From positions 6,031 to 70,030 of the forward strand of contig NZ_JAMWYY010000005.1 of NCBI RefSeq assembly GCF_024305175.1: DNA of 64,000 nt, read 5' to 3'. This DNA comes from Flavobacterium sp. (GTDB lineage Bacteria > Bacteroidota > Bacteroidia > Flavobacteriales > Flavobacteriaceae). Both the position numbers and the translations under genes were made by a program. Within the stretch, counting starts at the first letter, position 1; each line of letters starts with the position of its first letter. Positions 1 to 64,000 of the stretch are shown piece by piece. The notes under the pieces are model-generated. The model worked only from the letters and a program-made list of their open reading frames with translations, made no database searches and was not told where the DNA came from.

Positions 1-51
1 ACAAATTATAATATTAAAAGGATAGTTATCTTTACATCATAAAAATGAATC

Positions 52-429
52 ATGAAGTTAAACATACTTATCATTTTAAAGTTTGTACTACAGATAGGCG
101 GGATAGCTGGTATACTGTTTATTGTAATGCCATTATATGATTCACATCACGAACTAATGAGCGAAAACGAACGGCTGAGAACATTGAACCGTTTTTATGA
201 ACAATTAGGGAGACCAGAGTTTAGCGATCCTAAAAATCAACTTGCAATTAGGGAAAATATTGCGATGTATAAATCTCCTAAAAAAGACATTGAAAATGAG
301 ATTGATTACTCAGATCGTATCACTACTCTAATTGTGTTTTTAGCTCTTTATTATGGAATAATTAATGGCTTAGACACTAAAATTGAAAATTTGAAAATAA
401 CAGCCAACAATAAACAAGAACTCTCTTAA
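52..429 (+). CDS. hypothetical membrane protein
   Basis: 125-aa ORF with hydrophobic N-terminal segment and second hydrophobic segment near the C-terminus; no recognised family. Confidence 0.5.
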   Translation: MKLNILIILKFVLQIGGIAGILFIVMPLYDSHHELMSENERLRTLNRFYEQLGRPEFSDPKNQLAIRENIAMYKSPKKDIENEIDYSDRITTLIVFLALYYGIINGLDTKIENLKITANNKQELS

Positions 430-878
430 GCAATATCTTCAACAATATATTTTGTTCCGTTAATCTCGAAACTGCCGCCGGCTTCCATTCCCAAAAGTTT
501 AGCTCCTAAAGGCGACTGCGGCGAAAGTGCTATAACCGTAATACCTTCAACAGTTATTTTAGGAAGCGCGAGACTTACAAACAGATACATTCCGTTAGCT
601 TTTACAAGACTGCCTGAAGCTACTTTTTTATGCACGGCATCAGCGTCCAGTTTGCTGAGAACAGCTTTTTGAGAGAGTATCTCTCCCAGCTTGGCATTGA
701 GTTTTTCCTGCTCTAAATGCATCATAGACAGGGCAGTTTCGTGCTTATCGCCCGCCGAGCCTTTGGCATCGTTAGCGGCATCTTCGGTAAGTGCCGCTAT
801 CATGTCGCGAAAGGCATCTTCTTTATCCTGAACCTGCTGCCTGTAGTAGGCTATAACTTTTTGTTTTAAGTGCTGCAT
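426..878 (-). CDS. GreA/GreB C-terminal-domain-like protein
   Basis: 150 aa; coiled N-terminus followed by a GreA/B-like C-terminal module (ALSPQSPLGAKLLGMEAGGSFEINGTKYIVEDI). Confidence 0.7.
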   Translation of the reverse strand: MQHLKQKVIAYYRQQVQDKEDAFRDMIAALTEDAANDAKGSAGDKHETALSMMHLEQEKLNAKLGEILSQKAVLSKLDADAVHKKVASGSLVKANGMYLFVSLALPKITVEGITVIALSPQSPLGAKLLGMEAGGSFEINGTKYIVEDIA

Positions 879-891
879 GGCTGTTAAACAA

Positions 892-920
892 AAAACCTAC
901 AGGCTGTACCTGCAGGTTTT
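892..920 (-). terminator. intrinsic terminator downstream of the 944..2686 gene
   Basis: AAAACCTACAGG-CTGTA-CCTGCAGGTTTT inverted repeat with one mismatch; T-rich tail on the minus strand. Confidence 0.6.
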
Positions 921-943
921 ATTACTAATTTTTTACTGTTATA

Positions 944-2686
944 CTATAAATTAAATTTGTAAGAGGCACCTACCATAAACTGGAATCCCTGCACAGGATA
1001 ATTAACCCACCTTTCATAATCCTGGTTCGCTATATTGTTAAGCCTCAGGAAACCCGAAAGCCTTTCATTATACTGATACCCTACATGGGCGTTAAGGTCG
1101 AAAAAGCTTTTTAAGGTTATAAATTCAGGTGTATTAATTAATGGGTCGGTTGTGGGTACAAAAACAACATCATTTCTTTCTCCCACAAAAAACAGGTTAG
1201 TTCCGGCAGACCATTTTTCGGTGATTTTCACATCAAGGTTGGCTGAAGCCTTTAGCTCCGGAAGGTTCCATGCCTCAACCTGATCTGTATCGTAGCTGAA
1301 ATAAGAAGCATTTATTCCGGCAGATACTTTATCTGAAAAATCAGCTTTCAGTTCGCCGAAGAAACTTATAGTACGCAACTCGCCATAGAATATACTAAAT
1401 GAATTGGCATATTCAAAACCTTCATTATCCATAGCTGGATCAAAAGTGCTGTTGCTGTGTACGAAAAAGGCCCTGTCGTCTTCATTCATGTAAGAACCCT
1501 TGATGTTATAGGATACGTTACTGGCAAGCTTGCCTTTTAGCCCTACATAAATATCATATTGCTGGTTTGTAGGCGCTAAAGAAAGCATTGGCGAAATAAA
1601 TGGGTTTTCTGTTGAAAACTGTTCGTATGAGTTTTGCTTTAGTGTACCCTCTGCCCCGGCATAGGCTACTACAATACCTTCCACTACTTTATATGAGGCT
1701 TTAACCTGCGGATACACAAAAAACTTATTGTCATTTTCATCATTTGCCTTACCCATACTGTAAAACAATCCTGCACCCAGGCTTACCGAGAAATCATCAC
1801 GCTGGAAAAGCACACTTGGCTGTGCCCCAAGGTTAAAGTAATTGAACGTACGCTCTTCGATAATTGCTGCGTTATTAAAAGTAGCACCCACATAATCCAT
1901 TACCAGGTCAAGCTTTATCTTCTCGTCCATCACACTAAGGTCGAAGGCAGGCTTTAGTATAAAACGGTTCTCTGCCGAATCAAAGCCATCCCAAAAACGC
2001 TTGTATTGTATAGAAGCATCGCTAAAAAACAGGCTTTCTTCCATAGTAATATCAGCCCCAACGGTTATAGTGTTATAACCCTGTTGCTCATCTATGCCTG
2101 CAATAACCTCATCCGAAAATCCATCAGGCAGCCCGTACCAGTTATACACCCGGTTTTCATAACCCAGGTCGGCATTCCAGCTGTAGCGTTTTTGCCTGTT
2201 GCCATAAGTAAGATCTATAGCGGTGTTGTAATATTTGTCATCAAGCACCACACCGTCTATACCACCCTGGCTGCTAAGGTGCCTTAACATACCGCCAACA
2301 TACTGGTTACGGTCTATGTTTTCCGTTATAAATAATTCGGCGTTAACAGTACCATAATTGCCAATACCCAGTGTGGCATAATTATTATACAGCTTGTCAC
2401 GCTTTTGAGGCTCTACACCCGCTGCCCTGCCCTTTGCAGGGGTAAATGTAGAAGCCACCGGAAAAGAAAAGATATTATATTCTATCTGTTCTTTCTGGGT
2501 GTTCTCGTCATCCTCTATAACAGGTGTTTCTTTTACCTTAAAGGCATCCGACACTGTGGGCGTGTATGGCTTTACCACATTTACTACCTCTGTACCTATA
2601 TTTTCGTTCTTCTTCTGTGCAAAGGCCCCGCCTACGGCACCAAGCATAAGTGTTATGGCTAATGTATATTGAAATCGTATCTTCAT
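944..2686 (-). CDS. TonB-dependent receptor-like outer membrane beta-barrel protein
   Basis: Signal peptide (MKIRFQYTLAITLMLGAVGGAFAQ), 580 aa rich in alternating beta-strand pattern, C-terminal barrel signature GASYKFNL. Confidence 0.75.
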   Translation of the reverse strand: MKIRFQYTLAITLMLGAVGGAFAQKKNENIGTEVVNVVKPYTPTVSDAFKVKETPVIEDDENTQKEQIEYNIFSFPVASTFTPAKGRAAGVEPQKRDKLYNNYATLGIGNYGTVNAELFITENIDRNQYVGGMLRHLSSQGGIDGVVLDDKYYNTAIDLTYGNRQKRYSWNADLGYENRVYNWYGLPDGFSDEVIAGIDEQQGYNTITVGADITMEESLFFSDASIQYKRFWDGFDSAENRFILKPAFDLSVMDEKIKLDLVMDYVGATFNNAAIIEERTFNYFNLGAQPSVLFQRDDFSVSLGAGLFYSMGKANDENDNKFFVYPQVKASYKVVEGIVVAYAGAEGTLKQNSYEQFSTENPFISPMLSLAPTNQQYDIYVGLKGKLASNVSYNIKGSYMNEDDRAFFVHSNSTFDPAMDNEGFEYANSFSIFYGELRTISFFGELKADFSDKVSAGINASYFSYDTDQVEAWNLPELKASANLDVKITEKWSAGTNLFFVGERNDVVFVPTTDPLINTPEFITLKSFFDLNAHVGYQYNERLSGFLRLNNIANQDYERWVNYPVQGFQFMVGASYKFNL

Positions 2687-2713
2687 GGCTAATTTAGATG
2701 GCTTATATTAAAA

Positions 2714-5700
2714 CTAATTCTGGATAGATGAGTTACGTTTGGCCTCTTCGGCTTTAATGGCATCAAGCTCTTTCTGTGCCTCTTCCACTACATCCGGATA
2801 ATCGGTAAAGTTCTTTATAACACTCTCTAGTATGTAGGTGGCCTGGAAGCTGTCTTTCATACTGTAAAAGTTTTTGGCCATTACAATAAGGCTCTTAGCA
2901 CCGAAATACTTGTAACCCGAGTAATCTTTAGAAAGTTTTTGTACCGATGCGTTAGAGGCTTCATACTTGCCTTCTTTATTTTTAAAATAAGCGTCATAAT
3001 AAAGCGCTTCGGCGGCAAGCTCGCCTTTGGCTATAGTTAGCAGTTTGGCATAGGCCGCCTTAGCTTTTTCTTCGTTATTGGTTTTTATGGCAGAACGTGC
3101 AATTATAATCTGCGCATCGCTCTTTATCCTGTCTTCAATCTTGTTGTTTGCCATTACCTTATCGGCATAGGCTACCGCATTGGCATAATCCTTCTGCTCA
3201 TAATAGCTCTTCATGAGGTTGCTTTGCGCAAAGGTTACGTTCTGCGGAAACTCAGCCTCGGTTTCAAGCCTTTTCAGCACCGGTATTGCCTTTGCATAAT
3301 CGTTTGCCTTAAGGTGTATCTGCGATAGCCTTGCCAGCGCCTGCTCTGTATATTCGCTCCTTGATTTGGATATTACATATTCATAATGCTCTACAGCGTT
3401 CTTCTCAAGCCCATCGGCAAAATATGCCTGTGCCAGGTAGAAGTGTGCTTTAAGTGCCGATATACCGTTAGGGAACTTCGCCAGATAACTGTTTAGTGAC
3501 GATATAGCCTGCTTTAAGTTGTTTTGCAGGTATTGTTTTTCGGCTGCTTCAAAAGCGGTATTATCAAGGTCAGAATCGCTTACATCAACAAAATCGAGTG
3601 TTTTTACCCAAGCCGCATATTCATCAGTACGTCCGCTGTCTACATAAATAAGCCTTGCGGTAGATACCGCCTCCATAGCCTCAGGTGTATTAGGGAATTC
3701 GGCAACTACTTTTTTAAACTTATCGAGTGCTTTGGCATCCTGCTCGGCATTATAATAAATAAGGGCCTGCCTCATTATTGCCTTGCTTACATAAGAGCTG
3801 CCTTTATAATCGGCAATAAGCCTGTCATACGTTTGTAATGCTTTGGTAGTATTATTTTCGGCAACATAGGTATTACCCAGTTCGTACAACGCATCGTCCG
3901 CAAATTTAGATTTTGGGTATGATTGTATGAATTTGGTAAGATCTTCTATCTTCTTCTCATTCCTGTCAACAAAGCCGTAGCTTATCGCCTTTTGGTACAG
4001 GGCATAATCGGCATCAATGCCTTTCATCTCTATAGCTTTGTTATAAGCCTCCATTGCAGGCCAGTATTTAGCCGAAACGAAATGGCTGTCGCCCAGGCGC
4101 AGATAAGCATCATTTAGCCTTGTGTTGTCGTTCTTGGCTGTATCTATATACGACTGGAAGAACTGTGCAGCCTGCTCATACTCTTTCAGCTTAAAATAAG
4201 TATAGGCTATGTTGTAATTGATGTTTTTATATTCGGGTGTGGTTTTACCCTCGCTATACTGCTGGAACTGCTTAAAGCTAAGCAGTGCTTCGCTAAATTG
4301 GTCTAAAACATATTCTGTTTCACCTTTCCAAAACGTTGCACGGGCGGTAAAGCGGGCATCGCGCTGCTCTGCTATAGATTTCTTGAATAAAGCAAGCGCC
4401 TGCTGATAATTGCCATCTGTATAAAGCTCCATACCCCTGTAAAAAGCTACCTTCTGGTAAGCAAGCCTGTTTTCGGACGATTTGTTTTTCTCGAGTAGTG
4501 AAAGAGCCTCCGTATAATTCTTAGAGGTGATATAAGAACTAATGAGCAAATTCTGTATCTCCTGCTTAAACGGTGTTTGCGGGTACTTTGTAAGGAATGC
4601 GTTAAGTACTTCGGGCACGCTTTGGTAAGGGTTACCTATTTCATAACTCAGCTTGGCATAGTTAAGGTAAGCATCCTCCTGGATTTTAGCATCAAAATCC
4701 ATTTCAGATGCATTCTTAAATGCGTTTAGCGCTTCCTGTTTTTTGCCGGTTTTTAAATAGCTTTCACCCAAATGGTAATAGGCATTTTGTGCCACACCAT
4801 CGTTACCGCCCACTATTTTATTGAATTCCGCTATAGCGTTTTCATAATCGCCCTGCTTGTAATAGGCATAGCCCAACTGGTAAAAGTCGGTATTGTTCCA
4901 ACGGCCTTTTTTACCTTTATATTCTTTAAGGTATGGTATGGCCTTATCATATTGTTTCAGGTTAAAGTAGCTTTCGCCGATAATCTTGTTTAATTCGCTG
5001 CGCTCCTGTGCGCTGCTTTTTGCCAGCTGCGGCTCGCCAAGTTCTATCGCTTTCTGGAAGTTACCCAGTTTAAAGTTCATATCCGCCTGAAAATAGGACA
5101 TTTTTTCTTTGTACCTGTCCTGGTCTTCCACCTGCTCAAAATACTGTGTAGCTTCTTTGTAGTTATCACCTTCATAAGCAATATAGCCCAAGTAATATTT
5201 TGCCTGAGAGCCATATTCTTTGCTGTTAACCACTTTATTAAGATACTTTTCAGCCTGCTTTTTGTCGCCTGCGCTAAAGTAGCTGTACCCTTTCTGGAAG
5301 TTATAGCGTTCCCTGTCGGCATTGCTCATGGTGCTTTCCTCTACCCTGTCATACCACTTTAAAGCCTGTGCATATTGCCCCTGCCCAAAGTAGTAGCTTG
5401 CCACCTCAACATAAGCCTGGTTTTGCTTAGGGCTTGTGGGGTAGTCTTCCACAAAATCTTCCATAAGCACATCGGCATTCATCTGGTTAAGGCGTATGGC
5501 ACAATTGGCTATGTAATAAGCACAGTCTGCCTGTACCTCTGTATCGGCCGACTCTTTTTGTGCTTTTTCAAAAAGTATCTGTGCAGCCTGATATTGTTGC
5601 TGGTTATAAAGGTCTACGCCTTTTTCAAATTCCTGAAGTTCGTGTGTGTAAATGGTAGATTGCTGTGCCGAGAGGCTCATGCCTATAAGCGGCACCGCAA

Positions 5701-5728
5701 AAAGAAGCAGCCTGTTTATCTTGCGCAT
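2714..5728 (-). CDS. large tetratricopeptide-repeat protein, exported
   Basis: 1004 aa, signal peptide, many TPR motifs (e.g. YAKAIPVLKRLE, YKEATQYFEQV); next to the OMP gene on the same strand. Confidence 0.85.
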   Translation of the reverse strand: MRKINRLLLFAVPLIGMSLSAQQSTIYTHELQEFEKGVDLYNQQQYQAAQILFEKAQKESADTEVQADCAYYIANCAIRLNQMNADVLMEDFVEDYPTSPKQNQAYVEVASYYFGQGQYAQALKWYDRVEESTMSNADRERYNFQKGYSYFSAGDKKQAEKYLNKVVNSKEYGSQAKYYLGYIAYEGDNYKEATQYFEQVEDQDRYKEKMSYFQADMNFKLGNFQKAIELGEPQLAKSSAQERSELNKIIGESYFNLKQYDKAIPYLKEYKGKKGRWNNTDFYQLGYAYYKQGDYENAIAEFNKIVGGNDGVAQNAYYHLGESYLKTGKKQEALNAFKNASEMDFDAKIQEDAYLNYAKLSYEIGNPYQSVPEVLNAFLTKYPQTPFKQEIQNLLISSYITSKNYTEALSLLEKNKSSENRLAYQKVAFYRGMELYTDGNYQQALALFKKSIAEQRDARFTARATFWKGETEYVLDQFSEALLSFKQFQQYSEGKTTPEYKNINYNIAYTYFKLKEYEQAAQFFQSYIDTAKNDNTRLNDAYLRLGDSHFVSAKYWPAMEAYNKAIEMKGIDADYALYQKAISYGFVDRNEKKIEDLTKFIQSYPKSKFADDALYELGNTYVAENNTTKALQTYDRLIADYKGSSYVSKAIMRQALIYYNAEQDAKALDKFKKVVAEFPNTPEAMEAVSTARLIYVDSGRTDEYAAWVKTLDFVDVSDSDLDNTAFEAAEKQYLQNNLKQAISSLNSYLAKFPNGISALKAHFYLAQAYFADGLEKNAVEHYEYVISKSRSEYTEQALARLSQIHLKANDYAKAIPVLKRLETEAEFPQNVTFAQSNLMKSYYEQKDYANAVAYADKVMANNKIEDRIKSDAQIIIARSAIKTNNEEKAKAAYAKLLTIAKGELAAEALYYDAYFKNKEGKYEASNASVQKLSKDYSGYKYFGAKSLIVMAKNFYSMKDSFQATYILESVIKNFTDYPDVVEEAQKELDAIKAEEAKRNSSIQN

Positions 5729-5904
5729 ATTTCTTGTTTTGTTAGGATAGCCAAATATATCAATTCTTAATGGTATTTAACGGATGTTTTGTGGCTTTTA
5801 GTATGATTTTAGCAATAGCTGCCACCTAAAAAATGCTTTAAAATAAAATTTTGAATACAGCCGCATACTTAGTATTTTTACCAAACTTAAAAAACCTATA
5901 CCTT

Positions 5905-6588
5905 ATGTACCAACCTGTATTAAAACTTGATGACGTTACCATTTACCAGGGTAATAATGCCGTGCTTACCAACATAAACCTTGAGGTAAACCCGGGTGAG
6001 TTTTTATACATAATTGGTAAAACGGGCACAGGTAAAAGCAGCTTTATGAAAACCCTGTATGGCGACCTTCAGCTTAAATCAGGTAAAGGCACTTTTGTAG
6101 ATTATGACCTTGCCAAGCTGCGCGATAAGCACATACCCTACCTGCGCAGGAAAATTGGCATTGTTTTCCAGGATTTTAAATTGTTACCGGACAGGTCGGT
6201 TTACGATAACCTGCTGTTTGTGCTTAAAGCAACAGGGTGGAGCGAAAAGCGCGAAATGGATGTTAAGATAAATGAGGTGCTTGACAAGGTTGGTATGAAG
6301 AATGCCGTGCATAAAATGCCGCACCAAATATCAGGCGGCGAGCAGCAGCGTGTAGCCATAGCCCGTGCCCTGCTTAACGACCCTGAGGTTATACTTGCCG
6401 ATGAGCCTACCGGAAACCTTGACCCGCAAACCAGTGTAGAGGTAATGCAACTGCTTAAAGAAATTAACCAGAACGGCAAAACTATAATCATGGCAACCCA
6501 TGATTATGCATTGCTGATGAAATTTCCCAGTAAGACCCTTAAATGCGACAGCGGCTCTCTTTTTGAAGTGGTGCAGAAAACGGTTTAA
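5905..6588 (+). CDS. ftsE: cell division ABC transporter ATP-binding protein (FtsE-like)
   Basis: Walker [13 protein letters not shown] signature [16 protein letters not shown], Walker [16 protein letters not shown] track begins at 5851 (TTG) but [11 protein letters not shown] at 5905 is more likely. Confidence 0.8.
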
Positions 6589-7409
6589 TCGTTTTTATCC
6601 TTTTTATATACATGGGGGTTTTCTACAATTCCCTTTGTAAATATTTTCCTGATGCCCATGCGCAGCCATGCATCAGCCCGGAGTATTTTATCTGTTAGCT
6701 TATTTTCGGGCCTGCCCCTGAATGATGTTACATGAAAGGTATCATCATCATGCACCGGGTTATGCGAAAAGTAATAATTAGACACACAGCACCTGTAGCC
6801 ATTATGTGTAACAGGAGACACCGAATGTAATGACCTGTTGTGCGTTGCCATAACAGCAAGACGGTTAAATTTGCTGTGTATAGTTATTTGAGGGTTTTTC
6901 AAACCATCAGGCCATAGCTCCAGGTTACCGCCATAAGACTCTTCCCAATCAGGGGTAACATAATACAGCAGGTTTAATATACGCCACAGCTTTCGGTCTT
7001 TATCGTGTGAGTTATCAAGGTGCGGATTTAAAAACTGTTTGTACCCCATCATAGATATACCGCCGGCATACAGGTTTTCATCCGGTATAGCACCTTTAAG
7101 CCCGCAAATTTCGGCTACAAGGTCAACTATTTCCGCATCTTGAAAAGCATAGATTATCTCTTCGAGCAGCGGGTTGTATAAATTCATCTGCGCCGCAACA
7201 TATTTATCTTCGCGTATGGATTTTTTCAGTACCATATCTTTAGCTTCAGGAAACGCATTATATACCTCTAAAGCAAGTTCTTCAGGCAACAGGTTATCTA
7301 GATAAAAATACCCTATACCGGCCTTACTGTATTCATATTGCTGCTTAAGCGTTTGTTTATGCTCTAAAATATTTTGGTATATAATTGCTGAATAATCCTG
7401 CCTTTTCAT
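6585..7409 (-). CDS. 2-oxoglutarate/Fe(II)-dependent oxygenase (prolyl-4-hydroxylase-like)
   Basis: HxD motif in NPHLDNSHD plus distal His (HSVSPV) and Arg typical of 2OG-Fe(II) oxygenases. Confidence 0.75.
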   Translation of the reverse strand: MKRQDYSAIIYQNILEHKQTLKQQYEYSKAGIGYFYLDNLLPEELALEVYNAFPEAKDMVLKKSIREDKYVAAQMNLYNPLLEEIIYAFQDAEIVDLVAEICGLKGAIPDENLYAGGISMMGYKQFLNPHLDNSHDKDRKLWRILNLLYYVTPDWEESYGGNLELWPDGLKNPQITIHSKFNRLAVMATHNRSLHSVSPVTHNGYRCCVSNYYFSHNPVHDDDTFHVTSFRGRPENKLTDKILRADAWLRMGIRKIFTKGIVENPHVYKKDKND

Positions 7410-7431
7410 AAAATGAAAATATATGTTTTGC

Positions 7432-7439
7432 CAAAGATA
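7432..7439 (-). promoter_or_regulatory. Bacteroidota -7 box (TATCTTTG)
   Basis: CAAAGATA on the plus strand = TATCTTTG on minus, 23 nt upstream of the 7409 start. Confidence 0.5.
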
Positions 7440-7483
7440 ACGGATAGCTGTGTATTTTTAAACAGTTAAGGCTTTAGTTTTAT

Positions 7484-7491
7484 TACTTTTG
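7484..7491 (+). promoter_or_regulatory. Bacteroidota -7 box (TACTTTTG)
   Basis: Matches TAnnTTTG, 20 nt upstream of the 7511 start. Confidence 0.5.
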
Positions 7492-7510
7492 CAGGGTATA
7501 AAACCCACGG

Positions 7511-8389
7511 ATGCTCTCTGTACTGATACCCACATATAACTATAACATAGTAACGCTTGTAAAGCAGGTAAAGCAGCAATGTGATGCATTGGGTATTTTA
7601 TATGAAATTATTGCCGCAGATGACTTTTCTGACAAAGAATACACATTAGATAACAGGGTAATAAACAGTCTGACAAACTGTAGGCTGATTGAAAACAGCA
7701 GTAATATGGGGCGGACGTACACCCGTCGTTTGCTTGCTGAAACCACTCAATATGATATGTTGCTTTTTCTTGATGCAGATGTACTACCGGTTAAAGAAAC
7801 TTTCATAAAAGATTACCTTCCCTACATTACTGATAAAGCACTTGCTGTTTTCGGCGGCTACAGCTACACACCCGAACCACCTGAAAAAAACAGGATTTTA
7901 CGCTATAAGTATGGCCGATGCCGCGAAGAAAAACCGGTTGACATAAGAAAGCAAAATCCGTATGGATTTGTTTTTTCAGGTAACATATTACTGCGCAAAG
8001 ATGTTTTCATGGAAAATAACTTTAACGGCGAAGGCAAATTTTACGGGCTAGATGTATGGTTCAGCTACAGCCTTTTCAGGTCGGGAGTTCCGGTTATACA
8101 AATTCATAACCCAATCTACCATTTAGGAATAGAAGAAAATGAGGTTTTCTTTAAAAAAGCGCTCGACTCTGTTGCCACAAAAAAGCAACTGATGGAAAGC
8201 TTCCCTGAAATTGGAATGGTAAACCCATTGATGAAAAGCTACAGGCTACTGAAAAAATACAGGTTAACGGCAATTATTAAAGCAGGTTTTAAACTCACTG
8301 AGCCATTAATGCGGAAGATGATACTTAAAAATAATCCGAGCCTTTTTGTACTCGATATTTACCGTTTAGGTTACCTCTGTTCGCTTTAA
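7511..8389 (+). CDS. glycosyltransferase family 2
   Basis: MLSVLIPTYNYN... DMLLFLDADVLP: GT-A fold with DxD motif. Confidence 0.85.
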   Translation: MLSVLIPTYNYNIVTLVKQVKQQCDALGILYEIIAADDFSDKEYTLDNRVINSLTNCRLIENSSNMGRTYTRRLLAETTQYDMLLFLDADVLPVKETFIKDYLPYITDKALAVFGGYSYTPEPPEKNRILRYKYGRCREEKPVDIRKQNPYGFVFSGNILLRKDVFMENNFNGEGKFYGLDVWFSYSLFRSGVPVIQIHNPIYHLGIEENEVFFKKALDSVATKKQLMESFPEIGMVNPLMKSYRLLKKYRLTAIIKAGFKLTEPLMRKMILKNNPSLFVLDIYRLGYLCSL

Positions 8390-9454
8390 AAACTTAAACA
8401 GCCTGTCCCATTGTTCCATAACAGGCACTATGGCATAACGCTGTGACATGACTATGGCTCCTTTTCCAAGCTCTGTTCTTAAAGACTGATCTTTTATAAG
8501 CATACACACCGCATCAGCAAAAGCTTTTATATCGCCATCAGGAATTAGTAAGCCATCCTTATTGTTGGTAATAATTTCCCCGGGGCCAACAGGACAGTCA
8601 AAGGCTACTGTAGGAACACCAAAGGCTGCGGCCTCTATTATAACAAGTCCAAACCCTTCGTAGCGGGAAGGTAACAGGTTAATTGCAGCATCGGCATAAG
8701 CAATAGCAACATCCTGTACAGTTTTTTTAAAAATAATCCTGTCAAGGCTCAATGCGGCGGCCATAGCTTTGATATCATAATCAGGGTTATCCTCTCCATA
8801 AATTTCAATTATCCAGTCAGGGTGTCTCGCCGAAATAATTTTCCAGGCTTCAAATAACCTGTCAAATCCTTTCTGGTAATTATGCCTGCTAAGTACCACA
8901 AGTTTTTTTGCTGATAATGAAGACTCTTCATCTGCGTTTATCCATAAAGGATTTGGGATAACATAAACGTTAAGTACGCTTAATTCTGCCGCTCCACATT
9001 TGGTTAAGGATACTACAGCATCAAATTTGCGAATTAGCCTGGCTGCAATTTTGTAACCTATTCGGGCTATTCCTTTGTTCTCATTTTCAACATTATATTG
9101 TGTAGTGTGGCTTTCGTAAACCAACGGTATATCCTTTACTATCAGAGGGAGCAAAAAACTTTTTATACCATTATCGCACATTACAACTACATCGGGCTTT
9201 TCTGTAGCTGCAAATTGCTGAATTAGCTTTTTATAAGAGAAAAAGTAAAACAACAGAGACCGTTTAGGATTAATAGTAATGGTATTAACTTTTGGACTTA
9301 AAGGATATTCAATCTTACTATTGCCAAACTGGTTGGTAGCAAGAATGGTAACATCATAACCGTAATGCTCTGCTAAGTAACTCGCCTTTACAGACAGAAC
9401 ACGCTGAATGCCCCCTACCCCTGCTATTTTATTTGTGATGTAAAGCAGTTTCAT
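8366..9454 (-). CDS. glycosyltransferase family 4 (GT-B)
   Basis: N-terminal GIQRVLSVKASYLAEHYGYDVTI and C-terminal LLPSRYEGFGLVIIEAAAFGVPTVAFDCPVGPGEII. Confidence 0.88.
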   Translation of the reverse strand: MKLLYITNKIAGVGGIQRVLSVKASYLAEHYGYDVTILATNQFGNSKIEYPLSPKVNTITINPKRSLLFYFFSYKKLIQQFAATEKPDVVVMCDNGIKSFLLPLIVKDIPLVYESHTTQYNVENENKGIARIGYKIAARLIRKFDAVVSLTKCGAAELSVLNVYVIPNPLWINADEESSLSAKKLVVLSRHNYQKGFDRLFEAWKIISARHPDWIIEIYGEDNPDYDIKAMAAALSLDRIIFKKTVQDVAIAYADAAINLLPSRYEGFGLVIIEAAAFGVPTVAFDCPVGPGEIITNNKDGLLIPDGDIKAFADAVCMLIKDQSLRTELGKGAIVMSQRYAIVPVMEQWDRLFKFLKRTEVT

Positions 9455-9861
9455 AGTTTTGACTGCCTGAACTCCTCAAAATCCCTGATATAGTCTTCTT
9501 CATTAAAAACATCAGAAGCTATGACAAGGCAAACAGCACCTGATGAAAAATCTTTAAGTTCACGCCATATACCCGTCGGGATAAGTAAGCCTCTGTCGGG
9601 TCTGTTGAGCATAAAAGTTTTCTCTTCTTTACCATCATTAACGATAACCTCAAAGCTACCACTAAGCGCTATTAAAAATTCGAGCTGCTCAATATGAGAA
9701 TGCCCTCCGCGTTCGGCACCGGCAGGTATATCATATAAATAATATACCCTCTTAATATCGAATGGAACTATATCGCCTTCTATAACTGACAGGTTGCCAC
9801 GGCGGTCTTCTATTTTAGGAAGCTGCATGATATTGCAACTCTCTACTTTATTATTTTTCAT
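9451..9861 (-). CDS. FdtA/QdtA/WxcM-like cupin (sugar 3,4-ketoisomerase family)
   Basis: DRRGNLSVIEGDIVPFDIKRVYYLYDIPAGAERGGHSHIEQLEFLIALSGSFEVIVNDG is characteristic of the FdtA/WxcM cupin family. Confidence 0.8.
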   Translation of the reverse strand: MKNNKVESCNIMQLPKIEDRRGNLSVIEGDIVPFDIKRVYYLYDIPAGAERGGHSHIEQLEFLIALSGSFEVIVNDGKEEKTFMLNRPDRGLLIPTGIWRELKDFSSGAVCLVIASDVFNEEDYIRDFEEFRQSKL

Positions 9862-10696
9862 ACTTCAAAAAATCTGCCCTGCCTTTTTTAGCGGCAGTAA
9901 TTGCAGGTAAAACCTGGTTTAATCTTATTTTATGTTGCTTTAATTCGTACATAATTTTGCGCAGAACCCAATAGATATAATTGTACCTAAACAATTTAGA
10001 AAAGAAAGCCCCTTGTATATAGTATTTATCTTTAACCGCTACTTTTGTATGTGTACTTAAATGAGGATGCACAACAATTGTTTTGGGATAGCTGTAGATA
10101 TCAATTTTTTTCTGCATAAGGCAACTTAGAAATATAGCTTCTTCTCCCATACCGAATTGCGCGCCTAAACCAAAACGCTCGTCAAACCTACATCCTGTAC
10201 TTTTTACAATTTGGAGATTTACAGCTATTTCTACAGACATTACATTCAGGCAATCTTTTATATTGATTATCTTTTTTTTAAACTTGGGATATTTTTTAAA
10301 AGGACTGCCATTTTCATTCTCTGTTCTGAAGCTAATTAATCCGGCGTTTGGGATTTCATTGAACGCAAGAAGTATATTATCACTAAAATTTTCTTTAAAT
10401 ATTATATCATCATCTGTAAAAATACAAATTTTACCATTTGCATTTTTTAGTGCAAAGTTCCTGCTCTTTGAAAGTCCCTTTTCAAATACGTTAAAAACAC
10501 GTATGTTATTATGCTGTATATGAAGTTTATTTTCTCCTGTAGTTTGGTTGACTATTAGTAATTTGTACTCCTGATAATCCATAAACGGAAACATGGATTT
10601 TAGAAAGACGTCATCCTGCCTGTCCATTGTGGCTATAAGAATTTCAATATCTTCTTTTGTGTACTCTCCCGCCAAAATGTTTTTATATTTACACAA
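9851..10696 (-). CDS. glycosyltransferase family 2 (GT-A)
   Basis: IEILIATMDRQDD... GKICIFTDDDIIF DxD motif; ORF-track start is a TTG overlapping a possible -7 box, so the true start is probably slightly downstream. Confidence 0.7.
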   Translation of the reverse strand: MCKYKNILAGEYTKEDIEILIATMDRQDDVFLKSMFPFMDYQEYKLLIVNQTTGENKLHIQHNNIRVFNVFEKGLSKSRNFALKNANGKICIFTDDDIIFKENFSDNILLAFNEIPNAGLISFRTENENGSPFKKYPKFKKKIINIKDCLNVMSVEIAVNLQIVKSTGCRFDERFGLGAQFGMGEEAIFLSCLMQKKIDIYSYPKTIVVHPHLSTHTKVAVKDKYYIQGAFFSKLFRYNYIYWVLRKIMYELKQHKIRLNQVLPAITAAKKGRADFLKYEK

Positions 10697-10722
10697 ATAT
10701 AAAAGATTTAGCAGTACAGTTA

Positions 10723-11865
10723 ATGAAAATACTTTTAATAGGCGAGTACAGCAGATTACACAACTCCCTTAAAGAGGGGCTAATAAAGCTTGGGCATGAA
10801 GTATATATACTTGGTACAGGTGATGGTTTTAAAAACTACAGTATTGATTTTGATATATCGCCCCGGTTTACTAACAAAAACAAATTCTTTAAAAAAAGCA
10901 TAAATGTTTTAAAAAAGTTTACAGGAATTGACTTACATAAGGTTGAAACAGCAATACATTTTAAGCGCCTCATACCACAATTAAAAGGTTTTGACCACAT
11001 ACAGCTTATTAATTCTGACGCGCTGCAAACTTATCCCGCTTACCAGATTAAATTTTACAATAAGCTTTTACAAAATAATAGACAGATAAGCCTGTTGATA
11101 TGCGGTGATGAAACACCTATTGTAGATTATAACCTTAGTGGTAAATTAAAATATTCGGTATTATCACCTTACCTTGAGGACAAAAGCCTTGGAAAGTATT
11201 TTCAATATTCCCTTAAATATGCTACTGAAAGCTACAGGAGGCTTTTTGAATATGTTTCGCAACTAAGCAATGTGCTTATAACATCCGATCTTGATTATGA
11301 GCTACCCATGCGTAAAATGGGATTTACAACTACATTTATACCCAACCCAATAAATACTGATAAGCTCAATTATATTGAAACCGTTATTAATGAAAAAATT
11401 ATAATCTTTTTAGGCATAAACAGGCTTAGTTACTTAAAAAAAGGTATTGCATATTTTGAAGAAGCCCTAAAGATAATAAGTACAAAATATGCCGATAAAG
11501 TAGAGATAATTGTTACTGAAAATATTCCGTATGCAGAATACATAAAACTATATGACAGCGCCCATATATTACTGGATCAGGTGTATGGTTATGACCAGGG
11601 ATATAATGCACTGGAAGCAATGGCAAAAGGTAAGGTTGTATTTACAGGAGCAGAGACTGAATTTACAGAACACTACAACTTAAAAGAAACGGTTGCAATT
11701 AATGCAGTGCCTGATGCAAAACAAATTGTTTATCAACTTTCTTACCTGATAGAAAACCCAAAAAAGATTATAGAAATTAGTAAAAATGCCCGCAGTTTTA
11801 TTGAAAGGGAGCACGGTTACATTAAAATAGCAGAACAGTATTTAAAGGCATGGGGATTAAAATAG
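10723..11865 (+). CDS. glycosyltransferase (GT-B, group 1-like)
   Basis: MKILLIGEYSRLHNSLKEGLIKLGHEVYILGTGDGF; YDQGYNALEAMAKGKVVFTG C-terminal motif; start refined from 10657. Confidence 0.75.
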   Translation: MKILLIGEYSRLHNSLKEGLIKLGHEVYILGTGDGFKNYSIDFDISPRFTNKNKFFKKSINVLKKFTGIDLHKVETAIHFKRLIPQLKGFDHIQLINSDALQTYPAYQIKFYNKLLQNNRQISLLICGDETPIVDYNLSGKLKYSVLSPYLEDKSLGKYFQYSLKYATESYRRLFEYVSQLSNVLITSDLDYELPMRKMGFTTTFIPNPINTDKLNYIETVINEKIIIFLGINRLSYLKKGIAYFEEALKIISTKYADKVEIIVTENIPYAEYIKLYDSAHILLDQVYGYDQGYNALEAMAKGKVVFTGAETEFTEHYNLKETVAINAVPDAKQIVYQLSYLIENPKKIIEISKNARSFIEREHGYIKIAEQYLKAWGLK

Positions 11866-11889
11866 AACAGCCAGCATGAGCCGGCTGTT
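11866..11889. terminator. possible hairpin between convergent genes
   Basis: AACAGCC-(10 nt)-GGCTGTT; no strong T-tract. Confidence 0.3.
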
Positions 11890-11910
11890 AGGATGATTAA
11901 AATAGCATAA

Positions 11911-13839
11911 TTACTGCTTTATAAACTTAATTGTTTCTAAATAGTTATTTCCGGATAATTTCACAATATACATTCCTGAAGCTAAATCAGGTATAGCAAC
12001 TGTAAAGTTACCCAGTTTACCTTTGTCAGCAAATACTCTTTTACCATACAAATCATAAACTTCAATTGAAACGTTTCCGGTAGCATCTCCGGCTAAGCTT
12101 ATTTCAAATGTTCCGTTGTTGGGGTTAGGGTATAATTTAGTTTTTGTATTTGTTGCAGAAACTTTATCAATAGAGGATGACTTTTCAGCAAAACCTGCCG
12201 GCCTGCCACTACCTACACATACCTGAACAGCAGAATCAATTTTCAAATCAACATAACCATCTGCGTTAGGTTTTAAATCTGTATTAGTCAAAACTTCAAT
12301 TTCATTTTTAGCAGTAAAATCTGCTGTACATTTATCCCTGAAGGTTTGATTAGAGATTGTAAGTTTATTATTGATATGAGCCAGGTTAAAATCAAACCTG
12401 TAAAAATCCTGACCATCAATCAAAGCATTACCGGTATCTGACTTCATTTCATAAGTAAACTCAACAGCATCACCTGTTTCCAGTTTACCTGAACCTGATT
12501 CTCCTGCAAATGGTTCATTTCCTTGTATACTTTCAAGATTCATAGAAGTTAATTGTAATATATCTTCAACTTCATCAGCTAATAAGCATTCATTTATTGA
12601 AAACATTAGTCCAACTGTACCTGCAACATGAGGCGCTGCAGCTGAAGTGCCTCCCGCTTCTTGATATTCGCCTACATTTTCTTCGACCCAAATACCATAT
12701 CTAAAAATTCTATATCCAGGTGCACAAATATCAACTAGGTCGTTAGTAGTATGAGCATACTCAAGCCCTAAAGGTCCATTCCCTTGATAATCTGTGACAA
12801 CATTCGGTGATATCATATCTTTAACAAATCTCGAGATTTCTCCATAATTATTCCAATCCCAATATTCTACCTCTTCGCTCCAGTCATTTTTATGGTTAAC
12901 ACTAAGAACAGAAATGACGTGATCGTAAGAAGCAGGTACTGCATAACACACACCACCGGGATACGTATATGAATTATAATTACCGGCACCAGCTACAATT
13001 ACAACATTTTTATTATGAACTTCATTAATTATACTATTAGAAGTTTGTGGAGCTTGATTAGCAGCACTAAAAATCCAACTAACATTAATAACCTTTGCTC
13101 CTGCATACGCTAATTCTAACAAACCGTCTAATCCAGCCTTAGTTATTAATACTCCGCAGTCGGGGCAAACACCTGTAATTCCGTAATTATTATCTCCTTG
13201 AGCTGCAGCGATGCCTGTTACAGTTGTTCCATGTGTAGTATTTATGTCGTTATAATCATATGGATAATTTTGATATGGAGAAGGTGTAAGTATAACGGAT
13301 TTATCTTTCAAGTCATCATCATTAATGTTAACTTTTCCTACTTCGGATATACCTATTAAAACATCATTACTGCCTTTTGTGTAAAACCATGCAAATGGTG
13401 CTCCAATATAATCTAGATTAGATAAGTGAGCAACACCATTATTTGCGTATGGGCTACTCGATCCATAATCATTAGTATAAACTTCAGATACTGATTCAAT
13501 AGTTAAATCAGTTATATCCTCTGCCCATAAATATAGATTTGGAAAACTTTTAATGATATCACTAATGAGAGATTTATTATAGCTGCTAACTTGAAAAATA
13601 CTTAAATTATCCTCTCTTCTGGATGAAGGAAAAGCCTGAGAAAATTCTATGACTTTATAATTTGAAAAAAAAGATTTCTCTTCAAGATTTGTACCTTTGT
13701 AAATTAATAGATTCCCTTCAGATTTAAATTTTGGAGCTTCAGAATAATGAGATAGCTGCACGTAAAAACTATATATTTTATTTTGGCTATACCCTGCTAT
13801 ACAGAATAAGCCAAAAATAATTATAAGTATACTTCTCAT
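11911..13839 (-). CDS. S8 (subtilisin-like) family serine peptidase with T9SS type A sorting domain
   Basis: Signal peptide; His motif THGTTVTGIAAA; Ser motif GGTSAAAPHVAG; C-terminal YPNPNNGTFEISL...IEVYDLYGKRVF...GMYIVKL type A CTD. Confidence 0.88.
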   Translation of the reverse strand: MRSILIIIFGLFCIAGYSQNKIYSFYVQLSHYSEAPKFKSEGNLLIYKGTNLEEKSFFSNYKVIEFSQAFPSSRREDNLSIFQVSSYNKSLISDIIKSFPNLYLWAEDITDLTIESVSEVYTNDYGSSSPYANNGVAHLSNLDYIGAPFAWFYTKGSNDVLIGISEVGKVNINDDDLKDKSVILTPSPYQNYPYDYNDINTTHGTTVTGIAAAQGDNNYGITGVCPDCGVLITKAGLDGLLELAYAGAKVINVSWIFSAANQAPQTSNSIINEVHNKNVVIVAGAGNYNSYTYPGGVCYAVPASYDHVISVLSVNHKNDWSEEVEYWDWNNYGEISRFVKDMISPNVVTDYQGNGPLGLEYAHTTNDLVDICAPGYRIFRYGIWVEENVGEYQEAGGTSAAAPHVAGTVGLMFSINECLLADEVEDILQLTSMNLESIQGNEPFAGESGSGKLETGDAVEFTYEMKSDTGNALIDGQDFYRFDFNLAHINNKLTISNQTFRDKCTADFTAKNEIEVLTNTDLKPNADGYVDLKIDSAVQVCVGSGRPAGFAEKSSSIDKVSATNTKTKLYPNPNNGTFEISLAGDATGNVSIEVYDLYGKRVFADKGKLGNFTVAIPDLASGMYIVKLSGNNYLETIKFIKQ

Positions 13840-13841
13840 AA

Positions 13842-14774
13842 TTATTGTTTTTTAATTTGACTCTTAAGCTCCTGAACCTGTTTGTTAAGCTCAATAGTAT
13901 AAAGTGTAAGCTCTTCAATTTTTTGCAGTAAAAGCTTATTCATTTCTCCAAGCTCTATACCTTTTTCTTCAACTTCTGCTGCTGAAGGTATATCAATTAA
14001 ATGTCCTTTCTCTACTATATGCTTTTCAACCTCTTCAAGTGTTGGCAGTTTATAATCTTCTTCAAATACATAGTCTGCCCATGTAGTATATACTTTAACA
14101 CGATGTGCTCTTATATTACCATTTACAGATAGTCTGTATGTATCTGTACCATCTGAAAATGAAGTTGTACCTATACCTAGAAATGAATTTTCTTTTGGCA
14201 AAGTTACTTGTACTAAGTTATTTCCGTCATCTGTAATACTAAAGTTAGTTTGCTGGCTACCATCATACAGTGTCATATAAGAACTACCATTTACGTTAGC
14301 CCAAAATCTATATCTTGATTTATACGATTGATCCTGAACAGTAAAAAAAACAGCAGCAGGATTTAAATTAGAAGGAGGATATTCATAAAAACCAAAAGTA
14401 CGTGCATTTGAGGTGGCATTTAGTAATGACCCAGCAGAAATAACTCTACACATATTACTCATTTCATCCCATGAATTAAAATTTTGCGTTTGAAGAGGGT
14501 TTGAAAAAGCAGTTGTAAAAATACCGCGTGTACTTTTTATATTTCCATTTACATCTAACATTTCAGATGGTGAGGTAGTATTAACTCCTACTAAACCTGT
14601 TGTGCCGTTAATAAACATCCCCCCAGCTGAAGAGGGCTGAAAATAAAGATAGTTCCCAGCAAGTCTGACCGTCCTGTTGGAATTTAGAGTACCGTTACCA
14701 GTGTAAATTGTAGTTTGTGCAGTAATTGCAAAAGCAGAGCCAAGCAGCATAGCTGCAAAGAGAAATTTTTTCAT
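13842..14774 (-). CDS. exported tail-fibre-like/surface protein with C-terminal coiled coil
   Basis: Signal peptide MKKFLFAAMLLGSAFAITAQ; GLVGVNTTSPSEMLDVNGNI repeat typical of Bacteroidota tail-fibre-like surface proteins; coiled-coil C-terminus; 2 bp from the S8 peptidase gene. Confidence 0.55.
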   Translation of the reverse strand: MKKFLFAAMLLGSAFAITAQTTIYTGNGTLNSNRTVRLAGNYLYFQPSSAGGMFINGTTGLVGVNTTSPSEMLDVNGNIKSTRGIFTTAFSNPLQTQNFNSWDEMSNMCRVISAGSLLNATSNARTFGFYEYPPSNLNPAAVFFTVQDQSYKSRYRFWANVNGSSYMTLYDGSQQTNFSITDDGNNLVQVTLPKENSFLGIGTTSFSDGTDTYRLSVNGNIRAHRVKVYTTWADYVFEEDYKLPTLEEVEKHIVEKGHLIDIPSAAEVEEKGIELGEMNKLLLQKIEELTLYTIELNKQVQELKSQIKKQ

Positions 14775-14851
14775 GTTTAATAATTTTAATTAGACTTCTC
14801 CAAAAGTAACAAATACATTTATAACACCTAATTAATGAAAGATTTTTTATG

Positions 14852-16135
14852 TTATTCTTTTGTAAATATTTTTTTTCTGAAGACAGCAACAAGTACAATT
14901 AAATATATAAAATACGTAACTGCATGGCCCATCACTGCACCTTCAGATCCATATTGGCTTATTAGGTGTGTACTCGAAAAGTAGAGTATTCCGAGTGAGA
15001 ACAATTCAGCAAGTATAAATTGCCTTGTCATTTTTTTGGCAAAAAATTCATAACCAAGAATTAGTGAACATGCTTTAAAAAAATCTCCCAAAAGTTGCCA
15101 CGAAAATAATTTTCCCATAGGTAGGAAATCGCCGTTAAAAAGTACTAGAATTATAAAGTGCCTTAATAAATAAATCATCAACAAGCCGAACGCAAATACC
15201 GGAATTATAGTGGTATAATAACTTTTAAAAACAGCGTTGGTTTCCTTATCAGTATTTGATGATGAAAGTTTTGGAAAAAAATATACTGTCAGCAATGTTG
15301 AAACAAACATGAAATAGAAGAATGAAATTCTATTGACAGCTTCCCAAAGCCCTGCTTCTTCACTGCTGTAATCAAACATAATCTGTGTTCGTATGGATAT
15401 TATTACCAAAGGTGATATTAACGCCGTAACCAAACTCATTGCACTATAAGATAAAAGTCCTCTAAATACAGGCTTACTGAAATTCGATAACTTTAGATAC
15501 TTCATTCCCCCTGTTTTTTTAGTTAATAGGTAAAAGGTTAGGAAAAAAAGTAATGACGGTGAAACTAAAAGACCTAAAAGGGCACCGGAGATAGCGAATT
15601 GCCATATTAAAAAACCTGAAATTATGACACCTGCCATATTTCCTGCTACGTTTATTTTTATAACATCTTTATAACGGCTCATGCCGTTTAGTACTCCAAT
15701 AAAAACCAGATTACCTGCATACATAGGCAATGCAAATGCCATTACACGAAAAATCCAGACACAATTACTATTATTACCAAAAAAAACTTTGTTTAGTTCT
15801 GCTGCAAATAGTAAAATTAAAATACCTACTAATAAAACTGCTGCCAGCACTGAAAAAAATACTGTTGATATTACTTTGTATTGCTCAGTTTTATTTTTTT
15901 GATTTTCCGCAATGTATTTTATTATCCCATTTTCGAAACCAAGCATGCTGAATACTTCTGCCTGCCTGATAAAATTCCTGAAATTACCTACCAGTGCCAA
16001 ACCCGAAGGGCCAATAAAAATTGCAATTATTTTTGAAGAAATAAGTCCGCCTGCTATTTTAACCAATACACTTAAAGCATTTAATGACGAAACTTTAAAT
16101 ACCGGGTTAGCAGTTATAGACTTTATAAATTTCAA
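14852..16135 (-). CDS. oligosaccharide flippase family protein (Wzx/O-antigen translocase-like)
   Basis: 427 aa polytopic; SLNALSVLVKIAGGLISSKIIAIFIGPSGLALVGNFRNF N-terminus is typical of O-antigen translocases. Confidence 0.82.
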   Translation of the reverse strand: MKFIKSITANPVFKVSSLNALSVLVKIAGGLISSKIIAIFIGPSGLALVGNFRNFIRQAEVFSMLGFENGIIKYIAENQKNKTEQYKVISTVFFSVLAAVLLVGILILLFAAELNKVFFGNNSNCVWIFRVMAFALPMYAGNLVFIGVLNGMSRYKDVIKINVAGNMAGVIISGFLIWQFAISGALLGLLVSPSLLFFLTFYLLTKKTGGMKYLKLSNFSKPVFRGLLSYSAMSLVTALISPLVIISIRTQIMFDYSSEEAGLWEAVNRISFFYFMFVSTLLTVYFFPKLSSSNTDKETNAVFKSYYTTIIPVFAFGLLMIYLLRHFIILVLFNGDFLPMGKLFSWQLLGDFFKACSLILGYEFFAKKMTRQFILAELFSLGILYFSSTHLISQYGSEGAVMGHAVTYFIYLIVLVAVFRKKIFTKE

Positions 16136-16141
16136 TTGAAT

Positions 16142-17107
16142 CTATATTAAAACGTTATCAAGCAGCTTATACGAATCTGTTGTTACACTGTAAAAATCTT
16201 GGGGAAATATAGAGCAGCCAAGTTCTTCTTTCTGCTTTAGTAACCCGCTGTTATAACTTTCTCCATCATTTACAGTACCCATATCAAAAGCGTTTTTTTT
16301 GTCAGAAAAATACTTTATAAGAGTGATAAATAAATAATCTAGAGCTCTCAGTTTTTCTCCGGTTTCTGTTGTAGCACCATATTGAGATTTCACAACATTA
16401 TCGGTTATAAACAATGTTATACCTGCCATAATACTATTTTCATGATATATATTATACTGAATAATATTTTCAGGAAATCTTCTATGCAACAGTTTAATTT
16501 CTTCAAGTGTATGTACAGGTTTAACATCATAACGAGATTTAAGCCTTGGAATGAGAACTTTATTCCAAAACACATCAAAATTATTATCAGCCTCAATTCT
16601 AAAACCTGATGTTGCAAGCCTCTTGAAGTGCTTAATTTTACTTTTAGATATTATATATTCTTTGGTGTAATCAATTGCAAGATTCATTAATCTTTTTTCA
16701 AATCTTGCATCATTATAATTCAGCAGAAGTTCACTCTCAAAACTTGGTGTTTTATGATATATCGATGGAATACTTTTTATATAAATTAATCTAATTTGAT
16801 TTTCCTGTAAAAATTTAAGAAGTAATGCATAGAGATATTTAACTTTTTCATATCCGTAGTTTTTCGTCAATACTATACCCCCATACGTTAACCCTTGGTG
16901 AGAATATACAACACCCCCTACCCTGTTGGCGGGTAAAACGGCGACAAGTTTGTTCTTTTCAAACACAAGCAAGGAGAAATCAGTAAATCTGTCGCTGTGA
17001 TACTCCATATAATCACGGTGGAATAAAAAAGTCCCATTCTTGGAGTTGGCCACAAAATCATTCCATTGCGTATAATATGTCGGGGTGTATTGCGCTATGC
17101 TATACAT
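16142..17107 (-). CDS. FemAB/GNAT-like acyltransferase
   Basis: QWNDFVANSKNGTFLFHRDYMEYHSDRF N-terminus and LRALDYLFITLIKYFSDKKNAFDMGT motif of FemAB-like proteins in glycan clusters. Confidence 0.7.
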   Translation of the reverse strand: MYSIAQYTPTYYTQWNDFVANSKNGTFLFHRDYMEYHSDRFTDFSLLVFEKNKLVAVLPANRVGGVVYSHQGLTYGGIVLTKNYGYEKVKYLYALLLKFLQENQIRLIYIKSIPSIYHKTPSFESELLLNYNDARFEKRLMNLAIDYTKEYIISKSKIKHFKRLATSGFRIEADNNFDVFWNKVLIPRLKSRYDVKPVHTLEEIKLLHRRFPENIIQYNIYHENSIMAGITLFITDNVVKSQYGATTETGEKLRALDYLFITLIKYFSDKKNAFDMGTVNDGESYNSGLLKQKEELGCSIFPQDFYSVTTDSYKLLDNVLI

Positions 17108-17240
17108 TAAGCTTTGGTTTAAGATGTAAAAATATACCTTTTCTTTTAATAACTCAACCTGATTGCTTTATGTTGTTTTAGCTTAAAAAATTTGGTTTTA
17201 GTAAATAATTGCTAATTTTAAGCAAAAATCGCTAACCAAC

Positions 17241-20200
17241 GTGAAAATAAGACTATTATACACTATACTATTACTGCTTTCAGGGTACTTCGCTAATGCG
17301 CAGGATATATCATTATACCAGCAATTTAACGGACGGTACGACTTTACATTTGTAGGCAACACGCTTAACCCGGCCGAAAACAACCCAACGGCTACATGCA
17401 CTATAAATACATCATCATCGGAAGATTTAAACCTTAATCCCGATGATGAAGTTATTGCTGCTTACCTGTACTGGGCAGGCTCGGGTTTGGGCGATTTTGA
17501 TATAAAGCTTAACGGCACTGATATAACTGCTGAACGCGATTTTCCGCTAATGGCGCTGAATACCGACGGGCAGACACGGGCTTATTTCAGCGCCTTTGCA
17601 GATGTTACCGATTTAGTACAGGCAACCGGAAACGGAACCTATACAGTTTCAGAATTAGATCTTACTGCAGTAGTTGCAGAGCAGCTTTATTGCGGCATTA
17701 AAACCAACTTTGGCGGCTGGGCCATTATAGTATTTTACTACAACCCAAACCTGCCGCTTAACCAGCTTAACCTTTACGATGGGCTTCAATATGTACCGAC
17801 AGCAATTAATATAACACTGCCAAGCCTTAATGTTATTGATAATGTTGGGGCCAAGATTGGTTTCCTTGCTTGGGAAGGCGACTCTTCATTAGCTGTAACC
17901 GAAACCCTAAGTATCAATGGTAACCCGCTTAGTAATGCGCTTAATCCTGTAAATAATGCTTTTAACGGCACAAATAGTGTTACCGGGTCAAACACGCTGT
18001 ATAACATGGACCTGGACATTTATGATATACAAAACAATATAAACATTGGCGATGAAACTGCCGATATAACCCTGCAATCCGGTCAGGATTTTGTAATGAT
18101 AAATGCAATTGTTACCAAATTAAACAGCCAGTTACCCGATGCCACCATAACCATAGATAATGCAACAACAAGCTGTAATGCAGGTTTTTTTGAAGTAAGC
18201 TATACTGTATATAACACTAATAGTACTGATGTTCTACCGGCAGGTACCCCCATAACATTCTATGCTGACGGGCAACAGGCAGGCTCAGCCGTAACAGTGG
18301 GGGCACTGCCCATAGGAGGCAGTGAAAGTGGTACGGCAATAATTACCGTGCCGGCAGGCACACCACAGGATTTCGAGTTATTGGCTGTAGTAGATGACCA
18401 GGGCAACGGGCAGGGCGGTGTAGTAACTGAAACCGACGAAGAAAATAACTTGTTTATACTGGAAGTGTCACAAATACTTTCACCACCGCTACCGGCGGTA
18501 ATACCAAATGTTATAGGCTGTGATGATGGCTCAGGTTTAGCTGTTTTTGATTTTTCGGGTTATGAAGAGTCGCTTAAAACAGAACCGGAAGATGTAGTTA
18601 CATTCTATAATTCTGAAGCTGATGCAGGCGTACCACAAAATCCTATTACAAATACCTCAGCATTCCAGTCCACAACTAACCCACAGGAAATATTTGTAAG
18701 GGTTATAAATGAGGAAGGCTGTGTTTCTATTGGTTCTTTCCTTTTAGTAACAGACGATTGCCTTTATCCCGATGGGACTATTGTAATCAATAACTTAGAC
18801 CAAAGCTGCGATTCGCGTACCATAACCCTATCCTATACCGTAAATAATTTTGACAGCCAGGATATACTGCCTGCCGGAACTCCTATCGCTATTTATAATA
18901 ACGGTATATTAATAGCAACTGCCGCTACTTTGGCAGATATGCCAATTGGCGGTTCAGAGAGTGGTACGGTTACAGTAACCATACCGGGCAGCAATTTAAA
19001 CCTGAATATTACAATTGTTGTTGACGATACAGGAAACGGGCAGGGCATAGAAACGGAAACCGACGAAACCAATAATACCGCAACATTATCCGGTACGCTA
19101 TTCGTGAGTCCTGTTATAACAGAAGTACTGCCTAACCTGACCGAGTGTGAAACGGATAATGGAACTAACATAGGTATATTCGATTTTTCAGGTTACATAG
19201 CGCTGCTTCAAAATAACCCCTCAGATATGGTTACATTCCATACTACACAAAATGATGCCAACACGGGAGATAATGATATTGCAGACCCTTCCGCTTATAT
19301 TTCTGACGGCAATAATCCGCAAACCATTTACGTTAGGCTGGAAAATGAAAGCGGTTGCTACGACACCACCAGTTTTACTCTTACTGCCATTGACTGCCTT
19401 TTCCCTGACGCTACCATAACCATAGCGGATATTATTTTGCAGTGCGACAGCCGCATTGTAACAGTAGAATTTACGGTAAATAACTTCAATAGTTTTGATA
19501 TACTTCCCGGCGGGCTGCCAATATCAATTTATATAAACGGTACTTTTTTAGAATATGCCGAAACAATACTTGATATTCCTATTGGGGGCAGCGAGAGCAG
19601 CACTATCAGCCTTGTGATACCTGATGACATCCCACTCAATTTTGATTTGCTCTTTGTTGCAGATGATATTGGTGACGGTACAGGTATGGTGGTTGAAACG
19701 AATGAAATGAATAATACCGATTCGTCACTTGTATTGCTTCCGCTTTCACCAAGCCTGCAACAGCCGGAAAGTTTAGTATCCTGCAACATAGGCTTCGGGC
19801 TGGGAATATTCGACTTTTCCGCTTATGAAGAAACGCTTAAAACCCAACCGGGCGATACTGTTTATTTTTATGCCTCAGAAGCTGATGCCAACCAGGACAG
19901 CAACCGTATTTTAAATACTTCGGCTTATAATAGTACCGCTAACCCCCAGGAAATTTTTGTAAGGGTAGATAACCAGACCTGCTACAGCTTAACCTCATTC
20001 ATGCTCAGTACTAAAAAGTGCCCTCCTACCACTTACAACTATGTTACCCCTAACGGAGACGGCTATAATGATGCATTTTTTGTAGAAGGATTGCGTAATA
20101 TCTTCCTCAACTTTAAAATGAGTATCTACAACCGTTGGGGCAGCCTGGTATGGACGGGTAACCACAGTACCGCCGACTGGGATGGTATTGCAAGCGTAGA

Positions 20201-20315
20201 TAAAGTAGGGCCTGAAGGAAACACAGTGCCTGTTGGCACCTACTATTTTGTTTTAGAATTGAACGACCCAGAGTACCCTGAACCGATTGTAGGGTGGGTT
20301 TATGTAACAAAATAA
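17241..20315 (+). CDS. CARDB-like repeat surface protein with gliding-motility/T9SS type B C-terminal domain
   Basis: GTG start, signal peptide; three ~212-aa tandem units; TPNGDGYNDAFFVEGL...MSIYNRWGSLVW...GTYYFVLEL type B CTD. Confidence 0.88.
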   Translation: MKIRLLYTILLLLSGYFANAQDISLYQQFNGRYDFTFVGNTLNPAENNPTATCTINTSSSEDLNLNPDDEVIAAYLYWAGSGLGDFDIKLNGTDITAERDFPLMALNTDGQTRAYFSAFADVTDLVQATGNGTYTVSELDLTAVVAEQLYCGIKTNFGGWAIIVFYYNPNLPLNQLNLYDGLQYVPTAINITLPSLNVIDNVGAKIGFLAWEGDSSLAVTETLSINGNPLSNALNPVNNAFNGTNSVTGSNTLYNMDLDIYDIQNNINIGDETADITLQSGQDFVMINAIVTKLNSQLPDATITIDNATTSCNAGFFEVSYTVYNTNSTDVLPAGTPITFYADGQQAGSAVTVGALPIGGSESGTAIITVPAGTPQDFELLAVVDDQGNGQGGVVTETDEENNLFILEVSQILSPPLPAVIPNVIGCDDGSGLAVFDFSGYEESLKTEPEDVVTFYNSEADAGVPQNPITNTSAFQSTTNPQEIFVRVINEEGCVSIGSFLLVTDDCLYPDGTIVINNLDQSCDSRTITLSYTVNNFDSQDILPAGTPIAIYNNGILIATAATLADMPIGGSESGTVTVTIPGSNLNLNITIVVDDTGNGQGIETETDETNNTATLSGTLFVSPVITEVLPNLTECETDNGTNIGIFDFSGYIALLQNNPSDMVTFHTTQNDANTGDNDIADPSAYISDGNNPQTIYVRLENESGCYDTTSFTLTAIDCLFPDATITIADIILQCDSRIVTVEFTVNNFNSFDILPGGLPISIYINGTFLEYAETILDIPIGGSESSTISLVIPDDIPLNFDLLFVADDIGDGTGMVVETNEMNNTDSSLVLLPLSPSLQQPESLVSCNIGFGLGIFDFSAYEETLKTQPGDTVYFYASEADANQDSNRILNTSAYNSTANPQEIFVRVDNQTCYSLTSFMLSTKKCPPTTYNYVTPNGDGYNDAFFVEGLRNIFLNFKMSIYNRWGSLVWTGNHSTADWDGIASVDKVGPEGNTVPVGTYYFVLELNDPEYPEPIVGWVYVTK
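18132..20000 (+). repeat. three tandem ~636-bp coding repeats
   Basis: Units beginning (LP)DATITIDNATTSC, (YP)DGTIVINNLDQSC, (FP)DATITIADIILQC at ~18132, ~18768 and ~19404; each carries LP-GG/AGTPI, PIGGSES and NPQ-IFVRV motifs. Confidence 0.8.
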
Positions 20316-20316
20316 A

Positions 20317-20916
20317 TCATCTGCTTAACGGTGGTAAGGCCCATTTATAATAAACTGCCATTAGCCTTACGGCAATTATAATACCCGAAGTAAGCAGGTA
20401 CACAAGTGTTTGCGGCACGTTGAGCCATAACAGTAAAAAGAAAAGCATACCGCCCAGCAGGCAAATGGTTGCATAAATCTCTTTTCGGAAAATAACGGGT
20501 ATTTCGTTACATAGTATATCGCGTATTACACCGCCAAAGCAGGCCGTCATGGTACCAAGCGCAATGCATATAACCGGGTGCAGGGCTGCCTCCAGTCCTT
20601 TTTCGAGGCCTATCAGCGTAAAAACACCAAGACCGATAGTATCAAACAAAAATAAAGAAGTACGAAGCCTGTCCAGCTTTCTGCGGAACAGCAAAGCAAT
20701 AAAAAAACCTGCAATAATAACATATACATACGTCAGGTCGCGCATCCACCCTACGGGTGTACGCCCAATCAGGACATCGCGTAGTGTACCCCCACCCACT
20801 GCTGTTACAAAGGCAATGACGAAAACGCCAAACGGATCCATTTTTTTATTAATAGCCGTTAGCACGCCCGATATGGCAAACGCCATAGTACCCAAAACAT
20901 CCAGCAGGTGGAACAT
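20317..20916 (-). CDS. trimeric intracellular cation (TRIC)-type channel family protein (UPF0126)
   Basis: Duplicated GGGTLRDVLIGRTPVGWM / FGGVIRDILCNEIPVIF repeats of the UPF0126/YicG family. Confidence 0.88.
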   Translation of the reverse strand: MFHLLDVLGTMAFAISGVLTAINKKMDPFGVFVIAFVTAVGGGTLRDVLIGRTPVGWMRDLTYVYVIIAGFFIALLFRRKLDRLRTSLFLFDTIGLGVFTLIGLEKGLEAALHPVICIALGTMTACFGGVIRDILCNEIPVIFRKEIYATICLLGGMLFFLLLWLNVPQTLVYLLTSGIIIAVRLMAVYYKWALPPLSR

Positions 20917-21659
20917 TACATTTTTTGTGTATAGTAGTTATAATCGTTCAGCACGGTTTCTATAAAAGCAGTAGCGTTAGCAGAAACCGATTTTATACCT
21001 GTAACCTTTTCAATCTTGTCCTGCAGTTTTTCTATCATGGCCCAGTCGGTTGTTTTCAGGCTGGTTTCATAGGTTTCCTTAATAATCCGCATATCATTAT
21101 CACTCAGCTTTATAACCATCGGGTAAACCGGAATATAGCGGTCGTCAAGCTCACGCAGTATGGTATGGTTAATGTTAATATTATTTTTAAGGCTTATTAC
21201 GGCTGTACCGGCTGCCATATCGCCCAGGCGCTGCGATTTTTTATTAACCATCATGGCTATAACAGCAACAAAAGACAATGGGAACGTAACCTCTACCAAC
21301 CTGAAAATCCAACGGATCAGGTAGTCGCCAAACCCGGCCTGGTAACCGTCTATCTTTATCACTTTAATTTTCATGATGCGCTTGCCAAGCGTTTGCCCTT
21401 CCATAAGGCTTTCCAGCACAAGGGTATAAAACATTACAGGCAGGTAAAAAATAAGTGAAATAGCTCTGGCCGACCATGTATCCATTTCATTTAAAAGATC
21501 ATTAAGTCCCGTAACCCTGAAAAGTACTCCGTATATTATAACACAGTAGGCTATCCAGATAACCAGATCGAGCAGGTAGGCAAGAATGCGTTCTCCTACG
21601 GTTGCCGCATTAAAATTTATATTAACATTTTGTGTGGTGGTTATTGATAGTTCTGACAT
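20916..21659 (-). CDS. RDD family membrane protein
   Basis: NAATVGERILAYLLDLVIWIAY; ESLMEGQTLGKRIMKIKVIKIDG; FGDYLIRWIFRLVE. Confidence 0.88.
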   Translation of the reverse strand: MSELSITTTQNVNINFNAATVGERILAYLLDLVIWIAYCVIIYGVLFRVTGLNDLLNEMDTWSARAISLIFYLPVMFYTLVLESLMEGQTLGKRIMKIKVIKIDGYQAGFGDYLIRWIFRLVEVTFPLSFVAVIAMMVNKKSQRLGDMAAGTAVISLKNNININHTILRELDDRYIPVYPMVIKLSDNDMRIIKETYETSLKTTDWAMIEKLQDKIEKVTGIKSVSANATAFIETVLNDYNYYTQKM

Positions 21660-21680
21660 ATTTTATATTTTAGCCTTTGT

Positions 21681-22658
21681 ATGAGAGAAGCTGCGTTTAT
21701 AAAACAAAATAAAGAAAAATGGCTTGAATTTGAGCAGGCTATTTTCGGTAAAACTAAAAAAAAACCGGATGAGCTTGCCAGCCTCTACATCCATCTGGTA
21801 AACGACCTATCATACGCACAGACCTATTACCCTAAAAGCAAGACAGTTACCTATCTTAATCATCTTGCTTCTGTCATATACCAGAAAATCTATAAAACCA
21901 AACGTGAAGAGACCAACAGGCTGGTGCATTTCTTTAAAACCGAAGCCCCGCTTATTGTGTACCGCAACAGGCGCTATGTACTTTATGCGTTTATTCTTTT
22001 CTTTTTGTTTACGGCCATAGGGGCAGTATCTGCCGCTAACGATGGCTCTTTCGTAAGGCTTATCATGGGTGATTATTACGTAAACATGACACTCGAAAAC
22101 ATTAAAGAAGGAAACCCGGTTGCCGTATATAAAAGCGGCAGCAACTGGGGCAGCGCCATAGGTATAACACTAAATAACCTAAAGGTTGGGCTGTTGTCTT
22201 TTGCGGCAGGTATTTTTGCAGGATTTGGTACGGGCTATATATTGCTGCAAAACTGCATTATGCTGGGTTCATTCCAGTATTTCTTTTATGAGCAGGATGT
22301 GTTTTGGGAAAGTGTTCGCGGTATTTGGATACACGGCGCAATGGAAATATTTGCCATAGTGATAGAAGCGGCGGCAGGTTTTGTATTAGGGGCATCTATA
22401 TTATTTCCTAAAACCTACTCACGCACTGCCTCATTAAAAACCGGATTTAAAGACGGTGTAAAAATAGTACTGAGCACAATGCCCTTTACATTTGCCGCCG
22501 GCATGCTGGAAGGCTTTGTTACGCGCTACTCGCTGGATATGCCACGGGCACTTAATATATTTATAATATTGTTTACACTCTCGGTTATATCCTGGTATTT
22601 CCTGATATATCCTTTCCGGGTAAATAAAAAAATGAAAGCTAATGTTCCAGCTATTTAA
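21681..22658 (+). CDS. stage II sporulation protein M (SpoIIM)-like membrane protein
   Basis: MREAAFIKQNKEKWLEFE; NNLKVGLLSFAAGIFAGFGTGYILLQNCIMLG; WIHGAMEIFAIVIEAAAGFVLG. Confidence 0.88.
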   Translation: MREAAFIKQNKEKWLEFEQAIFGKTKKKPDELASLYIHLVNDLSYAQTYYPKSKTVTYLNHLASVIYQKIYKTKREETNRLVHFFKTEAPLIVYRNRRYVLYAFILFFLFTAIGAVSAANDGSFVRLIMGDYYVNMTLENIKEGNPVAVYKSGSNWGSAIGITLNNLKVGLLSFAAGIFAGFGTGYILLQNCIMLGSFQYFFYEQDVFWESVRGIWIHGAMEIFAIVIEAAAGFVLGASILFPKTYSRTASLKTGFKDGVKIVLSTMPFTFAAGMLEGFVTRYSLDMPRALNIFIILFTLSVISWYFLIYPFRVNKKMKANVPAI

Positions 22659-23580
22659 AAAGAGGAATTTTAATAGTATTTTTAATGACACCTTTAGTTT
22701 TTTCAGGGTTACAGGTAAAAACTACTTTAGCAATTACATAAAAATTGCCGGCGGCTTTTTGCTGGTGCTTATCGTGCTTGTTTACCTGGGTGCCAAGGTA
22801 TTTTTTGAAGGGCTCTTTACAAGGTTTACCAACCCGCAGCAGGATCAGTTACTGGAAAGCTATTTTTACGACAATACTGGCTTTTTTATAGCTGCAGCTA
22901 TTTTTTGCGGTATCCTTATCTTGGTATTAAGCGCTATAAACTATGCCTTCCCGGTGGTTTACCTGCGTATTATGGAAACAAAACCCTCTCCCACAACAGG
23001 TGAGCTTGTTAGCGGCATTAAAAAAAGTTTTGGTAAGGTCATTATCTTCTCACTGCTTTCACTAATTACATTTTTACCTATAGCAGCTATACTGGGTGTT
23101 ATTTGCGTGTTACTGATAATGATACTTATAGGCATACCTGTTGCATTGTTTGTTTTTGCTTTTATGAGTTGCTGGGTGTTGCAGTCGTTCTATGACTATC
23201 TTAACAATAACAACGGCTTTTTTACCGCCATGAGAAATGGCTATAATAATGTGTTTTCTAACTTTTGGGCACACACAGGCTCTACCGCAATATTTATTAT
23301 AATTCTTTATGTGGTACAAACCATAACATCGCTCATCCCATATATAATTGGTGGTTTTCTTACCCTTACAGAAGTACAGGGGCCGGAAGACCAGACTGAT
23401 GCACTGTCAACTTTAGGTGTGCTGATGCTGGTTTCCTTTCTTATATCGTCGGTGGTGGGTTACCTGCTTACCAATGTGCTTTTAATAAACCAGGGAATGA
23501 TATATTACAGCAGCAGGGAAAATATAGAGAATAACTCGCTGCACTCTGACATTGACCTAATAGGAACAGACATTGAATAA
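22642..23580 (+). CDS. polytopic membrane protein of the SpoIIM/MoxR cluster
   Basis: 312 aa, several TM segments; overlaps upstream CDS end. Confidence 0.6.
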   Translation: MFQLFKKRNFNSIFNDTFSFFRVTGKNYFSNYIKIAGGFLLVLIVLVYLGAKVFFEGLFTRFTNPQQDQLLESYFYDNTGFFIAAAIFCGILILVLSAINYAFPVVYLRIMETKPSPTTGELVSGIKKSFGKVIIFSLLSLITFLPIAAILGVICVLLIMILIGIPVALFVFAFMSCWVLQSFYDYLNNNNGFFTAMRNGYNNVFSNFWAHTGSTAIFIIILYVVQTITSLIPYIIGGFLTLTEVQGPEDQTDALSTLGVLMLVSFLISSVVGYLLTNVLLINQGMIYYSSRENIENNSLHSDIDLIGTDIE

Positions 23581-24331
23581 ATATTTTATATATATACTGC
23601 TGCTATTTGCAGCTACCGCATATCCTTCGCCACAATTACAGGTTGCCGACTCTGTTGCAACCTATACTGCAGTAGCAGCCGATAGTGCTGCTGTGGCTTC
23701 ACCTCCCGCTTTTACCCCGCGAAGCTTTAATGATGATTTTAAAGATACCTATAGCGATGGCGAGTTTAGGTATGAAACCAAAACAAGGGCTAAATCGGCA
23801 TGGGATCGCTTTTGGGAAGCAGTTGGCAAATTTTTACGCGATCTTTTCGGAGCCGGTGAAGAAGGTGCCAATTCAGGTATTATGTCGTACCTCGGTTATT
23901 TACTTGCAGGGGGTATAGTGCTTTTTGCGGTATATATGATTGTAAAAGCCGTTCTTAACAAAGAAAGCGGATGGATATTTGGTAGGTCAGCTAAGAATAT
24001 AGCCACACATGACCTTACTGAAGAAGATATCCGACAGATGGATTTCCCTTCACTGATAGAAGAAACACGCCAGTCTGCCAACTACCGCCTTGCCATACGC
24101 TATTATTACCTGTGGCTGCTTAAAAAAATGTCGGTAAAAGAAATAATAAACTGGCACTGGGATAAGACCAACTCTGAGTATGCCTATGAAATTAAAGACA
24201 GCAGCCTGAGAAAGGAGTTTGAGTACCTTTCCTACCTATATGATTACAGTTGGTATGGAGAATTCCCTATAGATGAAACTGCATTTATTAAAGCGGAGAA
24301 AGCGTTCCGTAAAACTATAAATACAATATAA
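23573..24331 (+). CDS. DUF4129 domain-containing protein
   Basis: RLAIRYYYLWLLKKMSVKEIINWHWDKTNSEYAYEI typical DUF4129 C-terminal domain. Confidence 0.75.
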   Translation: MNKYFIYILLLFAATAYPSPQLQVADSVATYTAVAADSAAVASPPAFTPRSFNDDFKDTYSDGEFRYETKTRAKSAWDRFWEAVGKFLRDLFGAGEEGANSGIMSYLGYLLAGGIVLFAVYMIVKAVLNKESGWIFGRSAKNIATHDLTEEDIRQMDFPSLIEETRQSANYRLAIRYYYLWLLKKMSVKEIINWHWDKTNSEYAYEIKDSSLRKEFEYLSYLYDYSWYGEFPIDETAFIKAEKAFRKTINTI

Positions 24332-24333
24332 AG

Positions 24334-25521
24334 ATGAACAGGAAAGTCAGTATTTATGTTGTATTAATTGTAGTCGTGCTCGCGATAATAATAATTATTG
24401 ATGCAACCCGCCCAAAACCTGTTGACTGGTCACAAACTTATGACCCAAATGATAAAATACCTTTCGGCCTGTTTGTGTTTGATAAAGAGTTGCCTGCCCT
24501 TTTTGACGGGCATGATGTAAATAAATTCAATATTACGCCATACGAGTATTTTGATGGGCAGTATGATTATGAAACAAAAGAATATACTGCACACGGCTCT
24601 TTTATAGCTATTTCTGCCCTTAACAATCTGGATGCAGAATCGGCAATGGAACTAATCTATTTTGCAGAACATGGCAACACGGTTTTTCTGAGCATGCATG
24701 AGTTCCCGCAAAAAATTTTAGATACGCTGAAAGTTGAAACACAATCTGTTTATTATTTAACAGATTCAATTTCAACTTACATTAACACGGCAAAGGCTGG
24801 CAAATATTATTTAAAAGAAGGAGCATCGCCTGTTTATTTTAAATCAATAGACACTGCCGCTACAACTGTTTTAGGCTATCAGGAAATCATTGATCAGAAA
24901 CAGGTTAACTATATAAGCGTGCCGTTTGGCGATGGTAATTTTTTACTGCACACACAGCCTGCCGCTTTCAGTAATTTCCACCTGCTGAAAGACGACCATT
25001 ATAAATATGCACAGGATATATTGTCTTATATGCCGGAGGCAGATGTGTACTGGAACACCGGCAGTAACTTAAACGAACGTATATCGGGTTCGCCACTGCG
25101 TTACATATTAAACCAGCCTGCGCTGCATGCGGCTTTCTGGGTTGCCTTCTGGAGCCTTATTATCTTTATGTTCTTTAACGCCAAAAGAAAGCAACGCATA
25201 GTGCCCGAAACAGAGCCGCTTAAAAACACCACGATAGATTTTACAAAAACAATAGGTAACCTGTACTACCAGGAAAAAGACCACCGCAACATTATAGATA
25301 AAAAAATTATCTATTTTCTTGAGAAGATACGCAATGAATACCTTATAGATACTTATTCGCTTGATGATGCATTTGCTGAAAAGCTGCACCTTAAGTCGGG
25401 CAAACCATTAGAGGACATTGAGAAAATTATTAATTTAATAAAGAAACACCGCCGGCAGTTTGCAAGTACTGAGGCTGATGTAATAGAAATTAACAAAGCA
25501 ATTGAAAAACTGAGGTTATGA
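24334..25521 (+). CDS. DUF4350 domain-containing protein
   Basis: N-terminal TM; PFGLFVFDKELPALFDG; conserved position upstream of moxR. Confidence 0.72.
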   Translation: MNRKVSIYVVLIVVVLAIIIIIDATRPKPVDWSQTYDPNDKIPFGLFVFDKELPALFDGHDVNKFNITPYEYFDGQYDYETKEYTAHGSFIAISALNNLDAESAMELIYFAEHGNTVFLSMHEFPQKILDTLKVETQSVYYLTDSISTYINTAKAGKYYLKEGASPVYFKSIDTAATTVLGYQEIIDQKQVNYISVPFGDGNFLLHTQPAAFSNFHLLKDDHYKYAQDILSYMPEADVYWNTGSNLNERISGSPLRYILNQPALHAAFWVAFWSLIIFMFFNAKRKQRIVPETEPLKNTTIDFTKTIGNLYYQEKDHRNIIDKKIIYFLEKIRNEYLIDTYSLDDAFAEKLHLKSGKPLEDIEKIINLIKKHRRQFASTEADVIEINKAIEKLRL

Positions 25522-26594
25522 CAGAATTTGAAAATAACAATCCTGAAACAAACGGATATAACGACCCGATACCACAACAGCCTGAAAACACCGGAGGTGA
25601 AGCTGTTACAGGCAATGACGAAAATATTAACTTTGAGTCGCGCCTCGACCTTGCCGAACTGCAGCAGGGCATAGAAGCTATAAGGCAGGAAATAAGCACT
25701 GTTATTGTGGGTCAGCAAAAAATGATAGACAGGCTGCTTGTTGCCATACTGGCAAACGGGCATGTATTGCTTGAGGGTGTTCCCGGCGTGGCAAAAACCA
25801 TAACGGCAAAACTCCTTGCAAAGACATTGTCGCTGGATTTTAGCAGGATACAGTTTACGCCCGATTTAATGCCTTCGGATATCCTGGGTACATCGGTATT
25901 TGACCTTTCCAAGTCAACATTTGATTTTAAAAAAGGCCCTATTTTCTCCAATTTTGTACTGATTGACGAGATTAACCGTGCGCCTGCAAAAACCCAGGCT
26001 GCACTGTTTGAAGTAATGGAAGAAAGGCAGATAACCGTAGAGGGTACCTGCTACGAGATGGAAGCCCCTTTCCTTACCATTGCCACGCAAAACCCAATTG
26101 AGCAGGAAGGTACTTACAGGCTGCCGGAAGCACAGTTAGACCGTTTCCTTTTTAAAATTACCATTGAGTATCCTAACCTTGAGGAGGAAATATCCATACT
26201 GCAACGCGAAAATGCATTGCAGGAACGCAGCAAGCTCGAAAATATTAAGCCCATACTGAACAGCGAACAGATAGTTAAGTACCAGGCACTGGTTAAGCAC
26301 ATTGTCGTAGAGCCGCAGCTGATACAGTATATCGCCCGCATAGTAACCAATACGCGTGAAAATGCATTCCTGTACCTGGGTGCTTCTCCGCGTGCTTCTA
26401 TTGCTATACTAAACGCGGCAAAAGGCTATGCGGCATTAAGGGGCAGGGACTTTGTAACCCCAGAAGATATTAAAGAAGCAGCAGTGCCTGTATTGCAGCA
26501 CCGTGTTGTGGTAGCACCGGAACGTGAAATGGAGGGCCTTACCAGCCAGGAAATTATAAAGCAGATAATTGATACTGTAGAAATACCGCGCTAA
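25518..26594 (+). CDS. MoxR family AAA+ ATPase
   Basis: LEGVPGVAKTITAKLLAKTLSLDFSRIQFTPDLMPSDILG; Walker B NFVLIDEINRAPAKTQAALFEVMEE. Confidence 0.95.
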   Translation: MTEFENNNPETNGYNDPIPQQPENTGGEAVTGNDENINFESRLDLAELQQGIEAIRQEISTVIVGQQKMIDRLLVAILANGHVLLEGVPGVAKTITAKLLAKTLSLDFSRIQFTPDLMPSDILGTSVFDLSKSTFDFKKGPIFSNFVLIDEINRAPAKTQAALFEVMEERQITVEGTCYEMEAPFLTIATQNPIEQEGTYRLPEAQLDRFLFKITIEYPNLEEEISILQRENALQERSKLENIKPILNSEQIVKYQALVKHIVVEPQLIQYIARIVTNTRENAFLYLGASPRASIAILNAAKGYAALRGRDFVTPEDIKEAAVPVLQHRVVVAPEREMEGLTSQEIIKQIIDTVEIPR

Positions 26595-27925
26595 TGAAGT
26601 TTTTCAGGAGCTTATACCTAACCAATTTCTTTTTCTATGTGCTTTGCGGCATTATAGCGGGATTTATTATTGCTTATTTTTTCCCTGCTTTCTATAATGC
26701 ATTATGGCTGCTGCTATACATACTGGCTGCCTTTACGCTTATAGACATACTGCTGCTTTTTGCAGGTAATGAGCGCTTTAAGGCACAGCGTACGGCACCC
26801 GAAAAATTTTCTAACGGAGACCAAAACCCTGTACAGGTAAAGGCCGAAAGCAGCTACGGCTTTCCGGTAAACCTGAAGGTTATAGATGAGGTACCCGTAC
26901 AGTTCCAGATGCGTAATTTCAGTATTAAAAGGCACCTGAAAGCAGGAGCAACAGACACTTTTGAATACAGCCTGCGCCCTGTTGAAAGGGGCGAATATTA
27001 TTTCGGTAAGCTAAACATTTATGTTTCTTCGCCATTGCACCTTGTGTCGCGCAGGTACGCGTTTGGTGAGGGGCAAATGGTGCCTACCTATCCTTCTTAT
27101 ATCCAGTTACGAAAGTATGACCTGATGGCTTTTTCGAACAGGCTTTTTCAGTATGGCCTCAAAAAAATCAGGCGTATTGGGCATACCATGGAGTTTGAGC
27201 AGATAAAAGAATATGTTTCGGGAGATGACATCCGCACTATAAACTGGAAGGCCACAGCTAAGAAAAATGAGCTGATGGTAAACCAGTTTCAGGATGAGCG
27301 CTCGCAGAATGTGTATATGGTTATAGATAAAGGGCGTGTAATGAAAATGCCTTTTGAAGGGCTGAGCCTTTTAGATTATGCGATAAACGCTACGCTTGTG
27401 CTGAGTAATGTAATTTTAAAAAAACAGGATAAAGCCGGTATGCTTGCTTTTAGCAAGCGTGTAGAAAACAGGGTGGCAGCCGAGAGGCGTACTTCTCAGA
27501 TGCAGCGCATACTGGAAAGCCTGTATAACATTAAAACCGATTTCTTTGAAAGTGATTACAGCAGGCTTTATGCTGATATTAAAAAGAATATAACCCAGCG
27601 CAGCCTGATCTTGCTCTATACCAACTTCGAAACGCTGGATGGTTTAAACAGGCAACTGCCCTATCTTAAAGGCATTGCTAAAAACCACCTGCTTGTGGTG
27701 GTGTTTTTCGAAAATACAGAGCTTGATGCTTTTATCCATAAAAAAGCTGATTCTATAAAAGAAGTTTATGACCAGGTGATTGCCGAAAAATTTGCGTTTG
27801 AGAAAAGGCTTATTGTAAATGAGCTCCGCAAATATGGTATTTACTCAGTGCTAACAAAACCCGAGAACCTGACTATAGAGAGTATTAATAAGTATCTTGA
27901 AATTAAGGCGCGCGGAATTTTATAG
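26594..27925 (+). CDS. DUF58 domain-containing protein
   Basis: MEFEQIKEYVSGDDIRTINWKATAKKNELMVNQFQDERSQNVYMVID, the DUF58 signature; start overlaps the moxR stop. Confidence 0.92.
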   Translation: MKFFRSLYLTNFFFYVLCGIIAGFIIAYFFPAFYNALWLLLYILAAFTLIDILLLFAGNERFKAQRTAPEKFSNGDQNPVQVKAESSYGFPVNLKVIDEVPVQFQMRNFSIKRHLKAGATDTFEYSLRPVERGEYYFGKLNIYVSSPLHLVSRRYAFGEGQMVPTYPSYIQLRKYDLMAFSNRLFQYGLKKIRRIGHTMEFEQIKEYVSGDDIRTINWKATAKKNELMVNQFQDERSQNVYMVIDKGRVMKMPFEGLSLLDYAINATLVLSNVILKKQDKAGMLAFSKRVENRVAAERRTSQMQRILESLYNIKTDFFESDYSRLYADIKKNITQRSLILLYTNFETLDGLNRQLPYLKGIAKNHLLVVVFFENTELDAFIHKKADSIKEVYDQVIAEKFAFEKRLIVNELRKYGIYSVLTKPENLTIESINKYLEIKARGIL

Positions 27926-27931
27926 ATTGCC

Positions 27932-28729
27932 ATGAAACAGATAAGCAGCATACAGAACCCATTTATAAAATCGTTGGTGCAACTGCAGGAAAAAGCAAAA
28001 GCACGCAGGCAAAGCGGCACTTTTTTAATAGAAGGCCGGCGTGAGGTAATGCTGGCACGCAAGGGCGGCTATACTATACAAACCTTGCTTTTTGTACCGG
28101 AACTGCTAACAGAAAATCAGGTACGGGAACTGGCAGGTACACAGGCAGAACTGATAGGAATAACAAAAGAAGTTTACCAAAAACTGGCTTACCGCGACAG
28201 TACCGAAGGCCTTATGGCAGTAGCGGCTTTAAAAGATCATTCGCTTGAAAAGCTTGTATTGGGAGAGAACCCCTTACTACTGGTAACTGAAGCGCCTGAA
28301 AAACCCGGTAATATAGGTGCCTTACTCCGCACTGCTGATGCCGCAGGGCTTGATGCTGTTATTATAGCCAACCCAAAAAGCGACCTGTACAGTCCTAATA
28401 TTATACGTTCGGGTGTGGGTTGCCTTTTTACCAATACCGTTGCTACAGGCACTACACAAGAGGTTGTAGCTTATCTTAATAAGAAAGGCATCAGCATTTA
28501 CAGCGCTACGCTTCAAAATTCCGTAAGCTACCACACGCAGGATTACACACAGCCCACCGCACTTGTGGTTGGCACCGAAGATGCAGGATTAACACAGCAA
28601 TGGCGCGATGCCGCAAAGCAAAATATCATTATACCCATGCATGGCGAAATCGACTCGATGAACGTTTCGGTGGCGGCTGCAATACTTATTTTCGAAGCAA
28701 AAAGACAAAGAGGATTTAATTTACCATAA
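27932..28729 (+). CDS. TrmH/SpoU family RNA methyltransferase
   Basis: EKPGNIGALLRTADAAGLDAVII; ALVVGTEDAGL; IPMHGEIDSMNVSVAAAILIFE. Confidence 0.93.
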   Translation: MKQISSIQNPFIKSLVQLQEKAKARRQSGTFLIEGRREVMLARKGGYTIQTLLFVPELLTENQVRELAGTQAELIGITKEVYQKLAYRDSTEGLMAVAALKDHSLEKLVLGENPLLLVTEAPEKPGNIGALLRTADAAGLDAVIIANPKSDLYSPNIIRSGVGCLFTNTVATGTTQEVVAYLNKKGISIYSATLQNSVSYHTQDYTQPTALVVGTEDAGLTQQWRDAAKQNIIIPMHGEIDSMNVSVAAAILIFEAKRQRGFNLP

Positions 28730-28732
28730 ACA

Positions 28733-30808
28733 ATGAACCAGGTTACCGTCTCTAAAGATTTTAAACAGAAAGCTACAAAGGCTATTTTATCTGTTATACT
28801 TTTTGTTATATCCTATATTATACTTATTGCAATGGCAGTGGCATTAACCGTTGCTTGCGCTTATGCCGGCTTTTATATTATTGTAAGTGGGCGCCACGGT
28901 ATCACTCTTATGCTTGGTATCGGTGTTATGAGCCTTGGTTTGCTGGTACTCTTTTTCCTGCTTAAGTTCGTAGTATCTTCCTCTAAAGAAAGCAGGGATG
29001 ACCTTACTGAAATAACCCGCGAGCAGGAACCTAAAATCTTTGCACTGATAGAAGATATTGTTATGCAGACAGGAACGCAGTTTCCTAAACATGTTTACCT
29101 TACACCCAATGTAAATGCGGCTGTATTTTACAGTTCAGGGTTTTGGAGCATGTTCCTGCCCGTACGCAAAAACCTGATGATAGGCATAGGGCTAATGAAT
29201 ACCACTACTGTAGATGAGTTTAAAGGCATCCTTGCACATGAATTCGGGCACTTTTCTCAGCGCAGCATGAAGGTGGGCAGCTATGTGCACAATGTAAACC
29301 GCATTATCCACAACATGCTTTTTGAAAATACCGGGTACAGCAAAGCAATAAGCCGTTGGGCAAGCTTTAGTGGGTTCTTTGCAATTTTTGTGGCAATTGG
29401 TGTTACAGTAGTAACAGGCATACAGTGGGTACTTAAGCAGGTTTATCAAGTGTTAAATATAAATTACTTAGCCCTTTCGCGCGAAATGGAATTTCATGCC
29501 GATGAAGTTGCGGCAAACGTTGCAGGCTCTCAGGCGCTTGCAACATCATTATTGCGTGCAGGCCTTTCGGACAGTGCATACAACAGCGTGCTCAACTTTT
29601 ACGGAGAAAAAATTCGCGATAACCAAAAGCCTGTCAACATCTATCCGCAACAGCACATAGTGATTGAAAGGGTAATACACAACCTGCAACTGCCTGTAAG
29701 GCACGGTTTGCCCCATATAGCAGTATCTGATATTAAGAAACTCAATAAATCTAAGCTGGAGTTTGACGACCAGTGGTCGTCACACCCGAGTGATGCCGAC
29801 AGGGTGGCACGCCTTGACAGCCTTAATATTGTAAAGCCTGACACGGATAATGCTAATGCGCTGACTTTGTTTACGGATAAGGAAGCCACACAACGGATGG
29901 TTACCGAAAAGCTCTTCTCTAATGTTTATTACCCCGGCAACACAACCACCCATATCGAAGAGCATTTCAGGAGTGAATATAATGAGGGCATAGCCAAATA
30001 TACTTTCAACAAAAAGTATAACGGCTTTTATGATGAGCTTAATCTGGGCATTGTGGCTTTAGAGTCGCTTGCAGGAGAAGAGCATGTAACAGAAGAAGAG
30101 CTGTTTGGTGAGAACAGTATAAGCAGTGTTAATGAATGCATAGGCCTTGAAGGTGATATTGCCATACTAAACCAGATAGCTGCCGGTGGTACACCGGTAA
30201 AAACGTATGACTATGACGGTAACCGCTACAAGGCAAAAGACACCAGGACGTTGCTTGAAACCCTAAATATAAAGCTTACTGATTACAGGAATAACATTAC
30301 CGCCAACGAAACAAAAATATTTGGCTATTACTACCATCTTGCTGTAAAGCATGGAAAACAGGACGAGTATAAGAATAAATATGAGGCTTACCTGAAAACA
30401 ATGCAGGATTCGGATACATTAGCAAAAACACTTGTGCCACTGCACGATGCCACTGCATTTTTAAATTCAAGTAATGAGGCAGATACCATACCCGCAAAAA
30501 TGCAGAAGCTTTACAACTCCGAAAAACCATTTAAAGAAGCCGTAAAGCAAATAGCTGAAAAACCTTTTTATGAGCATGTAAACGTAAACAGCAAAGATGC
30601 TTTTGAAAAATACCTTTCGCAGGAATGGGTGTATTTTGAATATGATATGTTTAACGAGGCCGCTTTAACTATCTTTTTTAATACCCTGAACAATTTTAGT
30701 GTGGCACTTTCTAACATGCAGTTTGCCGCTAAGAAAGATTTTCTCGACTATCAGGCCGCGCTATCGCCTGCTGTAGCAATGCAAACCGATAAAGCTGATG
30801 CAGTTTAA
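28733..30808 (+). CDS. M48 family metallopeptidase
   Basis: Four hydrophobic segments and HExxH in ILAHEFGHFSQR; SREMEFHADEVAANVAG. Confidence 0.9.
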   Translation: MNQVTVSKDFKQKATKAILSVILFVISYIILIAMAVALTVACAYAGFYIIVSGRHGITLMLGIGVMSLGLLVLFFLLKFVVSSSKESRDDLTEITREQEPKIFALIEDIVMQTGTQFPKHVYLTPNVNAAVFYSSGFWSMFLPVRKNLMIGIGLMNTTTVDEFKGILAHEFGHFSQRSMKVGSYVHNVNRIIHNMLFENTGYSKAISRWASFSGFFAIFVAIGVTVVTGIQWVLKQVYQVLNINYLALSREMEFHADEVAANVAGSQALATSLLRAGLSDSAYNSVLNFYGEKIRDNQKPVNIYPQQHIVIERVIHNLQLPVRHGLPHIAVSDIKKLNKSKLEFDDQWSSHPSDADRVARLDSLNIVKPDTDNANALTLFTDKEATQRMVTEKLFSNVYYPGNTTTHIEEHFRSEYNEGIAKYTFNKKYNGFYDELNLGIVALESLAGEEHVTEEELFGENSISSVNECIGLEGDIAILNQIAAGGTPVKTYDYDGNRYKAKDTRTLLETLNIKLTDYRNNITANETKIFGYYYHLAVKHGKQDEYKNKYEAYLKTMQDSDTLAKTLVPLHDATAFLNSSNEADTIPAKMQKLYNSEKPFKEAVKQIAEKPFYEHVNVNSKDAFEKYLSQEWVYFEYDMFNEAALTIFFNTLNNFSVALSNMQFAAKKDFLDYQAALSPAVAMQTDKADAV

Positions 30809-30846
30809 GATAAATTATTTAATTTAGGCTGAACAAAAAAATCCCC

Positions 30847-31368
30847 ATGAAGCTACTAACCGTATTTATATTGCTTTTTACACTCTGTGCAACAGCACAG
30901 AAAAACGAGTATATGTCATGGGAAGATTTAAGTATAAACCAAAAGATACCGCTTACCATATCTAAAAAGGATTTCGATAAAAAATACAGTGGTGATTATG
31001 AAGTTACTGACCCTATGCCCGGTGAAAGCTGCTCTACCGGAAATAGTGTTACAGTAGCAGACTATAAAGGGGCGCGGTATGAAATAGTAAACGATACGCT
31101 TCAATTCCGGAGTATCGATTTCAGCCGCAGGCGCAATATGTACATCCAGTTTAAAAATGACTGGTTCGACCACACCACAACTTTTAAATATTTTAAAAAG
31201 GTGTATCCCATAGCAGCAGGTATGGCAGAAGAGTATGTAGATGAAAACGGCGAAGCCGGGCAGATCATTACTTTTTTCCCGAAAGATGAAAATGCGCTTT
31301 ACGAATGGCGGCTGTATTTTAAAGAAGGTAAGCTCGAAACTTTTGAGTGCTTTTTATATTGCTTTTAG
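30847..31368 (+). CDS. hypothetical exported protein
   Basis: Signal peptide MKLLTVFILLFTLCATAQ; no recognised family. Confidence 0.6.
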   Translation: MKLLTVFILLFTLCATAQKNEYMSWEDLSINQKIPLTISKKDFDKKYSGDYEVTDPMPGESCSTGNSVTVADYKGARYEIVNDTLQFRSIDFSRRRNMYIQFKNDWFDHTTTFKYFKKVYPIAAGMAEEYVDENGEAGQIITFFPKDENALYEWRLYFKEGKLETFECFLYCF

Positions 31369-31424
31369 TATCCTCTGAACATAAACCAAATGTTAAGTTA
31401 TTTTTAGCTGTGGTTATTTATTGA

Positions 31425-31432
31425 TAAATTTG
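31425..31432 (+). promoter_or_regulatory. Bacteroidota -7 box (TAAATTTG)
   Basis: TAnnTTTG match 15 nt upstream of the ArsR start. Confidence 0.5.
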
Positions 31433-31446
31433 CATTTTTCAATACT

Positions 31447-31719
31447 ATGACGGCAAAAGAATTTGAGCGCATATCTAAAGCCCTGGGCGACCCCCACCGG
31501 CTAAAGATCTTACAGGAGATAAAGAAGAACAAGTGCATGGCGTGTGCCTGCATAAGAGAAATGATAGACCTTGCTCAGCCATCTGTTTCGCACCACCTTA
31601 AGCAGCTTATAGATGCAGGTCTTGTTATACCCGAAAAAGAAGGCAGGGAAATGCGCTATTCTATTGACGATAAAGTTTTTACTGACTATATAAACTACCT
31701 TTCAGCTTTCGCGCAGTAA
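31447..31719 (+). CDS. ArsR family winged-helix transcriptional regulator
   Basis: ISKALGDPHRLKILQEIKKNKCMACACIREMIDLAQPSVSHHLKQLIDAGLV. Confidence 0.93.
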   Translation: MTAKEFERISKALGDPHRLKILQEIKKNKCMACACIREMIDLAQPSVSHHLKQLIDAGLVIPEKEGREMRYSIDDKVFTDYINYLSAFAQ

Positions 31720-31726
31720 AAAACAT

Positions 31727-31742
31727 ATCGAAATATTTCAAT
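31727..31742. promoter_or_regulatory. candidate operator palindrome 1
   Basis: ATCGAAATATTTCAAT, 16-bp near-perfect palindrome (one mismatched pair) in the arsR-SDR intergenic region. Confidence 0.4.
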
Positions 31743-31777
31743 GTATTTATTTTTTTCGTAATATTGTACCAGCAATC

Positions 31778-31795
31778 TGAGATATATAAATCTCA
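31778..31795. promoter_or_regulatory. candidate operator palindrome 2
   Basis: TGAGAT-ATATAA-ATCTCA perfect 6-bp inverted repeat upstream of the SDR gene. Confidence 0.4.
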
Positions 31796-31829
31796 AATTA
31801 AAAACATCTAAAAATTTAAATATATAAAT

Positions 31830-32582
31830 ATGAATTCAAATCTAAAAGGTAAAGTGGCGGTGGTAACCGGCGCTTCTAAAGGAATAGGTGTTGCAATAGC
31901 AAAAAAACTTGCTGCGCATGGTGCTACTGTGGCTGTAAATTATGCCTCTGATAAGGCAGGAGCCGAAAAAACAGTAAGGGATATACAAGCCGACGGCGGA
32001 ACCGCAATTGCAGTGCAGGGAAGCGTGGCTAACGCAGAAGACGTGGTGCGCCTATTCAGCGAAACAGCAAATGCATTCGGCAAAATCGATATACTGGTAA
32101 ATAATGCCGGTGTATATGGTTTCCAGATGCTTGAAGAAATTACTATAGACGAATACAACAGGCAGTTTGGTATTAATGTGCTCGGCCCGATACTTACTGC
32201 TAAGGAAGCCTTAAAATATTTCCCGGCAGAGGGTGGCAGTATCATTAATATTAGTTCTGTAATTGCCGTTAGCCCGAGCGCCGGCACAGCCGTATATTCG
32301 GCTACAAAAGGCGCATTAGATACACTTACGCGCGGCCTTGCGGCAGAACTTGCTCCAAAAAACATTCGTGTAAATACGGTATCGCCCGGGCTTACCCGTA
32401 CCGAAGGAGGAGACGCTGCGGGTATTAAAGGCAGCGATATGGAGAAAAATATTGTTGCTGCCACACCACTGGGCCGCGTGGGATATCCTGAAGATATTGC
32501 CGGGGCGGTGGCGTTCCTTGCAAGCGATGATGCTGCATGGATAACCGGTGAAAGGATTAATGCTGCAGGCGGGTTACGTTAA
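31830..32582 (+). CDS. SDR family oxidoreductase (3-oxoacyl-ACP reductase-like)
   Basis: VVTGASKGIGVAIAKKL; NNAG; YSATKGALDTLTRGLA. Confidence 0.93.
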   Translation: MNSNLKGKVAVVTGASKGIGVAIAKKLAAHGATVAVNYASDKAGAEKTVRDIQADGGTAIAVQGSVANAEDVVRLFSETANAFGKIDILVNNAGVYGFQMLEEITIDEYNRQFGINVLGPILTAKEALKYFPAEGGSIINISSVIAVSPSAGTAVYSATKGALDTLTRGLAAELAPKNIRVNTVSPGLTRTEGGDAAGIKGSDMEKNIVAATPLGRVGYPEDIAGAVAFLASDDAAWITGERINAAGGLR

Positions 32583-32606
32583 TGTTTAATTTTTTGTGGG
32601 TTTACT

Positions 32607-32638
32607 AAAGGCGGGAGCATAAAGCTTCCGCCTTTTTT
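32607..32638 (+). terminator. intrinsic terminator after SDR gene
   Basis: AAGGCGGGAGC-ATAAA-GCTTCCGCCTTTTTTT. Confidence 0.8.
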
Positions 32639-32724
32639 TGTTTGTCATTGGAGTTAATATTGGCTTTCTGCATATTGTTAATAACAAATCTTTTCTGTAA
32701 CTTTAGGCTATACTAAACAGTTGT

Positions 32725-34944
32725 ATGACAGAGATAGATCTTGAGCAGGAAAACAAGGCAATAGCCAAAGAATATAAGGAGTTACTCCGCATCAGTTACC
32801 AGACACTTACCGAAGAAGACAAAAAGCTGATACGAAAAGCTTTTGATGTTGCTGTTGATGCACATAAAGAACAACGGAGAAAATCGGGAGAAGCCTACAT
32901 CTTCCACCCTATTGCCGTCGCAAAAATCGTAGCCTCAGAAATTGGCCTGGGTGCAACGTCTATCGCTTCGGCGCTTTTGCATGACGTAGTTGAAGATACC
33001 GAGCTAACGGTTGAGGATATAGAAAATATGTTTAACCCTAAAATAGCCCAGATTGTAGAGGGGTTAACCAAAATAGCACAGGTAAAAACAGACCAGGAGA
33101 TATCCATGCAGGCGGAGAATTTCCGCAAGATGCTGCTTACACTTAATGATGATGTAAGGGTTATACTTATCAAGATTGCCGACAGGCTGCACAACATGCA
33201 GACGATGGACTCTATGGCTGATTATAAGCAGGCCAAAATAGCATCTGAAACGTTATACATATATGCACCACTTGCGCACAGGCTGGGGCTTTACAACATA
33301 AAAAACCAGCTTGAGGACTTAGGGCTTAAATATACCGAGCCTGATGTTTACCATGGCATAGTAAGCAAAATTAAAGAAAGTAAAGAAGAGCAGGATGCCT
33401 ATATAAAATCCATATCGGACGTACTACAGAAATCGCTGGATGCCGAAGGGATAGAATATACTATTAAAGGCAGGCCGAAATCTATCTATTCCATACGCCG
33501 CAAAATGCTGAACCAGGGTGTAAGCTTTGAAGAGGTGTATGATAAGTTTGCACTGCGCATCATCTATAAAGCAAACCAGAATGACGAGAAATTCCTGGCC
33601 TGGAAAATATATTCTATTGTAACCGACCATTACCGCCCAAGCCCGAGCAGGCTGCGCGACTGGATATCTTCGCCAAAATCTACAGGATATGAGGCGCTGC
33701 ACATTACCGTAATGGGCCCTAAAGGGCGTTGGGTAGAAATACAGGTGCGCAGTGAAAGGATGGACGAGGTAGCCGAAAAAGGCTATGCAGCGCACTATAA
33801 ATACAAACAGGGAAGCAGCGAAGAGCATGGGCTTGAAACATGGCTTAACCTGCTTAAAGAAGCATTAGAGAATACATCGGGCAATGCGGTAGATTTTGTA
33901 GAAGACTTTAAGCTGAACCTGTACAGCAAAGAAATTTATGTTTTTACCCCTAAAGGTGAGATAAAATCGTTGCCCAAAGGTGCCACCTCTTTAGATTTTG
34001 CTTTTAGCATACACTCAGAAATTGGGGTGCATACACGCGGTACACGTGTAAACGGAAAGCTGGTACCGCTTAACCATGTGCTTAACAGCGGCGACCAGGT
34101 AGAGGTTATAACCTCGGCCAACCAAAAACCAAACTCGCACTGGCTCGACTATGTAACTACATCCCGTGCGCGCAACAAAATAAAGAATGTCCTTAACGAA
34201 AACACCAAAAAAATAGCCGAAGAAGGTAAAGAACTGCTTACCCGTAAGCTACGTCATTTAAAGGTTACGCTAAACGAATCTACCGTTAATGAGCTTGTAA
34301 GCTACTTTAAGCTAAAAACAAGCCTCGACCTGTTTTACCGCGTTGGCGTTGGCACTATAGATAACCAGCAGCTTAAGGATTTTGCGGCTATGAAGGGCAA
34401 CACACTAATGAACTTCTTTAAAAACCGTATCAAGCGTTCGCCGCAGGTTTCACAGGAACAAATTCATAAAGATGAGATAAGCCGAAATTATGACCTGCTT
34501 GTTTTCGGTAAGAATGAAGATAAGCTCGATTATAAACTGGCTAACTGCTGTAACCCTATACCGGGTGATGATGTGTTTGGTTTTATTACTATAAATGAAG
34601 GTATTAAAGTCCATAAAAAAGATTGTCCTAATGCGATAAGGCTGCAAAGCAATTATGCCTATCGCATAATACCTGCCAAATGGATCGACTCATCTCAGGA
34701 AGAATTTAAGGCTACCCTTAAAATTACGGGTATGGATACATTGGGGCTTACTAATGAGCTTACCAAGGTAATAAGTAACAATATGAATGTAAACATACAA
34801 AGCATAAGCCTTAACGGTAATGCAGGGGTTTTTAACGGGCAGGTAACGGTAGTGGTGCAAAACAACACCATCCTGAAAAAACTTATCGACAACATTAAAA
34901 AGATAGACGGGATAGATAAAGTAACACGGATAGCGAATGCGTAA
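32725..34944 (+). CDS. bifunctional (p)ppGpp synthetase/hydrolase RelA/SpoT
   Basis: HD domain (HPIAVAKIVASEIGL...ALLHDVVEDT), synthetase domain, TGS (VFTPKGEIKSLPKGATSLDFAFSIHSEIG) and ACT. Confidence 0.96.
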   Translation: MTEIDLEQENKAIAKEYKELLRISYQTLTEEDKKLIRKAFDVAVDAHKEQRRKSGEAYIFHPIAVAKIVASEIGLGATSIASALLHDVVEDTELTVEDIENMFNPKIAQIVEGLTKIAQVKTDQEISMQAENFRKMLLTLNDDVRVILIKIADRLHNMQTMDSMADYKQAKIASETLYIYAPLAHRLGLYNIKNQLEDLGLKYTEPDVYHGIVSKIKESKEEQDAYIKSISDVLQKSLDAEGIEYTIKGRPKSIYSIRRKMLNQGVSFEEVYDKFALRIIYKANQNDEKFLAWKIYSIVTDHYRPSPSRLRDWISSPKSTGYEALHITVMGPKGRWVEIQVRSERMDEVAEKGYAAHYKYKQGSSEEHGLETWLNLLKEALENTSGNAVDFVEDFKLNLYSKEIYVFTPKGEIKSLPKGATSLDFAFSIHSEIGVHTRGTRVNGKLVPLNHVLNSGDQVEVITSANQKPNSHWLDYVTTSRARNKIKNVLNENTKKIAEEGKELLTRKLRHLKVTLNESTVNELVSYFKLKTSLDLFYRVGVGTIDNQQLKDFAAMKGNTLMNFFKNRIKRSPQVSQEQIHKDEISRNYDLLVFGKNEDKLDYKLANCCNPIPGDDVFGFITINEGIKVHKKDCPNAIRLQSNYAYRIIPAKWIDSSQEEFKATLKITGMDTLGLTNELTKVISNNMNVNIQSISLNGNAGVFNGQVTVVVQNNTILKKLIDNIKKIDGIDKVTRIANA

Positions 34945-34974
34945 CTAAAACTTTATGTTCAGGAAAAAATAGAT

Positions 34975-34982
34975 TATCTTTG
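34975..34982 (+). promoter_or_regulatory. Bacteroidota -7 box (TATCTTTG)
   Basis: TAnnTTTG match 20 nt upstream of the likely ATG (35002). Confidence 0.5.
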
Positions 34983-35001
34983 CATTTTGACAGACAGGCA
35001 A

Positions 35002-35457
35002 ATGGATAATAATAAAAATCAGGATATTGTAAAAAATGTCTTCACCAAATTTCTGGAAGACAAGGGCCACAGGAAAACTCCTGAACGCTATGCCATACTC
35101 CAGGAAATATATAACAGCCAGGAACATTTTGATATTGAGTCGCTCTATATAAAGATGAAGAACAAGAACTATCGTGTTAGCCGTGCCACGCTGTATAACA
35201 CAATAGAGCTGCTGCTGGATTGCGGCCTGGTGCGCCGCCACCAGTTCGGGCAAAACCAGTCGCATTATGAAAAATCATATTTCGACAAGCAGCACGACCA
35301 TATCATTATGACCGATACCGGCGAGGTGATAGAGTTTTGCGACCCGCGTATACAGTCCATTAAAAAGACGATAGAAGAAATATTCGGTATAGAGATACAC
35401 AACCACTCACTATACCTGTACGGGCAGAAGAAACAACAGCCTGCACCCGAAAATTAA
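35002..35457 (+). CDS. Fur family transcriptional regulator
   Basis: [56 protein letters not shown]; start refined from TTG 34987. Confidence 0.92.
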
Positions 35458-35481
35458 AATATAGCTGATTGCAGCAACACC

Positions 35482-35516
35482 AAACCAACCCTAAACAAGG
35501 ATTGGTTTTTGTTTTT
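35482..35516 (+). terminator. intrinsic terminator after the Fur-family gene
   Basis: AAACCAACCCT...AGGATTGGTTTTTGTTTTT. Confidence 0.6.
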
Positions 35517-35560
35517 AAGGAATTATATAAACTACATAACACAAAACAACAATACAACAA

Positions 35561-36832
35561 ATGACAGTAGATTTGCTGCTTGGCTTACAGTGGGGCGACG
35601 AAGGAAAAGGAAAGATCGTTGACGTACTTACATCTAAATATGATATCATTGCCCGTTTTCAGGGTGGGCCCAACGCCGGGCACACTTTAGAGTTTGACGG
35701 TATTAAGCATGTGCTGCGCACAGTACCTTCGGGCATATTCCATAAAAATTCGGTAAATATTATTGGCAACGGCGTGGTGATGGACCCTGTGGTTTTTCAG
35801 AAAGAACTGGAGGGCCTCGAAAAATTTAATATTGATGTTAAAACAAGGCTGCTGATATCGCGCAAGGCACACCTTATACTGCCTACACACCGCCTTTTGG
35901 ATGCAGCATCTGAAGCGAGCAAAGGCAAAGCTAAAATAGGCTCTACATTAAAAGGGATTGGCCCGACTTATATGGATAAAACCGGCAGAAACGGTATCCG
36001 TGTGGGCGATATTGAAATGGACGATTTTAAAGAGCGTTACCGTGCTCTTGCAGATAAGCACCAGGCAATGATCGACTTTTATAATGTGGACCTGCAATAT
36101 GACCTTAAAGAGCTTGAAGAGGAGTTTTTTACAGCCGTTGAGGTTTTAAAGGAACTTACTTTTATAGACAGTGAAGAATACCTTAACAAAGCCATGAAAG
36201 AAGGCAAATCTATACTTGCAGAGGGCGCACAGGGCTCATTGCTGGATATAGATTTTGGTACGTACCCCTTTGTAACCTCATCTAACACTACTGCGGCAGG
36301 AGCCTGTACAGGTTTGGGTATTGCACCAAACAGGGTAAAAGAGGTTTTTGGTATATTTAAGGCTTATACTACCCGTGTGGGCAGTGGCCCCTTCCCTACC
36401 GAACTTTTTGACGAAGTTGGGGCAACTATGGCTAAAGTGGGTAATGAGTTTGGCTCTGTTACGGGCAGGGCAAGGCGCTGCGGCTGGTTAGACCTTGTTG
36501 CGCTTAAATATGCCGTTCAGGTTAATGGTGTTACACAGCTTTATATGATGAAGGGCGATGTACTGTCAGGATTTGAAACACTTAAGGTTTGTACAGCTTA
36601 TGAGTATAAGGGAGAAAAGATAAACCACCTGCCTTATAACATAGAACCTGAAAATGTTACCCCTGTATATGTAGAGAAAAAAGGTTGGGAAGCCGACCTT
36701 ACCGGTATGAGTACTTATGACGAACTACCGCAGGAACTTAAAGAATATATTGAGTTTATTGAGAAAGAACTGGAAGTGCCTATTAAAGTAATATCTGTAG
36801 GGCCGGACAGGAAACAGACAATAATGAAATAG
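35561..36832 (+). CDS. purA: adenylosuccinate synthase
   Basis: LLGLQWGDEGKGKIVD; GPNAGHT; TTRVGSGPFPTEL; GWLDLVALKYA. Confidence 0.98.
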   Translation: MTVDLLLGLQWGDEGKGKIVDVLTSKYDIIARFQGGPNAGHTLEFDGIKHVLRTVPSGIFHKNSVNIIGNGVVMDPVVFQKELEGLEKFNIDVKTRLLISRKAHLILPTHRLLDAASEASKGKAKIGSTLKGIGPTYMDKTGRNGIRVGDIEMDDFKERYRALADKHQAMIDFYNVDLQYDLKELEEEFFTAVEVLKELTFIDSEEYLNKAMKEGKSILAEGAQGSLLDIDFGTYPFVTSSNTTAAGACTGLGIAPNRVKEVFGIFKAYTTRVGSGPFPTELFDEVGATMAKVGNEFGSVTGRARRCGWLDLVALKYAVQVNGVTQLYMMKGDVLSGFETLKVCTAYEYKGEKINHLPYNIEPENVTPVYVEKKGWEADLTGMSTYDELPQELKEYIEFIEKELEVPIKVISVGPDRKQTIMK

Positions 36833-36838
36833 TAAAAA

Positions 36839-36864
36839 GCCGCACATTAAAGTGCGGCTTTTTT
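36839..36864 (+). terminator. intrinsic terminator after purA
   Basis: GCCGCAC-ATTAAA-GTGCGGC-TTTTTT. Confidence 0.9.
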
Positions 36865-36895
36865 GTTAAACAGGTTTAGTTTAGGTTAGTTACTG

Positions 36896-37450
36896 TTATG
36901 AAACAGTTATGGTAGGATCCCAGTAAAAGTATCCGTAAAGTTGCTGCGTTTCACCGTCAGCGGCAAGCGTGTAAAGGCCAAAAAGCACATAAAAGTTTTC
37001 TGTACCCTGCTTGCTTACCCTTGAGTCAAGCGAAATAAAACTGGCTGGGCCTGTTAATGCAGGCAACCCGTTTGCAGTACCGGTATTAGGAAACACTACA
37101 TTTGTGCGAGAAACGGTATCTACCTGAAAGTTATTAAACACCTGGTCGCCGTTCCAGTACTTAAGGCCATATATTATTACCGCATCATCAGCATTGGCAT
37201 AAATAGACTGCCCGAATACAGAAAGATAATCGCCCGGGTTGGCTTTAAAGTTCAGGTCAGCAGTACCCTGCCCGCTGATTACACCGCGTGTACCGGTGCA
37301 TATCATAAACTGGCTGTTATGGTCTATTCCGGTAGGATTGTTAGGATCCTGGCTTGGGCTTGGGTAATTAGCCTTTACATATTCTGTATCTATCACAATC
37401 AGCAAGTTCATTGACTGTGCCGATACTTCTAAGTTATTTTTTTTAAACAT
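36896..37450 (-). CDS. PixA/AidA-type inclusion body family protein
   Basis: NLLIVIDTEYVKANYPSPSQDPNNPTGIDHNSQFMICTGTRG...GTADLNFKANPGD...DDAVIIYGLKYW...ENFYVLFGLYTL...LYGYFYWDPTITVS, the pattern recalled for PixA/AidA inclusion body proteins. Confidence 0.85.
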   Translation of the reverse strand: MFKKNNLEVSAQSMNLLIVIDTEYVKANYPSPSQDPNNPTGIDHNSQFMICTGTRGVISGQGTADLNFKANPGDYLSVFGQSIYANADDAVIIYGLKYWNGDQVFNNFQVDTVSRTNVVFPNTGTANGLPALTGPASFISLDSRVSKQGTENFYVLFGLYTLAADGETQQLYGYFYWDPTITVS

Positions 37451-37493
37451 GATAAGTAATTTTTTAGTTTAACGTTATTAAAGTTTATTAAGC

Positions 37494-37515
37494 TTCCCCT
37501 ACAGCAGCAGGGGAA
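37494..37515 (-). other. intercistronic RNA hairpin between orphan gene and pixA-like gene
   Basis: TTCCCCT-ACAGCAGC-AGGGGAA perfect 7-bp stem; no T-tract on the minus-strand downstream side. Confidence 0.5.
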
Positions 37516-37522
37516 ATATTTT

Positions 37523-38002
37523 TTAGTGATTACAGTTACAGCTATTCATAGCACCACTGGCATGCAGCGCAAGTAATGCAGCGAACTGGTTGTCGTCAAG
37601 CTTGCTGGCATGCAAAGCATCTGCCGCAAACGGTAGTGGTATATCAAAGTGGTGTGACAGGCCAACACATTTCCAGCCCAAGAAAGGCACATCTACACAT
37701 ATTTGCCCGCTAAGATCAAAGCTTACTGTATTATTAGCCTCTGTAAGGTTAGCGATGGCGATAACCAGTTTAACCCTTGGTATTGGCTGCCAGGTAAAGC
37801 TGGTATTGGTATCAAACTGGAAACTTTTTGTCCAGTTGCCAAACGGCGTGTTAAATGTAATGGTTAGTGTAACAATACCTCCCTGTGCGCTTGCACCTAT
37901 ACAGGCGCTGCATCCTAATACTGAAGGTGTACACCACTGTGCTGCAGTTGCATAATCAAAATCGTTGTAAACTGCTCCGTTTTCTACTTTTAAAGCTTTC
38001 AT
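37523..38002 (-). CDS. hypothetical cysteine-containing protein of the PixA locus
   Basis: 159 aa, no clear signal peptide, Cys motifs WCTPSVLGCSACIG and C-terminal SCNCNH; no family recognised. Confidence 0.65.
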   Translation of the reverse strand: MKALKVENGAVYNDFDYATAAQWCTPSVLGCSACIGASAQGGIVTLTITFNTPFGNWTKSFQFDTNTSFTWQPIPRVKLVIAIANLTEANNTVSFDLSGQICVDVPFLGWKCVGLSHHFDIPLPFAADALHASKLDDNQFAALLALHASGAMNSCNCNH

Positions 38003-38030
38003 AAATTGTAATTTTTATAGTTGTTACCTA

Positions 38031-38090
38031 CTCTGTTTTTAAGATGGATTTTCGGTTTCCTCCGTTTTTAAATAATTGGTTTAACAGGTT
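38031..38090. promoter_or_regulatory. direct-repeat array upstream of orphan/PixA genes (candidate response-regulator site)
   Basis: CTCTGTTTTTAA (38031-38042) and CTCCGTTTTTAA (38060-38071), 29 bp apart, plus GGTTTAA (38078) and GGTTAAA (38087). Confidence 0.35.
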
Positions 38091-38204
38091 AAAATGGCCA
38101 TTTTTACTGCTTTATTGATGTAAATTTATACTTCAAAAAAGCCATATAGTAGAAAAATGCCACGAAGCAGCAATACCTTGTCATGAAACCGATATTTACA
38201 GGCA

Positions 38205-38234
38205 TAAAAAAAGCCACCTGTTAATAAAGGCAGC
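38205..38234 (-). terminator. intrinsic terminator after the LytTR gene
   Basis: Minus strand GCTGCCT-TTATTAAC-AGGTGGC followed by TTTTTTT. Confidence 0.65.
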
Positions 38235-38257
38235 TTTTTGTATGGGCTAAAGTCAGG

Positions 38258-39001
38258 TTATTTAAAGATAATGGTGTCTTTAAGAAAGTCCTTATACTTA
38301 TCGCTGAGTATAACTTTATACCCTCCCTGCATTAGTATAAGATTGTCTGAAGGCATTATTTCTAAAGCGTGACTGATATTGATAATAAAATTCCTGTGGG
38401 TTTTAAAAAACACCGCAGGATTTAAATATTCAGCTATGCGGTTTAATGACATCATTACCACAAATTTTTCCTGCTGTGTAATCACATTACAGTACCGCTC
38501 TTCTACTTCTATATATACAATATCTGCTATTGCTACTTTTTTAAGCGACTTATTTTTCTTTATAAACAAATACTCCTGGCTTACCGTTGTATTTGTTTCT
38601 TCTTCAGTAACCTCATGTTGGCCGTAAAATTTTTCGATTGCCATTTCTATGGCGTACAGTACTTCAAGTTCATTAAAGGGTTTCAGCAGAAAACTAAACG
38701 GGTGGGTTAGCTTTGCCCTTTCAAATATTTGCCTGTCATTAGAACTTGTTAAAAAAATAAAGGGTTTTACGGCTCCCGGCACAGCACTGATGGCTTCGGC
38801 AAATGTGATGCCCTCGGGGTTGCCATTAAGGAATATATCTACAATAGCAATATCAGGCTCAACTGAATAATATAAAGCTAATGCATCTTTAAACGAGGCA
38901 GCAACACCTACAACCTCAAAGTTGTCAGCTTGCAATACAGCCAAAAGCTTTTCACTTTCGGCAGGTGTATCTTCTATTATTAAAACTTTAAGTTTATCCA
39001 T
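38258..39001 (-). CDS. LytTR family response regulator
   Basis: Receiver (KVLIIEDTPAESEKLL...DIAIVDIFL...PFSFLLKPF) plus LytTR domain (VEVEERYCNVITQQEKFVVMMSLNRIAEYL...FKTHRNFIINISHALEI). Confidence 0.93.
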   Translation of the reverse strand: MDKLKVLIIEDTPAESEKLLAVLQADNFEVVGVAASFKDALALYYSVEPDIAIVDIFLNGNPEGITFAEAISAVPGAVKPFIFLTSSNDRQIFERAKLTHPFSFLLKPFNELEVLYAIEMAIEKFYGQHEVTEEETNTTVSQEYLFIKKNKSLKKVAIADIVYIEVEERYCNVITQQEKFVVMMSLNRIAEYLNPAVFFKTHRNFIINISHALEIMPSDNLILMQGGYKVILSDKYKDFLKDTIIFK

Positions 39002-40733
39002 TTTTTTGTGGCTTTTGTAAAGTGATAATCATGGCAGTACCCTTTCCCGGTTCGCTTTCTATAGCTAAAGCCGCGTTGTTTTTAAGCAGTATTGATTTAC
39101 ATAACTGAAGCCCGAGACCGGCTCCTGTGCCGTTCTTTTTATTAATAAGCACATCCGATTCTTTTAATACTTCTTCTATAACCTCAGCAGTCATGCCTTT
39201 ACCAGTATCCGTTATCCTAAGCTTTACTTTATTATCTTTTTTAACCTCTGAATCTATTTTTATAAATCCTCCGGCAACAGTGTATTTAATGGCGTTATCC
39301 AGTATGTTCCGCAATACCAGCTTCAGGCTCTCGCAGTCTGCAAACACAACAGCCCTTGCAGGCACATCAATAGTAAAATGTATGTCTTTGGCATGCATAA
39401 TCGCAGTATAGTTATAAGCCACCTGCTCTACCAGTAGCAGCAGTCGCAAAGCTTCTATATTAAAATAAGACTGCTTTGTTTGCAGCAATGCCCAGTTAAG
39501 CAGGTTATCCAGTAAATTATATGTGCTGTTGGCTATTTCGCTGCTGTTATGTAGCTGCTTATCAAGCGCTTCATATTCTTTTTTCTCATAATGCCTCAGC
39601 AAAGAGGCATTACTGCTTTTTAAAGCGCTTACAGAGGTGCGCAGGTCATGGCTTACTATAGAAAAAAGCCTGTCTTTGGCAGCATTAAGATCATTTAGTT
39701 TTGCCTTTTGCGCTTCTATTATCCGGTTAATTTTTATTTTTTGCCTGTAAAAGTAAATAAGCACTGCAACCAGTACCAATAATATACCCGATGTATAAAC
39801 AAGCCTGTCGCGCTCTGCCTTCTTAACTTTGTTTTCGCTTATAAGCTGGTTTACCTCTTTTTGCTTTTGGGCAACGGCAAACCTTTTCTCAAGGCCTGCA
39901 AGCTCCCATACTTTATTGCGGTTGTTTAAAGAATCACGCCATGCTTCATACTCTTTACGGTATATAATAGCCTGATTATAGTTTTCACGGTTCTCTTCCA
40001 CCACTGCCATATTAAGGGCAGCGTTTTGCTTAAGTGCAAAATCATTTACCTTTTTAGAAAGCTCATAGGCTTTTATAAAATTGGGTATGGCTTTATCATC
40101 CTGATACTGTTCATAATATAATGTGGCAATATCCATATAAGAGCCAATAAGCGCAAGAGTGTCTTTTGCCTGCTCCTGCATTTTAAATCCTTTAAAAAGG
40201 CATTGTTCCGCCTCGTTAAACCTGCCCAGGTGCAGGTAGCAAAGCCCCAGGTTGTGCAGCACGCTGCTCACTTTAAAACCAAGTGCAGGGGCATCTTGCA
40301 GTGCTTCAATTTCCTGAAAATAAGGTATAGCAAGGTTAAACTTGTTCTGCTCCAGCAGTATTTCGCCTATAGAGAGCCGTACTTTATAATAAAAATCAAA
40401 TTCTTTGCTAATAGCATTATACTCTTTTAACGCCTCATCTAAAAGCCCTTTCCTTGCAAAAGCCGTAGCACGAAAGTAACAGGAATAATCTTTAACTTCT
40501 TTATTGTTGTCTTTTTCAAGCTGCCGCATGGAATAGACCATAACAGAATCCCATTCTTTCGCAAGGAAAAAAGTATGGGCTTTATAAAAGTCAGGCTGTT
40601 GTTTATGCTGTATGCCCTTTTCCTTTATTGTTTTATTAAGCAGTGATATAGTTGTATCTGCCTGCGAAAAAGCCAAAACAGGCAGGCAAAATGTTATATA
40701 CAATAAGTATATCCTTAATGGTATTTTATACAT
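38994..40733 (-). CDS. TPR-containing sensor histidine kinase
   Basis: Signal peptide/TPR region, single TM (LVYTSGILLVLVAVLIYFY), H-box FSIVSHDLRTSVSAL, HATPase DNAIKYTVAGG...GKGMT...GAGLGLQLCK; overlaps LytTR gene. Confidence 0.93.
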   Translation of the reverse strand: MYKIPLRIYLLYITFCLPVLAFSQADTTISLLNKTIKEKGIQHKQQPDFYKAHTFFLAKEWDSVMVYSMRQLEKDNNKEVKDYSCYFRATAFARKGLLDEALKEYNAISKEFDFYYKVRLSIGEILLEQNKFNLAIPYFQEIEALQDAPALGFKVSSVLHNLGLCYLHLGRFNEAEQCLFKGFKMQEQAKDTLALIGSYMDIATLYYEQYQDDKAIPNFIKAYELSKKVNDFALKQNAALNMAVVEENRENYNQAIIYRKEYEAWRDSLNNRNKVWELAGLEKRFAVAQKQKEVNQLISENKVKKAERDRLVYTSGILLVLVAVLIYFYRQKIKINRIIEAQKAKLNDLNAAKDRLFSIVSHDLRTSVSALKSSNASLLRHYEKKEYEALDKQLHNSSEIANSTYNLLDNLLNWALLQTKQSYFNIEALRLLLLVEQVAYNYTAIMHAKDIHFTIDVPARAVVFADCESLKLVLRNILDNAIKYTVAGGFIKIDSEVKKDNKVKLRITDTGKGMTAEVIEEVLKESDVLINKKNGTGAGLGLQLCKSILLKNNAALAIESEPGKGTAMIITLQKPQKNG

Positions 40734-40765
40734 TGTGCCTGCTGTTTATTTTAAAAAAGCTTAAC

Positions 40766-41212
40766 TTAATTACGCTGTACATTGGTTACAGTACCCCGCG
40801 ATGCCTTAGGGTCGGTATCCCATAAAAAAGTTTCAATTTCATTAATTTTATTCACCTCTATACCGTGTATAGCAGCAGGATCTAGTGAGAAGTTTACCTG
40901 ATAAGCATTAAATTCTGTTGCCATTGTTCGTTTATGATCATAGCACACATAAAACTTTACAGGCGGCTCACCTTCTACATAGGGCTGGCATTCCTGAAAG
41001 ACTTCAAAAGAAGGAGAAACAATAGCTGCATCAAGAAACACTACCGCACTTATTCTCATTTCATCAGATTCAGTAAAATAGGTTGCTTCTACAAGCGGAG
41101 AAAGCGGGATGTCGGGGCATTTGTTCTCAAAATTTATTTTACCGGCAGGTCTTACCGATATAATAGTAATTTTTTGCCCCGGAGGGTTAACAGTGTAAGG
41201 TGTTGTCATCAT
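40766..41212 (-). CDS. hypothetical protein upstream of the sensor kinase in the PixA locus
   Basis: 148 aa, same strand, 32 nt from the kinase start; no recognised family. Confidence 0.6.
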   Translation of the reverse strand: MMTTPYTVNPPGQKITIISVRPAGKINFENKCPDIPLSPLVEATYFTESDEMRISAVVFLDAAIVSPSFEVFQECQPYVEGEPPVKFYVCYDHKRTMATEFNAYQVNFSLDPAAIHGIEVNKINEIETFLWDTDPKASRGTVTNVQRN

Positions 41213-41380
41213 AATTAGTCATATTAAGTAATTGTTTATATTTTTTTGGATGTATAAATATAAAGACTTTTTTAGGAATAATTAACGATTACCTTATCAT
41301 ACTTGAATATCTGAAGAAGCAGATAATAATATATTTATACACAACGTTACAGATTGAACCCCTTTTTAGCTGATTTTACG

Positions 41381-41388
41381 TAAATTTG
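41381..41388 (+). promoter_or_regulatory. Bacteroidota -7 box (TAAATTTG)
   Basis: TAnnTTTG match 19 nt upstream of the OstA start. Confidence 0.5.
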
Positions 41389-41406
41389 CACTAAATTTTT
41401 TAGAAT

Positions 41407-43080
41407 TTGAAAAAGCACTTATTATACACAGCTTTACTGTTCTTAGCCTGCTTTTGCGCGACTGCCCAAAATGATAAGAAAATAAAGCTGGTAAAAAATG
41501 AATACCTGAATGCCGACGAGAATGAAGTGCCGGGTGCCGTGGTATTTATCGGCAATGTGCAGTTTGAGCATAATGGTGCTAACATATACTGCAATAAAGC
41601 CTACCTGTTTGAACAGGAAAACTACGCCAAGTTATTCGGTAATGTACGCATAACGCAGGGCGACACCCTGCACATGAACAGCGAATATGCTGAATATAAC
41701 GGCAATAAGAATTTTGCTTTTGCAAGTGGCAAAGTGGTAATGCGATCTCCTGATATGCGACTCATGACTGATACAGTATATTTTGACAGGGCAGCGCAGC
41801 AGGCTTATTACAACTCATATGGCACTATAGTAAATAACGAAAATACATTAAAGAGTAAATCAGGGCGTTATTATGTAAACCAAAAGAAATACCAGTTTCT
41901 TACTGCCGTTACACTTACCAACCCTAAGTATGTATTAAAATCTAACTACCTTGATTATTATACTAACTCCGGGCATGCCTATGTATTCGGGCCATCATCA
42001 ATAACAGGGAAAACAAACTACATTTATACTGAGAACGGGTTTTATGATACCAAAAAGAATTATGCGCACCTGCTCGATAATTCATATATAAAATATGATA
42101 CCCAGTATATTAAAGGCGACAGTATTTATTATGACAGGAACCGTGAGTTTTCTTCGGCTACCAATAATGTAAGTGTTACCGATACCATTAATAAATTCAA
42201 CGTGCGGGGCCATTATGCCGAAGTTTATAAACAAAAAGACTCACTTTTTATAACCAAACACGCCCTGGCTGTTACGCTGGTAGAGCAGGATTCACTTTAC
42301 ACACACGCCAAGCGTATTGTAGTTACTGGCAAAGAAGGACAACGTATTGTGAGGGGCTATAATGATGCACGTTTTTATAAAGTGGATATGAGTGGCAAGT
42401 GTGATTCCATTCATTCAGATGAGGCTAAGGGGCTTACTCAGCTTATACGCCGCCCGGTGGTTTGGAATGGCGAGAGCCAGCTAACGGGTGATGTTATCCA
42501 TCTGATATCGAATAGCCAGACCGAGCAGATAGATTCACTCAAGGTGTTAAACAATGCTTTTATAGTGCAAAAAGATACTCTGGGCACCGGGTACAACCAG
42601 GTAAAAGGGCAAAATTTATATGGCAAATTCCGTGATAACAAGCTTTATGAGGTTGACCTGATAAAGAACACCGAGAAGATTTATTACATGTATGACGACC
42701 TTGAGCTTGTGGGGATAGATAAAGGGCTTAGCAGTAAAATACACCTTAAGCTTAAAGATAACGCCATAACATCTGTACGCTCTATAAACAGGCCTGATAA
42801 TACCTCATACCCTCCCGATGCGCTTCCTGAGAATGCCCGTAAGCTAAGAGGCTTTATCTGGCGCGGAGACGAACGTATAAGGAGTATTGAGGACCTCTTC
42901 CCTCCTGAAGAGCAGCAACTGCACGAGGAGATACTCAAAAAAACAAGGGCTGTTAAAAATGAAGAGGTAAAACCTATGGAAGTTTTACAGGAAACGCTGG
43001 ACTACGACAAAAATAACCCTAAGCCCAAACCTTTAGAGCCGGTAGAACAGCCGGCCCCGAAACCGGAAAAGCAACAATAA
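41407..43080 (+). CDS. OstA/LptA-like domain protein, exported
   Basis: TTG start directly preceding signal peptide KKHLLYTALLFLACFCATAQ; GNVQFEHNGANIYCNKAYLFEQENYAKLFGNVRITQGDTLHMNSEYAEY OstA-like repeats. Confidence 0.88.
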   Translation: MKKHLLYTALLFLACFCATAQNDKKIKLVKNEYLNADENEVPGAVVFIGNVQFEHNGANIYCNKAYLFEQENYAKLFGNVRITQGDTLHMNSEYAEYNGNKNFAFASGKVVMRSPDMRLMTDTVYFDRAAQQAYYNSYGTIVNNENTLKSKSGRYYVNQKKYQFLTAVTLTNPKYVLKSNYLDYYTNSGHAYVFGPSSITGKTNYIYTENGFYDTKKNYAHLLDNSYIKYDTQYIKGDSIYYDRNREFSSATNNVSVTDTINKFNVRGHYAEVYKQKDSLFITKHALAVTLVEQDSLYTHAKRIVVTGKEGQRIVRGYNDARFYKVDMSGKCDSIHSDEAKGLTQLIRRPVVWNGESQLTGDVIHLISNSQTEQIDSLKVLNNAFIVQKDTLGTGYNQVKGQNLYGKFRDNKLYEVDLIKNTEKIYYMYDDLELVGIDKGLSSKIHLKLKDNAITSVRSINRPDNTSYPPDALPENARKLRGFIWRGDERIRSIEDLFPPEEQQLHEEILKKTRAVKNEEVKPMEVLQETLDYDKNNPKPKPLEPVEQPAPKPEKQQ

Positions 43081-43096
43081 GCAACCCTGAGATTAT

Positions 43097-44284
43097 ATGA
43101 TCCGTGATTTTTATAAGTACCAGGCACAAACCTCTCCCCACCCGTTGGGAATGGAGGTTTCCCATGCTGATGGTTCTTACATTTATGATACAGCCAATAA
43201 CGCCTACCTCGATTTTGTGGCAGGTGTATCGGCAGCAAGTCTGGGCCACAGGCACCCGCGCGTAAACCAGGCTATAATTAACCAGTTAGATAAATACAGC
43301 CATGTAATGGTATATGGCGAATATGCACAGCACCCGGCTACCGAGTTTTGCAGGCTGCTGGCGCAGCACATGCCGCCGCAGTTAAGCAAAACCTACCTTA
43401 CCAACTCAGGTACCGAGGCTACAGAGGGCGCATTAAAACTGGCACGCCGTGTTACAGGCCGCAGCCAGCTTATCTCCTGCTATAATGCTTATCATGGCAA
43501 TACTATGGGTAGTATGAGCGTAATGGGTTTTGAAGAGCGCAAACAAATTTTCAGGCCACTGGTGCCCGATGTAGATTTTATCACCTTTAACAATGAGGCC
43601 GACCTTGAAAAAATTACCGATAAAACTGCTGGTATTATATTAGAAACCATACAGGGCGGTGCAGGGTTTATAGAGCCGCATAATAACTTCCTGAAAAAAG
43701 TGCGCGAGCGCTGCAATGAAACAGGGACAGTTATGATTCTCGACGAGATACAGCCTGGCTTTGGGCGCACAGGCAAGCTCTTTGGTTTTGAGAATTATGA
43801 TGTTGTGCCCGATGTTGTGGTTATGGGCAAGGGCATGGGTGGCGGTATGCCTGTGGGCGCTTTTACCGCCTCGGCAGAAATGATGGATTTACTAAGCCAC
43901 GACCCAAAACTGGGGCATATAACTACTTTTGGCGGACATCCTGTTATAGCGGCAGCGTGCCTTGCCACATTACAGGAAATTACCGAAACTGACATAATGG
44001 CGCAGGCGCTGCAAAAGGAAAAACTGTTCCGTGAGCTGCTGATGCACCCGCTGATTAAAGAAGTACGTGGGCGCGGCTTAATGCTTGCCGCAATGACGGA
44101 AAGGCCTGATATTACAGACAAGGTGATACTTAAATGCCATGAAAGGGGCTTAATATTGTTCTGGCTGCTGTTTGAAGGTTGTGCCATCCGTATTACGCCG
44201 CCGCTAACCATATCTGAAAATGAAATAAGGAAAGGGTGTGGCATTATTATTGAAGTTATGAATGAGATTCTTAATGAACAGTAA
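43097..44284 (+). CDS. class III aminotransferase (PLP-dependent)
   Basis: YLTNSGTEATEGALKLAR; MILDEIQPGFGRTGKLFGFE; VVMGKGMGGGMPVGAF; HITTFGGHPV. Confidence 0.93.
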   Translation: MIRDFYKYQAQTSPHPLGMEVSHADGSYIYDTANNAYLDFVAGVSAASLGHRHPRVNQAIINQLDKYSHVMVYGEYAQHPATEFCRLLAQHMPPQLSKTYLTNSGTEATEGALKLARRVTGRSQLISCYNAYHGNTMGSMSVMGFEERKQIFRPLVPDVDFITFNNEADLEKITDKTAGIILETIQGGAGFIEPHNNFLKKVRERCNETGTVMILDEIQPGFGRTGKLFGFENYDVVPDVVVMGKGMGGGMPVGAFTASAEMMDLLSHDPKLGHITTFGGHPVIAAACLATLQEITETDIMAQALQKEKLFRELLMHPLIKEVRGRGLMLAAMTERPDITDKVILKCHERGLILFWLLFEGCAIRITPPLTISENEIRKGCGIIIEVMNEILNEQ

Positions 44285-44390
44285 AAACACGTGAAAACGT
44301 GTTAATTAAATTGTTTAAAAGAATACAAAATAAATTCTTTTAGAGCGAAACATTTAGTAACTTTAAGAAGGATAATAAAAACAAAGGAGT

Positions 44391-45788
44391 ATGAATTTGA
44401 GCCACGAAGAAGAAGATAACAGTTTATCCTTATCAAAGTTCGAATCGATGTTGAAAACCAACAAAGTGCTGTTTTTTGACTCTGAAGAGTTTGAAGATAT
44501 CATTTTGCATTACCTCGATACCGGAAAAATCAATTTAGCTAAAAAGGCCTTAAAACTCGGCCTGGAACAGCATCCCAGGTCAACAGGCTTAAAATTAGTG
44601 CAGGTAGAACTTTTAGTTTTTGATGACAAGCTCGACCTGGCAGAGCGACTTTTAAATGAGCTTTATGCCATAGAGCCTACCAACGAAGAAATTTACATAC
44701 AAAAAGCCAATATATACAGTAAGCGAGACCAGCATGACAAAGCAGTAGAGCTGCTTAAAACAGCATTAGAATATACTGATGATTATGCCGATGTATATTC
44801 GCTTATAGGTATGGAGTACCTTTTTATGGACAACCTTGAGATGGCCAAAGAAAGCTTTATCAAGTGTCTTGAAGAAGATACCGAAGACCATTCTGCACTG
44901 TATAATGTGGTGTATTGCTTCGATTTCCTTGACCAGAACACCGAAGCTATTGAGTTCTTAAATGGCTTTATAGACCGCAACCCTTACAGCGAAGTGGCAT
45001 GGCACCAGCTTGGCAGGCAGCACTATACTTTAAAGCAGTATGAACCTGCCCTGCGCGCATTTGATTATGCCACCCTGATAGACGATAGCTTTTTAGGGGC
45101 ATTCCTCGAAAAAGCCAAAACACTGGAAAGGCTTAAACGTTATGAAGATGCCATCGAGTGCTACAACATAACTATGGAGCTTGATGACCCTACCTCTTTT
45201 GCATTACTACGTGTAGGCAAATGCCATGAACGTTTAGGCAATCATGAAAAGGCGCTAAAATTCTATTTAAAAACGGTGCATGAAGACCCATTGCTGGATA
45301 AGGCCTGGATAGCCATTACCGATTTTTACATACGCCGCAAGAATTTCCAGAAAGCGCTGTACTATGTTAACAAAGCCATTGGCATAGATAACGAGAACAA
45401 GCTGTACTGGAAACGTTATGCAATTATCAATAAAGCTCTCCATTTTCATGAAGAGGCCGAAGAAGGTTACAGAAAGGCGGTAGAGTTTGGCGATCATCAG
45501 TTAGACACATGGCTTTTTTGGGTAGATACGCTACAGTTTTTAGGTGAAAATGATTCGGCTATCAATACGCTGCTGCAGGCTACAGAATATTTTCCGGAAG
45601 AATATGAGATTGAATACAGGCTTGCAGGACTATACTTTATGAGCAGCCAGAACGACAAAGCCATATTTCATCTTAGCAATGGCTTAAGGCTAAATTACAG
45701 GAATCATGTAATGTTAGAGGAATTTTTCCCTACCATCTGGGATTCTGAGATTGTGCAGGAAGCTATTGCACACCACAGGAAACAGTAA
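44391..45788 (+). CDS. tetratricopeptide repeat protein
   Basis: 465 aa with regular TPR motifs. Confidence 0.9.
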   Translation: MNLSHEEEDNSLSLSKFESMLKTNKVLFFDSEEFEDIILHYLDTGKINLAKKALKLGLEQHPRSTGLKLVQVELLVFDDKLDLAERLLNELYAIEPTNEEIYIQKANIYSKRDQHDKAVELLKTALEYTDDYADVYSLIGMEYLFMDNLEMAKESFIKCLEEDTEDHSALYNVVYCFDFLDQNTEAIEFLNGFIDRNPYSEVAWHQLGRQHYTLKQYEPALRAFDYATLIDDSFLGAFLEKAKTLERLKRYEDAIECYNITMELDDPTSFALLRVGKCHERLGNHEKALKFYLKTVHEDPLLDKAWIAITDFYIRRKNFQKALYYVNKAIGIDNENKLYWKRYAIINKALHFHEEAEEGYRKAVEFGDHQLDTWLFWVDTLQFLGENDSAINTLLQATEYFPEEYEIEYRLAGLYFMSSQNDKAIFHLSNGLRLNYRNHVMLEEFFPTIWDSEIVQEAIAHHRKQ

Positions 45789-45809
45789 TAACTTTTTTAT
45801 CATAATTAA

Positions 45810-45840
45810 ATGCCGCCTTTACTAAACAGGGCGGCATTTT
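45810..45840 (+). terminator. intrinsic terminator after TPR gene
   Basis: TGCCGCCTTTACTAAACAGGGCGGCATTTTT. Confidence 0.85.
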
Positions 45841-45883
45841 TATTTATTATCCTTACCTTACAGCCAACTAAAAATTATTTGTA

Positions 45884-46624
45884 ATGAAAGAGGTAAACTA
45901 CGGACTTGTAGGCTCTGATATCAGTTATTCCTTCTCTCCCGGCTATTTTAAAGAAAAATTTAAAAAGGAAGGGCTGAAAAATTACAGGTATAACCTTTAT
46001 GATATACCTGATATTAACCACTTACAGGATATAATTGCTGAAACCAAAAAACTAAGGGGCCTCAATGTGACCATTCCTTATAAGGAAGCCATTATACCTT
46101 TATTAAACTCAACTTCTAAAACAGCAAAAAAAATTGGTGCTGTAAACACGGTTACTGTTTCTAAGAAAGGAAAACTTAAAGGCTTCAATACAGACCATTA
46201 CGGGTTCAGGAAATCATTAAAGCCATTACTTAAAGAGCACCACGAAAAAGCACTTATACTGGGTACCGGCGGGGCATCTAAAGCGGTTGCCTATGCGTTA
46301 CGGAAGCTGGGCATAGAATATGATTTTGTTTCAAGAAACGGAGACGAAGTTATTTACTCATATACCGACCTTGATAAAGAAATCTTTGATGAATACCATA
46401 TCATCATCAACACTACCCCACTGGGTACCTACCCTGATACCGAAGAATGCCCGCCTTTGGACTACAGCCTGTTTACCGATAAACATATTGCTTTCGACCT
46501 GGTGTATAACCCTGAAGTGAGTACCTTCCTTAAAAAAGCGGGAGAGCACGGCGCGGTAACTAAAAACGGGTATGAAATGCTTGTTTACCAGGCAGAAAAA
46601 GCATGGGAAATCTGGAACAAGTAA
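45884..46624 (+). CDS. aroE: shikimate dehydrogenase
   Basis: YGLVGSDISYSFSPGYF; GLNVTIPYKEAI; GAVNTV; LILGTGGASKAVAYALRKLG. Confidence 0.93.
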   Translation: MKEVNYGLVGSDISYSFSPGYFKEKFKKEGLKNYRYNLYDIPDINHLQDIIAETKKLRGLNVTIPYKEAIIPLLNSTSKTAKKIGAVNTVTVSKKGKLKGFNTDHYGFRKSLKPLLKEHHEKALILGTGGASKAVAYALRKLGIEYDFVSRNGDEVIYSYTDLDKEIFDEYHIIINTTPLGTYPDTEECPPLDYSLFTDKHIAFDLVYNPEVSTFLKKAGEHGAVTKNGYEMLVYQAEKAWEIWNK

Positions 46625-46772
46625 CTACCTGAAACTGCTGATGTTGAAGATATTATTGTGATTACATTAAAAAATTGCAGTTTATCTTGGAAATTAATCT
46701 TTTTCTTTGAATTTTAAACTTGCTTTCTTATCTTTCGGCATTAAAGCAGTACAAACCTTAAGCATTTACACA

Positions 46773-48785
46773 ATGTCAGAAGAAAAGAATGATAACCTGC
46801 AATTAGCAGACGGAGGTGCCATAAGCGGCGCGGGAGATACCTTTGAAAATGGTTACATGCCCGATAACAAAGTGGTTGATAACAGCGAATTGCCTGATGA
46901 TCTGGAAGATATAACCAAGATTCATGAAACAGAGGGGCAATTACCTTTTGCACCGGTAGAAGTACTTAGCGGCGGCAAAAAAACTGCTGTGGATGCCATT
47001 GAGGAAAGTAATGCCGAAGAAGGTGAAAATGATTCTGCTGACAAACATGATTTGCCCGAGGTGAATTATGAAACGCTTTCTATGGAACAGTTAACAGACG
47101 AACTTGAAAAGCTAACATCTGCTGAAAAGGTAATGTCGGTTAAGGACCACGTAGAAGAAATACGGAAAGAATTTTATACGAAATACCATGATTTTATAGA
47201 AGAAAAGAAAGAAGAATACAGCCATGATAATGATGGAGATACTTCAGGATTCGACTATAATTTCCCTTTGAAGAACAGGTTCGACCAGATATATAACCAG
47301 TACAGGGACAGGAAAAACAGCCATTTTAAAAAGCTGCAAAATGACCTTAAAAGCAACCTTGATAGCAGGCTTGCCATAATTGATGAGCTAAAGAACCTTG
47401 TTGACAGCGATGAAACCATGAAAGATGCCTTAAAGCATGTTAATGAGCTTCGTGAGCGCTGGAAAAATGCAGGCCCTATACCACGTGATAAGTACAATCA
47501 CGTATGGAATAACTTCCACTTTCACATGGAAAGGTTTTACGACCACCTGCACCTTGACAGGGAAACCCGCGATATGGACTTTAAGCACAATCTTGAGCAG
47601 AAGCAAAAAATTATAGCACGTGCCGAAGAGTTGCTACAGGAAGAGGACATTGTAAAAGCATTCAGGGAGCTGCAATCGCTCCATAAAATGTGGAAGGAAG
47701 AAATAGGTCCTGTTTCACGCGAGCACCGTGAGGAAATATGGAACCGTTTCAGTGAGCTTACTAAGCAGCTGCATGACAAACGTGAAGCCTTTAACTCGCA
47801 GATAAAAGAGAGAGAGCAGGAAAACCTGCGTAAAAAACAGGAAATAACGGCAATGATAAATGAAATTGCCGCTGAAACTGTAAGCAGCCACAACGGCTGG
47901 CAAGGCCAGATACGCAAGGTAGAAACGCTTCGCAATGAATTTTTTAATGCTGGCAAAGTACCCCTTGAGGTAAATGAAGATACCTGGGCAGCATTTAAAG
48001 CTGCCGTCAGGAACTTTAACAGCTCTAAAAACTCATTCTATAAAGAAATTAAAAAGGAGCAACAGGATAACCTTACCAAGAAACAGGAACTGGTAGAAAA
48101 GGCGCGATCACTTAAAGACAGCGAAGATTATGCTGCCACAACACCTGTAATGAAACAGATACAGGAAGACTGGAAGAAAGTTGGGCATGTGCCGCGTAAA
48201 TATTCTGATGAACTCTGGAAGGAGTTTAAAGCGGCATGTAATCATTACTTTGACAAGATGCACGCACACCGCAACGAAGCCAATAAAGAAGAGGTGGATG
48301 CATTTGAAAAGAAAAAAGATTACCTTGACACCTTAAAGGATTTTGAACTTACAGGAGAACATAAAACCGACCTTGACGCCATTAAAAAGCACATTGAGAA
48401 CTGGAAGGCTATAGGCCGTGTACCTCAGAATAAGAGACATATAGAAGGTAAATTCAATAAGATACTGGATGCATTATTTGATAAACTGAGCCTGTCTAAA
48501 AAAGATGCTGAAATGGTTAAATTCAGCAACAGGCTGGAACAGCTTGCCGACAGCGATGACAGCCGCAGGCTTGAAAATGAGCAGATATTTATAATGCGTA
48601 AAATTGATGAAGTGCAGAGCGAGATATTACAGCTTGAAAACAACATTCAGTTTATATCTAACGCAAAAGCCGATAATCCTTTTGTAAAAGAAGTAATGAA
48701 GAGTATAGACCGCCATAAAGAAGAACTGAATACCTGGAAAGAAAAGCTTAAGCAGATAAGGACTATTAACCAGGGAAATGAATAA
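46773..48785 (+). CDS. DUF349 domain-containing protein
   Basis: Multiple W-K-x-x-G-P/V-x-P-R coiled repeats (RWKNAGPIPRDKYNHVWNNF; DWKKVGHVPRKYSDELWKEFK); start refined from 46707. Confidence 0.9.
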   Translation: MSEEKNDNLQLADGGAISGAGDTFENGYMPDNKVVDNSELPDDLEDITKIHETEGQLPFAPVEVLSGGKKTAVDAIEESNAEEGENDSADKHDLPEVNYETLSMEQLTDELEKLTSAEKVMSVKDHVEEIRKEFYTKYHDFIEEKKEEYSHDNDGDTSGFDYNFPLKNRFDQIYNQYRDRKNSHFKKLQNDLKSNLDSRLAIIDELKNLVDSDETMKDALKHVNELRERWKNAGPIPRDKYNHVWNNFHFHMERFYDHLHLDRETRDMDFKHNLEQKQKIIARAEELLQEEDIVKAFRELQSLHKMWKEEIGPVSREHREEIWNRFSELTKQLHDKREAFNSQIKEREQENLRKKQEITAMINEIAAETVSSHNGWQGQIRKVETLRNEFFNAGKVPLEVNEDTWAAFKAAVRNFNSSKNSFYKEIKKEQQDNLTKKQELVEKARSLKDSEDYAATTPVMKQIQEDWKKVGHVPRKYSDELWKEFKAACNHYFDKMHAHRNEANKEEVDAFEKKKDYLDTLKDFELTGEHKTDLDAIKKHIENWKAIGRVPQNKRHIEGKFNKILDALFDKLSLSKKDAEMVKFSNRLEQLADSDDSRRLENEQIFIMRKIDEVQSEILQLENNIQFISNAKADNPFVKEVMKSIDRHKEELNTWKEKLKQIRTINQGNE

Positions 48786-48805
48786 TTACTTTTACACCAA
48801 CTAAA

Positions 48806-49516
48806 ATGCAGGCATTATTATTAATTGCGGGAGTACTCATCATTGTATATAACCTGTTCGTAAACATTTCCAATCTCAGTACACTGGCTTCGGAGGCTTT
48901 GCGCCTAAATACCGTTAACGGGTACTGGGATGCTTATTTTAAAAGCTGTGTGAGCGCCCGTGCAATTATTTCGAGCATTATCGGGATGATATTTGCATTT
49001 TTGCTGTACCTGGCACTTACCGTGATTATTGCTTTCAGGGGCGAAGCGGTTAAAAAAGAAATTGCTTTAGCAAAAAGCACCGGTTACAAGTTTTATTATG
49101 AAAATATACCTTCGCTTTCAGAGCAAAAAAAGAATTTTCAAAGCAACGTAAATATTTGCGGCATAGCAGAAACAGATATAATTGCTACTGGTATTGTAAG
49201 GCTGGACCTTGCACAAATAATGGCACACATACAAAAAGAGTGTGAGGCAAAAAACATGACGCTGCGTTATGAAGTAATGCAGGAGATACAATTGGGTAAC
49301 GATACTGCCACACTGCCTTTTCTATTTACAATAAACAATGTGGATTACCCGCTGTATGTTATTTATACTGAAGAACACAAAAAACAGTTCAGCGCAGTTA
49401 GTGAAAAACTGAAAGCTGCTGGCATTAATGATGTGCTGTACTATTCACTTTTACCAATAGAAGAACCCGAGGTTATTGTAACTGATACTGTAGAAATAAC
49501 CCCCGGACTGGTTTAA
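48806..49516 (+). CDS. hypothetical membrane protein
   Basis: Two N-terminal TM segments, soluble C-terminus. Confidence 0.6.
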   Translation: MQALLLIAGVLIIVYNLFVNISNLSTLASEALRLNTVNGYWDAYFKSCVSARAIISSIIGMIFAFLLYLALTVIIAFRGEAVKKEIALAKSTGYKFYYENIPSLSEQKKNFQSNVNICGIAETDIIATGIVRLDLAQIMAHIQKECEAKNMTLRYEVMQEIQLGNDTATLPFLFTINNVDYPLYVIYTEEHKKQFSAVSEKLKAAGINDVLYYSLLPIEEPEVIVTDTVEITPGLV

Positions 49517-50286
49517 AGCTTTTTAGCTTCATTCCAAAAAACATCCATTTCGGCAAGTGTCATGTCTGCAAGTGGCTTGCCCAGTTCGGCAGCCTTGCCT
49601 TCAAGGTACTGAAAGCGCTTTATAAACTTCTTATTAGTCCTTTCCAGTGCGTCTTCGGGGTTAATATTAAGAAAACGGGCATAGTTTATCATCGAGAATA
49701 AAACATCGCCAAATTCTGCCTCAATCTTTTCTGTGTTACCGCCCTTAACCTCATCCTGAAACTCGGAAAGTTCTTCCTGTACCTTATCCCAAACCTGGTG
49801 CGGCTCATCCCAATCAAAGCCCACGCCTTTAGCCTTATCCTGTATGCGGCTTGCTTTAACAAGTGCCGGCAGACTCTTGGGCACGCCTTCCAGTACCGAT
49901 TTTTTTCCTTCTTTCAACTTTAGTTTTTCCCAGTTTTGCTTTACCTGCTCTTCATTCTCCACCTTAACATCACCATATATGTGCGGGTGGCGGTGTATCA
50001 GCTTATCACAAATAGTGTTAGCAACATCTGCAATATCAAAATCGCCCGTTTCACTGCCAATTTTTGAATAGAAAACAATGTGTAATAATATATCGCCAAG
50101 CTCCTTTTTAATTTCCTGCAGGTCGTTATCCAGTATGGCATCGCCCAATTCATATGTTTCCTCAATGGTAAGGTGCCTCAGGCTTTCCATTGTCTGCTTC
50201 ATATCCCATGGGCATTTTGCCCTCAGGTCATCCATAATATCCAACAGTCTGCTAAAAGCCTGTAATTGTTCCTGGCGTGTATTCAT
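49513..50286 (-). CDS. mazG: nucleoside triphosphate pyrophosphohydrolase MazG
   Basis: CPWDMKQTMESLRHLTIEETYELGDAI...KKELGDILLHIVFYSKIG; second repeat EFGDVLFSMINYAR. Confidence 0.95.
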   Translation of the reverse strand: MNTRQEQLQAFSRLLDIMDDLRAKCPWDMKQTMESLRHLTIEETYELGDAILDNDLQEIKKELGDILLHIVFYSKIGSETGDFDIADVANTICDKLIHRHPHIYGDVKVENEEQVKQNWEKLKLKEGKKSVLEGVPKSLPALVKASRIQDKAKGVGFDWDEPHQVWDKVQEELSEFQDEVKGGNTEKIEAEFGDVLFSMINYARFLNINPEDALERTNKKFIKRFQYLEGKAAELGKPLADMTLAEMDVFWNEAKKL

Positions 50287-50314
50287 AAAATGGCATTTTT
50301 TGTAAAAATAAAAA

Positions 50315-50343
50315 ATCCTGCCGCTTTAAAGCAGTGGCAGGAT
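50315..50343 (-). terminator. intrinsic terminator after DUF5606 gene
   Basis: ATCCTGCC-(13 nt)-GGCAGGAT with T-rich minus-strand tail. Confidence 0.75.
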
Positions 50344-50367
50344 AATTATTATTAGTAAGATAATAAA

Positions 50368-50814
50368 TTACTTTTCTGTTTTAGCCTCTTCTTCTGCCGG
50401 GGCTTCAGCTTCCTCAGTACTGATTTCTTCATCTTTGCTTACAAGCCCTTTAGCCTGGAGCATGTTATACCAGTTCAGTATCTTCTTTATGTCAGATGCA
50501 TATACCCTGTTTTCATCAAATTCAGGAAGCACCTCACGAAAATATGCCTCAAGTGTGGCATTATCTTCTTTATGCGAAATGGCTGCCCCATTATCTTCTT
50601 TTTCGGCTATGGCTTTAAATACCTCAGCAAGGCGTACTTCACCATCATAGGTATAAACCGATATTTCGGACAGCAGGCTGACGTTGCTTCTCAAACCTAC
50701 AGTTATCTTTTTGCCATCTGTAAGCGATTCTGCCACAAAACCTGTCCTGGTTTGTAATTTAAGTGCATATAATCCCGGCTTTCCGGAAATGGCTAATATT
50801 TTTTCTATACTCAT
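50368..50814 (-). CDS. DUF5606 family protein
   Basis: MSIEKILAISGKPGLYALKLQTRTGFVAESLTDGKKITVGLRSNVSLLSEISVYT; start refined from 50841. Confidence 0.85.
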   Translation of the reverse strand: MSIEKILAISGKPGLYALKLQTRTGFVAESLTDGKKITVGLRSNVSLLSEISVYTYDGEVRLAEVFKAIAEKEDNGAAISHKEDNATLEAYFREVLPEFDENRVYASDIKKILNWYNMLQAKGLVSKDEEISTEEAEAPAEEEAKTEK

Positions 50815-50871
50815 TCCTGTATTTTTTTTAAAGGGACACAAATATCACATCTTTGGCCTAAAAAACAAAAA

Positions 50872-51459
50872 TTATCTGCCTTTTTTGGCAACAAATTTCA
50901 TCTTGTAGTCCGGCCTTGTCTTCCCTTCAATTATGTTTTGAAGTTTCTTTTGTATCAGGCGCTTTTTAAGCGGCGATATTTTATCAGTAAACAATACACC
51001 CTCAATATGGTCATACTCATGCTGTATAACCCTCGCAATTATACCGTCATGCACTTCTGTGTGCTTATTAAAATCTTCATCAAAGTATTCTATGGTAATT
51101 GTTTCTTTGCGGTAAACATCTTCGCGCACTTCGGGTATGCTAAGGCAGCCTTCATTAAAGCCCCACTCCTCGCCTTCCTCTTTCGTGATAACCGGATTTA
51201 TAAAGGTCCTCTTAAACTTACTCAGTTTTTCCTGCTCTTCCTTGCTTAGGTCTTCATCTTCACTAAAAGGCTGAGTATCTACTATAAACAACCTGATGGC
51301 CAAGCCTACCTGTGGCGCTGCAAGCCCAACCCCATAAGCATTATACATAGTTTCATACATATCGGCAATTACCTTTTTAAGGTCAGGATAGTCCTTGCTT
51401 ATCTCCTCCCCTTTTTTGCGTAGTACCGGGTCGCCATATCCTACAATAGGTAAAATCAT
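50872..51459 (-). CDS. def: peptide deformylase
   Basis: GVGLAAPQVGLAIRLFIVD; EGCLSIPEV; IQHEYDHIEGVLF. Confidence 0.97.
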   Translation of the reverse strand: MILPIVGYGDPVLRKKGEEISKDYPDLKKVIADMYETMYNAYGVGLAAPQVGLAIRLFIVDTQPFSEDEDLSKEEQEKLSKFKRTFINPVITKEEGEEWGFNEGCLSIPEVREDVYRKETITIEYFDEDFNKHTEVHDGIIARVIQHEYDHIEGVLFTDKISPLKKRLIQKKLQNIIEGKTRPDYKMKFVAKKGR

Positions 51460-51620
51460 TTCTCAGGGTTTTACTAAAGGCATCATTACCGCCTTATTTC
51501 ATTAATATCGTGCCGCAAAAGTAGTAAATAAAAAATTAACCGCTTTGTGCAGCAGCTTTGGCAAATGCTAAATTTTTGTGAGAAAAACCCCTGCCGGGAC
51601 TTAATGCCTTTACCATTGCT

Positions 51621-51628
51621 TACCTTTG
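51621..51628 (+). promoter_or_regulatory. Bacteroidota -7 box (TACCTTTG)
   Basis: TAnnTTTG match 14 nt upstream of the FUSC start. Confidence 0.45.
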
Positions 51629-51641
51629 CGGAAGATTAAAA

Positions 51642-53864
51642 ATGGTAATGATACAGCGAATAAAGCAGTTTGCCGACAGCACTAATTTTACAAAAGCCGT
51701 AGTTGTTACGGTTGCTGCGGTAGTACCCGTACTTATACTGGCGCATTTCGGCTTTTTTGAAACCGGGTTTGCTATTGCTATTGGCGCTGTGCTTACTTAT
51801 CCTGCCGATATACAAAGTAACCTTAGCCACCGCATTAAAGGGTTGCTATCTGCTACTGCTATAATAACACTCTGCACGCTAACAGTAAACCTGTTGCATG
51901 ATTTGCCACTGCTTTTTTACCCGGTTGTGCTGCTGCTTGTTTTTTTCCTGAGCATGATATCGGTTTACGGACAAAGGGCTACCATGGTTTCCTTTTCGGG
52001 GCTTTTGGCTATTGCACTTGCTACAGGCCATATCCACAAAGGTTTTGAAATATGGGAATATTGCGGGCTAATAGTAAGTGGCGGATTATTCTATACGATA
52101 ATATCGGTAATATTCAATTATTTTAGCCCCCACCGCTATACCGAATTACAGGTTGCCGAATGCCTTAAACTTACCGGGAGGTATATGAAACAGCGCGGGC
52201 ATTTATGGAAGCCTGATGCCGACAGGGAAAAAATTATAGAAAAGCAGCTTTTCATTCAGGTTGAACTGAACACCATACACCAAAACCTGCGCGAAATGCT
52301 GCTTCGCACCCGCAGTAATGCCGGGAACTCTAACCGCAGCAGAAAGATGCTGCTTGTTTTTATTTCCCTTATGGAGGTGCTGGAGCTGGCGCTGTCCAAC
52401 TCGTTTGACCATGACAAGATACAAGGCAAGTTCAGTAATTACCCCAAAGTGCTTACCACCTACCAGAACCTGGCTTATAACTTAGCGGCAGCACTGAAAA
52501 ATATTTCAAAAAGCCTGGAGAATAAAAAGAAATATGTATCGGCACACCATCTTCTGGAAGATTTGGAATATTTTGAGAGAGCTATTGCCGAATATGAGCA
52601 TGAAGTTGGGTATGAAGCCGCAGCAGAGGGTGTTATAATGCTTACCAACATGCTGCACTATGCCGAAAAGCAAATAGAAAAAATCAAGGTTATAGAGCGG
52701 GCTCTTACCCTAAACGTCAATTTTAAAGATATGCAGGGCCGCGATAAGGATCTGGAGAAGTTTCTTGCACCCGAATATTATCCACTGCACACACTAAAAG
52801 AAAACCTGAGCTTTTCTTCAACTATCTTCAGGCTGTCATTACGGCTTACCATAACAATTGCTCTTGGCTTTATTATTGGTGCGTTATTACCACTGCAAAA
52901 TGTGTATTGGATATTACTTACAGTTATTGTTATTATGCGCCCCGGTTACGGGCTTACCAAGCAGCGCTCTTACCAGCGTATTATTGGTACCGTTCTGGGT
53001 TGCATTATTGCTTTCGGGATATTGTATTTGGTGAGCCACCCCGCAATAATTGCCACACTTGCCATTGTATGCATGCTGATGGGCTTTACATTTACCGCCA
53101 TTAACTACCGCATAGGGGCAACCTTTGTTACCATTTATGTAGTTTTTGTATACAGCATGTTAAACCCCGACATAAACCATGTTATACAATACCGCATTTT
53201 AGATACTGCCGTGGGGGCATTACTTGCCTTTGGCGCCAACTATTTTTTTTGGCCTGCATGGGAGTTTATACAACTGCCTGTATATATTAAAAAGGCGGTA
53301 TCTGCCAACAGGGATTACCTCGCAGAAATAGCTGATTTATATAATAAAAAAGGGAGCGTGCCAACGTCCTACAGGGTGGCGCGCAAAAACGCATTTATAG
53401 AAGTGGGTAACCTGACTGCTTCTTACCAGCGTATGACACAGGAACCAAAATCGAAACAAAGGCAACAGGCACAGGCTTACAAGCTTGCATTGCTTAACCA
53501 CACGTTATTATCGTCACTTGCTTCGTTAGGGGCATATATACAGTCGCACCACACCAGTAAGGCTTCAGAGGCTTTTAATGTGGTGGTACAGGCTGTAACG
53601 CGTAACCTTAACAATGCCATTGCCATGCTTGCACACGAAGATACCATACAAGCCCCTGTAGAGCAAAAAGAAGAACTCGCGGCCCGCTTTACCGAATTAA
53701 AAAACATAAGGGCACGCGAGCTGCACGAACGTTACAGCAATGACGAAGAAACCCTTAAGTTGAAACTACAGGAAGCCCAGCTAATAATAGAACAATTGGT
53801 GTGGCTAACCAATATTTCGGAAAAGATTGTAAAAGCAGCAAGGCAGTTGGAGGGTGTAAAGTAG
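51642..53864 (+). CDS. FUSC family membrane protein (YccS/YhfK-like)
   Basis: 740 aa, two TM blocks; LTITIALGFIIGALLPLQNVYWILLTVIVIMRPGYGLTKQRSYQRIIGTVLGC. Confidence 0.9.
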   Translation: MVMIQRIKQFADSTNFTKAVVVTVAAVVPVLILAHFGFFETGFAIAIGAVLTYPADIQSNLSHRIKGLLSATAIITLCTLTVNLLHDLPLLFYPVVLLLVFFLSMISVYGQRATMVSFSGLLAIALATGHIHKGFEIWEYCGLIVSGGLFYTIISVIFNYFSPHRYTELQVAECLKLTGRYMKQRGHLWKPDADREKIIEKQLFIQVELNTIHQNLREMLLRTRSNAGNSNRSRKMLLVFISLMEVLELALSNSFDHDKIQGKFSNYPKVLTTYQNLAYNLAAALKNISKSLENKKKYVSAHHLLEDLEYFERAIAEYEHEVGYEAAAEGVIMLTNMLHYAEKQIEKIKVIERALTLNVNFKDMQGRDKDLEKFLAPEYYPLHTLKENLSFSSTIFRLSLRLTITIALGFIIGALLPLQNVYWILLTVIVIMRPGYGLTKQRSYQRIIGTVLGCIIAFGILYLVSHPAIIATLAIVCMLMGFTFTAINYRIGATFVTIYVVFVYSMLNPDINHVIQYRILDTAVGALLAFGANYFFWPAWEFIQLPVYIKKAVSANRDYLAEIADLYNKKGSVPTSYRVARKNAFIEVGNLTASYQRMTQEPKSKQRQQAQAYKLALLNHTLLSSLASLGAYIQSHHTSKASEAFNVVVQAVTRNLNNAIAMLAHEDTIQAPVEQKEELAARFTELKNIRARELHERYSNDEETLKLKLQEAQLIIEQLVWLTNISEKIVKAARQLEGVK

Positions 53865-54497
53865 TTAGTAATCAAATCTTTTTGCCGGGCTGTAACCATG
53901 CCTTTTCATAATTGCAGTGAATTCATGCGCTTCACTTTGAGTCATTATTCCGTTTTTAAAGGCAAGCCTGCAAAAGGTATATTCTATTTCAGTTAAATTC
54001 CCTTTTCTGTTTTCTTCTTTAATTAACGGATAAAAAATTTTCTTCCAGTCATCTGAAGCTTTTTGAATAATAAAAGTGGCGCGAAAGGGATTAATCTTTA
54101 CGTATTTATCCAGTTTGGTTGTTGTAGGATAGCCATAGCGCTTTATTATTGTATGTAGGTTAAGTGCATTTCTGTTATAGACCCTTACTATAAAATCTGC
54201 TGCTGTAGGAGGTACTTCATTAAGCTGATAATCAAGATAAGAAGATATATTGGTAGATGGATACGGATTTGGGGCTACTATTGAGTCATTATAGTATGAA
54301 TAAAAGGGTATTTCTAAATCACCCCCTCCCCTTCTTATATGTCCTTCAAGCTTCATCGTAACGTCATTAAGATAATCCATAAACTTAAGGCGCTCTATAA
54401 GCTGTTCATGGTCTCTTTCAAGTAAAATATCTTTACTACTTTGCGGGAATAGGTTTAATGCGAACAGCATACAATGAATCAGAAGCAATTTTTTCAT
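53865..54497 (-). CDS. hypothetical exported protein
   Basis: Signal peptide MKKLLLIHCMLFALNLFPQ; 210 aa; no recognised family. Confidence 0.6.
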   Translation of the reverse strand: MKKLLLIHCMLFALNLFPQSSKDILLERDHEQLIERLKFMDYLNDVTMKLEGHIRRGGGDLEIPFYSYYNDSIVAPNPYPSTNISSYLDYQLNEVPPTAADFIVRVYNRNALNLHTIIKRYGYPTTTKLDKYVKINPFRATFIIQKASDDWKKIFYPLIKEENRKGNLTEIEYTFCRLAFKNGIMTQSEAHEFTAIMKRHGYSPAKRFDY

Positions 54498-54537
54498 GAT
54501 TTAAAAATTGGTGAAGTAAATTGTAATAATATTAAAG

Positions 54538-54663
54538 GGCTGTCTCAAAAGGTTTAGGTGGAAGCTCGCATATCATTCTGATGTGATAAAGAATCTCTTA
54601 ACATCAATGTTAGGATTTATAGCTTCAATACATTTCGCTCAAAATAACACTTTTAAGACAGCC
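54538..54663. mobile_element. MITE-like element with terminal inverted repeats (126 bp)
   Basis: GGCTGTCTCAAAAG (54538-54551) and CTTTTAAGACAGCC (54650-54663), 13/14 complementary; internal arms resemble TCATTCTGA...GAATCTC / TTTCGCTCAAAATAAC. Confidence 0.55.
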
Positions 54664-54667
54664 AATT

Positions 54668-54868
54668 TTATTTCTTCAACATACTATACACTAATCTTAA
54701 AATCAATACTCCAGCAAATACATAAAGTATATATAAAGCTATAGTAAAAAAATTTATAATATAGTATGTATCACCAATATTAAGAACAACATCATTCTCT
54801 CGTAAAACGTAGCCTATTATTAAAATCACTATTAATAAGATAGCCAAAAAAAATTTACTTGAGTTCAT
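54668..54868 (-). CDS. small two-TM membrane protein
   Basis: 66 aa, two hydrophobic segments. Confidence 0.4.
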   Translation of the reverse strand: MNSSKFFLAILLIVILIIGYVLRENDVVLNIGDTYYIINFFTIALYILYVFAGVLILRLVYSMLKK

Positions 54869-54908
54869 TATAGCTTATTATTATAAAATTAAGATACGGT
54901 ATACAGTA

Positions 54909-55040
54909 TTATCTATCTTCTTTTAATTTTTTAATCTTAAGTTTAAGGTACGTCCTTAATAACAGATATAAGTATATACCTAGTATTATAGGTATTAACA
55001 TAAAAATAGAGGGTAGAATGGTTAAAAAAATTTCTTTCAT
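54909..55040 (-). CDS. small single-TM protein (43 aa, not in ORF track)
   Basis: MKEIFLTILPSIFMLIPIILGIYLYLLLRTYLKLKIKKLKEDR read on the minus strand; hydrophobic helix followed by Lys-rich tail. Confidence 0.4.
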   Translation of the reverse strand: MKEIFLTILPSIFMLIPIILGIYLYLLLRTYLKLKIKKLKEDR

Positions 55041-55253
55041 GTCTTGTCGGTTAATTAATGCTCTTTAGTTGTGCATAAATAATCGAACCAGTATTTTTAT
55101 TTACTCTAATAATTATTTGTTTCCTGCTTATTATACCAATTTACATGTCGCCTATGCTAATGCCCATAAGGATATAACTTCTTTATAGTAATTTCAGCAA
55201 ACATAGTTATTATATAAAAACTATTAATAAGTAAATATGGCTATTTTTATAAT

Positions 55254-55778
55254 CTAAGTTAAATATGGTATAAATTTTAGATGTAACTTCCATTTACCAC
55301 TTATTTTTTCATACACATAACCATATCCTTCCCCCTCCCATGAAGTATTATTAGAAAGCATATTAACAATTATTACGGCATATTTGCCGTCTTCTGAGTA
55401 TATAGGTCTTGAAAGTGAAACATATATTTTACCATCATTATTGACTTTAATAACTTCTCCAAAATTTTTTATGATTTGTAATTTATCCTTAACATCGGAT
55501 GGACTAAAAAGATGTTTCTTCCATTTTTCTTTACTAAAGCTTTTATAATGAAATTTTTGTGGAAATTCAATCAATTCCATAGTCGTAAAACCTTCCAAAT
55601 AATCATCTGTTGTTGATACATCCGGAATCTCCAATAATCGGTATGCATCCCATTTGGTATAATTACCTAAAGCAAGCTGCGCTATTTCATAGTCACTACT
55701 ATCTTCTAATTGAATTCCTTGTTTAGATGAACAACTCAATAAGATAATTATTATGAATGTGGAAAGAAATGTTTTCAT
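55254..55778 (-). CDS. hypothetical lipoprotein
   Basis: MKTFLSTFIIIILLSCSSKQ lipobox; 174 aa. Confidence 0.6.
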   Translation of the reverse strand: MKTFLSTFIIIILLSCSSKQGIQLEDSSDYEIAQLALGNYTKWDAYRLLEIPDVSTTDDYLEGFTTMELIEFPQKFHYKSFSKEKWKKHLFSPSDVKDKLQIIKNFGEVIKVNNDGKIYVSLSRPIYSEDGKYAVIIVNMLSNNTSWEGEGYGYVYEKISGKWKLHLKFIPYLT

Positions 55779-55790
55779 TATATATAATTA

Positions 55791-57612
55791 TTAGTTGCAA
55801 GAGTTTGAATTACTATGAGGTAACTGTCCATTCCACTCCGAATTTTTTTCTTCAGCAGTAATAATATCTCTAATTATCTGTCGCTCGTTACTGCTTGGAA
55901 TTAGATTAATGAATTCTGGATTTGTAACATATCCTCCATTCATACCAATATCTGTAAGTCCCTGCCATGCCATTGCATTGTAAAAAGAATCAGGTAAATT
56001 GTATCCTTTACCTACTGCATAAGCTTTCAAAGCATCTCCTAAGTTCTGAATATATTGAGTCATAAAAGCATGATGTTGTTGCGGCCCAACAGCGACTTCA
56101 TTTAAATATGCTTGTATCAATTGGGCGTAAGTGGGATTATCTTCGATTGTATGAATACAATTATTATATTCGAAATATAATAATATCGCATGTAAGTTTT
56201 CATGTATTATAGTCATAGCAATTGATAAGTCAGTAGAAGTAGTGATATAATCATGATTCAATTCAATAATCAAATTATAAGCTGGCTCATTTAAACTATT
56301 CGTTGTTACAGGGTTTGGTTGTTTAAAACGTGTACGACCCTTTGTTAATTGAGGTAATTCATGTGAAACCTTATAATGTATATTATGAGAACCTGTTGCT
56401 AAAGGATTAGCAAAAATTGCGTTGAAAATCTGACTCATATCTGAAGCTGAATTATATATATCTTTCACGATATTATTTTGACAAGCTGGGTATACAGTAT
56501 TTAAAATATTATTTGGTATATCACCATTCTCAATATCTTCTATAGCATTTTCGGCAGCCTCTATACTCTCATGTGAGTACTCTTCATCTTCCAAAAATTC
56601 AAGTATTTGTTTAGCAAATTCATTGTTATTTGAATTCTGCATAGCAAAATCAAGTATCTGGTGTGCCAATTGCTCCCTATCCTCGTCAAATGGTATGCGG
56701 TTACCCAGCAGGTTCATTAGCCCGTCCTTTACTTTTTTATTAAAAATCCTGCTCAGCCAAAATTTTTCTGCTTCAGTTAAATCAAATTTAAAGGTTTCAT
56801 AAGTTAAATCTATAACTGGTAATGTTACAACAGGGGGGGGCAAATTCAGGATCGTTACCGCCACCCCCTCCACCAGGCCCTCCGGGGTTAGGCACGGGGC
56901 CGGGAGCATCAAAATCAGGTACCATTATTATTATATTCGGACCTCCCCCGCCAACGCTACCACCATTTCCGTTTTCTGTTACAGATAAAGAAGTTGGGCA
57001 TTCTATATAAACTTCATAGTAAAATTCACCCCCACTGTATTGCTCAGTTATTGGATGATAAAAAGTGCGATAAAAACAATTGCCATTTTCATCTCTGTGG
57101 ATAACATGCTGTCCACGTCCATTAGAACTTTTTACAATATATTTATTTTCTAAATTATCGATAGACACATCATTGTTTAAATCTTTTACATCTATATAGT
57201 CAAGCCTATAATCAAATATATAAGATGATGTATTTTGTGCATCATCTTCTAATATCACAAGATTTTCAAATCGTTCAGACACTACACCATCCCTGTAAAT
57301 CTGAAAAGTATAGGTTTTATACTTATCATATTCAATTACCTTTACCTGCCTGTCATCATAAAAGAATCCGTTAATAGTATCATTAACAATAGCTTTTGAT
57401 GACATTGAGCTTCTATCAGCCGCTCTGTTCAATTCGGCATAAGCCTTAGAATTCTTTTTAAATTCTTCAAAAGAAATGGTTTTAACATTAATAGCGCCGG
57501 ATTGGGTACTGCCAGAGGTGGTAATATCATTGTCGTCATTTTGGCAGTTAGTAAAAATCAGCAACACGCATGTTGCCATAGCAGCAGTAAGCAGCCTGAG
57601 AAATTTTTTCAT
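55791..57612 (-). pseudogene. HExxH-containing lipoprotein split by a frameshift at a C8 homopolymer (ORFs 56797..57612 and 55791..56912)
   Basis: N-terminal ORF has lipobox (VLLIFTNCQND) and Gly-rich linker; downstream ORF has MTIIHENLHAILLYF; removing one base from G8 at 56833-56840 fuses both into one 606-aa frame. Confidence 0.75.
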
Positions 57613-57781
57613 TGTTTGTAATTTTAGTTGGACAAAAATAATCCTTCGATTATTATTTACAATTATAACAATTATTCGATATTCTTATTGCGCTTATTCC
57701 TGTTAATAAATTGTTAATTATTATTTCAGCATTAAAAAAAATCATCAATTAGTGTGGCTATATAAATTTTCAAAAAAAACT

Positions 57782-57919
57782 TCATCGGGCTTTTTCCAGT
57801 TTCAAAATTTCGGCAAAATCATTAATATCATAAAGCTTTTTTTTACCAAAACTGAAAGGCTTAAAGTATATTTTTTCGTGATAGATAATCCTGTAGCATA
57901 ATTGTTGCCGAAATTTCAT
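57782..57919 (-). CDS. possible 45-aa small ORF overlapping the 3' end of ruvX out of frame
   Basis: MKFRQQLCYRIIYHEKIYFKPFSFGKKKLYDINDFAEILKLEKAR; below the ORF-track length cutoff. Confidence 0.2.
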   Translation of the reverse strand: MKFRQQLCYRIIYHEKIYFKPFSFGKKKLYDINDFAEILKLEKAR

Positions 57920-58322
57920 CTACAAGGGCTTTATTTTGCCTCTGTTTCTTCTTTAAGCCACTATCAATCATGGTTTGGAAAGCCATTTTGCTGGTAAAAC
58001 GTTCATCTATCCCTTCTATAGGCATATCAGGGAAGGCTTTTTTAAACTTTTCTGTAAAAGTAGCAACAAGCGGTGCGCTTTGAGACGGCTCATTATTCAT
58101 TTGCTTAGGAATGCCTATTATAACCTTTTCTACCTTTTCATTAGTAAAGTACGCTTGAAGCCATGCAATGGCCGATTCTGATGCTATTGTGGTTAAGCCA
58201 GTTGCTATCATCTGCATTTCGTCTGTTACTGCTATGCCTGTACGCTTTAATCCGTAATCGATTGCCATTATTCTTCCCTTTCCTCTGTTACCGAACAGTG
58301 ACATAGTATTATCTTTACCCAT
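57861..58322 (-). CDS. ruvX: Holliday junction resolvase RuvX/YqgF
   Basis: IMAIDYGLKRTGIAVTD; VIIGIPKQMNNEPSQSAP; GIDERFTSKMA; DEISATIMLQDYL; exact start uncertain (58322, 58304). Confidence 0.93.
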   Translation of the reverse strand: MGKDNTMSLFGNRGKGRIMAIDYGLKRTGIAVTDEMQMIATGLTTIASESAIAWLQAYFTNEKVEKVIIGIPKQMNNEPSQSAPLVATFTEKFKKAFPDMPIEGIDERFTSKMAFQTMIDSGLKKKQRQNKALVDEISATIMLQDYLSRKNIL

Positions 58323-58348
58323 ATATACTGCTTAATCTTTAGTTTAAT

Positions 58349-59083
58349 CTATAACTTGCCCATCCGCAAAAGTAACGGAAAGGTTACCTGTTTGTCGTTA
58401 TTTTCCCAGCTAATTTTTAATTCTTCTTCAATTAAGCTGAAAGGATTTATCCCTTTCTGCTCTTTATAATGCTGCACTGCCGACCATGTTTGCAGGTACC
58501 CTGCAAGTTGTTCAAAATCCCATGTAAAGGTATTGACAAAGTTTCTATCCGTATAAATCTCGTTGAAAGGAAACGGAATGGTTTTATAGTTTTCATCAAG
58601 GTAGCGTCTTTCAGCATCCCAGTACGGGCCCACAATGTCATGATAAAACCTTCTTATTATCTTGTCAGATTCATTGTTAGTCCGCAAAAGCCCGTAACCC
58701 ATAACTGCTATAATGCCTCCGGGTTTCATAATGCGGTAAACCTCTTTATAAAATGCATCAAACTTAAACCAGTGAACCGCCTGTGCCACTGTAATCAGGT
58801 CGAACTTGTTATCATTAAAACCTGTAGCTTCGGCTGGTTGCCTGCTGTAAAATATATTGTCTTTGCTTACAGCATGTTCAAGCTGTTTACTGCTGATATC
58901 TGTAGCATATATTTCTTTAAAGTAAGGTGAAAATAAAGCTGCAACCTGTCCGTTGCCCGTAGCAACATCTAAAGCACAATTTCTACCCACTGCGAAAGAT
59001 AAGATATACGACACCATTTCCTCCGGATAGGCAGGACGGTATTTTGAATATTCTTTTGCAAGTGCCGAAAAATTGTCTTTCAT
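58349..59083 (-). CDS. class I SAM-dependent methyltransferase
   Basis: MKDNFSALAKEYSKYRPAYPEEM; ALDVATGNGQVAALFSPYF; DLITVAQAVHWFKFDAFYKEVYRIMKPGG; start refined from 59230. Confidence 0.9.
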   Translation of the reverse strand: MKDNFSALAKEYSKYRPAYPEEMVSYILSFAVGRNCALDVATGNGQVAALFSPYFKEIYATDISSKQLEHAVSKDNIFYSRQPAEATGFNDNKFDLITVAQAVHWFKFDAFYKEVYRIMKPGGIIAVMGYGLLRTNNESDKIIRRFYHDIVGPYWDAERRYLDENYKTIPFPFNEIYTDRNFVNTFTWDFEQLAGYLQTWSAVQHYKEQKGINPFSLIEEELKISWENNDKQVTFPLLLRMGKL

Positions 59084-59193
59084 GATTGACAGATTTTTAG
59101 TAAATTTAATTATTTCCTGCACTTTATGGAAACGAACGGAAAAGATTTGTATTTTGCCCGAATGTTTTAACGATGATAATTTACAGGGATTGT

Positions 59194-59201
59194 TATCTTT
59201 G
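59194..59201 (+). promoter_or_regulatory. Bacteroidota -7 box (TATCTTTG)
   Basis: TAnnTTTG match 19 nt upstream of the dapD ATG. Confidence 0.5.
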
Positions 59202-59219
59202 CCCAAAAACAAAATTGCC

Positions 59220-60035
59220 ATGAATACCATACAAACCCTTATAGAGCAGGCCTGGGATAACAGGCAACTGCTTCAGGAAGAGAAAACCATAAAAGCCATA
59301 CAGGAAGTAATTGATATGCTTGACGCAGGAAAGCTGCGTGTAGCAGAACCCGGCAATGATGGCTGGAAGGTAAACGAATGGGTTAAAAAAGCTGTTGTAC
59401 TTTACTTTCCTATCCGCAAAATGGAAACGCTGGAAGCAGGGATTTTTGAGTATCATGACAAAATGCCGCTAAAGCATAATTATGCTGAAAAAGGGATTCG
59501 CGTAGTACCCAATGCCGTGGCACGCCACGGGGCATATATAGCATCAGGCGTTATATTAATGCCCAGTTATGTAAACATAGGTGCTTATGTAGATGAAGGT
59601 ACTATGGTTGACACATGGGCTACTGTGGGCAGTTGTGCACAAATTGGTAAAAACGTTCACCTTAGCGGCGGTGTGGGCATAGGCGGGGTTTTAGAACCGT
59701 TGCAGGCCGCACCCGTAATAATAGAAGATGGTGCCTTTATAGGCTCACGTTGTATAGTGGTAGAAGGTGTAAGGGTAGAAACTGAAGCTGTTCTTGGCGC
59801 AAATGTATGCCTTACCGCATCTACTAAAATTATTGATGTTACAGGCAATGAACCGGTAGAAATGAAAGGGGTTGTGCCTGCCAGGTCTGTAGTAATACCC
59901 GGCAGCTACACTAAAAAATTTGCCGCAGGCGAATATCAGGTGCCTTGCGCGCTTATAATTGGTAAACGCAAGCCTTCTACCGATTTAAAAACCTCGCTCA
60001 ACAATGCTTTAAGGGAATATGATGTAGCGGTTTAA
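59220..60035 (+). CDS. dapD: 2,3,4,5-tetrahydropyridine-2,6-dicarboxylate N-succinyltransferase
   Basis: PNAVARHGAYIASGVILMPSYVNIGAYVDEGTMVDTWATVGSCAQIGKNVHLSGGVGIGGVLEPLQA; start refined from 59073. Confidence 0.95.
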   Translation: MNTIQTLIEQAWDNRQLLQEEKTIKAIQEVIDMLDAGKLRVAEPGNDGWKVNEWVKKAVVLYFPIRKMETLEAGIFEYHDKMPLKHNYAEKGIRVVPNAVARHGAYIASGVILMPSYVNIGAYVDEGTMVDTWATVGSCAQIGKNVHLSGGVGIGGVLEPLQAAPVIIEDGAFIGSRCIVVEGVRVETEAVLGANVCLTASTKIIDVTGNEPVEMKGVVPARSVVIPGSYTKKFAAGEYQVPCALIIGKRKPSTDLKTSLNNALREYDVAV

Positions 60036-60044
60036 AAACTGATA

Positions 60045-61907
60045 ATGAGCGGAAACCAAACTAAAATATCTGCGCTTGCCATTGTTTTTAATGAAGAGCA
60101 CAACATAAGGGAGTACCTGCAAAACATGTCGTTTGCCGACGAAATTGTAGTGGTGGACTCTTTTAGTACCGACATGACTCCTGCTATTATACAGGAGGAA
60201 TTTCCTCATGTGCGCTTTTACCAGCGCGTTTTTGATGATTTCTCATCACAGCGTAACTATACATTAGATCTTGCCACACACGACTGGGTTGCTTTTTTTG
60301 ATGCCGATGAAAGGATAACACCAAAAGGCATTAAAGAAATAACAGATGTTGTTAACAGCAATCCGGAAGAAGTTGCGCTTTGGGTAAAACGTATCTTTTA
60401 CTACCAGGGCAAGCCACTGGTAAACAATAACTTTAACGAAGACCGTACAGCCCGTATATTCCGCAAGTCAAGATGCCGCTATTCTGATAAGCTGGTGCAT
60501 GAAAAGCTTACCATAAACGGTAAAAGCCGCGTGCTTAAGTATGCTATAGAGCATTACTCTTTTATCAATAAAGAAGATTTTCTCCAGAAAAGGCTGCAAT
60601 ACTCCAAGCTAAAAGCCAAAGAGTTTTATAATGAAGGTATTACCACAAATGTGTTTCATTTCACGGTAAGGCCGGCTTTCCGGTTCTTTAAGTACTATGT
60701 GTTAAAGTTCGGGTTTATAAATGGCAGACAGGGCTTTGAGATTGCACGGATTTTAGGCTACCATGTTTATATGCGGTATGTTTACCTGCGCGAAATGAAC
60801 CGCAATTGCAGGAAGATACTGGTAATACAGCAAAAAATGATTGGGGATGTGCTGGCAAGCAGCAGTATTTGCAAAATGCTGAAAGAAGAATACCCGTGTT
60901 CGCGTATTGACTACCTTGTAAATACATTTACAACTCCTGTTGTAGAAAACAATCCTTATATAAACAGGATTATACCCTTTGAAGACCGTTACCGCGAAAG
61001 CAAACGTGCATTTTTCAGTTTTTTAAAAGGGATACGCAAAACCGGATATGATGTGGTTATTGATGCCTACGGAAAGTGGGAAAGCGGAATAATTACCTCT
61101 TTCTCGGGAGCTAAAACCAAAATAGGCTATAAAAAGTGGTACACTTCTTTCTTTTATAATAAAACTGTGGAACCTGATAAAACCGTATCAGGTTCGGCGT
61201 TATACCACCGGATGCAGCTGGCAGAAGCAGCTACAGGCACAAAACACGTTATTGAATATCCTAAAATATACCTGACAGAACAGGAACAGGCAGTGGCTGC
61301 AGCCTATATGGCAGAAAAAACAGATGACTATAAGCCGGTTATAATGATAAGTGTATTGGGCAGCGACGATATAAAGAGCCTGCCTGCGCAGGAAATGGCA
61401 AATATCATCAGCTTTATTGCCGCCACTATTGATGCTACATTGCTTTTTAATTACCTGCCATCGCAGGTTGAGAAGGCGAAAGAGATATACAATTTGTGCA
61501 CTAAGCAGGCACGCGAAAAAATATTGTTTGACTTTTACGTTAAAGGGCTTAGGGACTTTTTAGGAATATTGTCGCAGTGTTCGGCGCTTATAGGCAATGA
61601 AGGCGGAGCTATTAATATGGCAAAAGCGCTTGGAGTACCTACATTTACAATTTTCTCACCGTGGATAAATAAAAACTCGTGGAACATGCTCACACAAACC
61701 GGTGAGCATATAGCTGTACACTTGCAGGATTATTATCCTGAAATTTACGGAGCCAAACACCCAAAAGAATTTAAAGAGAAATCTCTGGAGTTATATCCTA
61801 AGCTAAAGCTTAATTTGTTTGAAGACGATTTAAAATCGTTTTTAAACCATATTACGAAACAGGCGGAAGGCCGGGCTCCTTTACAATTCCGTAGGGAGTC
61901 CATTTAA
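60045..61907 (+). CDS. bifunctional glycosyltransferase: GT2 domain fused to GT9 (heptosyltransferase-like) domain
   Basis: ISALAIVFNEEHNIREYLQNMSFADEIVVVDSFSTD...AFFDADERIT (GT2); RKILVIQQKMIGDVLASSSICKMLKEEYPCSRIDYLVN...CSALIGNEGGAINMAKALGVPTFTIFSP (GT9). Confidence 0.9.
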   Translation: MSGNQTKISALAIVFNEEHNIREYLQNMSFADEIVVVDSFSTDMTPAIIQEEFPHVRFYQRVFDDFSSQRNYTLDLATHDWVAFFDADERITPKGIKEITDVVNSNPEEVALWVKRIFYYQGKPLVNNNFNEDRTARIFRKSRCRYSDKLVHEKLTINGKSRVLKYAIEHYSFINKEDFLQKRLQYSKLKAKEFYNEGITTNVFHFTVRPAFRFFKYYVLKFGFINGRQGFEIARILGYHVYMRYVYLREMNRNCRKILVIQQKMIGDVLASSSICKMLKEEYPCSRIDYLVNTFTTPVVENNPYINRIIPFEDRYRESKRAFFSFLKGIRKTGYDVVIDAYGKWESGIITSFSGAKTKIGYKKWYTSFFYNKTVEPDKTVSGSALYHRMQLAEAATGTKHVIEYPKIYLTEQEQAVAAAYMAEKTDDYKPVIMISVLGSDDIKSLPAQEMANIISFIAATIDATLLFNYLPSQVEKAKEIYNLCTKQAREKILFDFYVKGLRDFLGILSQCSALIGNEGGAINMAKALGVPTFTIFSPWINKNSWNMLTQTGEHIAVHLQDYYPEIYGAKHPKEFKEKSLELYPKLKLNLFEDDLKSFLNHITKQAEGRAPLQFRRESI

Positions 61908-62685
61908 TTTTCTTTTCCTTAACCTCTTTGCGTATGGCAAGGTTAGCTGCAAGCGATTCAGGGGTTTTATAGCCCCTTGCGTGGTCAAGGTGCAAACAAA
62001 CGGCTTTATGCCTTATTTGCTTGCCTTTAACGCCAAAGTTCTCTAAGCGCTCGCCAAACTCCCTGTCGGGTCCGCCATATTTCATGCGCTCATCATAACC
62101 GTTTATGGCAATCATATCTTCTTTAAAACCGGATGAGTTACAGTTATTAAATGAAGGCGTTGTGGTAGTAATATTATCTAATACCGTAGCCAGTACAGGC
62201 CCTGCAGAGAGCTTCATGGTTTGAGAAAAGCCCAGCTTATCCTGCTTTTTAAGCCAGTTCACATCAAAACAGCGTTGGCTTTCTATATCTTCTTTAGTAA
62301 TAACCGTGCTTGTACTCATAGGGAGTTTGCAGTAACCACCTGAAAGGAACCTGCCTTTTTCGGCAAATTTAGCATGCACTGCTACAAAGTCCTCCCTCGG
62401 AATGCAGTCGCCATCTGTCATTATTATATATTCGTTCGCGGCTTCTACAATGGCTATATTCAGTATTTCCTGCCTGCGGTAGCCTTTATCTTCATGCCAA
62501 AGGTGGCGCAACGGTACCGGGTAATTTTCGGCATAACGGTCAATCAGTTCTTTTGTAGAAGCACGCGAACCATCATCAGCAATAATAAGCTCAAAATCTT
62601 TATAGGTTTGCACACTGTAACCTATAAGTACTTTTTCGAGCCATTTTTCTGCATTATATGTGCTTACTATTACTGATATCTTCAT
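61852..62685 (-). CDS. glycosyltransferase family 2 with C-terminal galactosyltransferase-like domain
   Basis: ISVIVSTYNAEKWLEKVLIGYSVQTYKDFELIIADDGS; TDGDCIPREDFV; NGYDERMKYGGPDREFGERL. Confidence 0.9.
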   Translation of the reverse strand: MKISVIVSTYNAEKWLEKVLIGYSVQTYKDFELIIADDGSRASTKELIDRYAENYPVPLRHLWHEDKGYRRQEILNIAIVEAANEYIIMTDGDCIPREDFVAVHAKFAEKGRFLSGGYCKLPMSTSTVITKEDIESQRCFDVNWLKKQDKLGFSQTMKLSAGPVLATVLDNITTTTPSFNNCNSSGFKEDMIAINGYDERMKYGGPDREFGERLENFGVKGKQIRHKAVCLHLDHARGYKTPESLAANLAIRKEVKEKKIKWTPYGIVKEPGLPPVS

Positions 62686-62722
62686 AAAAAAAGTCCGTTT
62701 AAATTATCCGCTTTACGGCATG

Positions 62723-62730
62723 CAAAGGTA
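62723..62730 (-). promoter_or_regulatory. Bacteroidota -7 box (TACCTTTG)
   Basis: CAAAGGTA on the plus strand, upstream of the 62685 start. Confidence 0.5.
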
Positions 62731-62736
62731 CTACAT

Positions 62737-63501
62737 TTATTTTTTACGCAATCCCAGCTTTCGCTTGATGGCCCTTTTGCGGTGAAACCTGTTCGAGAAA
62801 TACTGCGTGTATTTAACCATTAGCTTGTAAACCTCATCATAACTTTTGTTATACAGTTTGGCATATTCATCGCACATTACTTTTATCAGATGGTCTTCGG
62901 GGGTAAGCTTTGCCATGTTTACTATGCGTTGCTGCAGGTTCATGCTGTCATGAAAATTCATTCGGTTAAGGTCAACCAAAAAGAATTCATACTGCTGTGG
63001 CCCTGCTTTTTTAATCAGAGTATTGCCTGGCGTGTGGTCCTGAAATGCTATGCCCTTTTCGTGCAGCTTAAAAGTAAACCGGGTAAACTGGCGCAGTATA
63101 ATTTCATGCTCAGGATAATCGGGTATTTCTATAAGCTGCCTGAAAGTAAGATCAGGGCTCAACTGCTCACTGATGTAATAACTGTCCTGAAATGAAAATG
63201 CAGTGGTATTCTCAAAATAAGCAATGGGCTGCGGTGTGCCTATGCCTTCCTGAAGAAGCCTGTTTGCAAACTCGTAAGAACGCCTTGCCTTTGATTTACG
63301 GAAAAACCGGTAAACAATTTTGTTGATTATATTGGGTATCTTGAAAGACTTAACGTTTACCGTACCGGAACCAAGCGGAAATATTTTTATTTTATTACGC
63401 CTGCCATCAGCAAACATAGTACCTGTGCTGGAAAAGTTATCTATAATGCGGGTTAGCTCGTCAGCATTGCCCTTAAAACCCGGATGGATTACTTTGTTCA
63501 T
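62737..63501 (-). CDS. lipopolysaccharide (Kdo/heptose) kinase-like protein
   Basis: FHEKGIAFQDHTPGNTLIKKAG...FFLVDLNRMNF: catalytic D-x-x-x-x-N and D-L-N motifs of the LPS kinase/InaA-like fold; start refined from TTG 63522. Confidence 0.75.
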   Translation of the reverse strand: MNKVIHPGFKGNADELTRIIDNFSSTGTMFADGRRNKIKIFPLGSGTVNVKSFKIPNIINKIVYRFFRKSKARRSYEFANRLLQEGIGTPQPIAYFENTTAFSFQDSYYISEQLSPDLTFRQLIEIPDYPEHEIILRQFTRFTFKLHEKGIAFQDHTPGNTLIKKAGPQQYEFFLVDLNRMNFHDSMNLQQRIVNMAKLTPEDHLIKVMCDEYAKLYNKSYDEVYKLMVKYTQYFSNRFHRKRAIKRKLGLRKK

Positions 63502-63519
63502 CGGCAACTCCATTTTAGG

Positions 63520-63527
63520 CAAAAGTA
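63520..63527 (-). promoter_or_regulatory. Bacteroidota -7 box (TACTTTTG)
   Basis: CAAAAGTA on the plus strand overlaps the ORF-track TTG start of the kinase-like gene, supporting a downstream ATG. Confidence 0.4.
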
Positions 63528-63591
63528 ACCATTTGCATTTTAGACTTCAAATAATTGCATTATTTTTACCGAAAATAGCAAAACCGCTCAA

Positions 63592-64000
63592 ATGTTCAGC
63601 CATTACCTCATAACCCGCTTTAACCTGAAAAACCCTAAATGGGATGTTACTAAAAACAATGAAACCCTGCTTACAGATGAGTGGCTGGAGCACAGGCTGT
63701 GGCTGTTTGAGAATTTTTGCCTGCCATCGGTAACGGCGCAAACAAGCACCAATTTTACCTGGCTTATTTATTTTGATGTTACCACTCCCCCGGCCTACCG
63801 CAGCAGGATAGAAAATCTTATTGAGGGACACCAAAACATCCGCGTGTTTTATATTGAAGGTATGCCTGCTTTTTACACGGAAATACAAAAACTTATAACA
63901 GCCGAAACAAAGGGGCAGCCCTACCTAATTACTTCACGAATTGATAATGACGACTGCATACATAAAGACTTTATCGCCGAAGTGCAAAAGCAGTTCAACA
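63592..64000 (+). CDS. putative rhamnosyltransferase-like glycosyltransferase, truncated by window end
   Basis: Open frame MFSHYLITRFNLKNPKWDVTKNNETLLTDEWLEHRLWLFENFCLPSV...LITSRIDNDDCIHKDFIAEVQ runs off the window; not in the ORF track. Confidence 0.75.
   Translation, partial: MFSHYLITRFNLKNPKWDVTKNNETLLTDEWLEHRLWLFENFCLPSVTAQTSTNFTWLIYFDVTTPPAYRSRIENLIEGHQNIRVFYIEGMPAFYTEIQKLITAETKGQPYLITSRIDNDDCIHKDFIAEVQKQFN

Follow-up and report, generated by a model that had tools for sequence, protein, structure and literature searches.

Do five neighbouring genes, one encoding a PixA/AidA-family protein and two encoding a two-component pair, form a single system, and what controls the PixA gene? The window, i.e. 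the whole stretch of 64,000 nucleotides of Flavobacterium sp. DNA that was analysed, carries five minus-strand ORFs at 36896-41212, which are read from 41212 to 36896 as O148, kinase, regulator, O159 and PixA (Table 1). The ORF listing bore out what the first-pass annotation had said of the reality of these genes, their order and strand, the overlap of the kinase and regulator genes (8 nt) and the borders formed by purA and the OstA-like gene. The block is two units, a cassette of O148, kinase and regulator and a target operon of O159 and PixA, since the 255-nt gap before the O159 gene (ATG at 38002, minus strand) contains a whole promoter together with an RNA leader. O159 and PixA are probably on one shared transcript, and the hairpin at its end, judging by its symmetry, may serve the end of purA too. 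The PixA and O159 genes are each present in a single copy in the source genome of 3.2 Mb.

Table 1. Features of the locus, in positions of the window.
Feature	Position	Strand	Basis or remark
O148, 148 aa	40766-41212	-	Family undescribed; constant first gene of cassette; C-terminal motif DPxxSRGTxT conserved
TPR sensor histidine kinase, 579 aa	38994-40733	-	Pfam; topology by eye
Receiver-LytTR response regulator, 247 aa	38258-39001	-	Pfam
LytTR-type half-site 1, TTTATGCCTGTAA	38196-38208	-	
LytTR-type half-site 2, TTCATGACAAGGT	38175-38187	-	Repeat search, held-out test
LytTR-type half-site 3, TTCGTGGCATTTT	38154-38166	-	Repeat search, held-out test
-7 element TAAATTTAC (TAnnTTT), exactly 25 nt past half-site 3	38120-38128	-	
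DUF805b RNA (RF02914), leader of O159 gene	38025-38065	-	39.0 bits vs gathering score 35.6
O159, 159 aa, contains Cys; no known family; opens target operon	37523-38002	-	
PixA/AidA-family protein, 184 aa, second gene of target operon	36896-37450	-	
Terminator-like hairpin at PixA end	36834-36863	listed on -	
purA, convergent flank	35561-36832	+	
OstA-like gene, divergent flank	41407-43080	+	

Protein searches run on all five ORFs confirmed the identities proposed for the kinase, the LytTR regulator and PixA, and gave nothing significant for O148 and O159 in Pfam. PixA is a clear member of the PixA/AidA family (PF12306) of Xenorhabdus and Burkholderia, with an E-value of 6.6e-44 and 150.5 bits against a cut-off of 21; its 184 aa fall within the family's length range of about 173-191 aa (PMC9060813), and 4lzk, 4q52 and 4pib are related solved structures. 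The kinase matches HATPase_c (5.9e-19) plus TPRs, with a sub-threshold match to HisKA, and by eye has an N-terminal signal sequence, TPRs, one transmembrane segment and a HisKA-type/HATPase_c part. Its best NCBIfam match is the FimS sensor kinase of Porphyromonas (NF053520), but at 181 bits it is far under the 600-bit cut-off of that family. The regulator matches LytTR (1e-18) and a receiver domain (1.3e-12), both over cut-off. The direct repeats to which LytTR proteins bind are spaced by about two helical turns, and LytTR response-regulator systems include AgrA and ComE, for which the typical partner kinase is of the LytS/AgrC type. The window has in common with these systems a receiver-LytTR protein and direct repeats two helical turns apart, but its kinase is HisKA-type with TPRs rather than LytS/AgrC-type, no LytS-type match being among the Pfam matches listed for it, and the window has a constant third protein, O148, and many swapped targets.

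The five genes had been put forward as a candidate system. Co-inheritance is supported for O148, kinase and regulator, the only constant part, but not for PixA and O159, which are rarely beside the cassette. Among some 65 non-redundant loci of Flavobacteriaceae, nearly all have O148 directly before the kinase; contig ends and broken genes make up the exceptions to the O148-kinase-regulator order. A search of 251 genomes of the family found O148 in 13, with kinase and then regulator directly after it in every neighbourhood read except that of G075, whose O148 match is itself doubtful (low score, internal stops). A scan of a named collection gave 40 loci, mostly from Flavobacterium, plus Flavivirga, Snuella and Aquimarina; about ten loci are duplicated between collections. 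By profile search, O148 is present in 26 of 121 genomes of one genus, probably Flavobacterium, and the regulator ortholog in 30, i.e. in those 26 where O148 was found directly and in four others, two of which (G281 and G302) have an O148 of divergent type that was recognised on reading the locus. The remaining two, where the regulator was found and O148 was not, are G296, whose locus is cut by the contig start, and G352. The cassette is apparently broken in G352 (L242, kinase match about 7 kb from the regulator) and in G354 (L082, kinase split into two frames). The cassette lies in several unrelated neighbourhoods (rluB/folD-like, mreB/purH-like and pnp/rpoD-like, and purA/OstA in the window; L023-L036, L073-L100), which indicates that it has moved between sites.

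O148 itself ends in a conserved C-terminal WDxDPxxSRGTxTxV, and its 36 aligned members have no Pfam match in common. The predicted model is beta-rich and fairly confident (pLDDT 84), and a fold search with it against solved and viral structures gave nothing significant; neither O148 nor O159 has a match on plasmids. O159 contains seven Cys and has no significant Pfam family, and its single-sequence structure model (pLDDT 50) is too poor for use. A relative of O159 was found in one other genome only, G360 (L072 1-833), which is also the one other locus with an O159-type gene directly after the cassette. There the cassette, three half-sites, a -7 element (TAATTTTAG) at 25 nt and a leader are arranged as in the window, and the O159 relative is the longer protein, extends into repeats that contain Cys (IPTVQCIPTVTSC) and is cut off by the contig end, beyond which a PixA gene may lie. 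A PixA gene right after the cassette was found in one further locus, L023, where it is accompanied by a 157-aa protein. Both orphans had been suggested as signalling proteins or as co-inclusion partners of PixA. The co-location of the genes and the probable common transcript of O159 and PixA speak for such a partnership, but O148 follows the kinase, most genomes that carry it are without PixA, and profile comparison and fold search, which lend no support to a kinship of O148 with PixA, show no similarity between the two proteins. We find it hard to credit that O148 and O159 are both partners of this kind. A co-inclusion role is unlikely for O148, since it travels with the kinase and not with PixA; O159 may still have one. 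Instead, O148 would be a signalling component of the cassette.

If the target genes vary, what connects them to the cassette? A de novo search found a pair of 13-mers of the TTCATGACA type with a period of 21 bp in 15 of 15 gaps between regulator and target, although periods of 20-23 were allowed and some of the gaps come from close relatives. In these training gaps the repeat-pair score was 337, compared with a maximum of 220 for shuffled sets, and the window site, with the window held out, scored 22.1 against a shuffle maximum of 14.4. Using a matrix built from six other loci with duplicates removed, sites scoring at least 15 were found before 14 of 21 genes directly after the regulator, one of 58 O148 genes and one of 286 other genes (p 3e-18; the loci are related by descent, so these counts are not independent). 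Autoregulation of O148 through the repeats is not supported. The sole site among the 286 other genes heads a gene just before O148; in G311, a 320-aa gene with repeats and a -7 element (L080 2285-3247) is just upstream of O148, so that the target there precedes the cassette. TAnnTTTG is the Bacteroidota -7 element, and TAnnTTT occurs exactly 25 nt past the repeat in 34 of 39 sites. Across the genus, the strict pattern is present in 18 of the 26 genomes with O148 versus 25 of the 95 others (p 1.3e-4), the latter rate differing little from the background given by the reversed pattern. Some loci (L026, L082, L138) have weak sites or none, as does the stretch before PixA in G361.

Where relatives have a gene after the regulator, it is mostly preceded by the same promoter, though the gene is swapped. 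Control of the O159/PixA operon by the kinase/LytTR pair is very probable, since relatives carry the direct repeats at the corresponding position, and the earlier proposal to this effect is well supported by sequence. It might be argued that the PixA operon merely sits beside a two-component system dedicated to other genes, with repeats that belong to another regulator. PixA is indeed rarely adjacent to the cassette, and the loose pattern is no more frequent than background in cassette-less genomes, so that some pattern matches are noise. However, repeats are found just after the regulator in locus after locus despite the swapped genes, at a fixed spacing from the -7 element, and we regard a chance neighbourhood as very unlikely.

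We propose, with considerable confidence, that the target operon is swappable and is driven by a conserved signalling cassette, whose regulator activates the O159/PixA promoter via the repeats. The kinase would sense a cue, probably via a periplasmic TPR domain, and phosphorylate the LytTR regulator, which would bind two or three direct repeats, one per 21 bp or two helical turns. The bound repeats would end 25 nt before the TAnnTTT -7 element, at about the position of a -33 element, from where the regulator could activate the promoter and yield a transcript that starts with the DUF805b RNA leader. O148 would be a third member dedicated to this pathway, and its most likely task would be to gate either the kinase or the regulator. 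The gene order with its conservation, the layout of the promoter and its occurrence at swapped and at distant targets are seen in the sequences themselves; in this scheme we infer the binding, activation rather than repression, the periplasmic cue and the gating by O148. Sequence cannot tell the sign of control, and the regulator could in principle repress the operon; the repeats, however, are upstream of the -7 element at a fixed distance and without overlap, which fits activation, and repression seems very improbable.

The leader offers another conceivable level of control, with the two-component system incidental. The window leader matches the DUF805b RNA motif over its gathering score, and DUF805-type RNAs occur in the leaders of several targets; the leader RNA of G360, at 29.9 bits, is under that score. 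DUF805 and DUF805b RNAs are nevertheless genus-wide and not tied to the cassette, having matches in 75 and 106 of the 121 genomes of the genus, mostly at unrelated genes without repeats, and on these grounds they were rejected as a regulon marker. Their position ahead of many genes in Flavobacterium that are unrelated (for lipoproteins, DUF805 membrane proteins and small peptides; L141-L200) suggests a general leader, and we doubt very strongly that it is the main control here.

In the proposed scheme, the O159/PixA pair is one version of an exchangeable cargo. The gene or genes after the regulator encode 227-, 214-, 343- and 340-aa proteins in Snuella and relatives and, in other loci, a mannan-binding lectin (PF12151) with a GH18 protein nearest to endo-beta-N-acetylglucosaminidase H, small pairs that resemble cystatins marginally, DUF2589 proteins, or a small protein of 79-83 aa that looks membrane-bound; in many cassettes, no target stands between the regulator and a convergent rluB-like gene. 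By eye, no signal peptide is present in PixA, O159 or the lectin, GH18, cystatin-like and DUF2589 proteins, and one is present in a few other downstream genes (L097, L135). Targets may also be distant. In F. limi (G128, L106), where the cassette is near C21:195-198 kb, sites lie at 388-399 kb, about 200 kb off, before a PixA gene, a DUF1842 gene and a 104-aa gene, none of them used in training. Similar islands in G258, G304, G328 and G348 carry DUF1842, MakCD-like, Stv-domain and radical SAM maturase genes, and phage-collar-domain genes in G340 and a lipase-like gene in G306 are among the predicted distant targets.

Several of these genes have relatives under quorum control. Burkholderia aidA is tied to quorum sensing, since in quorum-sensing mutants it belongs to the most strongly affected genes (PMC9060813), but the window PixA has a predicted LytTR promoter instead, and the five genes of the block include no LuxR/LuxI pair, which acyl-homoserine-lactone control would call for. 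Quorum regulation is also described for DUF1842 genes and a maturase of Chromobacterium (PMC12114271). The DUF1842/DUF1843/radical SAM operons of that organism share DUF1842 and a TIGR03913-like radical SAM/SPASM maturase with the predicted distant targets, but here the promoter is of an unrelated LytTR type and the maturase is under the family cut-off. PixA, DUF1842 and the radical SAM maturase are quorum-regulated in some Proteobacteria and belong to an unrelated switch here, which hints that their common role is linked to density. One can imagine, although we think it rather unlikely, that O148 founds a new class of signalling proteins, a dedicated ligand or gate of the TPR kinase. The cassette would then be a flavobacterial density- or contact-sensing switch that turns on interchangeable sets of proteins directed at eukaryotic neighbours, most of them leaderless (PixA, DUF1842, mannan-binding lectin, Endo-H-like, cystatin-like).

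Little is understood about PixA/AidA proteins. Here they join a set of targets for which there is a candidate regulator and whose promoter is resolved to the base (repeat, 21-bp period, repeat, 25 nt, -7), so that the regulon becomes predictable in any genome that bears the cassette, and testable by one deletion. Because the same site marks swapped targets in many relatives, the targets of the switch can likewise be predicted and tested, and orphan genes otherwise unconnected are grouped as probably co-regulated. O148, a constant third component without known relatives, is now named. A text search of the literature, weak as evidence of novelty since most subscription papers are outside its coverage, found no report of LytTR with PixA or of LytTR with Flavobacterium and TPR.

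Two further occurrences of the repeat pattern were noted. A second repeat pair in the window (15657, plus strand; score 19.1) has no -7 element at the right distance and is probably due to chance. Finally, a sequence that fits the loose repeat pattern, TTTATGCCATTCTTT-N-TTTTGTACCAT, recurs in genomes with and without the cassette (G275, G280, G306, G323, G343, G354), where it is possibly the site of another regulator.
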